A stretch of DNA of 41,862 bases, from positions 1 through 41,862 of the forward strand of contig JAHHGS010000106.1 in assembly GCA_019359715.1 (NCBI GenBank), in the 5' to 3' direction. This stretch comes from Aphanocapsa sp. GSE-SYN-MK-11-07L. GTDB lineage: Bacteria; Cyanobacteriota; Cyanobacteriia; Thermosynechococcales; Thermosynechococcaceae. Made by a program: the position numbers and the translations under genes. The notes below the pieces were generated by a model. It did not search any database. It saw only the letters and a list, made by a program, of their open reading frames with translations, and was not told the origin of the DNA. The stretch's first letter is position 1. Each line of letters begins with the position of its first letter. Below, piece after piece: positions 1 through 41,862 of the stretch.

Positions 1-108
1 CGCTATCGCAATCGCAGAAAGCGTTTTGGACTGCGCTTCAATTTGATTGCAGGGCTGTACAACTATGAGCTTGCTCTCACTGAGCAATTACCAGAGGCAG
101 TAAGCTGA
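1..108 (+). CDS. Transposase C-terminus (IS5-like), 5' truncated by window edge
   Basis: Reading frame 1 is open from the first base and ends at a TGA at 106-108, giving 35 residues. The segment NRRKRFGLRFNLIAGLYNYE is the basic C-terminal signature I associate with IS5-type DDE transposases of cyanobacteria. Just downstream (about 111-125) lies CTTTTGCAAGAGGTCT, which looks like the terminal inverted repeat of such elements, so the IS right end is probably near 125. The catalytic part lies outside the window, so it cannot be said whether the transposase is intact. The gap from there to aspS (126-332) shows no gene or convincing terminator. The family assignment rests on memory of the motif, not on a search. 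Confidence 0.65.
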   Translation, partial: RYRNRRKRFGLRFNLIAGLYNYELALTEQLPEAVS

Positions 109-332
109 CTTTTGCAAGAGGTCTACTGAATCATCAAATGACAGCTTAACTTACCTGTCCACTTTTTCTAGACAAGGTCAGTTTTGTTGATGCTGTATCT
201 GTAGTCATACTTGTCTTCACTCCAGGCTATAAATTTGTCCTCAAAATCTCGAAAACTAGTTCGCAAATTCTAAGTTACCAAACTAGCCCAAATAGCCCAA
301 GCGGCATAACGATCGCTTGATTGCTGACAACT

Positions 333-2129
333 TTAAACAGTCTTCGGTGGCGGGCTAGCCGTCGAAGCAACGTGCAGCTCTTTGAGCTGCTTGGTTTCGA
401 CATCGGAAGGCGCATTGGTTAGCGTGCAGCGGGCTTGCTGGGTTTTGGGGAAGGCGATCGCATCTCGAATCGACTCTTCTCCGGCCAGCAGCATGATCAG
501 GCGATCAATGCCGTAGGCAATCCCGCCGTGGGGGGGCGTGCCATACTCAAAGGCTTCCAGCAAAAAGCCAAATTTATTTTGGGCGGCTTCCGGTGAGAGG
601 CCAATTGTTTCAAATACCTGCTTTTGCATCTCTGGCTGATAAATCCGCAAGCTGCCGCCGCCAACTTCAAACCCGTTGTAGACCAAATCGTAGGCTACTG
701 CCCGCGCCGTCTTCAGATCATTGGCATCATCAGGATGGGGGGCGGTAAATGGGTGATGCAATGCTTCCAAACGCTTTTCATCCGCGTTCCACTCAAACAT
801 CGGGAAGTCGGTAATCCAGAGTAGGTTAATTTGGTCAGGATCAATCAGCCCTAGCTCTCGTCCCAAACACTGCCGCAGCCGATCCAGAGATTTATTGACG
901 ATCGCCGTTGGGCCAGCTCCAAACAGCAGCAAGTCTCCCGGCTTGGCTCCCGTCCGCGTCAGTAATTCTGCTTTGCCTGCTTCCGTTAAGTTGTCTTTGA
1001 TTGCGCCAATCGTGTCAATTTCGCCATCATCGCGAACGCGGATATAGGCCAGACCTTTGGCTCCCCCCTCACAGGCTTCTTTGAACAGATCGCCACCGGG
1101 CTTGATCCGAACATTTGAGATCGCCTCGTTACCGCCGGGGACGGGTAGCACTTTCACCAGCCCACCCGTGGCGACTGCGCCCGAAAAAACCTTAAACCCA
1201 GAGTCTTGCATTAAGTCGGAAACATCGACTAGTTCTAGCCCAAATCGCATATCGGGCTTATCGCTACCAAACCGGCTCATGGCTTCGGCATAGGTCAAAC
1301 GCGGAAACGGACGCGATAGGTCAATGTTTTTGATTTGTTTGAAAATATGGCAGACCAGCCCTTCATTCAGGTCAAGAATTTCCTCCTGGGACAGGAAGCT
1401 CATTTCCATGTCCAGTTGGGTAAACTCCGGCTGCCGATCGGCGCGCAGGTCTTCATCCCGAAAACAGCGGGCAATTTGATAGTAGCGATCGCAGCCCGCC
1501 ACCATCAGCAATTGCTTAAACAACTGGGGTGACTGGGGGAGCGCAAACCATTCGCCCGGATTGACTCGGCTTGGCACCAAGTAGTCTCTGGCTCCTTCTG
1601 GGGTGGAGCGGGTCAGAATTGGCGTTTCTACTTCTAAGAAACCTTCTACATCTTCCAAGTAGCGGCGGATAGTTTTGATCACCTGATGGCGTAATTGCAG
1701 GTTGCGGGTCATCCGCTCCCGTCGCAGATCCAAATAGCGATACTTGAGCCGCAGGTCTTCCCGCACTGATTCGGTGTCGCTGACCGAGACCTGAAAGGGC
1801 AACTGCTTGCGAACGGCATTTAACAGCTCAATCTGATCGGCATAAATTTCCACCTCGCCCGTCGGCAAGCGGGGATTCAAAGAATCTTCAGGTCGGCGGG
1901 TAACTCGCCCGGTCACTTTCACCACGTACTCGTTGCGGAGATGGTCAGCCTGGGGGTAAGAGTCCGGCGTCCGTTCTGGATCGCTGACAATTTGGACGAT
2001 TCCGCTGCGATCGCGCAAGTCCAAGAAAATCACCCCACCATGATCCCGCCGCCGATCCACCCAGCCAAACAGAGTTACCGTTTCGCCCACCTGATCTGCC
2101 CGCAGATCGCCACAATAGTCAGTACGCAT
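333..2129 (-). CDS. aspS: Aspartyl-tRNA synthetase
   Basis: Cytoplasmic class II aminoacyl-tRNA synthetase charging tRNA-Asp (and tRNA-Asn if the enzyme is non-discriminating). The N-terminal OB-fold anticodon-binding domain is visible ([19 protein letters not shown]). Next come the class II motif 2 region ([19 protein letters not shown]), the bacterial GAD insertion, and motif 3 near the C-terminus ([20 protein letters not shown]). The frame is open back to 2264, but I choose the ATG at 2127-2129. The family begins with MRT-Y and about 598 aa is the usual bacterial length, while the upstream extension would be translated through a 21-bp hairpin and has no family resemblance. No clear Shine-Dalgarno is visible. 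It is monocistronic and transcribed away from the Uma2 gene. Confidence 0.97.
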
Positions 2130-2226
2130 AGCTGCCAATAAAACACCATTAAGCCCAAAGCCGTCTGCCAGCATAAGGGAAAACTCTCTCATTATCGCAG
2201 TTTCTTGGACACTGTATAGAGAATAG

Positions 2227-2271
2227 ATATTTTTTGGATCTGGAAGCAAAGCTTCTAGATCCAAAAAATAT
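2227..2271. repeat. Long hairpin between aspS and the Uma2 gene
   Basis: A 21-nt left arm (2227-2247) and a 21-nt right arm (2251-2271) are reverse complements except for one position, which would be a G-U pair in RNA. The loop is only three A's. The arms begin with ATATTTTTTGGATCT. The hairpin lies in the divergent intergenic region upstream of both neighbours, so it is not an obvious terminator for either. It could be a small palindromic repeat, an IS scar or a regulatory site. Confidence 0.7.
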
Positions 2272-2354
2272 CCCCAACATCGACAACACAGTTTCTTGCA
2301 GTATTGTTGACTTAGGATTCAGGCTCAGTTAGAAATGACAGCCAGGAGTTGAAT

Positions 2355-2960
2355 ATGGCGATCGCAACCCCAACAAAATTAGACTTCGACCAATTCCTCG
2401 ATCAGTATCCCGATGGTCAAGGCAAATATGAGCTGATCAACGGAGAAATTGTTGAAATGAGGGCAATTCGATGGCACGATGACATCGCTGATTTAATCAT
2501 CAGAAAATTCGATCGGGAAATTGAACGCCTGAATTTAGACTATCGAGCCACTGGCGGATTAGTCTTAGAAACCCGAACTGCTGACGGACAACAGCAGGGG
2601 CGACACCCCGACGTAAGCGTTGGTAATCGTACAATGTGGCAATCCAATCGGTTGGCTTATGCTGCCTTGGATCAACCGATTCAACTGGCAGTCGAGGTTG
2701 TTTCAACCAACTGGGAAGATGACTATATTGACAAGCTAGATGAGTATCAGCGCTTAGGAATTGCTGAGTATTGGATTGTTGACTATCTGGCGATCGGCAG
2801 CAGAAATTACCTGGGCAATCCCAAAGTACCAACCGTTTTTGTTTACAAGTTGAATCAGCAGGGAAGTTATGAATCAGCCGCATTTCAAGCCGGTCAGCCA
2901 ATTGTCTCTCCGACTTTTGCTGAGCTAACCTTGACGATGAACCAACTGCTGGCAGCCTAA
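2355..2960 (+). CDS. Uma2 family (DUF820) endonuclease-fold protein
   Basis: A 201-aa protein of the Uma2/DUF820 family, a PD-(D/E)XK nuclease fold hugely expanded in cyanobacteria with no settled function. The predicted active-site residues are present: D86 in HPDVSV, E114 in AVEVVS and K127 in DKLDEY, followed by the conserved GIAEYWIVD segment. The start at ATG 2355 is set by an AGGAG at 2344-2348 with 6-nt spacing; a TTG at 2349 is in frame but sits directly on the ribosome site. It heads a run of four plus-strand genes and is followed after 28 nt by a small membrane protein. Family is sure, activity is not demonstrated. Confidence 0.9.
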   Translation: MAIATPTKLDFDQFLDQYPDGQGKYELINGEIVEMRAIRWHDDIADLIIRKFDREIERLNLDYRATGGLVLETRTADGQQQGRHPDVSVGNRTMWQSNRLAYAALDQPIQLAVEVVSTNWEDDYIDKLDEYQRLGIAEYWIVDYLAIGSRNYLGNPKVPTVFVYKLNQQGSYESAAFQAGQPIVSPTFAELTLTMNQLLAA

Positions 2961-2988
2961 ATGTTGTTAATTCCTGCGTAAAGTGACT

Positions 2989-3189
2989 ATGGCAAAAAAC
3001 AATAAACGTCCGACCTCTTGGGCTACGCTTCTGTTTTATGGCGTGTTGGGGGTGACAATTTTAGTCTACGTTTTGCGTGGGTTCGCCGTGCTTTCAATGC
3101 TGCCGGGAGGGGTAATTTGGTTCTTGATTATCCTGTCGATCGCCGCAGGCGTGTTAGCAACATTGGTCAATCTGCGGCGCAGCTATTAG
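2989..3189 (+). CDS. Small two-helix membrane protein, unknown function
   Basis: A 66-residue protein with a basic N-terminus (MAKNNKRPTSW). It has two hydrophobic segments at about 12-30 and 38-58 and ends in a short basic tail (LRRSY), consistent with a helical hairpin in the membrane and both ends cytoplasmic. ATG 2989 is preferred to an in-frame GTG at 2983. It lies 28 nt after the Uma2 gene and 42 nt before the SGNH-like gene on the same strand, so it may be co-transcribed. I do not recognise a named family. Confidence 0.7.
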   Translation: MAKNNKRPTSWATLLFYGVLGVTILVYVLRGFAVLSMLPGGVIWFLIILSIAAGVLATLVNLRRSY

Positions 3190-3231
3190 GCGGAAATTTC
3201 GGGACTGCGGATGTTGTTCAGCGAAAATTTT

Positions 3232-3945
3232 ATGGCGATCGCAATTATTCTAGGTGACTCTCATAGCGCTGCCTTTGGCAACCCTGAAACCTCAAATCCG
3301 CATCGGGTCTTGAATGTTGGTTTCAGTGGCACAGGCGTTCATCACTTTATGGAGGTCTATCACCACCTGACTCCAGCCCTGCCCTTGCGCTCCTGTCATC
3401 ACAGCGGCACACCCTGGTCATTTCATGCGGGGCATACCCAAACCTTAACCCTGCAAGAGGCAGATTACTTGGGGTTTGGGTTTGGGGAAGTTGATTGCCG
3501 AACAGCAATTCATAAGCAGGTGGAAGAACACGGGCGAGACTACCAAGAAGTGATTGTGAGTTTGGTCAATGACTACATGCAAATTGTCAAAGACCTGGCC
3601 GGAATGGTCAACGCCAAACCGTTTTTTGTCGGCACGATTCATCAAGTCCGCGATCTGGCAGTGATCCACGATCATCGGGATGGGGCGGATCACATTGAAA
3701 AAATGCGGATGGCCGGCATTCGGGGCAATCAGCAAGAGCGAGGCCGATATCGAAATCACTTTAATCAGGAACTGCAAGCCAGAGGACTGCCCTACATTGA
3801 TTATGGTGACTTTGGCAACTCAGATGGGGTTGCTGACCCTGCCCTAATGGGCGTTGATTCAATTCACTTGAGTCATCTGCTGTTTCCGGCTCAAAACGCT
3901 AGGATGCTAGAGTTTCTAAAAACCCTAGTCGAGAGTGGCTATTGA
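3232..3945 (+). CDS. SGNH/GDSL-like hydrolase-fold protein
   Basis: A 237-aa protein with an N-terminal block I resembling SGNH hydrolases (LGDSHS, nucleophile S10) and a matching C-terminal block V (D209-S-I-H212). The middle motif GFGEVDCR (about 83-90) resembles the GEIDCR signature of SGNH-like proteins often found with polysaccharide genes. There is no signal peptide or membrane segment, so it is probably cytoplasmic. The start is uncertain: ATG 3232 leads straight into the first beta strand, while the in-frame ATG at 3211 would add seven residues. Its TGA overlaps the start of the following HAD gene, suggesting translational coupling. Substrate unknown; a carbohydrate esterase or transferase role is inference. 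Confidence 0.75.
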   Translation: MAIAIILGDSHSAAFGNPETSNPHRVLNVGFSGTGVHHFMEVYHHLTPALPLRSCHHSGTPWSFHAGHTQTLTLQEADYLGFGFGEVDCRTAIHKQVEEHGRDYQEVIVSLVNDYMQIVKDLAGMVNAKPFFVGTIHQVRDLAVIHDHRDGADHIEKMRMAGIRGNQQERGRYRNHFNQELQARGLPYIDYGDFGNSDGVADPALMGVDSIHLSHLLFPAQNARMLEFLKTLVESGY

Positions 3946-4748
3946 TTTTGCAAGTTCCAGTTGTGCAAGTTCCAGACATTCTGGCGCTCGATTTTGACGG
4001 TGTGATTTGTGACGGTCGCCGAGAGTATGTTCACTCAGGCTGGCGCACCTATCGCCAAATTTGGGATTCCCCTAGCGCAACCCCGCCCGATGGGTTAGCA
4101 GAGCGCTACATTGCCCTAACCGCAGTGATTGAAACGGATCTGGATGTGCCGTTGCTGGTGCGGGCTTTGATGCTCGACCTGCCGGCGGAAAGAATTCTCC
4201 AGGAATGGACTGAATTAACTCCCCAGTTGCTGGCAGGTGTGGCGAGAGAGAAAATCCAAACCGAATTTGTCCGTCAACGCGATCAGTGGATGGCCGAGGA
4301 CTTCAATCACTGGTTGAACCAGCAGCCGCTCTATCCCGGCGTCACCGATCGCTTGCAGCAGATTTTAGCCAGTCCGATCAAGCTCGTAATCGTCACCAAT
4401 CGGGGGCAGCGATTTGCCCTCCAACTACTGCAAGCCGCTGGGGTAATGATTCCAGAGTCGCAAGTGTTTGGCAAACAGAGCGATCGCCCCAAATACCAAG
4501 TTCTGCGTCAACTACTAACTCTTGAAGACTCCAAGCTTTGGTTTGTTGAAGACCATGTCAAGGCATTGCGCCTAGTCAAGCAGCAACCTGATTTGGCTCA
4601 GGTAGAGCTTTTCTTGGCTGATTGGGGATTTAATACTCCCACTGTCAGAGCCGAGATGGAATCAGACCCGCAGATTCACTTGCTCTCTTTAGCCCAGTTC
4701 ACGCAACCAGACTTTTCGGGTTGGTTGAATGCCGATTGTAACTCCTAA
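3942..4748 (+). CDS. HAD-superfamily hydrolase
   Basis: A haloacid-dehalogenase-fold phosphatase of about 268 aa. Motif I is LDFDGVICDG with nucleophile D17 and acid/base D19. Motif II is VIVTNRG, a conserved Lys lies in the KQSDRPKY segment, and motif IV is WFVEDH. The helical cap lies between about 25 and 120. Likely a cytoplasmic phosphoglycolate-phosphatase-like enzyme of unknown substrate. The start is probably the TTG at 3942 that overlaps the stop of the SGNH gene (TTGA); a TTG at 3948 or a GTG a little further on are alternatives. It is convergent with rel and the two genes overlap by 4 bp at 4745-4748, leaving no room for a terminator. Confidence 0.88.
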   Translation: MILQVPVVQVPDILALDFDGVICDGRREYVHSGWRTYRQIWDSPSATPPDGLAERYIALTAVIETDLDVPLLVRALMLDLPAERILQEWTELTPQLLAGVAREKIQTEFVRQRDQWMAEDFNHWLNQQPLYPGVTDRLQQILASPIKLVIVTNRGQRFALQLLQAAGVMIPESQVFGKQSDRPKYQVLRQLLTLEDSKLWFVEDHVKALRLVKQQPDLAQVELFLADWGFNTPTVRAEMESDPQIHLLSLAQFTQPDFSGWLNADCNS

Positions 4749-6991
4749 TCTCCTTCCCCCTGGCTGCGGCGGCGAAGATTGAGCACGTCGGTAATTTTTT
4801 TGATCTGGGCAAAGGTTTGCTCTAGCTGTTCAGCATCGCGAATGTCAATACACAGGTCAATCAGCGCCGTTTGTCCCGGAAAGGTTTTGACTTGGGCGTT
4901 GCGAACATTAATTCGATTATCGGTCAGGTGGATCAAAATGTCCTTCAGCACGCCGACTCGATCAATCACTTCCATTTGAATTTCGACTGGGTAGGTTTGA
5001 GCGCGGCCGCCACTGGGGCTGCTGTGGTTCCAACTGACTGGAATCAGGCGATCGCCCGGCACATTTTCAACATTGACACAGCCTTGGCGATGAATGGAAA
5101 TCCCGCGACTGCCGAGCGTCACCGCTCCAATAATTCGCTCTCCAGGCACAGGACTACAGCAGCCCGCCAAATGATAAACCAGACCTTCTACGCCCAAAAT
5201 CGGCGAATCGCTGGGCTTGGTGGTTGACACCATCCGCTGGGCTGAAGTGTCGCTGGCGGTGGGTAAAGGTGGCGTTTGCTGGATCGGTTCTGGATGCTGG
5301 GCTTTGATGATATCCCGGAGGCGATTCACTACCAGATTCAAGGTGACTTCCCCGTAGCCCAAGCCAGCCAGCAGGTCATCCACCGCTTGGTAATTACATC
5401 GCTCGGCCACAGCCTGCATCGGCGCAGATTTAAGTAAAGCATCAAACCCACTCTTGCCTAGTTCTTTTTCTAAGAGTTCTCGGCCTCGCAGAATGTTTTG
5501 ATCGCGGTGCGATCGCTTATACCACTGGCGAATTCGGTTGCGGGCTGAGGGCGTGGTCGCAAAATCGAGCCAGTCAAGGCTGGGGTGAGCATTTTTCTGG
5601 GTCAAAATCTCGACAATATCGCCGTTTTTGAGCGGGGTACTCAGGGGCACCATGCGAGCGTTAACGCGAGCCCCGGCACAGTGATTGCCAACTTCGGTGT
5701 GAATTCGGTAGGCAAAATCGATCGTGGTTGCACCCTGGGTCAGAGACATCACATCTCCCTGGGGCGTAAACACATAAACTTCGCTGTCGAATAGATTATC
5801 TTTGATTCCGTCTAGGTATTCCTGAGAGTCCTTGAGATCATTTTGCCAATCGATCAGTTGCCGCAGCCAGGTTTTATCGCCCTCTGTCCACTGGTTGGCT
5901 AAGGAGTTGCCGGTTTCTTTGTACTTCCAGTGGGCAGCAATCCCAAACTCCGCCACGTGATGCATTTCCAGCGTCCGCAGTTGGACTTCCAGGGGGCGGC
6001 CGCCCATCCCAATCACAATCGTATGCAGCGACTGATAGTGGTTGGGCTTGGGCAAGCCAATGTAGTCTTTAAATCGACCGGGCACAGGCCGGAAGCAATC
6101 ATGCACAATCGCCAAGGCCCGATAGCACTCGTCGTTGGTTTCAACAATCACTCGAATCGCCGCAATGTCGTAGATTTCTTCAAATTCCTTCCGCTGCCGA
6201 GCCATCTTTTGGTAGATGCTGTAGAGGTGCTTGGGGCGACCGGTGATTTCGCAATGCTTCAGCCCAATCTGTTTTAACTGCGCTTTCAGAGTGGCGATCG
6301 CCTCATTCACCTGCTCTTCCCGAATCGTCCGTTTCTCAGCGACCAACTGCTGCATTTGCCGGTAGGCGTCCGGCTCAAGATACTTAAAAGACAGGTCTTC
6401 TAACTCCCACTTGAACCGCCAAATCCCTAGCCGACTGGCCAGGGGAGCAAACACGTCCCGCGTTTCTTTGGCAATTCGCCGCTGCCGCTCAGCCGACAAA
6501 TATTGCAGCGTTCGCATATTGTGCAGGCGATCGGCTAGCTTAACCACAATCACGCGAATGTCTTGGGCCATGGCCAAAAACATCCGCCGGAAGTTTTCTG
6601 CCTGCTGCTCAGTTTTGCTAGAAAAGTTGAATTTAGAAAGCTTTGTCACCCCTTCTACAAGCTGCTGCACCTCGACGCCAAATTCTTCGGCCAACTGTTC
6701 GGGGGTAATGTCTGTATCTTCAATAATGTCGTGTAAGAAGCCAGCCGCAATCATTGCCGCGCTGCCGCCTAAATCCCGCAGCAGACCGGCAACCGCCACT
6801 GGATGAGCAATGTAGGGGTCTCCAGAAGCTCGATATTGCCCTTGATGCAAGCTGTAAGCAAAGTTAAAAGCTTTACAGATTAAGGCATCGCCGCTCAGGT
6901 CGCCCGCTTGCTGGTTCTCCGTCACCAAACATGCTTGCAGCCAGTTAGGTAGAGCAACATCTGGAGCGGAGTCTAGGGCAATGAGATTCAT
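4745..6991 (-). CDS. spoT: Bifunctional (p)ppGpp synthetase/hydrolase (Rel/SpoT)
   Basis: A 748-aa long Rel-Spo homologue controlling the stringent response. Domain order: HD hydrolase (about 40-190; H63, H87-D88 in FLHDIIED, RLHNMRTL at 155-162); synthetase (about 245-360; GRPKHLYSIY, YIGLPKPNHYQSLH); TGS (about 404-465; EVYVFTPQGD); a Cys-containing zinc-finger-like region (GCCSPVPGE); and a C-terminal ACT domain (about 665-748). The synthetase carries RFKD at 306-309, the RXKD signature of bifunctional enzymes rather than the EXDD of RelA-only synthetases. The hydrolase HD pair is intact, so both activities are expected. No operon partner; divergent spacing of 215 bp separates it from hisG. 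The symbol could equally be rel. Confidence 0.95.
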   Translation of the reverse strand: MNLIALDSAPDVALPNWLQACLVTENQQAGDLSGDALICKAFNFAYSLHQGQYRASGDPYIAHPVAVAGLLRDLGGSAAMIAAGFLHDIIEDTDITPEQLAEEFGVEVQQLVEGVTKLSKFNFSSKTEQQAENFRRMFLAMAQDIRVIVVKLADRLHNMRTLQYLSAERQRRIAKETRDVFAPLASRLGIWRFKWELEDLSFKYLEPDAYRQMQQLVAEKRTIREEQVNEAIATLKAQLKQIGLKHCEITGRPKHLYSIYQKMARQRKEFEEIYDIAAIRVIVETNDECYRALAIVHDCFRPVPGRFKDYIGLPKPNHYQSLHTIVIGMGGRPLEVQLRTLEMHHVAEFGIAAHWKYKETGNSLANQWTEGDKTWLRQLIDWQNDLKDSQEYLDGIKDNLFDSEVYVFTPQGDVMSLTQGATTIDFAYRIHTEVGNHCAGARVNARMVPLSTPLKNGDIVEILTQKNAHPSLDWLDFATTPSARNRIRQWYKRSHRDQNILRGRELLEKELGKSGFDALLKSAPMQAVAERCNYQAVDDLLAGLGYGEVTLNLVVNRLRDIIKAQHPEPIQQTPPLPTASDTSAQRMVSTTKPSDSPILGVEGLVYHLAGCCSPVPGERIIGAVTLGSRGISIHRQGCVNVENVPGDRLIPVSWNHSSPSGGRAQTYPVEIQMEVIDRVGVLKDILIHLTDNRINVRNAQVKTFPGQTALIDLCIDIRDAEQLEQTFAQIKKITDVLNLRRRSQGEGD

Positions 6992-7206
6992 AGAATGTGC
7001 TTCAGGAGCAGAACTGGAGCCGAAAGATTGTAGCGATAAGTCGATATCCTTTCTCTATTCTATAAAAATCTTAATGTATCGCAATGTTAAGCTGCGTTAG
7101 TTAAAAGATGGAAGCCTTGCTAGCGGTTGAGGCTGGAGGCATAAAAATTGCTGTTGTTGATTTATGTTACCACCGCTACACCAACAACCTAATAAGTTGT
7201 TCAAAA

Positions 7207-7887
7207 TCAATTGCCTACAGGCATTTTCAAGGGAGCAGCAGTGGAGGCTGTCAGGTCAGACTGCTGCTGCAAGCGATCAATCCAAGCGCTCATCTGGTCT
7301 AGATTGAGCCGATAGCTGAGGGGATGAGCGACTAAGCGGGCGGTGCTTTCAAACAATACCTCAAGCTCCACTAATCCATTCTCTTTCAGCGTCCGTCCGG
7401 TCGAAACCAAATCAACGATCGCCTCCGACATTCCCGTTAAGGGGCCAAGCTCAACCGAGCCAGAGAGGGGGACAATTTCCACCGGCAGATTGAGCTGATT
7501 GAAGTAATCTTTGGCGCAGTGGACAAATTTAGAGGCAATTCGACAATGGGGGGGTAATTCTAGGGCCGAGCGGTAGGGGCTGGTTTGTTTAACTGCCACT
7601 GAAAGTCGGCAAGTCCCAAACTGCAAGTCTGCCAACTGGGCGACCTGGGAGTGCTTTTCCCGCAGCACGTCGTAGCCGACAATTCCCAACTGAGCCTGTC
7701 CGTACTCAACATAAACCGGCACGTCTTGGGCCCGCACCAGCAGGGCTTGGGCAGTGCCGGTCGGCTCGACAATTTGCAGCAGGCGGTTGCTGGCGTCTAG
7801 AAACAAGCTGAAATCCAGCCCGATCGCCTGCAAACGGCGAATGCTCTCTTTCAGCAAGGCTCCTTTCGGTAAGGCAACAGTCAACAT
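7207..7887 (-). CDS. hisG: ATP phosphoribosyltransferase, short form
   Basis: Catalyses the first step of histidine synthesis (ATP plus PRPP). At 226 aa it is the short HisG-S form, lacking the C-terminal regulatory domain and needing HisZ as partner. It begins with the family signature [10 protein letters not shown] and contains [19 protein letters not shown] and the PRPP-binding-like [18 protein letters not shown]. It starts at ATG 7887, overlapping the last bases of hisZ (stop at 7881-7883), so the two are translationally coupled. About 20 residues at the C-terminus ([13 protein letters not shown]) look like a variable tail. Confidence 0.96.
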
Positions 7888-9113
7888 GCAGCAATGTCCT
7901 GGGCAAGATCTACAGCTTCAATTTTAGGGGTGCCGTTGCTGCCAATCCAAGCAATATAAGGAATCTGACGCTGGCGAGCATAGTCTCGCGTCTCGGCCGG
8001 GGATCGTGGCTCTAAAGCAATCTCGACCCGAATCGCGTCAACCTCTGGACTCTCTGAGCGCAGGGTTTGGGCATAGGCGAAACAAGCAGCGATCGCCTGC
8101 GCTTGCTGGGGCACGACTAACCAATTACTGGCAGGGGGACGGTGGGGCAAGTGTCCCTTGAGCAACGCCACCTGATGTAAATCTTCTAAGTTTAGGGAAA
8201 AACCGATGCCCGGAATGATCTGCTGCTGCGGGTGGTAAAGAGCCAGTAAACTGTCGTAGCGCCCACCTTGCCCGACCACTCGCACCTCGGTTTTGGTTGT
8301 GGCAATCACCTCAAACACGATTCCAGTGTAGTAGTCAAAGGTTTGCAGCAGACTCAAATCTAAGTGCAGCGGCAATTTATCAGCTAGCAAATCGGTCAAT
8401 TCCTGGAGGTGCTGGACGCGCAATTGCTGGTCTGGTTCTAAGTCGAGTTTAGCCACCCGCGCTAAGACTTGGGCCGGTTGTCCCCGTAAATCCATTAGCA
8501 GCGAAGCCCGCTGGCGCAGCTCAGGCGTTAAGGGCAACGCCAGCAAGCCAACCCGATCAAGCTGGGCGATCGCCCGCCTCACCTGCTCCCGGATCGGATC
8601 GGGAAAGACAGACAGCAGCGAGGTCGTTAAGCCCGCTTCCCCCAAGATCACCTGCCACTGGTGAAGGTTCAAATGGGTCAGACAGTCCCTCAGCAGCAGC
8701 AAAATCTCAGCATCCGCCATTAAGCCATGGCTACCGAGTAATTCTACCCCGGCTTGGAAAAATTCCTGTTGACTGCTGGCCGTGGGCGATCGCCGGAAAA
8801 TATTGGCGTTGTAGTAAAGCCGCTGTGGATAAATCGCTCCCGCCATCCGCGTCACCGCTGCTCTGGCGATCGAGGCGGTCAACTCTGGGCGCAAGCCCAA
8901 CAGCCCTTCTTCGGCATCCCGGAGTTGAATCACCGTTTCTGGCTTGATCGCTTCGCCCGCCATCAAGGTATCCAGCCGCTCTAGGGTCGGGGTAATAATT
9001 TGCTGATAGCTCCAACTGGCAAAGGTTTGCTGAAGTCGCTGCTCCAGCCAGCGCTTTTGAACAACTTCCAGCGGCAGAAAATCTCTAGCCCCAGCGGGCG
9101 GCTGATAAATCAT
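7881..9113 (-). CDS. hisZ: ATP phosphoribosyltransferase regulatory subunit
   Basis: A 410-aa class II histidyl-tRNA-synthetase-like protein that forms the HisG-S/HisZ hetero-octamer and confers activation and histidine feedback. Opening residues [15 protein letters not shown] match HisS/HisZ. Motif 2-like segments ([25 protein letters not shown]) are present, and so is [13 protein letters not shown]-terminal extension resembling an anticodon-binding domain is retained (about 320-410). The start is ATG 9113; an 11-residue extension to 9146 would run into the upstream J-domain gene and lacks family similarity. Only 7 nt separate it from that gene, and it overlaps hisG downstream. Assignment as HisZ rather than HisS rests on the hisG-S partner and on divergence of the His-tRNA motifs. 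Confidence 0.93.
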
Positions 9114-9120
9114 TGGGGGA

Positions 9121-10140
9121 CTACTTCTTACCCTTGAATAAGCCAAACAAGCCGCGATTTTCTGGCTTAGCAGGAGCGGCTGATTTTGCCTTCTGCTGTC
9201 TTTCCTCTAGCTTCGTAACTTTCTCTCTCCCGTCTAGGGCAACGCCATCTTGCGGGTTAATTTTCAATGCCTGATTAAAATGCACTTTTGCCATTGTGAG
9301 TTGATTTTGCTTCAGGTAAATCGTTCCTAACAGACTGTTGCAGCGGCTGCTTTGGGGAGCAAGCTTGAGGGCATCGCGTAACTCGCGAATTGCATTGGGA
9401 TAGCTGCCCTTAGCGACAAATTCTTCGGCTCGGCGGCAGTATTGATTGACATAGCTGGCGATCGTTTCAGCGCTAGTATCCGGTGGAGTTGTGCCTTTGT
9501 CAGCCGCTATTGGTGGTGTTGTCCTCTGATCAGCCCTGGCTGATGAGGTTGGGTTAGCAATCGGGGAAGGACTAGCAACTGGTGGAGATGGAGTCACAGC
9601 AGTCGAAGAAGTTGCACTAGCGGATGTCGCAAAGTTCCGGGCAGGAGGTTCAGCCACTGGAGCCGCATTGCCTTCCCGACGCAGCAAGTAAACGAGATTC
9701 AACTCACTGAGCTGGCCAGTGACCTCAGACACTTGTTCTAGAACTTCGTACTGCTTCACCGCTAACTGCTTCACAGATGTTTGATAGGCTTCTTCGTAAT
9801 TACTGACTTGGTTTAAGGCTTGGGCAGCTTCTGATTCAACAGTAATTGAGTTTTTATCTGCCATAACTCGTTGCCCAACGTATCGCAGCAGAAGCTCATA
9901 CTCACTCCGCTGCTTATCCTGGGAAAAGATTTCATAGGCAGGATTAACCAGCTTAGACAACAGTTGACTGGCAAGCTGACGATTATTTTCATCGTCTCGA
10001 CTGTCAGGATGCAGATTCTTAGCAATTTTTAGATAGCGCTTCCGAATATCACTGGCACTACTGCCAATTGGTACTCCCAGGATGGCGTAATAGTCTGTGA
10101 AGTCAAATTTTGCTAATCCTTGGTTTACGGGCAGGAACAT
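9121..10140 (-). CDS. J-domain protein with C-terminal TPR
   Basis: A 339-aa DnaJ-like co-chaperone. An N-terminal J domain (about 14-80) carries the essential HPD tripeptide at 44-46. A central helical region follows, then a low-complexity Ser/Pro/Ala/Thr linker (about 165-230), then TPR-like helices (about 232-310; NAIRELRDALKLAP, AKVHFNQALKINP) and a Lys-rich tail ending FGLFKGKK. No zinc-finger or DnaJ C-terminal domain, so this is a type III J protein. It probably recruits an Hsp70 to particular clients. It is followed after 7 nt by hisZ, an unexpected partner that suggests co-transcription; a functional link to histidine synthesis is not established. Confidence 0.88.
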   Translation of the reverse strand: MFLPVNQGLAKFDFTDYYAILGVPIGSSASDIRKRYLKIAKNLHPDSRDDENNRQLASQLLSKLVNPAYEIFSQDKQRSEYELLLRYVGQRVMADKNSITVESEAAQALNQVSNYEEAYQTSVKQLAVKQYEVLEQVSEVTGQLSELNLVYLLRREGNAAPVAEPPARNFATSASATSSTAVTPSPPVASPSPIANPTSSARADQRTTPPIAADKGTTPPDTSAETIASYVNQYCRRAEEFVAKGSYPNAIRELRDALKLAPQSSRCNSLLGTIYLKQNQLTMAKVHFNQALKINPQDGVALDGREKVTKLEERQQKAKSAAPAKPENRGLFGLFKGKK

Positions 10141-10321
10141 CTCGATCTTCTCTTGACTGGCAGTTGGGTTTCTTATTGGTAGCCTAGTAGAACGATAAAG
10201 GTCAAGACCTTGGGATGCTGAGCTGACCCCATCAACACGCTTTGGCTGATCTTCCTACAAATACTGTCACATTCTATCAGTCTATCTTCCAGGCAAGAAG
10301 GTTCTAGCTGTTTAGCCGTAG

Positions 10322-11143
10322 TTAAAATTGCATCGGCAAGGGAGAAATCTTCAGTAAGGTTTGACTTAATTGGTCATGAATTTGCCCGTTTGTAGCCAAA
10401 ATCCGCCCAGAATTGAGCAAAAATGGACTTTGATCATAAGCTGTTACCTGTCCACCGGCTTCTTCAACCAGCACCACCCCAGCTGCCATATCCCAGGGCG
10501 ACAACCCACGCTCCCAGAATCCATCTAACCGCCCACAGGCCACGTAAGCTAAATCAACTGAGGCAGCGCCACCGCGACGTACCCCCTGCGTCAGGTGGGT
10601 CAACTGGCAGAACTCGGCGTAGTTGTTGTCAGGGGTCTCGCGGCGATCGTAGGCAAAGCCTGTCACCAATAGGCTCTTAGCTAATTCTTTGGTTGGTGAG
10701 ACTTGAATTGGGGTACGATTGCGGGTTGCTCCTAGCCCCTTAGCGGCTCGAAATAGCTCGTTGTGAAAAGGGTCAAAAACCACACCGACAACCGGGATGC
10801 CGTGGTGCAGTAGCCCCACCGAAGAAGCCGAAAATGGATACTGATGGGCGTAGTTAGTCGTGCCATCCAAGGGGTCGATCGCCCACAGGTAGGGGCTATC
10901 AAAATTTCCCGATGCCCCAGATTCTTCCGCCAAAATTTGGTGATTGGGCAAATGCCGCTGTAAGACTTGTAAAATCGCCTGTTCAGCCAACTGATCTGCC
11001 TCTGTGACCAAATCACCGGCCCGCCCTTTTTCTTGCACGGAGGCCAGCTTGCCCCAGTAGGCTTGCAGTACGGCTCCGCCCGCGAGGGCGGCTTCGGTGG
11101 CAATATCCAAAAAAATTGCCAGGTCAGAGGGTTCAATCTTCAT
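10322..11143 (-). CDS. Inositol monophosphatase family protein
   Basis: A 273-aa Mg-dependent, Li-sensitive-type sugar phosphatase of the IMPase/SuhB superfamily. Metal-binding motifs are intact: EE around 73-74, DPLDGTTN starting at D90, and SPWDMAAGVVLVEEAGG near 217-233. Cytoplasmic. Likely substrates are inositol-1-phosphate, histidinol phosphate or a related ester; the motifs do not separate these. Its ATG lies inside the end of the ferredoxin gene (11-bp overlap), so the two are probably translated together. The proximity of hisG/hisZ makes a histidinol-phosphatase role worth considering, as some IMPase-family members have that activity, but this is inference. Confidence 0.92.
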   Translation of the reverse strand: MKIEPSDLAIFLDIATEAALAGGAVLQAYWGKLASVQEKGRAGDLVTEADQLAEQAILQVLQRHLPNHQILAEESGASGNFDSPYLWAIDPLDGTTNYAHQYPFSASSVGLLHHGIPVVGVVFDPFHNELFRAAKGLGATRNRTPIQVSPTKELAKSLLVTGFAYDRRETPDNNYAEFCQLTHLTQGVRRGGAASVDLAYVACGRLDGFWERGLSPWDMAAGVVLVEEAGGQVTAYDQSPFLLNSGRILATNGQIHDQLSQTLLKISPLPMQF

Positions 11144-11498
11144 CTAAGGGCAGTCCCACGCGCACTTTACCTTTGCCAAAGTAGCGCCCAAATTGCAGTT
11201 CGTAAACCTCGTCTTCATCCTGGGTTTCAACCACGAGGTCAGATCTGGGATAGCTGACGCAGAGCAGTGCGTATCCCTCGGCTTGCAGTTTAGGCGAAAG
11301 TCCCATTGCTTCAGGCTGGTGCAATTCACCCGCCAAAACTCTGACTGCGCAAGTCGTGCAGGCTCCATTCCGGCAGGAAAACGGCAGGGTGACTGCCTGC
11401 GTTTCAGCAGTTTGGAGAATATACTGATCGGCAGGCACCTGAACAATTGCGGTGGTGCCCCGCTGGCGATCGCGAATTTGAACAGTGTAAGCGTGCAT
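11133..11498 (-). CDS. [2Fe-2S] plant-type ferredoxin
   Basis: A 121-residue beta-grasp ferredoxin. Cluster ligands follow the plant-type pattern: C42, C47, C50 (CRNGACTTC) and C80 (LLCVSYP). It carries about 20 extra C-terminal residues (ELQFGRYFGKGKVRVGLPLDED region) beyond photosynthetic PetF, so it is a specialised paralogue. The start is ATG 11498 (MHAYTVQIRD); the frame extends 18 codons upstream but that part does not resemble the fold. It overlaps the IMPase gene downstream by 11 bp. Electron partner unknown. Confidence 0.92.
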   Translation of the reverse strand: MHAYTVQIRDRQRGTTAIVQVPADQYILQTAETQAVTLPFSCRNGACTTCAVRVLAGELHQPEAMGLSPKLQAEGYALLCVSYPRSDLVVETQDEDEVYELQFGRYFGKGKVRVGLPLDED

Positions 11499-11648
11499 AA
11501 ACAGCCGAATCCAGAACAGGCCCAGAGAAATATCCCGATGATCCAAAATCAACCAAAAATCAGAGGCGTAAAAATCTCAGACCCGGTTTCTTCTTTGCCC
11601 CCAACTCTGTTAAGATAGCGTACCTGTGTGGATCAATCGCATCCCCAT

Positions 11649-11735
11649 GGAGAGGTGGCCGAGTGGTTGAAGGCGCAGCACTGGAAATGCTGTTTAGGGG
11701 TGACTTTAACGAGGGTTCGAATCCCTCCCTCTCCG
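11649..11735 (+). tRNA. tRNA-Ser (anticodon GGA)
   Basis: An 87-nt class II tRNA. The acceptor stem pairs GGAGAGG with CCTCTCC. The D arm is GCCGAGTGGTTGAAGGC. The anticodon stem CAGCA/TGCTG encloses CTGGAAA, giving anticodon GGA. A long variable arm follows, then the T arm GAGGG-TTCGAAT-CCCTC. The discriminator is G, as expected for serine. CCA is not encoded, which is usual in cyanobacteria. Confidence 0.97.
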
Positions 11736-11832
11736 TTTCGTAAGTTGTAGCAGATCTGTTTTGCTCTTTTTGGCGCTGACGATTCTCTTATCCTCAGTTG
11801 CTAGAGCATTGTTTTCTAGATCTGCTCAGAGG

Positions 11833-12075
11833 CTAAGTTTGGTCTCTCTGGATCAGAGCTTCTACTATCCCTACTAATCTGTCAATATTGCGCTCTTGCC
11901 TTTCAATATTGCGCTCCTGTCGCTCGATCGCATTAGCCTGGCGCTCTGCTATTTGGGTAAGCTGGTCAAACCTGACCATCATCTCCGTTTTGAACTCTGT
12001 CAGCCCCTCGGTTAGCCTTCCCACCTGTTCAATCAAAATATCTGTATTACTTTCGCCAGAGTTAGATAGAGCCAT
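11833..12075 (-). CDS. Small coiled-coil protein, unknown function
   Basis: An 80-residue acidic protein. It is predicted as one long helix with heptad character and a duplicated ERQERNIERQERNI segment, so a parallel coiled coil is likely. Short proteins of this type, with repeated E-R-Q-x-x-I units, are common in cyanobacteria and are often left as hypothetical. The start is set at ATG 12075; an in-frame TTG at 12087 adds four residues. No Shine-Dalgarno is obvious. No clear neighbour relationship. Confidence 0.6.
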   Translation of the reverse strand: MALSNSGESNTDILIEQVGRLTEGLTEFKTEMMVRFDQLTQIAERQANAIERQERNIERQERNIDRLVGIVEALIQRDQT

Positions 12076-12180
12076 CGGTTCAGCCAACGTTTAATTTTTG
12101 AGCTAGCGCAATGTGTTTATGTCTCCAAATCATGATGTAGTGCTGGCTGTGCCGACACTGCATCACGACAAACTGTGGTT

Positions 12181-12744
12181 TCAATAATTGGGGGGTCGAA
12201 AGGGCAGTTTGGGGTTGTAGGCTGCTTCTAGGTTTGCCCCTTCTAGGTTAGCGCCCTTCAGCCTAGCAAATTGCAGCTTGCTGCTTTTGAGATTGGCATT
12301 TTGCAGGTTGCTGTTTTGCAGCTCGGCGTAGGTGAGGTCGGCTCCTGATAAATCGCTGCCTTGTAAATTGGCACTGCGAAACCGACTGCTCCGCAAACTG
12401 GCCTGAATTAAAGTGGCGCTGGTCAAATTGGCCTGTCTGAGGTCAGTTCGATTCATGTAGGCAGCCGTCAGGTTGGCGTTCGCCAAGTTGGCCTCCCGTA
12501 AGTCAGCCAACATCAGAAAGGCATCTTGGAGATTCGCTCCCTCCAGATTCGCGCCGCGTAGGTTAGCTCGCCCTAAACTTAGCCCCCTCAAATCTGCGCC
12601 GCTGAGGTCACACCCCGCACAGGCGTTAGTGGTGATCAGTTGCTGCACATGGTCAGGGTTGGCGGACTGAGCAGGGCTAGCCAGTCCTAAACTCAGTAAA
12701 GCTAATAGGGGGGCGATCGCCGTCATTAATCCTGGTTTGGTCAT
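12181..12744 (-). CDS. Exported pentapeptide-repeat protein
   Basis: A 187-aa protein with a signal peptide (about 1-27; hydrophobic core APLLALLSLGLA, cleavage after PAQSA). Next comes the motif TTNACAGCDLSGADL (about 39-53), typical of secreted cyanobacterial pentapeptide proteins. A run of A(D/N)LXX repeats then extends to about residue 175, forming a right-handed quadrilateral beta helix. It ends in a proline-rich PKLPFRPPNY. Periplasmic or lumenal localisation is expected. The two cysteines before the repeats may form a disulfide. Function unknown. Confidence 0.9.
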   Translation of the reverse strand: MTKPGLMTAIAPLLALLSLGLASPAQSANPDHVQQLITTNACAGCDLSGADLRGLSLGRANLRGANLEGANLQDAFLMLADLREANLANANLTAAYMNRTDLRQANLTSATLIQASLRSSRFRSANLQGSDLSGADLTYAELQNSNLQNANLKSSKLQFARLKGANLEGANLEAAYNPKLPFRPPNY

Positions 12745-13389
12745 TGCTTCTTTAACATCCCGCCAATACTTCTTTAGATTACCCTCAGAGTTCAGGAATG
12801 ATCATCTAAATTTCTGCCCCTGCTCGTAAATCCAGACAGAAATTTCCAATCATTTGTTAGATTAAGCTGCCGATGTGGGCATCCTATGAATGTTGATTAG
12901 CTGAAACATTAAAAAAAAGTGACAGTCATATGACCAAGTGTTAAGTTAGAGTGGTTTACGTTTGTCAGGTAACGTTAGAGACGTGAAATTATTCTCTTCG
13001 ATCAAATTCACCTGGTATTCTCTGTGGCAATTGGGGGTCAAGCTACAGCGCCGTCGCCTATCTAACCCAACCCTATCTTGGGTGGATGGCTGCGAGGGGC
13101 CGAGTATTAGCTGATCGGCCTGCAACCTTTCGGTTTGTAGCTTTCGCCAACTGCGAATGACTAATTTTTCTGCAAACTGGGTCGATCAAGATTTAACAAC
13201 TCCGTTCACCAAGGATACTTGCTGCTTGCCAAGCTAGAAACGCTGTCTAAATTGGGCAACCTACAGATTATCGCTGTCAAAAAGCCATAGTGCCCTGTTG
13301 TTAGTTCTTGGTTTGGACGCTTCAGCTATCCCTCTCGGTCTCGGTTCGAAAGCATTTTTTGTTCCTCAACACCAAAGTGATTGTTTACT
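12745..13389. other. 645-bp intergenic region with a long leader
   Basis: No credible ORF on either strand. It contains a perfect 10-nt palindrome GTCATATGAC at 12925-12934 (possible operator), an A-run just before it, and consecutive stem-loops at 13065-13140 described separately. It must hold the promoters of both the pentapeptide gene (leftward) and the deoxyhypusine-synthase-like gene (rightward). Confidence 0.6.
13065..13148 (+). promoter_or_regulatory. Candidate structured RNA leader
   Basis: Three stem-loops follow one another. ACCCAA (13065-13070) pairs with TTGGGT (13078-13083). GGCCGA (13098-13103) pairs with TCGGCC (13115-13120). CTGCAACC (13120-13127) pairs with GGTTTGTAG (13132-13140) with one bulge. 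A looser outer pairing of GGCTGCGAG (from 13088) with CTTTCGCC (13141-13148) could close the last two into a three-way junction. It lies 240-325 nt upstream of the deoxyhypusine-synthase-like gene. I recognise no known riboswitch or cyanobacterial sRNA motif. Confidence 0.3.
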
Positions 13390-14565
13390 ATGTCTAAGCT
13401 ACTCAGCCGCAAAATTGTTCCTTCGCCAATTCCGGCCAACCTGAGCGTGGTGGATTTGGTTGATAACTACTTCAGTGCCTACAATTCTGCCCGGCTAAGA
13501 GAAATTTGCCATCTGCTGGCTCAAGAAGTGATGCAGCCAGGGGTAACTGTGGGCATGAGCCTCTCTGGGGCAATGACTCCGACCGGCTTAGGGATTTCTG
13601 CCCTCGCTCCGCTGGTACGGGCTGGCTTTATTGACTACATGATTAGCACCGGAGCCAACCTCTACCATGACCTTCATTACGGTCTAGGCATGGATTTGTA
13701 CGCTAGCCATCCCTTCGTCGATGATGTGAAACTGCGCCAAGAGAGCCGGATTCGGATCTACGACATCATTTTTGACTACGATGTGCTGCTAGAAACCGAT
13801 GCCTTTATTCGAGAAATCCTCCGCTCAGAAGCGTTCCAAAAGCGGATGGGCACGGCTGAATTTCACTACCTGCTGGGCAAGTATGTCCGAGAGGTAGAAC
13901 TGCAACTGGGTGTGCAGCATTCTTGCCTGCTGGCAACAGCCTACGAGTGTGGGATGCCCATCTATACGTCTTCACCCGGCGATAGCTCAATTGGGATGAA
14001 TATTGCTGCCTTGGCTTTGGAAGGGTCGCAACTGATCCTCGACCCATCCTTGGATGTGAATGAAACAGCGGCGATCGCCTATTTTGCCCGTGAGTCTGGC
14101 ATTCCTGACCTAGAAGGCAAAAGTGCCGTCGTGATCATCGGTGGCGGTAGCCCCAAAAACTTTATGCTGCAAACTCAACCTCAAATCCATGAGGTTTTGG
14201 GCTTAGAAGAACGCGGGCACGACTACTTTATCCAAATCACCGATGCTCGTCCTGATACGGGTGGTTTGTCTGGCGCTGTCCCCAGCGAGGCCGTCAGTTG
14301 GGGCAAGGTTGACCCAGATGGGCTGCAAGACACCGTGGTTTGCTACACAGACAGCACGATCGCCCTGCCGGTTTTGACGGCCTATGTGACTAGCCAGTGC
14401 CCACCGCGTCCCCTGAAGCGGCTCTACGATCGCCGCTCAGCCATGATTGAGGAACTACAGCGGCTCTACCTGCAAGCCCAATTTAAGCAGCAGGCTGAAG
14501 CAAAAGTTGGAGTCCTCAAGACTCAGCCTGTCGCAACCTACCCCTGCGGTACACCGATTAAGTAG
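13390..14565 (+). CDS. Deoxyhypusine synthase-like (homospermidine biosynthesis) protein
   Basis: A 391-aa Rossmann-fold NAD-dependent enzyme of the deoxyhypusine synthase superfamily. Family hallmarks are [15 protein letters not shown] near the N-terminus, [28 protein letters not shown], and the active-site segment SEAVSWGKV with the Lys that forms the covalent imine. Bacteria lack eIF5A, so such homologues are thought to act in polyamine metabolism (homospermidine or related products). The exact reaction here cannot be read from sequence. The start is ATG 13390; a TTG at 13381 is in frame. The gene has an unusually long, possibly structured leader and a hairpin 23 nt after its stop. Confidence 0.9.
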
Positions 14566-14587
14566 GCAGATAACCTAGGTAAAATTG

Positions 14588-14620
14588 TTCTTGACAGCTT
14601 TCTCTAAAAGCTGTCAAGAA
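14588..14620. terminator. Hairpin between convergent genes
   Basis: A perfect 14-bp stem: TTCTTGACAGCTTT (14588-14601) with its complement at 14607-14620, and a 5-nt loop. It sits between the convergent deoxyhypusine-synthase-like and DUF429 genes. It has no T-tract on either side, so it may stabilise or separate transcripts rather than act as a classical intrinsic terminator. Confidence 0.55.
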
Positions 14621-14653
14621 TCGCCACTAATGATCTTGAGTAACAGGGCTAAG

Positions 14654-15436
14654 CTAGCGTCGAGGCACAATAATGTAGCCAGTTGCTAAGAAAGGAAAGA
14701 TTCCGACCTTGACAGGATCTAAAGGCTGCGGCTGTCCGACGGTGAGTGGATCAATCCCCCCTAACACCCAATTGCGATCGCTGCCCCAATACCACCAGTA
14801 AGCAGCGATATAGGCACAGATCAGCGCATCCCAGCAGTCTTCCATCGCTTTCAGGGCGGCTCCGGTAGTCGGAACTTCAGCTAGTTCAAGCTTACTAATT
14901 AGCGGCTTTAGATTCGGCAGATGAGTCAGCATACAGGCCCGCAATTGCTGGAGTCCGGTTCGGCGATCGCTGAGTTTGCCTTTTTTGTATTTGATAATTT
15001 GCTCTAATTGAAACAAATCAATCATTGCCGCATGGGGAAAGACCTCGATTTGGTAGCGCCCTGGCTGCTGAGCCACTAGGACAGGCGCATGGGTAAACCC
15101 GCGCTGAGTCAACTGCTCACCAAATTGAACCGTGCGCGCCGCAAAGGCTAAGCCTTGGTTGGCTGGGTAGCAGCCGGCATGGTAGCGCCCAAAGTAGCGG
15201 TGAGCCAAGCGATCGCACAATCGCATCCCGGTTCGATTTGGCACCAGCGTCGGTGCATCGACAGCAACCATGCCCGGTCTACCGCTCGGTAGCCAATCGT
15301 CGATCCAGTCCCAAATTTCTGACAGGTCAAGCCGCCGTTCTAGAGCCAGCACCTCTAGCTTCTCTGGCTGCCAGTCTAAACAGCACAGCCCACTTGCCCC
15401 TGACGACCAGCCCAGGTCAATCCCCAAAAACTTCAT
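14654..15436 (-). CDS. DUF429 family protein (RNase H-like fold)
   Basis: A 260-aa protein beginning MKFLGIDLGWSSGASG, with further acidic motifs VAVDAPTLVPN and CYPANQG and a downstream DCWDALICAYIAAYW segment. These are the conserved blocks of DUF429, a predicted nuclease with an RNase H-like fold; D7 and the later acidic residues are candidate metal ligands. Function is unproven. Its ATG overlaps the stop of the EI24 gene by 4 bp (15433-15436), making it the last gene of a four-gene minus-strand operon. Confidence 0.85.
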   Translation of the reverse strand: MKFLGIDLGWSSGASGLCCLDWQPEKLEVLALERRLDLSEIWDWIDDWLPSGRPGMVAVDAPTLVPNRTGMRLCDRLAHRYFGRYHAGCYPANQGLAFAARTVQFGEQLTQRGFTHAPVLVAQQPGRYQIEVFPHAAMIDLFQLEQIIKYKKGKLSDRRTGLQQLRACMLTHLPNLKPLISKLELAEVPTTGAALKAMEDCWDALICAYIAAYWWYWGSDRNWVLGGIDPLTVGQPQPLDPVKVGIFPFLATGYIIVPRR

Positions 15437-16182
15437 GGTGTTTTTTGGTGCTGATCGCTGCTCTGGTAAAACAACAGAGCTGCCCCAACCAATCCGCTAG
15501 CGGGCACAACAAAAATTCCGACGATCGGAATCAGCAGCAAGAGAAATTCTGCCAGCCCTAGCCCCTGAATTTCTAGCCACCAAGTTTTTGTTTTAGCTTG
15601 TCGCTCTTTCAGGGTTTGAGTATGTTTTTCCAGTAAAAAGTCGAAGCTGGAGCGCCCTAAAAAATGGCTGGTGACAGTAATCATCAGCACGGGCTGTAGC
15701 GGGCCGAGCAATAGAGAGATGAATAGACAAAAAATCTGGAGAAATAAATCTCTAATCCCAATCCAAATTCCGACAAAGGCATTTTGAAAGTCTTTGAATA
15801 GAGAGACCTCGATCGCCTGTCCATGCAAAATTTTTTCCACTTGCGCCAGCAATGGCCCCAAAAAAGGAATAATCAGCAGCGACCCTAAAAACTGGTAGAT
15901 CACCAGCGTGGCAAAGAGGGCGATCGCCCCGGCCAGCAGCGACACACCCGTTTCGTAGAGTTCTGCCCAAACCCCTCTCCCGTGCCAAAGCTGTAAAATC
16001 CCTTCCGAGACGCCGGTATAGACTCCCGCCAGCAGCAGCAGACCCAAGACAACGCTCAGCAAGGAAGGCAGCAGGACATAGGGCCACAACCGATGTTTTC
16101 CCATGAACTGAAAGCCCTGCCAAAATGCCCCAAATCCTGACCAAAAGCGCAGCACAAAGTTTTGTTGCTTAGGTAAATTCAT
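15433..16182 (-). CDS. EI24 domain-containing membrane protein
   Basis: A 249-aa integral membrane protein with the EI24/CysZ-like layout. It opens with FWSGFGAFWQGFQFM. Transmembrane helices lie at about 32-55 (YVLLPSLLSVVLGLLLLAG), 80-105, 140-165 and 215-240. An amphipathic region sits between them (VSLFKDFQNAFVGIWIGIRD). CysZ members are sulfate permeases, but cyanobacterial EI24 proteins are not characterised, so transport is only a possibility. The start overlaps the stop of the REC-GGDEF-EAL gene (16179-16182) and its own stop overlaps the DUF429 start. Confidence 0.85.
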   Translation of the reverse strand: MNLPKQQNFVLRFWSGFGAFWQGFQFMGKHRLWPYVLLPSLLSVVLGLLLLAGVYTGVSEGILQLWHGRGVWAELYETGVSLLAGAIALFATLVIYQFLGSLLIIPFLGPLLAQVEKILHGQAIEVSLFKDFQNAFVGIWIGIRDLFLQIFCLFISLLLGPLQPVLMITVTSHFLGRSSFDFLLEKHTQTLKERQAKTKTWWLEIQGLGLAEFLLLLIPIVGIFVVPASGLVGAALLFYQSSDQHQKTP

Positions 16183-18005
16183 GATTTAGCTAAAGAAGCT
16201 GAAAATTGAGATTGATCGGTGGCCAGCAATTGCTCCACAGACTGCTCGCTGATCGGGGCAGAGAAAAAATAGCCTTGCCCAAGTTCACAGCCCAAACCCT
16301 TGAGTTGAGTCACTTGCTGAAGCGTCTCAATCCCTTCTGCAATTACATTCATCTTGATGCTGTGGGCTAAGGTGGCGATCGCTCGCACAATTTCAAAGTT
16401 TTCAGTGTCAACCGTCATCCGATCGACAAAGGTGCGATCGATTTTGAGCGTGTTGATCGGAAACCGCAGTAAGTAATTCAGCGATGAATAGCCAATCCCA
16501 AAATCATCAATGCTGAGTTGAATCTCTCTGGCTCGAATCTCATTCAATGTCTTCAGGATGGCTTCAACGTGCTCAATTAGCATACTTTCGGTTAGCTCTA
16601 GCCTGAGGTCGCAACCCTGAAGCTGGGTTGCTGCCAACACGCGATCTAAACGGTCAATAAAGCCAGGATCGCGGAGCTGTTTACCTGACAGGTTAACGCT
16701 CATAGTCAGGGCGGCATGATTTGGAAAAGTCCGGTGCCAACGTTTGAGTTGATGGCAGGCTTGCTGCAACACCCACTCTCCCAAGGCAATGATTAATCCG
16801 GTTTCTTCGGCGACTGGAATAAAATCGCTAGGAGAAATTAAACCATGCCGAGGATGCTGCCAGCGCACCAAAGCTTCAAAGCCCAATAGGTTGCCCGTGA
16901 TTAAGTTAACAATCGGTTGATAATTGAGAACAAACTCATGCTGGCTAATGGCTTGGCGCAAATCACTCTCAATTTGCAGCAATTTAAGCGACTGAATATG
17001 TAGCTGTTGGTTAAATAGGGCATAGCAAGCTCGTCCTGTTTCCTTGGCTTGATACATGGCCAAGTCAGCGTCGCGGAGTAAATCAACCGCAGTTTGATAA
17101 TGGGCTGAACCAAAGGCAATCCCGATGCTGGCACCAGAGAAAAGCGTATGCCCTTGAATGTTAAACGGAGTCCTCAGGGTTTCCAAAATCCGATCAGCAA
17201 TTTGGGTTGCTTCGGCTGGATCTCTGACTGGCTCAATCAAGACTGTAAATTCATCTCCACCCAGCCGAGCCACTAGGTCAGTCGGTCGGAGGCAAAGCTG
17301 AAGTCGGTGAGCGATCGCAATTAAAAACTGATCGCCAACAATGTGCCCCAAGCTGTCGTTGACTCGTTTAAACCGATCAAGGTCAATAAACAAAATCGCA
17401 AACTGACTGGTGGGATTAGCTTGAGCAACCTGGAGGGCTAGCTCAATTTTTTTCATAAACTGAGTCCGATTCGGCAAGCCTGTTAACCCGTCGTGGAGGG
17501 CATCGTAAGCTAATTGGGCTTCGGCCTGACGGCGATCGGAAATTTCCTGCTGAAGCTCTAAATTGACTTGCTGCAAAATCTGATTTTGCTCAGCCAGTTG
17601 TTTTTCTTGGGCATGGCGACGCAGCGCCTCGCGGACGGTTAATCCGAGGTCAGTTTCGTCCCACGGTTTAGTAATGTAGCGATAGAGATTGGCATGATTG
17701 ACGGCATAAATGACTTCATTCAGGCTAGCTCTGCCCGTCAACAGAATCTTAAGCGTTTTCGGATACTGCCTGTGTAGATAGCTGAGCAGTTCTACCCCAT
17801 CCATACCCGGCATAGTTTGATCGCAAATTAGCAGCGGCACTTCAATTTGCTCTTGGATCAGTTCGGCAAACAGGTCAATCGCTTCTTCCGCACTTTCTGC
17901 CAGTTCAATTGTGTACTGGCCGTCTACAATCCGAGTCAACTGATCGCGCAGGCTCAGCAAGATCGTCTGTTCGTCATCGATGCAAACGATTACCGCTCTA
18001 TTCAT
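16179..18005 (-). CDS. REC-GGDEF-EAL response regulator (c-di-GMP turnover)
   Basis: A 608-aa two-component output protein. The N-terminal receiver domain (about 4-125) has the acidic pair at 10-11, phospho-acceptor D62 (LLICDQTMPGMDG) and K at YITKPW. A short coiled coil (about 130-165) is followed by a GGDEF domain (about 167-330) with an intact GGDEF at 249-253, then an EAL domain (about 345-600) with EAL at 377-379 plus the DDFG, KIDRTFV and EGIET catalytic motifs. Both cyclase and phosphodiesterase motifs are intact, so either activity could be gated by phosphorylation. The start is ATG 18005, with an AAGGAAG ribosome site four nt upstream; the preceding TTG is rejected. It overlaps the upstream response regulator by 8 bp. 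Confidence 0.95.
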   Translation of the reverse strand: MNRAVIVCIDDEQTILLSLRDQLTRIVDGQYTIELAESAEEAIDLFAELIQEQIEVPLLICDQTMPGMDGVELLSYLHRQYPKTLKILLTGRASLNEVIYAVNHANLYRYITKPWDETDLGLTVREALRRHAQEKQLAEQNQILQQVNLELQQEISDRRQAEAQLAYDALHDGLTGLPNRTQFMKKIELALQVAQANPTSQFAILFIDLDRFKRVNDSLGHIVGDQFLIAIAHRLQLCLRPTDLVARLGGDEFTVLIEPVRDPAEATQIADRILETLRTPFNIQGHTLFSGASIGIAFGSAHYQTAVDLLRDADLAMYQAKETGRACYALFNQQLHIQSLKLLQIESDLRQAISQHEFVLNYQPIVNLITGNLLGFEALVRWQHPRHGLISPSDFIPVAEETGLIIALGEWVLQQACHQLKRWHRTFPNHAALTMSVNLSGKQLRDPGFIDRLDRVLAATQLQGCDLRLELTESMLIEHVEAILKTLNEIRAREIQLSIDDFGIGYSSLNYLLRFPINTLKIDRTFVDRMTVDTENFEIVRAIATLAHSIKMNVIAEGIETLQQVTQLKGLGCELGQGYFFSAPISEQSVEQLLATDQSQFSASLAKS

Positions 18006-18399
18006 CAAACTTCCTTAAACCAGCCTGAATTGTTTTAATTAAAGCGGCTTCCGTCCACGGCTTTGGAATGTAGGCATGCAAATTGGCAAACTGCCGCGCT
18101 CGCTTAATTGCCACATTGTCAGCTTGCCCGGTCAGCAGCACGGTCACAATATCAGGAAAGCGTTGATGGACTTGAATTAAAAATTCATCACCCCGCATGC
18201 CGGGCATCAGCCAATCTGAAACAATAATCAGAATTTTTACCCCCTCTGCGTGTAATTCTGTAATCACTTCCCAGGCTTCTTCTGCACTTTCGGCTGCTTC
18301 GTAGCGATAGCGATCGCCGAAGTGCTTAAGGATTTGGTCTTGCAAACCAAGCAAAACGATCTGTTCATCGTCTACACATAAAATTGCTTTATTTAACAT
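17998..18399 (-). CDS. Single-domain response regulator
   Basis: A 133-aa stand-alone receiver domain: LCVDDE at the N-terminus, phospho-acceptor D62 in IVSDWLMPGMRG, conserved T in LLTGQ, and K in YIPKPW. There is no output domain. It strongly resembles the receiver of the next gene (same DDEQ-LL-L-DQIL and AESAEEA segments), so one may have arisen by duplication of the other. The start is ATG 18399, giving MLNKAILCVDDE; a 10-codon upstream ATG (18429) is possible but adds nothing to the fold. No histidine kinase is adjacent. Confidence 0.92.
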   Translation of the reverse strand: MLNKAILCVDDEQIVLLGLQDQILKHFGDRYRYEAAESAEEAWEVITELHAEGVKILIIVSDWLMPGMRGDEFLIQVHQRFPDIVTVLLTGQADNVAIKRARQFANLHAYIPKPWTEAALIKTIQAGLRKFDE

Positions 18400-18630
18400 A
18401 ATCCATACCCATCTCAATAGATCAATCATCAGATATTTCTAACCGCTTTCCAAAAGCGCAATGCCCACGGTGCATCTATTTAACTGCACTGTGGGCATCC
18501 AAAATACTCGTGCTGCGGTTTCCAGCCTAATATCCGTCATTTAACATCGCTTGCAAAACAACATTTGCTGCGCTCCAGACAATTCAAATTTGCTGTAATT
18601 CGTTGGTATTTAAGAGAGAGGGGTGGGCAA

Positions 18631-19692
18631 TCAGCCGATCGCTGCTGCGGCTGCTTGGGGCCAGCGCTCGACGGCTTGGCCAATCACAGCTAATTCTTTG
18701 GTCAAACGGTCAAACTGGTCAGGCGTCAGAGATTGGGGGCCATCGGAGAGCGCCTTGGCCGGATTGGGATGGACTTCAATCATCAGAGCGTCGGTACCGA
18801 TCGCGATCGCGGCCTTGGCCGTAGCAGGCACGTAGGCCGCCCAGCCGGTGCCGTGGCTGGGGTCAACCATGATTGGCAAGTGGGTGAGGGTGCGTAAGAC
18901 CGGCACGGCTGACAAATCAAGCGTATTGCGGGTATATTGGCGATCGAAGGTGCGAATGCCGCGCTCACAGAGAATCACATTCGGGTTGCCGGCTGCCAGA
19001 ATGTACTCGGCTGCCATTAACCAATCCTCAATCGTGGCCGCCATCCCCCGCTTCAGCAGGACTGGCTTATCTTGGGCCCCCACCTGCTTCAAGAGCGAGA
19101 AATTCTGCATATTGCGGGCCCCGACCTGAATCACATCTGCGACTTCGGCAATTTTTTCCAAGTCGGCCGCATCCATTACTTCAGTAATAATCCCTAACCC
19201 AGTTGCCGATCGAGCGGCTGCCAATAGCTCCAAAGCGCTCTCCCCGTGCCCTTGGAAAGCATAGGGGGAAGTACGGGGCTTGTAAGCGCCACCGCGCAGG
19301 AAGTGGGCCCCGGCCGCCTTGACTCGATGGGCAGTCTCCACAATCATCGCTTCGTTTTCAACCGAGCAAGGGCCAGCCACCAACACCAAGGGATGATGCT
19401 GACCAAAGACAACTGTGCCGTTGGGCGTAGGTACAGCAATTTCGCTCGCTTCACCATGCCGATATTCTTTGCTGACTCGCTTAAAGGGTTGCTCTACTCG
19501 CAGCACGTACTCAATCCAAGGGCTAGTTTCCTGAAGCTGCAATGGATCAAGTTCGGCCGTATCGCCCACCAGCCCAATCACAACCTTGTGCTTACCAACA
19601 ATCTTTTCAGGAGACAGTCCCAAATCAACCATTTCTTGGCTGACTCGGCTGATTTCAGGCTCAGGCGTACCGCTTTTGAGAACGATGATCAT
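18631..19692 (-). CDS. aroF: 3-deoxy-7-phosphoheptulonate synthase, type I-beta
   Basis: A 353-aa DAHP synthase, which condenses PEP and erythrose-4-phosphate at the entry of the shikimate pathway. An N-terminal ferredoxin-like regulatory domain (about 1-70; MIIVLKSGTPEPEI) precedes the barrel. The barrel carries VAGPCSVEN, RGGAYKPRTSPYAFQG, QVGARNMQNFSLLK, KRGM, CERGIRTF and the metal-binding VDPSHGTG and EVHPNP. This architecture is the I-beta type, usually feedback-controlled through the added domain. Single gene, no operon partner. Symbols aroF, aroG or aroA are all used for this family. Confidence 0.96.
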   Translation of the reverse strand: MIIVLKSGTPEPEISRVSQEMVDLGLSPEKIVGKHKVVIGLVGDTAELDPLQLQETSPWIEYVLRVEQPFKRVSKEYRHGEASEIAVPTPNGTVVFGQHHPLVLVAGPCSVENEAMIVETAHRVKAAGAHFLRGGAYKPRTSPYAFQGHGESALELLAAARSATGLGIITEVMDAADLEKIAEVADVIQVGARNMQNFSLLKQVGAQDKPVLLKRGMAATIEDWLMAAEYILAAGNPNVILCERGIRTFDRQYTRNTLDLSAVPVLRTLTHLPIMVDPSHGTGWAAYVPATAKAAIAIGTDALMIEVHPNPAKALSDGPQSLTPDQFDRLTKELAVIGQAVERWPQAAAAAIG

Positions 19693-19819
19693 TAGACAAT
19701 CCCCGTCAGTTGATAGCTTTTTTGGAGGGCGTTTAACGGTTGAGGTTTGACAGAAGCCACACTCTACCGCACTAAAATTAGTGTAGGCAATCTAGTTGGG
19801 AATTCCCATAGACTCAATG

Positions 19820-20220
19820 TGAACTACCCAACGATGACCGCTTAAGCGGTACAGCAAGGGCTTCCCAATTCATTGGCAATCGCCTCCAGAACTCCGTAGT
19901 TCTATTGGCCTTACATTGCCTCCAAGGGCAGGAGTCCTGGTTCCCAAGACCCATACTTTTTCTTGCAACCTAGTACCTATGAGCTTGGTTTTCACTTACG
20001 GCATGGAGGGTCAAGATGTGCCAATTGTACCAAGATTCGCATTTCCTCATCCACCCCATCACTTTTGAGAGCGACGCTTGTGAATGGATTCAGGGGTGGA
20101 ATTGTCAACTCACTCGCATTCTGTTGCGAAGCTCGTCGAAGCATTCCGACGCTCAATCAAAGATTTGAGCACGGGGCTTCTGCTGCTTTAGCCAAATTTT
20201 CAGGAATGCCAACGGTCTAG
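19820..20220 (-). mobile_element. Degenerate IS200/IS605-type (tnpB) 3' end
   Basis: Read on the minus strand, the segment ends in the layout I associate with the right end and omega-RNA scaffold of cyanobacterial TnpB elements. It runs GGCGATTGCCAATGAATTGG, then GAAGCCC, then a hairpin (perfect palindrome ACCGCTTAAGCGGT at 19837-19850), then GGGTAGTTCAC at the terminus. Upstream on the same strand the reading frames are broken by stops and only short peptide stretches survive, so any tnpB is represented by a decayed 3' tail. A plus-strand ORF at 19963-20220 is antisense to this and is not credited. Confidence 0.5.
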
Positions 20221-20280
20221 TTGAACGGCTGTCAATCGATCAGTGAACTGAGTGAGTTCGCCACACCAGCGTTACTGCGC

Positions 20281-20526
20281 TTAAAGTCCTAACTCATTTC
20301 GTAGCGATTTTAGGGAAATTGTTGCCTTTTCTTGCGACAACTCTTTCAAAAATGACATGAACTCGGTATTTTTCTTCAGCAGTTCTACTTCTACGTCAAA
20401 GTCATCAACTGGCGCAAGCGCATACATTGCACCATCAGGTTTTCTGAGGACAACGGCTTGATTTTCTACCAAAACCATAATCTCATCCAGTGACAGTTCA
20501 CCATTTTCCAAGTCAACAATCCTCAT
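20281..20526 (-). CDS. Type II antitoxin-like protein
   Basis: An 81-residue acidic protein (MRIVDLENGELSLDEIMVLV...). It has a short Phd/YefM-like beta-alpha N-terminal fold and a C-terminal helical tail that would wrap the toxin. It starts at ATG 20526, which overlaps the TGA of the upstream RelE-like frame (20523-20525), the usual toxin-first coupling. The toxin frame is broken, so this antitoxin appears to be orphaned. Confidence 0.7.
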   Translation of the reverse strand: MRIVDLENGELSLDEIMVLVENQAVVLRKPDGAMYALAPVDDFDVEVELLKKNTEFMSFLKELSQEKATISLKSLRNELGL

Positions 20527-20732
20527 AGCTGAACCTCTCTACCGCTGATGTACAAGGTATTGTGTTCTTTGTGCCCTACGGCTTTGATTTGAACAATACC
20601 GCGATCGTCCTCAATGACTAGATCATAAAACACTCGATACTTGTCTATCCGCAATTCCCAGTCGGATTAACTCGTTGTCCCCCAGTTTTTTCCGGTTTCG
20701 CATCTCGGTGATGGGTTCGGATGTTAGGCAGC
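20523..20732 (-). pseudogene. RelE/ParE-like toxin, frameshifted
   Basis: The C-terminal half is clear on the minus strand, in the frame ending at TGA 20523: WELRIDKYRVFYDL, VQIKAVGHKEHNTLYI and GREVQL match RelE-family toxins. Immediately upstream in that frame is a stop (TTA on the plus strand at 20667-20669). The preceding family segment (EPITEMRNRKKLGDNELIR) continues in a different frame, so there is an indel near 20661-20665. No start codon or N-terminal third is recognisable. The following 286 bp up to psaL contain no gene I can support. Confidence 0.7.
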
Positions 20733-21019
20733 TTGTAAAAATAACTTGAGCAATTTTCCTGCAAAAGCTGCTACGGAGTAGCCGTTACGGACTCTTCTCT
20801 GAGCAACTTATTCTTACAAGACTCCTAGAAGCTGAGTTTCAACAAGTAGAATAATTGCTGAGCGAGTTGCAGAGTTATTATGCTCGGCTGATGCAGCAGA
20901 TAAGAAGTCAGCCTTTTAGCGGAGTGGCGATCGCTGAATTCTATGGCTTAGGGACGAAGATTTGCGGTCGAAGTTTTCGTAGGATGCCTGCATATCTTTG
21001 TTTATGAGCAGCTAAGACC

Positions 21020-21556
21020 ATGGCAACCTTCGTTGAAAAAATCGAGCAATCGAACGATAACCCTAGAGATCCTAGAAACCGTGAAGTCGTGTTTGCCGCT
21101 GACAGTCCTTTCAATGGAAATCTAGCAACGCCGATTAATTCTTCTCCGCTGGCAAAAGCGTTTATTAACAGCTTGCCTGCTTATCGTCCTGGTTTGACCC
21201 CACTTCGTCGAGGCTTAGAAGTCGGAATTGTTCATGGCTACTGGTTGGTGGGGCCTTTCTTCAAATTTAATCCGTTTCGCTTCACTGACTATGGTTCTCT
21301 CGTTGCGTTGATATCTACCATCAGCTTAATTTTGATTTCCACCTTGGCTATTTCGCTGTATGCTGGCAGCAATCCTCCCCCGCCAGCCGCGACAATTACG
21401 ACTCCCAATCCTCCCATAGCTTTAGCTAATGCCGAAGGTTGGAACAAATATGCAACTGGCTTTTTGATTGGGGGTGTCGGTGGCGCGATCGTTGCTTTCG
21501 CAATTGTGGCAAATATCGATGTCTTTGGAAATTTTCGGAATTTATTCGGTCTGTAA
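21020..21556 (+). CDS. psaL: Photosystem I reaction centre subunit XI
   Basis: A 178-aa thylakoid membrane protein needed for trimer or tetramer assembly of PSI. The stromal N-terminus with RNREVVFAADSPFNGNLATP and INSLPAYRPGLTPLRRGLEVG is characteristic. It is followed by the chlorophyll-binding HGYWLVGPFFKFNP segment and hydrophobic helices at about 90-112 and 145-165. The loop NPPPPAATITTPNPP is proline-rich. The C-terminus is FGNFRNLFGL. Monocistronic here (no psaI/psaJ next to it), with its own strong terminator directly downstream. The upstream 280 bp presumably holds a light-regulated promoter, but I cannot identify the elements. Confidence 0.97.
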   Translation: MATFVEKIEQSNDNPRDPRNREVVFAADSPFNGNLATPINSSPLAKAFINSLPAYRPGLTPLRRGLEVGIVHGYWLVGPFFKFNPFRFTDYGSLVALISTISLILISTLAISLYAGSNPPPPAATITTPNPPIALANAEGWNKYATGFLIGGVGGAIVAFAIVANIDVFGNFRNLFGL

Positions 21557-21574
21557 CTGCCAGCAGCTAAGCAT

Positions 21575-21605
21575 AAAAAAGGTGGGCAAATGCCCACCTT
21601 TTTTT
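21575..21605 (+). terminator. Intrinsic terminator of psaL
   Basis: The stem GGTGGGC/GCCCACC (21581-21587 with 21592-21598) is extended by A6 pairing with a T7 tract (21575-21580 and 21599-21605). The loop is AAAT. It lies 19 nt after the psaL stop. The A-tract on the left makes it potentially bidirectional, but both flanking genes are on the plus strand. Confidence 0.92.
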
Positions 21606-21710
21606 ATTTAATGAGTAAAGATTAGAACTTGCTCAATATTGGCACCAATTCATCTACAGTAAGGAACTGGATAGCGGCTGAACAGTGGCGATAACTTTAG
21701 AGGAGACTAA

Positions 21711-22349
21711 ATGAGCCTAACGCTTTACCTGATTCGACACGGCGAAACCATCTATAGCCAGACGGGGGGCTACTGTGGCGAAATGGACCCGGAGTTAACG
21801 CCGGAGGGAATAGAAATGGCGGCAGCCTTTGGGCAAGCTTACCAAGACCTGCTTTGGTCAGCCATCTACGTCAGCCCAATGCAGCGGACGATCGCCACTG
21901 CCCAGCCCTTAGTGCAAGCGGTTGGGTTAGAAATGCAGCTCCGCCCAGGGCTAAAGGAAATTCGCTATGGGTCTTGGGAAGGGCAAACCAATGAGTTTGT
22001 GAAGCAAAACTATCCGCAAGACTATCAAAATTGGCTCACAGAGCCAGCATGGAATCCACCGACGGGCGGCGAAACCGCCGTCGAAATTGCTAGCCGAGCC
22101 ATGCCAGTGGTGGCAGAAATTCAAGAAAAATTTACGAGCGGCAATGTGCTGATTGTTTCCCATAAAGCAACAATTCGGATCATTCTCTGTTCACTGTTGG
22201 GGATTGATTTGGGGCGCTACCGCGATCGAATTGATCTGCCGACTGCTTCCGTCAGCGTGGTTAGGTTTGACCTGCACGGGCCACTGCTGCAACGCTTGGG
22301 CGATCGCTCCTTTATGCCCGCTCACCTCACCGGCCGAGCTGGGACTTGA
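21711..22349 (+). CDS. Histidine phosphatase (phosphoglycerate mutase-like) family protein
   Basis: A 212-aa protein with the catalytic LIRHGET motif at 7-13 (H10 nucleophile). It has R60-region SPMQRTIATAQP, the acid EIRYGSWEGQT and the second catalytic His in VSHKATIRI. The family includes cofactor-dependent phosphoglycerate mutases and many phosphatases; at this length a phosphatase (GpmB/CobC-like) is more likely than a glycolytic mutase. A strong AGGAG lies 5 nt before the ATG. Convergent with the HEAT-repeat gene, 31 nt apart. Confidence 0.93.
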   Translation: MSLTLYLIRHGETIYSQTGGYCGEMDPELTPEGIEMAAAFGQAYQDLLWSAIYVSPMQRTIATAQPLVQAVGLEMQLRPGLKEIRYGSWEGQTNEFVKQNYPQDYQNWLTEPAWNPPTGGETAVEIASRAMPVVAEIQEKFTSGNVLIVSHKATIRIILCSLLGIDLGRYRDRIDLPTASVSVVRFDLHGPLLQRLGDRSFMPAHLTGRAGT

Positions 22350-22380
22350 ATGATTGCCGGTATTCTTGGCTTAAAATAAC

Positions 22381-23049
22381 CTAATCTTCGGTTTTGAGGC
22401 CAATTTGAGCCGCTTCTGCAACTTGAGCGATCGGGTCGGCTGCCATTTGGGTGAGTAGCCCCTTGGCTTGTTCGCCACCGAGATGGCTGAGGGCTTGAGC
22501 TACCCGATGCCGCAGTTGCCAGTCTGCATCCGTCACATAATTTGCTAACAGGGGGATGGCTCTGCGATCGCCCAATTCTCCTAGAGAGCCAACCGCGGCT
22601 AGTTGCAGTAACCCCGGATCACCGTCGAGCAAGCTGACTAGCAGGTCATAGGCGCGCGGGTCGCCCAGTTCTCCCAAAGCCGCAATAATGCTGAACTGAA
22701 GCAGCCACTCAGAGGTTTGATGAAACAGAGTTTGCAAATCTTCAAAGGCAGATGTTAAGTGCAAAGCGGCCAGCGCATCCGCCGCCACAGACTGGACATC
22801 CATTTCTGGGTCATTCAGCAGCCGATCGCGGAGAATTTCTAAAGCTAAATCAAGGTCTTGGCTACCGAGGCTGCTCATTTGGCTAACCGCCGCGTAGCGC
22901 ACCCTGGCATTTGGGTCAGCGATCGCTGTTTGCAAGATCGGAAAGGCAGTCGTTGGTTCGAGGCGGCGCAGTTGATTGACTGCCCGCAGGCGATCGCCCA
23001 AGTCTTCAGAGGTAAGGGCTTGTCTGACCGATTCAGGCGTGACTTCCAT
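22381..23049 (-). CDS. nblB: HEAT-repeat protein, NblB-like
   Basis: A 222-aa all-helical protein with about six HEAT/PBS-lyase-like repeats (DPNARVRYAAVSQMSSLGS, DPEMDVQSVAADALAAL, GDPRAYDLLVSLL, GDRRAIPLLANYV and others). Length and N-terminus (VTPESVRQAL) agree with NblB, the phycobilisome-degradation protein related to phycocyanobilin lyases and needed for bleaching under nutrient stress. Other HEAT lyase-like proteins (CpcE/F) are usually next to phycobiliprotein genes, which are absent here, supporting NblB. The gene symbol is tentative. Confidence 0.72.
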   Translation of the reverse strand: MEVTPESVRQALTSEDLGDRLRAVNQLRRLEPTTAFPILQTAIADPNARVRYAAVSQMSSLGSQDLDLALEILRDRLLNDPEMDVQSVAADALAALHLTSAFEDLQTLFHQTSEWLLQFSIIAALGELGDPRAYDLLVSLLDGDPGLLQLAAVGSLGELGDRRAIPLLANYVTDADWQLRHRVAQALSHLGGEQAKGLLTQMAADPIAQVAEAAQIGLKTED

Positions 23050-23195
23050 GCGGTTAGCTCTCAGCGAACGGCTATGTATTGAATGTTACAGGTAGACGGC
23101 CCCCCCATTCGCAACGAGATTAGCAGCTTAGATTTAACGCTTTTCCTTAGCGAGAGATTTTGCTAAAGTCAAAGCGAACCCTTACTCTTATTGCC

Positions 23196-23699
23196 ATGTC
23201 AGCCCTGATCTCCTCGCTGCAAGACACTCTTACTGAATGGTTAGAGCCGATCGCGGCTCAGTTTCGCAGCCTAGATTTGCCCAACTTTGTCACCCAGTGG
23301 GGGCATCCGCTGATGATGGCGATCGTTGTCTTTGTGATGGGCAGCTTTGTTGGTTTAGCCGGCTGGCGCGGGCGCTTGCTGACTGACCCTGAAGCGGCCA
23401 GTAAGAGTTGCTTAGACCATCGCAAGCTCGCCCCCTGGCTGTTTTTATTTATTGCCACGGGCTACACAGGTGGGGTGCTTTCACTGCTAATCCAGCAAAA
23501 ATCGATTCTAGCCAGCCCCCATTTCTGGACAGGTTCAGCCGTCATTGTGCTTTTGGCCACGAACGGGTTAATTTCAACCACTAAGTTTGCCGGGAATCGG
23601 GCAATTTTGCGATCGACCCACGCTTACCTGGGCAGCATTGCCCTCTGCTTACTGTTTGTGCATGCTGCTCTGGGGCTAAAACTGGGTTTATCACTTTAG
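23196..23699 (+). CDS. DUF4079 domain-containing membrane protein
   Basis: A 167-aa protein with four predicted transmembrane helices (about 38-60, 84-105, 115-135, 145-165). Conserved histidines sit in helix contexts (QWGHPLMM, DHRKLAPWLF, STHAYLG, VHAALGLK). This pattern is seen in DUF4079, found in cyanobacteria and plants and resembling b-type heme-binding four-helix membrane proteins. Heme binding is inference from the paired histidines. The start is ATG 23196; the frame extends to a TTG at 23160 without obvious homology. Divergent from the NblB-like gene. Confidence 0.82.
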   Translation: MSALISSLQDTLTEWLEPIAAQFRSLDLPNFVTQWGHPLMMAIVVFVMGSFVGLAGWRGRLLTDPEAASKSCLDHRKLAPWLFLFIATGYTGGVLSLLIQQKSILASPHFWTGSAVIVLLATNGLISTTKFAGNRAILRSTHAYLGSIALCLLFVHAALGLKLGLSL

Positions 23700-23771
23700 C
23701 TGGTCTAGCTCAGCTTCTTGAGAGGCAGACTTAATTGAATAACACCAGCGAGTTTACGGCAGTCCAAACAA

Positions 23772-24959
23772 TTAGCGATCGTAATGCTGGTTAATCAAAG
23801 ACAGCATAGCTTGCCCAATTCGCCGATTGGCGGTCTTGGTAAAATGCCCATCGGAGATAAAGTTAGTCGCATCGGTAACAGGCGCAATGGTGTGCGTACT
23901 GACAAATTGAATCGAATTGCTTTCCAGGGTGGGTTTCAAAGCTTGATAGAGATGATCAGCGTAGCCACTGTCATTGATCAGCAGCAATACAGGAAGTTTG
24001 CCATCCGCCCGCACCCTTGCCGCAAATTCAGTGGCAATTGCCTGTAAAACGGGGATGTCTACTTCAGAATTGAATCCCTTGGTTTTGGTGTAGACTTCGT
24101 TTTCTAATTTTTCCTGATGCCGTTGGGCAAAGCCACGCCGCATCATCCGAGCGATCGCTGAACGGTCAAAGAAGTTGTGCCGAAACAGAAACCAATCATA
24201 AAACTGGTCATCGGCTTGGAGTTGCTGAATATAGTCATTCCAGAGGGTCGGATCATCAAAGGCAGTCCGAAGCTCAGCCAGAGTATCAACCTTGGGGACA
24301 GTCGCTTTTAATTTGCCCGCTTCTAACCGATAGCGGGGGTAGGAGTAGGGGGCAGGCGATTCAAATTGCCAGGTCATCCCATTTAGCGTTCTCAGCCCTT
24401 TGACGCTAGAGGCCAAGATACCCAACACGACGATATCTGCTTGGTGCACGTTCCTGTCCAATAAATAAGCGGTGTAGGAGTGATTTGGCGGTGCGGAGGG
24501 AGCGCCAATGGCCCGGATTGTAATTGTTGGATCAAGGGCTTCTACTTCTTTTGCCACATGCTCTGAGAACGACATTCCATAAACCGCCATCAGCAAATTA
24601 TCACCTGGCTCTGGACGAGTGGGCAGGCTTGCCTGTTGCCAGCGCTTTTGATCTAGCCAACCCGATTGAGCAATTGCAGCACTTTGTTGATTTGTCGGCC
24701 CGAGCAGACGAGATAGCTTTCCCTCAATCGATCGCCCATATTCAAAGTAAACTTGCAATTGGCTCCGCGGATGAGCGGATGCATCGGTCGGATAGGAGAA
24801 TAGTGAGTTGATGCTAAAATCCAACAGCAATAAAAAAAATAAAGTCCAAACTCCGGTTAAAATCGCTCTGCGAATCGGCTCATGTTGCCGCGAACGGAAA
24901 TTAAGCTTGGGAGCATTAAAAGACTTAAAACTGCGAGTAAATGAACTGAGCAGGTTCAT
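23772..24959 (-). CDS. SGNH-like partner of MBOAT O-acyltransferase
   Basis: A 395-aa protein with one N-terminal transmembrane segment (about 33-52, AILTGVWTLFFLLLLDFSIN) and a large extracytoplasmic domain. The domain has an SGNH-type block I (YGMSFSEHVA, candidate nucleophile Ser) and a late block V with DGHFT (candidate Asp-His). This is the layout of AlgX/AlgJ-like proteins that work with AlgI-type MBOAT proteins to O-acetylate polysaccharide in the periplasm. Its start lies inside the end of the MBOAT gene (35-bp overlap), strong evidence of a two-gene unit. The polysaccharide substrate is unknown and no glycan-synthesis genes are nearby. Confidence 0.82.
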   Translation of the reverse strand: MNLLSSFTRSFKSFNAPKLNFRSRQHEPIRRAILTGVWTLFFLLLLDFSINSLFSYPTDASAHPRSQLQVYFEYGRSIEGKLSRLLGPTNQQSAAIAQSGWLDQKRWQQASLPTRPEPGDNLLMAVYGMSFSEHVAKEVEALDPTITIRAIGAPSAPPNHSYTAYLLDRNVHQADIVVLGILASSVKGLRTLNGMTWQFESPAPYSYPRYRLEAGKLKATVPKVDTLAELRTAFDDPTLWNDYIQQLQADDQFYDWFLFRHNFFDRSAIARMMRRGFAQRHQEKLENEVYTKTKGFNSEVDIPVLQAIATEFAARVRADGKLPVLLLINDSGYADHLYQALKPTLESNSIQFVSTHTIAPVTDATNFISDGHFTKTANRRIGQAMLSLINQHYDR

Positions 24960-26634
24960 TACTTCCTCCCATCAGTAAGATCAAAATCAGCGTGGCGTAA
25001 AAAGCAGAACGGACAGGAATATTGACGTAGCTTAAGACTGGCTTTCGACTTAGATACTCTAATAACTCATAGCCAATTAGAATCGGAATTCCTAGTAAAA
25101 CTGACAAACCCGGTTTAGGCATACTTACAGCAAAATTTCCAAAATCAGTGAATAGAACATTAGTGAAGCTAATAATTTGGGTCAGAGAAGTTGCCCGAAA
25201 CAGCATCCAGCCATAGCAGGTCAATCCAAAGAATAAAAATACTTTCAGGACTTCAACAATCGACTGACTGAATTGACTCAAAAGCGCAAATAAGTTGGTT
25301 CTTTTCTGATGCGGCGATCGCTGACTATCTGTATTTTTTACAGGCTGACCACGATTTGCTTTCACAGTCAGGGCTCGATAACCACACAAGAGCGACCCTT
25401 GATAGAACCCCCAAAGAATAAAGTTCCAAGCAGCACCATGCCAGAGTCCGCCCAGTACCATCGTTGTCATTAAGTTGCGATAGGTGCTTGCTTCACCGTG
25501 ACGACTCCCCCCTAAAGGGATATACAAATAGTCTCTCAACCAAGTCGATAAACTAATGTGCCAATGCCGCCAAAACTCGCTCGGATTTTTAGAGAAATAG
25601 GGTAGGTCAAAGTTGAAGGCAAGCTCAATGCCTAGCAGCTTAGAAACACCTCTGGCAGTATCTGAGTAGCCCGAAAAATCGCAATATATCTGGATAGCGT
25701 AGAGAAAAGTTGCCAAAACAATATCGAGCCAAGATACGGCACCTGTTGTGTCATAAACAGCGCTGACCGAACCTGCCATTCCATCTGCGATCGCCACTTT
25801 TTTAAACAGTCCAAATAAAATCAGGAAAATGCCTTGACCGCTTTGCTCAAGGCTGAATTTTCGGGCATTTACTAACTGAGGTAATAGTTGCGATGCTCGG
25901 TCAATTGGGCCGGCAAACAAAGGCGGAAAATACGCCCAGAAGAGTGAAAAATCCCAGAAGCGATCGCATGATTCCAGTTTGCCTTGGTAAACATCAAACG
26001 CATAGCTAATTGCCTTGAACGTGTAAAACGAAATACCAACCGGCAAAATCAAATTTAATAAGACAAAATCTGACTGAATGCCGACTGTTTGGAATAATTT
26101 CTCTGCGTTCTCAATAAAGAAGTTGAAGTACTTAAAGACACCAAGGATTAATAAATTAACGACAATACTAGTAATTAAGAAAAATTTCTGCCGTCTTTTG
26201 TCTGGTAATTGAGTTGCCAGCGGGTAGAGTAAATTTGCAGCAATGATGATTGCAAACGATCCGATGACGATGCTCCACCCTGCTAATGTATTTGGCAGGA
26301 AGTGATTCCATTCGATGCTTAACTGGAGAGGATTAAGATGCCAGTCGATCGCATCCCATCTCAAGGTATCAAAGAAAAAAGCAGCTAAAACGACTGAGCC
26401 GGAAACGATTTGCCGATTCAATCGCGAAACATATCCCCTGTCGATCATTGCCCCACAGCAAAAGTCAATTGCTGTTGATAGAACAATCAAGTATAGGAAT
26501 CTAACATCCCACCAGCCATAGAAGAAATAGCTGGCAACGAGCAGCAACCGATTCTGACTTCTCAGCGAAATCAGCCAGTAGAGCAAATATACGATAAAGA
26601 AAAAAAATAAGAACTCAGTCGAGTTAAATAGCAT
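24925..26634 (-). CDS. MBOAT family O-acyltransferase (AlgI-like)
   Basis: A 569-aa polytopic membrane protein with about 11-12 hydrophobic segments starting at residue 8. The hallmark cytoplasmic segment SEFWRHWHISLSTWLRDYLY (with PLGGSR after it) and the later LGGLWHGAAWNFILWG contain the conserved and catalytic histidines of AlgI/DltB. It probably passes acyl groups across the inner membrane for exopolysaccharide acetylation, with the overlapping downstream SGNH protein as acceptor transferase. A soluble loop (about 415-450; QPVKNTDSQRSPHQKR) splits the last helices. A 612-bp non-coding region lies upstream. Confidence 0.95.
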   Translation of the reverse strand: MLFNSTEFLFFFFIVYLLYWLISLRSQNRLLLVASYFFYGWWDVRFLYLIVLSTAIDFCCGAMIDRGYVSRLNRQIVSGSVVLAAFFFDTLRWDAIDWHLNPLQLSIEWNHFLPNTLAGWSIVIGSFAIIIAANLLYPLATQLPDKRRQKFFLITSIVVNLLILGVFKYFNFFIENAEKLFQTVGIQSDFVLLNLILPVGISFYTFKAISYAFDVYQGKLESCDRFWDFSLFWAYFPPLFAGPIDRASQLLPQLVNARKFSLEQSGQGIFLILFGLFKKVAIADGMAGSVSAVYDTTGAVSWLDIVLATFLYAIQIYCDFSGYSDTARGVSKLLGIELAFNFDLPYFSKNPSEFWRHWHISLSTWLRDYLYIPLGGSRHGEASTYRNLMTTMVLGGLWHGAAWNFILWGFYQGSLLCGYRALTVKANRGQPVKNTDSQRSPHQKRTNLFALLSQFSQSIVEVLKVFLFFGLTCYGWMLFRATSLTQIISFTNVLFTDFGNFAVSMPKPGLSVLLGIPILIGYELLEYLSRKPVLSYVNIPVRSAFYATLILILLMGGSNEPAQFIYSQF

Positions 26635-26757
26635 CAGCTACGGTTTCCAAAGCCGCTATTCATAAAATATGGGCAGTAAGAAATTCCAGACTGCCAGCAT
26701 TAGATGATGACAATCCGAAGGCGATTCTTAGAAGCAAAGCACTCTACTTCACGACTC

Positions 26758-26785
26758 ACCTAGATTGCTATATAGCAATCTAGGT
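26758..26785. repeat. Perfect 28-nt palindrome
   Basis: ACCTAGATTGCTAT is followed immediately by its exact reverse complement. There is no loop spacer, so it would extrude as a cruciform or act as a dyad protein-binding site rather than as a terminator. It lies 124 bp upstream of the MBOAT start. Confidence 0.85.
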
Positions 26786-26846
26786 TGAGATATGAGAATT
26801 TCCCCCCAACCCTCTAATTCTAGAAGGCTTTTGAACCATTCACAGT

Positions 26847-26871
26847 CCCCCAGAATTGGGAATTTAGGGGG
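26847..26871. repeat. Short dispersed-type repeat (CCCCC ... GGGGG)
   Basis: CCCCCAGAATTGGGAATTTA followed by GGGGG forms a 5-bp GC stem around an AT loop. I recall near-identical sequences as a very common dispersed repeat in filamentous cyanobacterial genomes, but only one copy is visible in this window, so repetitiveness is an inference. Confidence 0.45.
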
Positions 26872-27246
26872 CTGAGAAAACCTAGAAAAAGCCGCATTAT
26901 TCCAGTCTCACAAATCATTTAGATCGCTATAGCTTGGATAAAAGCGGCCGTTCTTTACAGTACCGAAAATTATACTTAAGGCTGATTCTTCATTACTTTA
27001 ATACTGATAAGCACTATTTAGGCATCTGAGATTAGCATTGCCCCCATTTATAAAATTGTATTATTTGATACAAATTTGCTTTTTTGTTCCAACCCATCTT
27101 ACTTGCCAAAATTATCTGATGGGAGCCTAAACTTGTTGCAAACGCCACGAAGCAGACAGGTGAGGCTTTTACAGCTATCTCTGATCACAAGTGCCATTGA
27201 ATGACAATGATATCTGCTGGCTCAGATATGGATTACACCTCGATTC

Positions 27247-27666
27247 CTAGTCGCCCGCTACGTAAACGACTAGTTCTCGCACTGAGCCTTGCTGACGGTG
27301 CTCCCACAGGTAAATACCTTGCCAGGTTCCTAGCACTAACCGCCCTTGGTTAACTGGAATTGACTCTGTTGTTTGGGTCAGTGCCGTCCGAATATGAGCA
27401 GGCATGTCGTCTAGGCCTTCGGTGCTGTGGTGGTAAAACTGCCCTTGCTCTGGCACGATCCGGGCAAAAAAGTTCTCTAAGTCTCGCAGGACATCAGGGT
27501 CAGCGTTTTCTTGGATCAGCAGGCTGGCGGAAGTGTGGCGCAAAAACAGCGTACACAAGCCCGTCTGAATGCCGGATTTGGCGACTAGAGATTGGACATC
27601 AGCGGTGATTTTGTGCAGTGACTTGCCTCTGGTAGAGACTTTTAGGAGTTGCTGATAGTGAGACAT
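27247..27666 (-). CDS. yjbQ: YjbQ family protein (UPF0047)
   Basis: A 139-aa protein with the conserved blocks GLCTLFLRHTSASLLIQENA, DDMPAHIRTAL, GRLVLGTWQGIYLWEHR and the RELVVYVAGD terminus. The family forms small trimers with a His-rich site. Members have been reported to have secondary thiamine-phosphate synthase activity, which gives the usual annotation, but the physiological role is unsettled. Starts at ATG 27666; divergent from the membrane protein at 27850. Confidence 0.93.
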   Translation of the reverse strand: MSHYQQLLKVSTRGKSLHKITADVQSLVAKSGIQTGLCTLFLRHTSASLLIQENADPDVLRDLENFFARIVPEQGQFYHHSTEGLDDMPAHIRTALTQTTESIPVNQGRLVLGTWQGIYLWEHRQQGSVRELVVYVAGD

Positions 27667-27849
27667 GGGTTGATGAGCGAAAAGAATCAGGAGTGGGACT
27701 CAACATTATTGTCAAAATTGTCAAATTAGGCTGACCAAAGGTTTGTGACGGTAAGTGGGTACGCTTAAATTTAGGTGAGGATAGATTGAGCGCTCAGGTT
27801 CAGATTTTAGCCTAACGAGCAATAGCAGATTAATCTTGACAAATTCCTG

Positions 27850-28299
27850 ATGAAAATTGTCCGAGCAACAACAACTGAACTAAAGCTGAAACAGCAGTTA
27901 CTCGGCGCGTGGGGACTGAGTGGATTTGCTTTTTTAGTCGGGCTATTTTTGTTCGTTGGTTACGAGTTTCCGGTTGATTGGTTGGGCGGGGGCTGTATTG
28001 CTGCGGGCGGGTTAATTCAAGCCCTGACCCCGATCGAAACTTGCACCTTTGACAAATATCGCCAACAAGTAGTGTTTACCCGCCACCATTGGTTGAAGCG
28101 GTGGGTGACTCGCTACGCGATCGCCCAGATTGCCCAAGTTCGGGTTGAGCAGCATGTCTGGGCGGGCACAGTTTTTTACCGAGTGGGATTACTGCTAGAG
28201 TCGGGTCAAAGCCTAGCCTTAACTCGCTTTCCAACCACAGATTTAGACCAGCAGCAAAATTTAGCTAGCTCCATTCGCCGCTTCCTGCGATCGGCTTAA
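27850..28299 (+). CDS. Membrane protein of unknown function
   Basis: A 149-aa protein with two transmembrane helices (about 18-40 and 44-62, GLSGFAFLVGLFLFVG and GGGCIAAGGLIQAL). A soluble C-terminal domain rich in beta strands follows (CTFDKYRQQVVFTRHHW, VRVEQHVWAGTVFYRVGLLLESG, LTRFPTTDLDQQ). The layout resembles small bacterial PH-like membrane proteins, but I do not recognise a named family. Starts at ATG 27850. Convergent with the PIN toxin gene, 9 bp apart. Confidence 0.75.
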   Translation: MKIVRATTTELKLKQQLLGAWGLSGFAFLVGLFLFVGYEFPVDWLGGGCIAAGGLIQALTPIETCTFDKYRQQVVFTRHHWLKRWVTRYAIAQIAQVRVEQHVWAGTVFYRVGLLLESGQSLALTRFPTTDLDQQQNLASSIRRFLRSA

Positions 28300-28308
28300 A
28301 TAGGCAAG

Positions 28309-28728
28309 CTACTTGAGTAAACGAACAAACCCTGCCTGCTCAAAATGACGATCAGTTGTCAGAGCACTCTGAATTCCTAAATGCTGCATCACAATAAAAG
28401 ACGTGCAGTCAACCAGTGACCAAGGTTTATCAGGTCTAGCTTTGCAGAGTTCCCACGCTAATTGATCGATTTCTGGAGTAACGTGAATAAGCTGCACGAA
28501 AGAAGCAGTTTTGATCGCATCAACAATTCTAAACAGATGAGGTCTAGGTGTTCCCAACGGGCTGTAAAGCAGAGCAACCAATTCATTCAGGACATAATTG
28601 GTAGTCATAATTGTCTGCTTCTGTTGTCGCGCTTTCTGAAAGATCTCAGCGGCCTGTGAATGATAATTTTCAGTAGAAATATAAAGATTTGCCCAGCCAG
28701 AGGTATCGACAAATAGGCTATTCGTCAC
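28309..28728 (-). CDS. PIN-domain ribonuclease toxin (VapC-like)
   Basis: A 139-aa PIN-domain protein. The four acidic active-site positions are all present: D8 (FVDTSGW), E49 (LNELVALL), D107 (SLVDCTSF) and D126 (TTDRHF). It is predicted to be an Mg-dependent endoribonuclease of a type II toxin-antitoxin module. The start is a GTG at 28728, inside the end of the upstream antitoxin-like gene (11-bp overlap), so expression is translationally coupled to it and likely low. Confidence 0.92.
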   Translation of the reverse strand: MTNSLFVDTSGWANLYISTENYHSQAAEIFQKARQQKQTIMTTNYVLNELVALLYSPLGTPRPHLFRIVDAIKTASFVQLIHVTPEIDQLAWELCKARPDKPWSLVDCTSFIVMQHLGIQSALTTDRHFEQAGFVRLLK

Positions 28729-29572
28729 CCTTTATCTCCAGATAAAAAGATTGCCCAATGTAGCGATCGTGATTTTCTCCTAAATCATGAGTGCCGAGAT
28801 GAAGGCTGCCAATCAGAGGAGTAATTGGGTCGTACTCTGGTTCTTCTGCCAAGGAGTTGATCGCAGGGTTATCATCATCTAGAGAGTTTAGTAGTTTAAT
28901 CAGTAGCTCTTGCAGAGTTGAGTTCTGAAATGCTGCGATCTTGTTGACTCGTTCAAGCAGTTGATTATCAACTGTAAAGCTAATTGCACTCTGGGTGATG
29001 GGATGCTGGTCAGCAATTAATTCTTCTGCTCTAAGTATCCGACCGTATCGCGCAAGACATGCGAAGGCAAGATAGCCAAAAAGTAGTAGCACCATAAACT
29101 GAATGGCTACAATAACTACATATTGTCGGATGTCAGAGCTATCTGGACTGATAAATATCATCAACAACGCTAGAGCAGCGAAAACAATATACCCAATGCC
29201 GTTTAGGCGCTTAGCTCTATTTCTTACTTTAAATTTGTACTCCTTGCGAAAGTCAAATCTATTTAAATCTTCAAGATATTCAACATATTTTTGCGCTTTT
29301 AGGTATCTCTGAATTGATGTTGATGGATTGGGTTGCGCCAGTAAATAGCGAATTCCAGAGATGGTCAAACCATGCAGTCCGTATAGGGCAGAGAAACCCT
29401 TTTCTATCAGCAAAGGATGTGATTTATTACTGTTTTCTATGTCTGCAAGGAATGTCGTTAAAAACTTATAATCTTCACGATGCTTCAATCTTGAAATCTG
29501 GGTATCTTGGAGCTTTAGCAACCATAGTGCGCAGTCATTAACTAAAGCGATTGATTTTACAATGAGTTCCAT
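28718..29572 (-). CDS. Membrane protein with C-terminal RHH antitoxin-like domain
   Basis: A 284-aa protein. The N-terminal helical soluble region (1-120) carries a basic stretch before the membrane (KFKVRNRAKR). Two transmembrane helices follow (about 125-142 and 151-174). Then comes a segment with beta-helix-helix character (about 196-232; ISFTVDNQLLERVNKIAAF, TLQELLIKLLNSL) resembling a ribbon-helix-helix domain. The acidic tail (248-284; DPITPLIGSLHLG, LGENHDRYIG) resembles the toxin-binding tails of cyanobacterial antitoxins. It overlaps the PIN toxin gene by 11 bp, the expected antitoxin position. The start is ATG 29572; an in-frame TTG at 29584 sits on the AGGA. The domain reading is by eye and no described family is recognised. 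Confidence 0.65.
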   Translation of the reverse strand: MELIVKSIALVNDCALWLLKLQDTQISRLKHREDYKFLTTFLADIENSNKSHPLLIEKGFSALYGLHGLTISGIRYLLAQPNPSTSIQRYLKAQKYVEYLEDLNRFDFRKEYKFKVRNRAKRLNGIGYIVFAALALLMIFISPDSSDIRQYVVIVAIQFMVLLLFGYLAFACLARYGRILRAEELIADQHPITQSAISFTVDNQLLERVNKIAAFQNSTLQELLIKLLNSLDDDNPAINSLAEEPEYDPITPLIGSLHLGTHDLGENHDRYIGQSFYLEIKGDE

Positions 29573-29718
29573 GAATATAATCAATCCTTTGAAAAGTATT
29601 CAGCAATTCCATCTAGCGCGGATGGTATTGTTCGTGCTTCGGAGAGTAACTTATAGTTGAATTTTAACTTATCTACATCTATCGGGAGGACATTTTCCCT
29701 TTTCGCGATCGCTCCCTT

Positions 29719-31152
29719 CTATTCTCCAGGAGCAAGTTTATTTTGACGTTCCCGCAGTTTGAGTAAAATTTCGGCGTGGACTTCGCGGGTAATCGGGTAA
29801 AAGTAAGCAAGCACCAGTCCTACTAGCAAGATCACGGTTGGAATCGGGCCAATTAATAGCCGAATGGTGAGCAGTGCCATCTCGGGTTGGGGGACTGGCT
29901 GTCCAGAGGTGCTAGGAACATAGCCTGCCCAGTTGAGGGCTTGCCCAACCAAAAACAGCCCGATCGCCAGCGCAACTTTTTGCAGCAGCACCATAAAGCC
30001 ATAAAAAATTCCTTCTCGGCGTTGCCCTGTATTCAGTTCGTCTAGTTCAATTACATCCGGCATCATTGACCAGGGGATGAGGTAAGCCGTCGAAACCCCA
30101 AACCCAGCCAGCACCGCTAGTCCATACATCCAGCCAATTTGGCCTGGCTGGAGAAAAAATAGCCCAATTTCAGCAATAATCCAAAGCCCCATCCCCATAA
30201 AGTAGACCGCTTTTTTACCAATCTGCTGACTAACCTGGCTCCAGACAAACAGCATCACCAAGGCAGTCACCTGAACCGCAATCACCACCTTGGTGAAGGT
30301 TTGGTTTGACAACCCCATCCAGTCCAAAACAAAGTAGGGAATGATCGCGACCGTGTTCTGAACCGCTAGCCAAGAGCACAGATAAATCCCAATCACGTAG
30401 AGAAACGGTCGGTTGGCAAAAACAATTTTTAACTGTTGCAGATAGGGTAAAGGCGCTTCATCCGAGTGGCTCGCCAGCCGCTCTCGCTCAGTTTCTTGGA
30501 CGCGCTGACGAGTCCCCCAGACGCACCAGTAAAGCGGCAAGACAGATAAAATCGCACAAATACCCCCCAGCACCAGATATTGCTGATTCGGGTCTTTAAT
30601 CACGCCAAAAATTCCAAACGCCAAGATTAATGACAGAATGCTGCCACTGATCGAAAAGGCAAACCGAAAGCTGTTCAGGCTGGTACGCTCGTCGTAGTCT
30701 TGGGTCAGTTCCGGGGTGAGAGCGGTGTAGGGCAGATTAACAATCGTATAAAACGTGTTGAACAAAATGGCGATCGCCACATAGTAGGCAACCAAACTCC
30801 AGCGATTCGTGGCGGGGTCAGAGCTGAACTGGGGGACTAACCACTGTAAAAAAAAGAACACCCCAAACGGAATCGCTCCAAACAGCATCCAGGGATGACG
30901 GCGACCCCAGCGGCTTTGGGTGCGATCGCTCAACATGCCGATAATCGGGTCATTAATCGCGTCCCAGACTTTGCTAACCAGCAAAATACTGCCAGCCAAG
31001 CCGGCACCTAGACCCGCCACATTGGTAAAAAACAGCAGTAAAAACACGCCCAAAATATTGGCAGTAATCGCTGGGCCGAGGTCTCCGGCTCCGTAGGCCA
31101 GTTTGGTATTAAAGCTGAGCTGGCGGGAAGTGGGCAAAACAGGTTGGCTCAT
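29719..31152 (-). CDS. GPH-family sugar:cation symporter (MFS)
   Basis: A 477-aa protein with 12 predicted transmembrane helices, of the glycoside-pentoside-hexuronide:cation symporter family (MelB-like). Hallmarks are LAYGAGDLG near the N-terminus, the cation and sugar-site region WDAINDPIIGMLSDRTQSRWGRR split by the first loop, and the second-half motif PWSMMPDVIELDELNTGQRREG. Likely imports or exports a glycoside or hexuronide with Na+ or H+; substrate unknown. It is separated by 100 bp from the divergent first TpsA gene and 146 bp from the membrane antitoxin gene. Confidence 0.92.
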   Translation of the reverse strand: MSQPVLPTSRQLSFNTKLAYGAGDLGPAITANILGVFLLLFFTNVAGLGAGLAGSILLVSKVWDAINDPIIGMLSDRTQSRWGRRHPWMLFGAIPFGVFFFLQWLVPQFSSDPATNRWSLVAYYVAIAILFNTFYTIVNLPYTALTPELTQDYDERTSLNSFRFAFSISGSILSLILAFGIFGVIKDPNQQYLVLGGICAILSVLPLYWCVWGTRQRVQETERERLASHSDEAPLPYLQQLKIVFANRPFLYVIGIYLCSWLAVQNTVAIIPYFVLDWMGLSNQTFTKVVIAVQVTALVMLFVWSQVSQQIGKKAVYFMGMGLWIIAEIGLFFLQPGQIGWMYGLAVLAGFGVSTAYLIPWSMMPDVIELDELNTGQRREGIFYGFMVLLQKVALAIGLFLVGQALNWAGYVPSTSGQPVPQPEMALLTIRLLIGPIPTVILLVGLVLAYFYPITREVHAEILLKLRERQNKLAPGE

Positions 31153-31212
31153 TGGCGGCTAAGGTTGGGGCTTTCCAAATTGTGCCTTAAACTGAGGGAT
31201 GCCCTTTTGGGC

Positions 31213-31227
31213 TTAATGACTCTCAAC
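31213..31227 (+). promoter_or_regulatory. Leader motif shared by both TpsA genes, copy 1
   Basis: TTAATGACTCTCAAC ends 25 nt before the ATG of the first TpsA gene. The same 15-mer with one change lies before the second gene, so it may be a duplicated promoter or 5'-UTR element. Confidence 0.4.
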
Positions 31228-31252
31228 CTTCAGAACTAATAGAACTAAACTG

Positions 31253-34200
31253 ATGCGCTACCGAACTTGGCTGGTCGGCTGTTGCCGTTTATCTGCTTGT
31301 GGGCTGTTAGGAACTTTAGGGGCGATCGCCATTGCTCCGGCTGTGTTGGCTCAGCCCAGCAATATTGTCCCAGACAATACGTTAGGCACTAACAACTCGA
31401 TCGTTGTGCCCAACGCGGGGGGACTTCGCCTAGAACTGATCGACGGTGGTGCTCAGCGGGGCGGCAACGTTTTCCACAGTTTTCAAGAATTCAACATCAG
31501 CAATGGGCGCGCCGCTTACTTTAACCAGCCCCAAGGGGTGATTAACATCCTTTCACGAGTGACAGGCACAAACCCCTCCCAAATTTTGGGCACCTTAGGA
31601 GTGGTTGGTTCTGCCAATTTGTTTTTTATTAACCCGAATGGAATTATCTTTGGCCCCAACGCCAGCCTGGATGTGGGCGGAGCCTTTGTGGCCAGTACCG
31701 CTAACGCAATTCGGCTTGGCCCGAATGGGCTGTTTAGCGCCTCTGATCCGGCCAGCAGCAACTTACTCAATATTCAGCCCTCGGCTTTATTTTTCAACGC
31801 TCTCGGTCAGCCCAAGCCGATCATCAATCAGTCCACTGCCACCAGTAGCGCTTTGGGAGGCTTCCTCAATGGCAACCCCCAACGCAGCATTACCGGACTT
31901 CAGGTTTTGGATGGTCAATCTTTGCTGCTAGTGGGTGGGCCAATTAGTATGCCTGGCGGCAAACTCACTGCCTTTGATGGGCGGATAGAAATAGCCGCCA
32001 TTGGGGGGCAAGGCAATGTGGGTTTAATCAGTCAAGGTCAAACCCTAAGTTTAAGCTTGCCAGCCAATTTGCCAAGAGCAGATATTAATTTCAGTCAAGA
32101 GGGGACTGCCGAGGTCAGCGGTCTGGGGGTTGGCAATATCAGTCTCTATGCCAATAACTTCACTGCGACGGGAGGCGGTGGTTTGGGGTCTAGGATTAAT
32201 GTGGACGGAGATTCAATCATTACCCCTGGACTGATTCGGGTAGATGTTACCAATGCTCTCACCCTAGATGGAGGCAGTGGAATTGCCAGCACTGCCAGTG
32301 CCAATAGCCTGCCTGGAACGAAGGCCACCAATATTGTTATCGATGCGGGCAGCGTGACATTGACAAACCTCGGTTTTATTGGTTCTCTCTCCGGTTTTAC
32401 TGACACTGATCGCCAGTATCGAGGTGATGCTGGAGATGTCTTCATTCGTGCCAGAGAAGAAATTCTACTTGACAACGGAATTATTTTCAGTGGAGTCTTT
32501 AGCAATGGAATTGGCAATGGCGGCAATATTTTCTTGCAGGGGCGATCGCTGACTGTCCAAAATGGGGGAGGCATTTCCGCTCAAACGGACGGTCAAGGTA
32601 ATGCTGGCAGCATCAAAGTGGAAGTCACTGCTGATATCACGGTCAAGAATCGCTCTCTAATTGAAGCTGCGACCTCGACAGCAGGCAAGTCTGGCAGCAT
32701 CGATTTACTGGCGGGAGGAGATATTTCCCTGGATGGGGGATTTATTGCTAACTTGATTATTGATTCTGCGACAGGAAGTGGGAATGACATTACAATCGAG
32801 GCGCGATCGCTATCCCTCGACAACAATGGGATTATAACATCGAGTACATTAGGGCAAGGCAACGCTGGCAATATCAATCTTAATGTCGGAACGCTATCCG
32901 TTGCCAATGATTCAGTTATCGCCTCAAGTACGCTTGGGCAAGGCAATGCGGGCAATGTTAAGATTGGTGCCCTAAGTGATATCACTGTCGCCAATGGAGG
33001 GAAAATTCGCTCTGACACCCAGGGCACGGGCAATGCTGGCAAGATTGACCTGACAGCAGGAGGTAACATTCTGCTCTTAGGGACAGGCGTGTTCGGAACG
33101 ACTGGAATCACAAGTGAGATTAACATTGCTGCCCAGGGGCAGGGAAACAACATTTCAATTAATGCGAAATCGCTGACTTTAACTGATGCGGCTAGCATCA
33201 ATGCCAGCACCAGTGGGATCGGGGATGCTGGTAATATCTTAGCGAATGTGGATGGGGATATCACCTTAACTAATGGCTCATTGATTCAGGCTGCAAGTGT
33301 GGGACAGGGAGATGCTGGCAGCATTAATCTTTCAGCGGGTGGAAATATTGCTATCAGTGGAGCAGATCAAACGCCCAGTGGAATTGCTACTTTTACTTCT
33401 AATACTGCTGTTGGCGACGGTAAAGACATTACGCTCAAAGCGCGCTCCCTGGCGTTGACCAACAATGCACTTGTGGCAGCAAGTACATTCGGGCAAGGCA
33501 ATGCGGGCAATATCAAGATTGACGTTTCAGATGGTATTTCCCTGGTTGGAGCTGGACAAATTCAATCTCTTTCAAGTGGCAGAGGCAATGCTGGCAAGAT
33601 TGATATCAATGCTGGGGGCGATATCCTACTGAATGGAGCCGGCGGCACCAACCTAACCGGCATTAGTAACACAATTAATCCCAATGCGATTGGTGAAGGT
33701 CAAGACATCGTGATCAACGCGCGATCGCTAACGCTGACCAATGGCGCAATCGTATCGGCAAGCACATTTGGGCAAGGCAATGCCGGCAATATCGAAATTG
33801 ACGTTGTAGGGGATGTTGCTCTGGTTGGAGCCGGACAAATTCAGTCTCTCACGGGTGGCAGAGGCAACGCTGGCAAGATTGATATCAATGCTGGCAACAG
33901 GATTAGACTAGAGGGAACTGGCAGGTATGAGACAACTACGATTACTAATGCAATTATTGGGTCTGCGATTGGCGAGGGGAATAATATTACGCTACAAGCC
34001 AATTCGCTGACGATTTCAAATAGCGCGATTGTGGCAGCAAGTACGTTAGGGCAAGGCAGTGCGGGTAATGTCAACATTAATATTTCAGGTGATATTGCTC
34101 TGTCTAGGGGTGGGCAGATTCAGTCAATTACGGGTGGTCAAGGCGATGCTGGCAAGATTGACATTAGTGCCGGCGGCAATATTCTACTGGATGGCACATC

Positions 34201-37135
34201 CGCAGAAAACACGACGGCAATTGGTAACGTCATTGCCGAATCTGGCATCGGCGAAGGTAAAGATCTTTCAATTAATGCCCGCTCATTGACGGTTACAGAA
34301 AATGCCTTTGTCGGAGCAAGCACGCTTGGTCAAGGCAGTGCAGGTAATATCATGATTAACGTCTCAGACGACATCTCTCTGCTGAGGGGGGGGCAAATTC
34401 AGTCCTTTACTAGCGGACAAGGGAATGCTGGCAAGATTGACCTCAATGCCGGCGGCAACATTTTGCTGGAGGGAACCGGTACCCTGGGTACGGCTGGGGT
34501 GAGGAACACAATTGGCTCATCGGCAATTGGTGAGGGCAATGACATTACGATTAGAGGGCGATCGCTGACCTTAACCGATGCGGCTGTTGTGAATGCCAGT
34601 ACCTTTGGCACAGGCAATGCTGGCAATATCAACATTGACGTGACAGAGAGTGTTTCTGCGCTTAGGGGTGGACAAATTTTGTCTTTAACCAGAGGCAACG
34701 GTAATGCCGGGAACATTGATATTACGGCTGGCGGACAGATTCAACTTGTCGGTATTGCCACAGATGGCAGCCTGAGTAAGATCAGCACTGAAATTGGCAC
34801 AGCCGGGATTGGGGATGGCAATGGCATTCGCCTCCAGGCTCAATCCCTGAGTATTGGCAATGGTGGTCTGGTCGTGACGAGTACGAGCGGCATCGGGAGT
34901 GCGGGCAACATTGATATCAGCGTCGATGATGGGATTTCGGTTGCTGATGGGGGCCAAATTCAGGCAGCCACGTATGGACAGGGAGATGCGGGCAGTATTA
35001 GCTTGCTGGCCGGGAATCGAATTAGCGTTGACGGTCAAGATGCGAGTGGTTCTCCTTCGCTGATTACCAACTTGGTCTCAGAGACCAGTGGCGGAGAAGG
35101 GGCTGATATTGAAATCCGAGCCGAGTCTCTCTCCTTGAGTAATGGCGGGATATTGGGAACAACAACCCTGGGGCAAGGCAATGCCGGAAATATTGATGTC
35201 CAGACCACCAATGAAATTTTCTTGGGCGGCAGCTCAGGCATTCTGACATCAACAACTGGGCAGGGAGATGGGGGCAGCATGCGGTTGTTGGCAGGTACAA
35301 ACGTCTTTCTGGGCAATCAGTCGCAATTGACAACCAGCACCAGAGGACAAGGTAATGCCGGTAACTTAGAGGTTCAAACGGGGAATGGAATTTTTGTTAC
35401 GGGTGGTTCCCTAATCCAAGCCGCAACGATTGGTTATGGAGATGGCGGCAACATTAATTTGCAGGCGGGTGGGCAAATTTCTTTAGACGGTAACTCTAGT
35501 CAGATTACCAGCGCAGTTTCACCCAATCCTGATCCTGCTGCCCAGGGGCAGGGAGGCAACATCAGTATCCAGGCTCAAAGCCTGGGTCTGACCAATGGGG
35601 GACTCGTTTCCGCCAATACTGCTGCCAACGGAAATGCAGGCAATATCAATATTTCAACTCAAAATACTGTCGCTCTTAGCGGCGACAGCAGTATTGATAG
35701 CAGTACCGCCGGGATTGGCAATGGCGGAATTATTGATTTGACAACCCGATCGCTCTCCTTAACCGATGGCGGTCAAATTTCGGCGGCGGTTGTGCGAGGG
35801 CAAGATGGGGCGTTAGGAGGTCAAGGTCGAGGCGGCACGATCAGAATTAACGCCGATCAAATTGATATTTCTGGAGTCAGCTTCGCAGGTTCCCCCAGTG
35901 GTCTATTTGCACTCAATCAGATTGGTACGGCCGGCTCAGCGGGGGATATTTTAATTAACGCTAATAGTTTAACGGTTAACGAGGCTGGGGTAATTGCTGC
36001 CGGGACAAATAACCTCGCTCCAGGTGGCAATATTACAATCAATACCACCAATTTTTCTGCCCTCGATGGCGGGCAAGTTGTTACCGCCAGTCAGAGCGGC
36101 GGCAATGCGGGTACAATTCAGCTAAATGCGACGGGTGATCTGATTTTGGCTGGACGAGAAATCGACTTTCAGCAGCGGATTGTTCAACTGCAACAAACCC
36201 AAACTTTGACAAATGTCCAACGACAACAGGACTTAGGGGCAAGCGATCGCCAAGGGTTGAGCGGCTTATTTGCCGGGACTAGCCCCAGCTCGACAGGCAG
36301 CAGCGGCAGCATCCAAGTCAATTCAAATCAGTTGACCCTGCGCGATGGAGCCACAATCACGGTTGATAGTCGCGGGACTGGAGATGGCGGCAACCTAAAT
36401 ATTCAAACGGGCAATCTGCTGCTAAACAATGGGGCCTCACTTAATGCAGCGACAGCAAGCGGGGAAGGCGGCAATATTTCACTCAACGTCGGTAATTTTC
36501 TGCAAATGCGCCAAAACAGCATCATCTCTGCCCAAGCGCAGGGGACTGGCAACGGGGGCAATATCAACATCAGTACTCGCTTTTTAATCGCGGCTCAGAA
36601 TAGTGACATTGTTGCTAACGCCTTTGAAGGCAGAGGTGGCAATATTCAGATCACGACGCAAGGTATTTTTGGGATTCAGGCGCGCGATTTTCTCACTCCT
36701 TTGAGTGATATTAATGCCAGCTCGCAGTTTGGGACTGATGGCGTTGTGCAGATCAATACGACCGTCGATCCGAGCCGAGAGTTGGTCTCGTTGCCCTCCT
36801 TGGTGGTTGATGTCTCTGGGTTAATTGCCCAGGGCTGCCGAGCCGAAACCACCACCGCCAGTCGGTTCGTCGTTACAGGGCGGGGTGGGTTGCCAACCAA
36901 CCCAGGTGACTTACTTACCAATGAACCGGTTTTGAATGATTTGGGTCAGCCGGTTGGGATGTCACCTAGTTCACCAGAGGCAACTCCGCCTGAGCAGAAA
37001 AGTCAAGCCGCACCACCGCCGATTGTGGAGGCCCAAGGCTGGGTGGTTCGCCCTGACGGCAAAATTGTTCTGACAGCCCAAACGGCCGTAGCTCAGCCAA
37101 TTTGGTTTAAAACCCCTGCTTGCGAAGGCAATTGA
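31253..37135 (+). CDS. TpsA-type two-partner-secretion exoprotein (filamentous haemagglutinin N-terminal domain)
   Basis: A 1960-aa predicted surface or secreted beta-helix protein. The signal peptide spans 1-33 (core LLGTLGAIAIAPAV, cleavage after VLA). The TPS domain (about 34-250) has QRGGNVFHSF, NILSRVTG, NLFFINPNGIIFGPNASLDVGG and related signatures needed for recognition by a TpsB pore. The middle is a long repeat array (G-x-GNAGNI, ITLxARSLTLTN units) with a very regular 93-residue period. The C-terminal module (FGIQARDFLTPLSDINASSQFG, LIAQGCRAE, LPTNPGDLL, GWVVRPDGKIVL) is shared with the next gene. No TpsB partner or CHAT-domain gene lies in the window. Likely role: adhesion or aggregation. 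The ATG at 31253 directly precedes the signal peptide. Confidence 0.95.
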   Translation: MRYRTWLVGCCRLSACGLLGTLGAIAIAPAVLAQPSNIVPDNTLGTNNSIVVPNAGGLRLELIDGGAQRGGNVFHSFQEFNISNGRAAYFNQPQGVINILSRVTGTNPSQILGTLGVVGSANLFFINPNGIIFGPNASLDVGGAFVASTANAIRLGPNGLFSASDPASSNLLNIQPSALFFNALGQPKPIINQSTATSSALGGFLNGNPQRSITGLQVLDGQSLLLVGGPISMPGGKLTAFDGRIEIAAIGGQGNVGLISQGQTLSLSLPANLPRADINFSQEGTAEVSGLGVGNISLYANNFTATGGGGLGSRINVDGDSIITPGLIRVDVTNALTLDGGSGIASTASANSLPGTKATNIVIDAGSVTLTNLGFIGSLSGFTDTDRQYRGDAGDVFIRAREEILLDNGIIFSGVFSNGIGNGGNIFLQGRSLTVQNGGGISAQTDGQGNAGSIKVEVTADITVKNRSLIEAATSTAGKSGSIDLLAGGDISLDGGFIANLIIDSATGSGNDITIEARSLSLDNNGIITSSTLGQGNAGNINLNVGTLSVANDSVIASSTLGQGNAGNVKIGALSDITVANGGKIRSDTQGTGNAGKIDLTAGGNILLLGTGVFGTTGITSEINIAAQGQGNNISINAKSLTLTDAASINASTSGIGDAGNILANVDGDITLTNGSLIQAASVGQGDAGSINLSAGGNIAISGADQTPSGIATFTSNTAVGDGKDITLKARSLALTNNALVAASTFGQGNAGNIKIDVSDGISLVGAGQIQSLSSGRGNAGKIDINAGGDILLNGAGGTNLTGISNTINPNAIGEGQDIVINARSLTLTNGAIVSASTFGQGNAGNIEIDVVGDVALVGAGQIQSLTGGRGNAGKIDINAGNRIRLEGTGRYETTTITNAIIGSAIGEGNNITLQANSLTISNSAIVAASTLGQGSAGNVNINISGDIALSRGGQIQSITGGQGDAGKIDISAGGNILLDGTSAENTTAIGNVIAESGIGEGKDLSINARSLTVTENAFVGASTLGQGSAGNIMINVSDDISLLRGGQIQSFTSGQGNAGKIDLNAGGNILLEGTGTLGTAGVRNTIGSSAIGEGNDITIRGRSLTLTDAAVVNASTFGTGNAGNINIDVTESVSALRGGQILSLTRGNGNAGNIDITAGGQIQLVGIATDGSLSKISTEIGTAGIGDGNGIRLQAQSLSIGNGGLVVTSTSGIGSAGNIDISVDDGISVADGGQIQAATYGQGDAGSISLLAGNRISVDGQDASGSPSLITNLVSETSGGEGADIEIRAESLSLSNGGILGTTTLGQGNAGNIDVQTTNEIFLGGSSGILTSTTGQGDGGSMRLLAGTNVFLGNQSQLTTSTRGQGNAGNLEVQTGNGIFVTGGSLIQAATIGYGDGGNINLQAGGQISLDGNSSQITSAVSPNPDPAAQGQGGNISIQAQSLGLTNGGLVSANTAANGNAGNINISTQNTVALSGDSSIDSSTAGIGNGGIIDLTTRSLSLTDGGQISAAVVRGQDGALGGQGRGGTIRINADQIDISGVSFAGSPSGLFALNQIGTAGSAGDILINANSLTVNEAGVIAAGTNNLAPGGNITINTTNFSALDGGQVVTASQSGGNAGTIQLNATGDLILAGREIDFQQRIVQLQQTQTLTNVQRQQDLGASDRQGLSGLFAGTSPSSTGSSGSIQVNSNQLTLRDGATITVDSRGTGDGGNLNIQTGNLLLNNGASLNAATASGEGGNISLNVGNFLQMRQNSIISAQAQGTGNGGNINISTRFLIAAQNSDIVANAFEGRGGNIQITTQGIFGIQARDFLTPLSDINASSQFGTDGVVQINTTVDPSRELVSLPSLVVDVSGLIAQGCRAETTTASRFVVTGRGGLPTNPGDLLTNEPVLNDLGQPVGMSPSSPEATPPEQKSQAAPPPIVEAQGWVVRPDGKIVLTAQTAVAQPIWFKTPACEGN
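33479..34594 (+). repeat. Four 279-bp tandem coding repeats in the first TpsA
   Basis: The segment coding (A/S)AST-x-GQGNAGNI begins at 33479, 33758, 34037, 34316 and 34595, each exactly 279 nt (93 codons) apart. Flanking units deviate: 276 nt before and 282 nt after. Unit content is GNAGKIDI-AGG-ILL, then AIGEG-DI-I-ARSLTLT, then the AST motif. Confidence 0.9.
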
Positions 37136-37212
37136 GATTTGTATCAGATTGCTGATCTGAGCTGTCATAGGTTTAGAACTAAAACAGAGGCCTGGTACTT
37201 AAGGGGTCTAAT

Positions 37213-37227
37213 TTAAGGACTCTCAAC
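37213..37227 (+). promoter_or_regulatory. Leader motif shared by both TpsA genes, copy 2
   Basis: TTAAGGACTCTCAAC differs from the copy at 31213-31227 at one base. It ends 15 nt before the ATG of the second TpsA gene. Confidence 0.4.
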
Positions 37228-37242
37228 TGTTGTTTGGGGTTT

Positions 37243-40200
37243 ATGGGCGACCAACCTTGGTTTGACTGGTTTTGGGTTGCGGCGACTTTCGGGGCGATCG
37301 CCGTAAGTCAGCCTGCACTAGCCCAACCCAGCCAAATTGTCCCAGACAATACCTTGGGCAGTCGTAGCTCCGTTGTTATCCCCAACGCCGAAGGGCTGCC
37401 GTTGGAACGGCTGGTTGGCGGCGATCAACGGGGGGGAAACCTTTTTCACAGTTTTTTAGAATTCAATGTCAGCAACGGGCGAGCGGCCTACTTCGACCAG
37501 CCCCAAGGGGTGATTAACATTCTCTCTCGCGTCACGGGTAAAAATTCCTCCCAGATTCTGGGCACCTTGGGAGTGATTGGTTCAGCCAATCTGTTTTTTA
37601 TCAACCCAAATGGAATTATCTTTGGCCCCAACGCCAGCTTAGATGTGGGCGGAGCCTTTGTCGCCAGCACCGCCAACGCAATTCGTCTCGGAGAAAATGG
37701 GTTATTTAGCGCTTCCGACCCGGACAGCAGCAATTTACTCAGCATTCAGCCCTCAGCCCTATTTTTTAATGCCTTGGGTCAACCCAAGTCAATCGTTAAC
37801 CAGTCAACCGCTACGAGTAATGTGCTGGGGCAATCTTTGAATGGTGATCCGCAGCGAGCAATCTATGGGCTGCAAGTGCTGGATGGTCAGCCCTTATTGC
37901 TGGTCGGTGGGCCAATTCGTCTGCCAGGTGGAGTTTTGACAGCCTTGGATGGTCGGGTGGAGCTGGCTGCGATCGGTGGGCCGGGTAATGTGGGTTTGAG
38001 CGGTCAAGGTCAAACGCTGCGATTGAGTCTGCCAGCAAATTTGCCCAGAGCAGATATTTCTCTGAGTAATCAAGCTGCGGTATATGTGACAGGTCAAGGA
38101 ACAGGCGCGATCGCCATTGTTGCCGATAACTTGAGCCTGACTCAGGGCAGTTTGCTGTATGCCGGGATTTATAGCGGCGGCACTTCTGCCCCCAGCAGTC
38201 CAGGAGATATTCAAATTAATACGACCCAAAACCTGACCTTAGAAGCTGAGAGCGGCATTTTTAATCCGATCGGCAACAATTTAACCCCCGGAGCCAGGGC
38301 AGGTAACATTTTGATTGATACCGGCAATCTGAAAGTTGTTAACGCTGCCATTGGTTCCTTTACCGAAAGTCTGGGCGACTCAGGTAACGTGATCATCCAA
38401 GCCCAAAATGCAGTCATCCTCAACGGTGGGAGCATTTTTAGCACAGTTGACTCAGGCGGTGTTGGTAATGCAGGTCAGGTTACGATTGCCGCTGACTCTC
38501 TGGCTCTGTCCAATGGTGCGTATCTCAGTTCTAGTACCTTCGGACAGGGCAATGCAGGCAGGATTACAATTCAAATCAGCGATGCGGTCGCATTGGATGG
38601 GGTGAGCGGTGACTATTCAAGCGCGATTTTCAGCACCGTTGAACAAGGGGCAGTGGGCAATGGCGGCAGTATTGATATCACAGCCAAATCTCTGGGGTTG
38701 ACCAACGGGGCATTGCTCAGCGCCAGCACGTGGGGGATAGGCAACGCTGGCAATATCACCCTGCGGGTCGCAGAAGCTGTGGCGTTGGATGGGGTTGGCA
38801 GTAACACGGTGTTTAGCAATATTACAAGCGATGTCAACTTGGGTGCGATCGGGCAGGGAGGCAACATCGACATTGCAGCCAGATCACTGAGCTTGACCAA
38901 TGGAGCGTTTCTCAGCGCCAGCACCTTGGGTACGGGAAACGCCGGTAATATTACTTTGCGGGTCGCAGAAGCTGTGGCGTTGGATGGTGTCAGCGGTAAA
39001 TTTTCCAGTGCGATTTTTAGCACGGTTGAACAAGGTGCAGTCGGGGATGGCGGTAATATCAACATCGCAGCCAAAACCCTGAGCTTGACAAATGGCGCTG
39101 CCTTGACGGTGGATATTTCTGGTCAAGGAAATGCGGGAACGATTAGCCTTGAGGCGACAGATGCGATCGCCATTGATGGAGTGGGCAGCAATCAGGTGGC
39201 CAGTGGCGTATACAGCAGTGTCAGGCCAGCCGGAATCGGTCAGGGGGGCAACATTAATATCACGGCTAAATCGCTGATGATGACCAACGGCGGCAGCTTG
39301 AGAGCGGATACCTTTGGCCACGGCAATGCAGGCAATATTACCCTTCAGGCAACGGCGATCGCCATCAATGGCATTAACGGTATCAACCTGGCAAGTGGCG
39401 CTTTTAGCACGGTTGGAGCAGAGGCAGTTGGCAACGGTGGCAGGATTGATATTTATACTAAGTCTCTAGCATTAACGAATGGAGCCGCCTTGAGTTCTAG
39501 CACCTTTGGCCGGGGCAACGCTGGCAACATTACGATTCAGGCGATGGAGTCCGTCCGGCTGGATGGTACGAGTGCAGGTTTTTCCAGTACGATTTTCAGC
39601 ACGGTTGAACAGGGTGCAGTGGGGAATGGGGGCAACATCAACATCACTGCTAAATCCCTGAGTTTGACGAATGGAGCTGCCCTGGCAGGTAATACCTTTG
39701 CCAATGGCAGCGCCGGGAACATCTTTGTCCAGGCCAGCGATGCTGTTCGGTTGGATGGAGTAGGACAGAATGGCGTTTCAAGCGCCATCTTCAGCGATGT
39801 CAGCTCAGAGGCAGTGGGCAATGGCGGTAACATCAACATCACAGCCAAATCTCTGAGCCTAACCAACGGCGCTGCCTTAAGAGCAGATACCTTTGGGCAA
39901 GGCAATGCGGGCAATATCTTGATTCAGACAACCGATGCAGTTTGGCTAGAGGGAGTGGGCAGCAATGGCGTTTCGAGTCGCCTGCTGACCCAAGCGGAGC
40001 CAGGTTCGATCGGCAGGGGGGGAAACATCACGATCGCAACAGGTGATTTTCAGGTATCAAAGGGAGCGGTGGTGAATGCTCAAACCTCGAATTCAGACCC
40101 TGGCGGCAATATCACGATCACTGCCAAGACTTTTGCCGCCCTTGAAGGCGGACAGTTGCTAACGACAACCTCCAGCAGCGGTCAAGCTGGTAGTATTAAT

Positions 40201-41178
40201 TTGCAGATTTCAGATCATCTGACTTTAGCCGGGAGCGATCGCACATTTCAGGCTCGACTGGCTCAGTATGGGCCGATGATTGTCACCAATCAAGGAGCCG
40301 CCAGCGGTCTGTTTGCGAACACTGCCCCTGGCTCTAGCGGTGCTGGGGGTAGTATTGTGATTGACCCTGATCAGATGATCCTGCGGGATGGAGCAACAAT
40401 TACGGTTGACAGTCGCGGCACCGGCAATGCTGGCAATCTGAGCATTCAGGCAGGCAATCTGCTGCTAGACAATGGTGCCTCACTCAGCGCGGCCACGGCC
40501 AGCGGGGAAGGCGGTAATATTTGGCTGAATGTGGCTAACTTGCTGCAAATGCGCCAGAACAGCCTGATCTCGGCCGAAGCGCAGGGCACCGGCAACGGTG
40601 GCAATATTGACCTGAACACCCGCTTTTTAGTAGCGATCGGAAACAGTGACATTGTTGCCAATGCCTTTGAGGGCAGAGGGGGCAGTATTCAGATCACTGC
40701 CCAAGGGATTTTTGGGATTCAGGCGCGTGATTTTCTGACCCCCTTGAGCGATATTAACGCTAGCTCCCAGTTTGGGATTGATGGCGTTGTGCAGGTGAAC
40801 ACAACAGTTGACCCCAGTAGCGGGCTGACAGTGCTGCCCTCGCAAGTGATTGATGCCTCTAGTTTAATTGCCCAAGGCTGTCGGGCAGTGGGCAGTGTCA
40901 CCAGTAAGCTGGTGGTGTCAGGACGAGATGGCTTACCAACGAACCCTGGTGATTTGCTAAGCACTGAGCTAGTCTTGCTTGATTTGGGTCAACCAGAGGT
41001 TTCACTTTCTCTCACATATCGATCCAAGGCGAACTATCCTCAGCCTAAGAATCAAGCTGAGCCAATCGTGGAAGCCGAAAGTTGGGTTATTCGTCCTGAC
41101 GGTAAAGTAGTTTTGACCGCCCAGAATGGTCAGGCTCAGCCGACTTGGTTTATCCCCCTACTCTGTCCTCCCGATTGA
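37243..41178 (+). CDS. Second TpsA-type two-partner-secretion exoprotein
   Basis: An about 1311-aa paralogue of the preceding gene, 107 bp downstream. The signal peptide is atypical: acidic and aromatic at the start (MGDQPWFDWFWV) with no basic n-region, then AATFGAIAVSQPALA (cleavage after A27). The TPS domain (about 28-245) is very close to the first copy, including long nearly identical stretches from NILSRVTG to FGPNASLDVGG. The centre is a repeat array of 64/65 residues (AVALDGV, FSTVEQGAVGNGGNI, AKSLSLTNGA). The C-terminal module with FLTPLSDINASSQFG, LIAQGCRAV and LPTNPGDLL matches the first copy. The start is uncertain: TTG 37234 is also in frame. Likely secreted by the same, unlinked TpsB pore. 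Confidence 0.93.
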   Translation: MGDQPWFDWFWVAATFGAIAVSQPALAQPSQIVPDNTLGSRSSVVIPNAEGLPLERLVGGDQRGGNLFHSFLEFNVSNGRAAYFDQPQGVINILSRVTGKNSSQILGTLGVIGSANLFFINPNGIIFGPNASLDVGGAFVASTANAIRLGENGLFSASDPDSSNLLSIQPSALFFNALGQPKSIVNQSTATSNVLGQSLNGDPQRAIYGLQVLDGQPLLLVGGPIRLPGGVLTALDGRVELAAIGGPGNVGLSGQGQTLRLSLPANLPRADISLSNQAAVYVTGQGTGAIAIVADNLSLTQGSLLYAGIYSGGTSAPSSPGDIQINTTQNLTLEAESGIFNPIGNNLTPGARAGNILIDTGNLKVVNAAIGSFTESLGDSGNVIIQAQNAVILNGGSIFSTVDSGGVGNAGQVTIAADSLALSNGAYLSSSTFGQGNAGRITIQISDAVALDGVSGDYSSAIFSTVEQGAVGNGGSIDITAKSLGLTNGALLSASTWGIGNAGNITLRVAEAVALDGVGSNTVFSNITSDVNLGAIGQGGNIDIAARSLSLTNGAFLSASTLGTGNAGNITLRVAEAVALDGVSGKFSSAIFSTVEQGAVGDGGNINIAAKTLSLTNGAALTVDISGQGNAGTISLEATDAIAIDGVGSNQVASGVYSSVRPAGIGQGGNINITAKSLMMTNGGSLRADTFGHGNAGNITLQATAIAINGINGINLASGAFSTVGAEAVGNGGRIDIYTKSLALTNGAALSSSTFGRGNAGNITIQAMESVRLDGTSAGFSSTIFSTVEQGAVGNGGNINITAKSLSLTNGAALAGNTFANGSAGNIFVQASDAVRLDGVGQNGVSSAIFSDVSSEAVGNGGNINITAKSLSLTNGAALRADTFGQGNAGNILIQTTDAVWLEGVGSNGVSSRLLTQAEPGSIGRGGNITIATGDFQVSKGAVVNAQTSNSDPGGNITITAKTFAALEGGQLLTTTSSSGQAGSINLQISDHLTLAGSDRTFQARLAQYGPMIVTNQGAASGLFANTAPGSSGAGGSIVIDPDQMILRDGATITVDSRGTGNAGNLSIQAGNLLLDNGASLSAATASGEGGNIWLNVANLLQMRQNSLISAEAQGTGNGGNIDLNTRFLVAIGNSDIVANAFEGRGGSIQITAQGIFGIQARDFLTPLSDINASSQFGIDGVVQVNTTVDPSSGLTVLPSQVIDASSLIAQGCRAVGSVTSKLVVSGRDGLPTNPGDLLSTELVLLDLGQPEVSLSLTYRSKANYPQPKNQAEPIVEAESWVIRPDGKVVLTAQNGQAQPTWFIPLLCPPD
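38533..40080 (+). repeat. 192/195-bp tandem coding repeats in the second TpsA
   Basis: The codon aligned to the S of the ST-F-G-GNAGNI motif falls at 38533, 38725, 38920, 39112, 39307, 39499, 39691 and 39886. The spacings are 192, 195, 192, 195, 192, 192 and 195 nt, giving eight units of 64 or 65 residues. The unit is GNAGNI-L---AVALDGV, then SxIFS-V--GAVGNGGNI-I, then AKSLSLTNGA. Confidence 0.88.
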
Positions 41179-41189
41179 ACGTAATCGCG

Positions 41190-41300
41190 GCAGTCCCTAC
41201 CCTCAGCGAAGCGGGGTAAGGAAGGATAGCGCCCTTCGGCTCGGACTTCGGCGTGAGGCTTCGACGGTGAGCTCAGCCGAACCGCGCTCAGTCGAACGCT
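41190..41300. repeat. GC-rich inverted-repeat-rich segment
   Basis: This short region after the second TpsA gene is full of small inverted repeats: TACCC ... GGGTA around a GAAGC core, CTTCGG repeated twice, and GAGC/GCTC pairs. It reads like the dispersed GC-rich repeats of cyanobacteria (segments such as TTCGACGGTGAGCTCAGCC). No ORF is supported in it. Copy number cannot be judged from this window. Confidence 0.45.
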
Positions 41301-41384
41301 CAGGAGCCAGGCAATGACGAATTGTGCCCTTGACTGATGCGAAACGCAGTTGAGCAAAGGATTAGGCACGATGAGGAATTGCCA

Positions 41385-41513
41385 CTAACCTTTCGGATTA
41401 GGAAGCCGTTTGATATAGTCCACGAGCATTTCAGAGACACTAACATTTCGCTCTTTAGCAATCTTTTCGGCTTTGATTTTGAGTTCTGGAGAAATCCTAA
41501 TGTCGATTCGGAA
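41385..41513 (-). pseudogene. RHH-type antitoxin remnant, 5' end lost
   Basis: The minus strand encodes 42 residues up to TAG 41385: RIDIRISPELKIKAEKIAKE followed by NVSVSEMLVDYIKRLPNPKG. This matches ribbon-helix-helix antitoxins (DUF6364-like). Upstream in frame there is a TAA at 41514-41516 and no start codon. That is also where the tnpB-like segment begins, so the first codons appear to have been replaced. An unusual ATT start cannot be excluded. Confidence 0.6.
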
Positions 41514-41740
41514 TTACTCCGGGTGGACGTATCCTTGCACATCAGGATGGAAAGCGCACACAACGGGCGATAACGGGTCTTTAGATTTGTCCAATCTGGG
41601 GCAGATTCAGATGCGCGGCAAAGCTCGTCAGTGGGGCACGCCATCGACCTGCACGATTTTGTATCGGCACGGAAAATGGTTTGCGTCGATCACCGTCAAA
41701 GGTGAGCCAGTTCGCGAAACAGGGATAGGTGCAATCGAGT
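41512..41740 (+). pseudogene. tnpB internal fragment (IS200/IS605 family)
   Basis: The plus frame (codon phase as for ATG 41500) encodes YSGWTYPCTSGWKAHTTG, then LDLSNLGQIQMRGKAR, TPSTCTILYRHGKWFASITV and VRETGIGAI. This matches the segment of TnpB-type proteins just before the RuvC-I motif (normally GAIG-D-G). Similarity stops at about 41737-41740 and the frame ends at TGA 41758 after unrelated residues. Neither the N-terminus nor any catalytic residue is present, so this is a fragment. Confidence 0.65.
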
Positions 41741-41862
41741 GCATCCCACTTTTGCAATGAGTATAAGTACTTAGGACTAATGTTCTGAAGCAACGCTAAA
41801 CTTTGAGTAATTGACCTCTCCCCCAGGAAACGTATGGACAGTGCCAAGAAGACCAAAATCCA
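41740..41862 (+). mobile_element. Probable left end of another IS, continuing beyond the window
   Basis: At the point where tnpB similarity is lost the sequence becomes GCATCCCACTTTTGCAATGA, which has the look of an IS terminus. About 90 bp later an AGGAAACGT precedes ATG 41834, opening a frame MDSAKKTKI that runs off the window. A transposase start is plausible but only 9 codons are visible. Family not assigned. Confidence 0.35.

Follow-up and report, generated by a model that had tools for sequence, protein, structure and literature searches.

A putative membrane-tethered VapBC-type antitoxin, apparently arisen by gene fusion, in a cyanobacterial genome

A type II antitoxin is expected to be a small, soluble protein, and its turnover releases the toxin. 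Among the described systems, VapBC20 of M. tuberculosis (PDB 5wzf/5wz4) comprises a four-acid PIN toxin and an antitoxin whose gene comes first and overlaps that of the toxin, and whose product has an RHH-like N-terminal part followed by a toxin-binding-type C-terminal tail. Some toxin-neutralising elements, such as those of PanA (Panacea) and CapRel, are fused to a further domain, and in SUMO-Phd-C the toxin-binding tail of the antitoxin is functional with a foreign N-terminal partner (PMC10440598). As for the membrane, HigX of Caulobacter crescentus is a membrane-associated transcription factor found beside higBA, which works independently of HigBA (PMC13384398). No paper on a membrane antitoxin came up in an exact-phrase literature search, a weak kind of search whose outcome is not proof of absence.

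Herein we describe a locus that shares the above features of VapBC20, the RHH-like part as a candidate only, whereas its antitoxin has a 195-aa domain with two transmembrane (TM) segments in front and lacks a start codon of its own. The locus lies in a stretch of 41,862 nucleotides from Aphanocapsa sp. GSE-SYN-MK-11-07L (contig JAHHGS010000106.1), which was analysed as a whole and is called the window in the following. Its gene order is that of VapBC, with the antitoxin gene directly upstream of the toxin gene, co-directional with it and overlapping it by 11 bp, and the same order is seen at ten other loci. The VapBC norm of a small soluble antitoxin with a DNA-binding N-terminal domain is followed by the stand-alone relatives, but not by the window antitoxin with its 284 aa and two TM segments, which looks built to work like VapB as a fused variant.

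The toxin gene and the fused gene

The coordinates of the two genes and of their parts are given in Table 1. The product of the PIN gene matches the Pfam family PF01850 (E 2e-10), and among solved structures it comes closest to M. tuberculosis VapC20 (E 4.5e-17), with which all four acids (D8, E49, D107 and D126) align. As D8, E49 and D126 are moreover invariant and D107 is nearly so among ten aligned relatives, the four acidic catalytic positions read in the toxin by the initial annotation are confirmed, and the same is true for its GTG start and the 11-bp overlap with the upstream gene. By analogy with VapC20, the target of the toxin would be RNA.

Table 1. Features of the toxin-antitoxin locus in the window
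Feature	Coordinates	Strand	Basis
Fused gene: two-TM membrane protein domain (residues 1-~195) and VapB-type antitoxin (residues ~197-284)	28718..29572	-	ORF, homology, hydropathy
N-terminal domain (residues 1-195): helical part of about 120 residues, followed by TM segments at 123-141 and 152-170 and by a short helix	28988..29572	-	hydropathy, model, plasmid homologues
Junction of the two halves at codons 196-197 (GCA ATT; ATG ATT in the solitary paralogue)	28982..28987	-	DNA alignment
C-terminal antitoxin domain (residues 197-284): RHH-like strand-helix-helix (196-232) and toxin-binding-type tail with conserved DLGENHDRYIGQ motif	28721..28984	-	homology, low-confidence model
PIN-domain toxin, VapC type, 139 aa from a GTG start; overlaps the antitoxin gene by 11 bp	28309..28728	-	Pfam, alignment, VapC20 similarity

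The gene in the antitoxin position of this PIN module runs from an ATG at 29572 to a stop ending at 28718, and both the open frame and its overlap with the PIN gene agree with the 284-aa gene initially annotated there. A TTG 12 nt further upstream, which would give 288 aa, is disfavoured as the start, and the stand-alone homologues align from the ATG. The Kyte-Doolittle hydropathy of the product peaks at 123-141 (2.35) and 152-170 (2.62), close to the TM helices initially placed at 125-142 and 151-174, and the helical N-terminal domain proposed in front of them is likewise recovered, as about 120 helical residues. Weak Pfam hits of the protein to 7tm_7 and VIT1, both below the cut-off and on the hydrophobic part, were discarded, and the AF2 model of the full protein (low confidence, pLDDT 41) is too poor beyond the TM hairpin. 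Upstream of the gene, a search for an operator inverted repeat gave 6-nt pairs only.

The way in which translation can start on this gene merits attention. No ATG, GTG or TTG occurs in frame between residue 161, which is within the second TM helix, and residue 241, and this rules out an internal start from such codons that would give a free antitoxin; the ATT at codon 197 is a possible but very poor internal start. Because of this gap, synthesis should yield the antitoxin solely in a membrane-bound form, barring cleavage; the attachment is thus dictated by the gene itself, with a free form obtained only via proteolysis or from the very poor start. This obligatory attachment is the strongest new point of our analysis.

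Elsewhere in the window, a gene at 31253-37135(+) encodes a repetitive secreted protein of 1960 aa, whose N-terminal region resembles filamentous haemagglutinin by eye, and a 1314-aa ORF at 37234-41178 comes next after it.

Two halves of separate origin

The C-terminal half can be traced in the first place within the same genome, where a stand-alone gene matches residues 196-283 with 59% identity (E 5e-26), and small stand-alone relatives of it are also present in other genomes of the phylum. At ten cyanobacterial loci (L003, L005, L006, L020, L021, L023, L025, L029, L031 and L032) such a stand-alone antitoxin is located directly before a close PIN relative; these PINs are 51-65% identical to that of the window (nine of ten aligned), and the antitoxins are open frames of 78-124 aa, with a TM-like peak in none of them. 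Solitary or broken members of the family are found at L002, L004/L022, L024, L026, L028, L030 and L035, so that a separate C-terminal half occurs mostly, though not always, with a PIN partner. Its assignment to a family of PIN-partner antitoxins is supported by these homologies.

As to the RHH-like segment, the FitA-like_RHH family of Pfam is met in close stand-alone relatives with E 0.0011 and 0.065 and in another search with 0.0077 at best, all of them below the cut-off (the best match has 19.3 bits against a cut-off of 27), and a Pfam match is absent for the window's own segment. A PDB search gave a weak match to the PutA RHH (E 0.98). The AF2 model of residues 195-284 (low confidence, pLDDT 46) has a strand at 196-200 and helices at 203-213 and 220-230. 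With Pfam scores below the cut-off and a model of low confidence, the RHH assignment is weak. The initial reading of the C-terminus as an RHH-like segment plus an antitoxin tail thus holds in one part, namely the antitoxin family match with its ten PIN-paired loci, while the RHH match itself is weak even at its best value. At yet another locus (L027, G253:C3:3941589-3941690), an unrelated N-terminal part precedes the conserved toxin-binding-type tail (DPLLKLIGSISVDIPDLAENHDYYIGQ); since the part in front differs, the tail is exchangeable, and this is apparently a case of domain exchange within the antitoxin family.

The N-terminal half has quite different relatives. For residues 22-189, the matches are hypothetical proteins encoded by stand-alone genes on proteobacterial plasmids, namely those of Klebsiella variicola (NZ_CP044051) and Enterobacter ludwigii (NZ_CP116348) with 31% identity (E 2e-16), as well as that of Cupriavidus oxalaticus (NZ_CP032520; E 3e-11). 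For either half, the similarity far exceeds what chance would give. These unnamed proteins have 202-210 aa, and in full-length alignment they follow the fused protein from its ATG to residue ~197 with 29-30% identity and end there, the similarity taking in both TM segments. Weaker and more distant stand-alone relatives come from an Agarilytica plasmid and from a single genome within the same cyanobacterial family. The N-terminus of the plasmid relatives is also hydrophobic, and for this reason the TM count of the plasmid protein family is less certain; their helical domain, being positively charged, would even so lie in the cytoplasm. SLATT and other named two-TM effector families were considered for this domain, and neither Pfam nor PADLOC gave a match for the fused protein or for three N-domain homologues.

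In the neighbourhoods of the stand-alone N-domain homologues, none has a recognised PIN gene. On the Cupriavidus oxalaticus plasmid (L014, 4911-8367), the homologue adjoins a ThsB-like TIR gene and a KAP-type NTPase (PADLOC PDC-S20), possibly a defence locus; on the Agarilytica plasmid NZ_CP021746 (L049, 705-3402), the distant homologue is in a row with a phosphoribosyltransferase, DprA and a hypothetical gene. These neighbours are hints of conflict islands. On this ground the N-terminal domain might be a membrane effector or sensor drawn from such islands, which responds to envelope or phage damage by releasing the PIN toxin, an explanation also in line with the sensory role proposed for accessory domains of other antitoxins such as Panacea and CapRel (PMC10440598). 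We regard it as quite unlikely, considering that the domain has no PADLOC or SLATT-type Pfam match, that the neighbours vary from locus to locus and that the fusion is seen only once.

The point where the two halves meet can be fixed by the DNA. Aligned with the solitary paralogue, the fused gene becomes similar to it at codon 197 (ATT), immediately 3' of the paralogue's ATG, whose position is occupied by GCA in the fused gene. The fused gene is therefore two genes of separate origin, which exist apart elsewhere, joined exactly at the antitoxin start codon. An artefact of assembly or sequencing could in principle have joined two separate genes, the genome being a draft of one strain (5.1 Mb in 159 contigs); however, the joint keeps the reading frame, coincides exactly with the C-terminal end of the one family and with the start codon of the other, and is placed within a 41.9-kb contig whose flanks both read cleanly, which makes an artefact very improbable. 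Both genes read intact, and their GC content is 39-43% against 51% in the flanking genes, which would fit a recent acquisition as a module. In an empty-site synteny comparison, the flanking genes were not adjacent to each other in short stretches from relatives.

Distribution and meaning of the fusion

The initial annotation had led to the expectation that a genome survey would find the fused gene always upstream of a PIN gene. This was not borne out, for the fusion was found in this genome only. Searches with the N-terminal domain in about 390 cyanobacterial genomes each, at the levels of class and phylum, gave the window copy as the only strong match, and 29 genomes of the order had no fused copy beyond this genome. 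Two contig scans and searches of viral contigs, phages and E. coli genomes gave no N-domain match, the plasmid search gave its stand-alone homologues but no fused copy, and a search with the full protein through genomes, contigs, plasmids and phages found no second fused copy. Without any full-length homologue, the question whether 284-aa homologues commonly lack a PIN partner does not apply; it is the halves that occur apart, the N-terminal one without PIN and the C-terminal one mostly with it. Since the fusion is known from a single genome, there is no evolutionary conservation showing that the combination has been selected.

The solitary paralogue should be considered together with this single occurrence. 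It is located at 1492-1827(-) of L002 (G000:C150:11244-11510) with a tail nearly identical to that of the fused copy, and no PIN gene is present downstream of it. Presumably soluble, it could neutralise the PIN toxin instead of the fused form. At the other end of the same locus there are a RelE-like gene and a small partner ORF.

We hold it to be fairly probable that the locus encodes a membrane-tethered VapBC-type antitoxin which arose by fusion, neutralises the PIN toxin and keeps part of the toxin pool at the membrane. In this explanation, a mobile two-TM gene would have been linked through its 3' end to the antitoxin gene of a VapBC-type type II pair, exactly at the start codon of the latter, and the antitoxin would now be made tethered to the membrane. 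With two TM helices, the two ends of the protein share a side, and the positive charges ahead of the first helix favour the cytoplasm, so that the helical N-terminal domain and the RHH/tail domain would both be on the cytoplasmic face. There the fused antitoxin would bind and silence the PIN ribonuclease, and part of the toxin would thus be at the membrane; in line with VapBC systems in general, the toxin would be set free once the antitoxin is lost. A point against this explanation is that, for an RHH dimer fixed at the membrane, autoregulation of the promoter would probably be poor. Further points against it are the occurrence of the fusion in one genome, the soluble paralogue with its nearly identical tail, the RHH scores below the cut-off and the low confidence of the models.

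It is also possible, though we think it rather less than probable, that the fusion is accidental, i.e. that recombination joined a membrane gene to an antitoxin and the product persists as its antitoxin part works or the paralogue protects the cell, while the membrane part plays no role in toxin control. The stretch is of low GC and island-like, the N-terminal half is mobile and of no assigned function elsewhere, and an orphan antitoxin copy exists in the genome; it is the single occurrence, together with a soluble paralogue in the same cell, that keeps this explanation in play. On the other hand, neither half nor the PIN gene is disrupted, the catalytic and tail motifs being preserved, and a two-TM ORF upstream of a live toxin would be costly if neutralisation were lost.

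The membrane antitoxin is therefore to be judged at different levels. As an architecture it is well supported, and a design as a membrane-gated toxin is possible. Hypothetically, the membrane part might sense a signal or release the toxin, as initially suggested. More specifically, we would rate as unlikely a scheme in which the antitoxin retains the PIN ribonuclease at the cytoplasmic membrane and the timing of toxin release is set by the membrane domain, itself taken from a mobile family with kin beside defence genes.

Comparison with known systems

If the tethered form is real, an obligate membrane antitoxin would test whether localisation and turnover by membrane proteases gate a toxin, and the genome itself offers a control in the form of the solitary soluble paralogue. 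With the stand-alone PIN/antitoxin pairs of cyanobacteria, the locus has in common the PIN subfamily, the antitoxin family and the gene order, whereas the antitoxins of those pairs have 78-124 aa and no TM segment. The unnamed two-TM plasmid proteins of about 200 aa correspond over their full length to residues 1-~195 of the fused protein, but are without an antitoxin domain or an adjacent PIN gene. HigX is similar in being a membrane-associated DNA-binding protein beside a toxin-antitoxin locus, and differs in being separate from the antitoxin. The extra domains of PanA and CapRel are soluble. By comparison with these two, the extra domain of the window antitoxin is unrelated and predicted to be embedded in the membrane.

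Follow-up and report, generated by a model that had tools for sequence, protein, structure and literature searches.

The best-described relatives of the genes considered here are the TpsA exoproteins, among them FHA, HMW1, HxuA and EtpA. The HMW1 and HMW2 paralogues have conserved ends. Their binding domain is described as variable in PMC8262952, which also attributes phase variation of HMW1A to 7-bp repeats in its promoter. Imperfect repeats in the rod are ascribed to all TpsA proteins in PMC5422565, and PMC11463764 gives EtpA three 228-residue repeats plus a partial one. For cyanobacteria, we found no literature centred on TpsA rod repeats among open-licence PMC articles, a weak negative at that scope, and PMC4793230, consulted for type Vb systems in these bacteria, offered nothing specific.

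The window (the whole stretch of DNA analysed, 41,862 nucleotides) corresponds to contig C106; the draft genome totals 5.1 Mb and comprises 159 contigs. The window carries two TpsA-like genes, A and B, on the same strand and separated by 98 bases (Table 1). Each encodes a single TPS domain (PF05860) scoring above the Pfam cut-off, at aa 37-286 in A (E 2.5e-45) and aa 34-293 in B (E 7.9e-47). We consider it likely that A and B are old tandem TpsA (type Vb) paralogues whose rods are made of the same rungs, taken in threes in A and in twos in B; export, adhesion and the manner of rod growth are parts of this reading that we infer.

Table 1. Positions of genes A and B and their parts in the window, with amino acid (aa) ranges counted within each protein.
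Feature	Coordinates	Strand	Basis
Gene A, TpsA-like exoprotein, 1960 aa	31253-37135	+	ATG start; ORF and Pfam TPS
Gene A conserved N end with TPS secretion domain, aa 34-311	31352..32185	+	77% aa identity to gene B
Gene A array with exact 279-nt period, aa 778-1149, four units of L(36)+S(28)+M(29)	33584..34699	+	Rung table, A-unit profile
Gene A conserved C end, aa 1656-1900	36218..36952	+	72% aa identity to gene B
Gene B, TpsA-like exoprotein, 1314 aa	37234-41178	+	TTG start; ORF and Pfam TPS
Gene B conserved N end with TPS domain, aa 31-308	37324..38157	+	Pfam and alignment to A
Gene B array, aa 439-926, with eight L rungs and seven units of L(36/37)+S(28)	38548..40011	+	Rung table, profile
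Gene B conserved C end, aa 1010-1254	40261..40995	+	Alignment to A

The start of gene B may lie further upstream than the called TTG, because its signal region (37234-37330) has no Lys or Arg ahead of the hydrophobic stretch, whether read from the TTG or from the in-frame ATG at codon 4, and because the frame stays open for another 17 codons upstream. Scanning the A-B intergenic region for promoters and terminators returned none; with only 0.1 and 0.2, respectively, expected, this absence carries no information.

Gene A contains five copies of a 232-nt repeat whose starts are spaced 279, 279, 279 and 279 nt apart (repeat family D1). These four exact spacings bear out the initial annotation, which had described repeats of exactly 279 bp (93 aa) over at least four consecutive units, and TRF detected the same period at 33411-34161 with 71% matches. 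Cutting the protein at a recurring glycine motif resolved each unit into three rungs in the order L-S-M (36 + 28 + 29 = 93 aa). Beyond the exact array, the rung table shows the spacing shifting to 92 and 94 aa, and degenerate units of 92-94 aa flank the array at aa 593-777 and 1150-1337. In gene B, L rungs of 36 or 37 aa alternate with S rungs of 28 aa. Its units start at aa 439, 503, 568, 632, 697, 761, 825 and 890, eight starts that enclose seven full periods of 64, 65, 64, 65, 64, 64 and 65 aa (192, 195, 192, 195, 192, 192 and 195 nt; repeat family D2). Both lengths reported earlier for gene B were thus recovered, but the strict alternation claimed for its eight units was not, as two 192-nt periods are adjacent.

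A profile (HMM) built from the seven L-S units of B matched A at aa 778-841, 871-934, 964-1027 and 1057-1120, that is, at the L+S part of each of the four exact A units (25.0-44.0 bits), and further A units as well, for a full score of 290.9. Conversely, the A-unit profile found gene B with a full score of 301.3, and neither profile matched any of 100 shuffled sequences (50 of A and 50 of B). A tree of 36 rungs, rough in that the pieces are 28-37 aa long and no support values are quoted, placed the S rungs of A with those of B and the L rungs with L rungs, with M apart. For hand-set units, the mean L+S identity was 0.49 within A, 0.59 within B and 0.38 between the genes. In simple pairwise alignment the last figure (0.383) exceeded that of shuffled sequences (0.318) modestly, and we regard the profile match as the stronger evidence for shared units. 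An automatic L-S parser gave a less reliable 0.367, as it mis-starts some A units (for example, at 803), and aligning overlapping windows of the arrays yielded only shifted self-alignments.

Because the profiles cross-match and rungs group by type across the genes, the 93-aa unit of A is the 64/65-aa unit of B plus one 29-aa rung (M). Gain of M in A seems likelier than its loss from B, because L-S is the common pattern elsewhere. The initial annotation was therefore right that the centres differ in unit length, but the L and S rungs are common to both, and its proposal that the rods were built from different units gives way to what is in essence one unit with and without the additional rung, close to the outcome that the annotation itself had named as contradicting it. 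A differing repeat period between paralogues need not imply different building blocks.

We used AlphaFold2 to predict structures for aa 686-963 of A (15-row alignment) and aa 439-696 of B (20 rows). Both models are beta-helices, with mean pLDDT of 95.4 and 95.7, respectively, and three strands per rung; three rungs fill 93 aa in A and two fill 64-65 aa in B. The extra residues of the L rungs form a loop after the second strand and before the third; in places pLDDT is lower there, with blocks of 82-84. S and M rungs are shorter and M is loop-free, such that loops recur at every second rung in B and every third in A. Foldseek returned no PDB row at E ≤ 0.001 for either model, and the fold match rests on VIA-align, run on the Foldseek candidates. 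The secretion domain of EtpA aligned to B with Z 19.0 (rmsd 2.0 Å, 194 residues aligned) and to A with Z 21.0 (2.2 Å, 216 residues), and HMW1 with Z 18.9 and 20.9, respectively. Other beta-helix proteins scored below these TpsA structures (Z about 12-16); a curli CsgA row reached Z 17.5 with the A model, but at an rmsd of 8.4. A rod profile search of PDB sequences retrieved only three chance-level tau rows (E 0.19-0.43). The rods of A and B are thus predicted to be TpsA-like beta-helices of imperfect repeats.

On our preferred reading, both proteins would be exported by Sec, and a TpsB pore whose gene lies elsewhere in the genome would recognize their TPS domains. Once outside, the remainder would fold into a long, three-sided beta-helix capped by the conserved C-terminal module. 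By analogy with the family, adhesion to surfaces or to other cells would be the likeliest use. Each rod would have lengthened in its own gene, once the paralogues had separated, as whole rung modules were duplicated in frame, and the ends would have been maintained by purifying selection.

A search of the whole genome for TPS domains gave five matches, two of them genes A and B. TpsB (PF03865) was also matched five times, four times nearly in full and once in part (profile positions 4-136 of 311). None of these matches is on the A/B contig; a tpsB gene could still adjoin gene B beyond the contig edge, because the contig stops 684 bases after gene B. Elsewhere in the genome, a C-terminal TpsA piece lies near a contig end (G000 contig C30, 15492-15935, minus strand, partly within locus L082), pointing to another TpsA gene that the assembly truncated; the same contig bears a TpsB match. 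The TpsB genes in loci L079, L082 and L083 (G000 contigs C18, C30 and C81) lie near long ORFs whose sequences resemble TPR-plus-CHAT proteins. Upstream in the window, a deoxyhypusine synthase-family gene occupies 13381-14565 on the plus strand (PF01916, E 1.2e-66). This family is best known from eukaryotes and archaea.

The conserved ends of the two genes are 73% identical in nucleotides at the N end (dS 1.64, dN 0.158) and 72% at the C end (dS 1.37, dN 0.193). Fourfold sites are identical at 51 of 110 and 42 of 95 positions, respectively, against a chance level of about 0.27, and the ends are thus old and near-saturated at synonymous sites yet not fully randomized. In a tree of 63 N-domain sequences, A and B were sisters with support of 1.0, and in a tree of 59 C-domain sequences with 0.988. 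The distances between them (0.28 and 0.25) compare with at least 0.78 to any other sequence. Sister ends agree with the initial annotation in that A and B are TpsA paralogues with conserved ends and divergent centres. Given dS values of 1.6 and 1.4 and no significant conversion tract, an old duplication followed by purifying selection would suffice to account for the ends.

For the centres, sequence comparison gave a less uniform picture. The B centre matched an ORF of Nostocales HT-58-2 (L042_p13424) at 44% over 553 columns (315 bits), and gene A was absent from its best eight rows. The best match of the A centre was B (31%, 224 bits), in a near tie with Elainella (219 bits). At the level of single units, B averaged 0.42 to HT-58-2 versus 0.37-0.38 to A, and the B-unit profile scored six ORFs of other genomes above A. 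Because the centre of B is nearer to those of other genera than to that of A, also per unit, it is the rod of A that has diverged, having either regrown from an altered three-rung unit or come from elsewhere. For the same reason, independent growth of the two rods from one ancestral rod would not be the sole possible history. Part of this closeness may be a register effect, because an L-S rod aligns gaplessly to other L-S rods and an L-S-M rod does not.

These comparisons bear on an alternative in which the ends stayed paired while recombination with a different TpsA gene gave one of the two a new centre, leaving rods of different origin. Such an exchange would reconcile sister ends with a B centre that matches other genera best, at 315 bits against the 224 bits of A, and with six foreign ORFs outscoring A under the B-unit profile. 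We nevertheless think it unlikely. The centre of A finds B as its own best match, identity declines gradually from both ends into the rod with no sharp breakpoint, and at aa 1396-1459 A retains rungs L and S in succession, to which the B profile gives 46.1 bits. No close donor turned up. Growth of the two rods from shared rungs remains our preferred reading. When we compared the order of units in B with that in four foreign rods (best-diagonal test), it was not conserved one to one (p 0.08-0.91), and because different species have no unit order in common, the arrays appear to turn over on long time scales.

We rate lower still, as quite improbable, the possibility that gene conversion homogenizes the ends while the rods drift, an option that the initial annotation had raised for the ends. 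It would be consistent with the sister relationship in both trees, with an identical run of 30 nt between the ends and with a local dip in dS, which falls to 0.44 across codons 80-119 of the N alignment (A aa 114-153). However, this dip coincides with the amino acid peak of the TPS domain, around which identity tapers gradually, and each conserved domain has such a peak (98% at A127-166 and 95% at A1783-1822). Permutation revealed no significant clustering of identity at the N end (longest run, p 0.126; best 20-codon window, p 0.096) or the C end (run, p 0.41; window, p 0.75), and overall dS and fourfold identity are those of old, near-saturated copies. Conversion in the distant past could have contributed; old duplication with purifying selection accounts for the ends without it.

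The remaining proposal of the initial annotation, phase- or antigen-like diversification through changes in repeat number, is hardly credible, as the DNA of the units differs by 28-43% and neither the genes nor their surroundings contain a simple-sequence tract of the kind used for phase variation, unlike in hmw1A. The units of A share 57-72% DNA identity, with a longest identical run of 26 nt and dS ranging from 0.65 to saturated, and those of B have a mean amino acid identity of 0.59. At a score of 30, TRF reported in 30900-41862 only the 279-nt array and two 7-nt tracts within gene B (3.3 and 2.1 copies), and we rejected simple-sequence phase variation, there being no short tandem tract in the promoter or coding start. 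PMC8201768 reports that tandem-domain rods of Periscope proteins can vary in length, which would favour diversification, as would the differing unit order between species, although the latter points to long-term turnover. According to the same source, extreme variation in length goes with repeats of the highest identity, adjacent SHIRT domains being 82-100% identical in protein; highly identical repeats of this type were not found in A or B. A draft assembly may collapse perfectly identical units, but those present are too different for that. Rapid antigen or phase switching is thus not supported by the sequence, and the pair adds no new diversification system.

To place the rods among their relatives, we surveyed TPS ORFs of 600 aa or more, 74 in all, of which 10 come from this window or genome (some being duplicate fragments). 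The other 64 may include near-duplicate species. Named relatives of the A and B proteins include many from cyanobacteria, best-scoring rows among them, which makes a cyanobacterial host probable. In 29 genomes of the family, matches at E 1e-100 or better came from the genome itself and one other only. At least three consecutive L-S pairs were present in 18 of the 64 outside ORFs, and at least three consecutive long-short-short sets in one (L046). The strongest self-match lag was 63-67 aa in many ORFs and 93 aa in one other (L048). Locus L042 of Nostocales HT-58-2 has four TpsA ORFs of at least 1000 aa within 28 kb, with strongest lags of 131, 59, 65 and 66 aa, and the TpsA lags at locus L041 of Elainella saxicola E1 are 156, 175 and 67 aa. 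Because these loci also combine several TpsA periods, it is not unique to this window that adjacent TpsA genes differ in period. With some hesitation, and at low confidence, we extend this to cyanobacterial TpsA proteins in general: matched ends might be kept, perhaps because paralogues use one TpsB and one anchor, and the rods might be swapped or reassembled module by module from a few common rung types, so that the trait that evolves is the spacing of loops, at every second or third rung.

Set against the described systems, A and B are ordinary TpsA exoproteins, new members of a known family. They carry the TPS domain, predicted three-strand beta-helix rungs and rods of imperfect repeats, and EtpA and HMW1 are the best structural matches of their models. 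They differ from FHA, HMW1, HxuA and EtpA in having no tpsB alongside on the contig, rungs of 28-37 aa, every second or third of them looped, and a rod sequence with no relative in the PDB. Like HMW1/HMW2 of Haemophilus influenzae, they are TpsA paralogues in one genome, two in number, with a variable central region; unlike them, they are adjacent, have no tpsB of their own on the contig and lack heptanucleotide promoter repeats. With EtpA they share, in prediction, a long beta-helix assembled from whole-rung modules; their units are of 93 or 64/65 aa with loops on the L rungs, whereas the repeat region of EtpA is described as having no extra-helical extensions. Among other cyanobacterial TpsA proteins, the exact 93-aa L-S-M array is rarer, the lag of 93 aa and the long-short-short pattern each recurring in only one of the 64 ORFs. 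Those of Nostocales HT-58-2 and Elainella saxicola E1 share L-S rungs, periods of 65-67 and 130-132 aa, and multi-TpsA loci of mixed periods. Within this family, the A/B pair offers a clear illustration, in just two genes, of how the rods of beta-helical exoproteins may be extended in whole-rung modules, and the comparison yields a testable idea, the spacing of loops along the rod.
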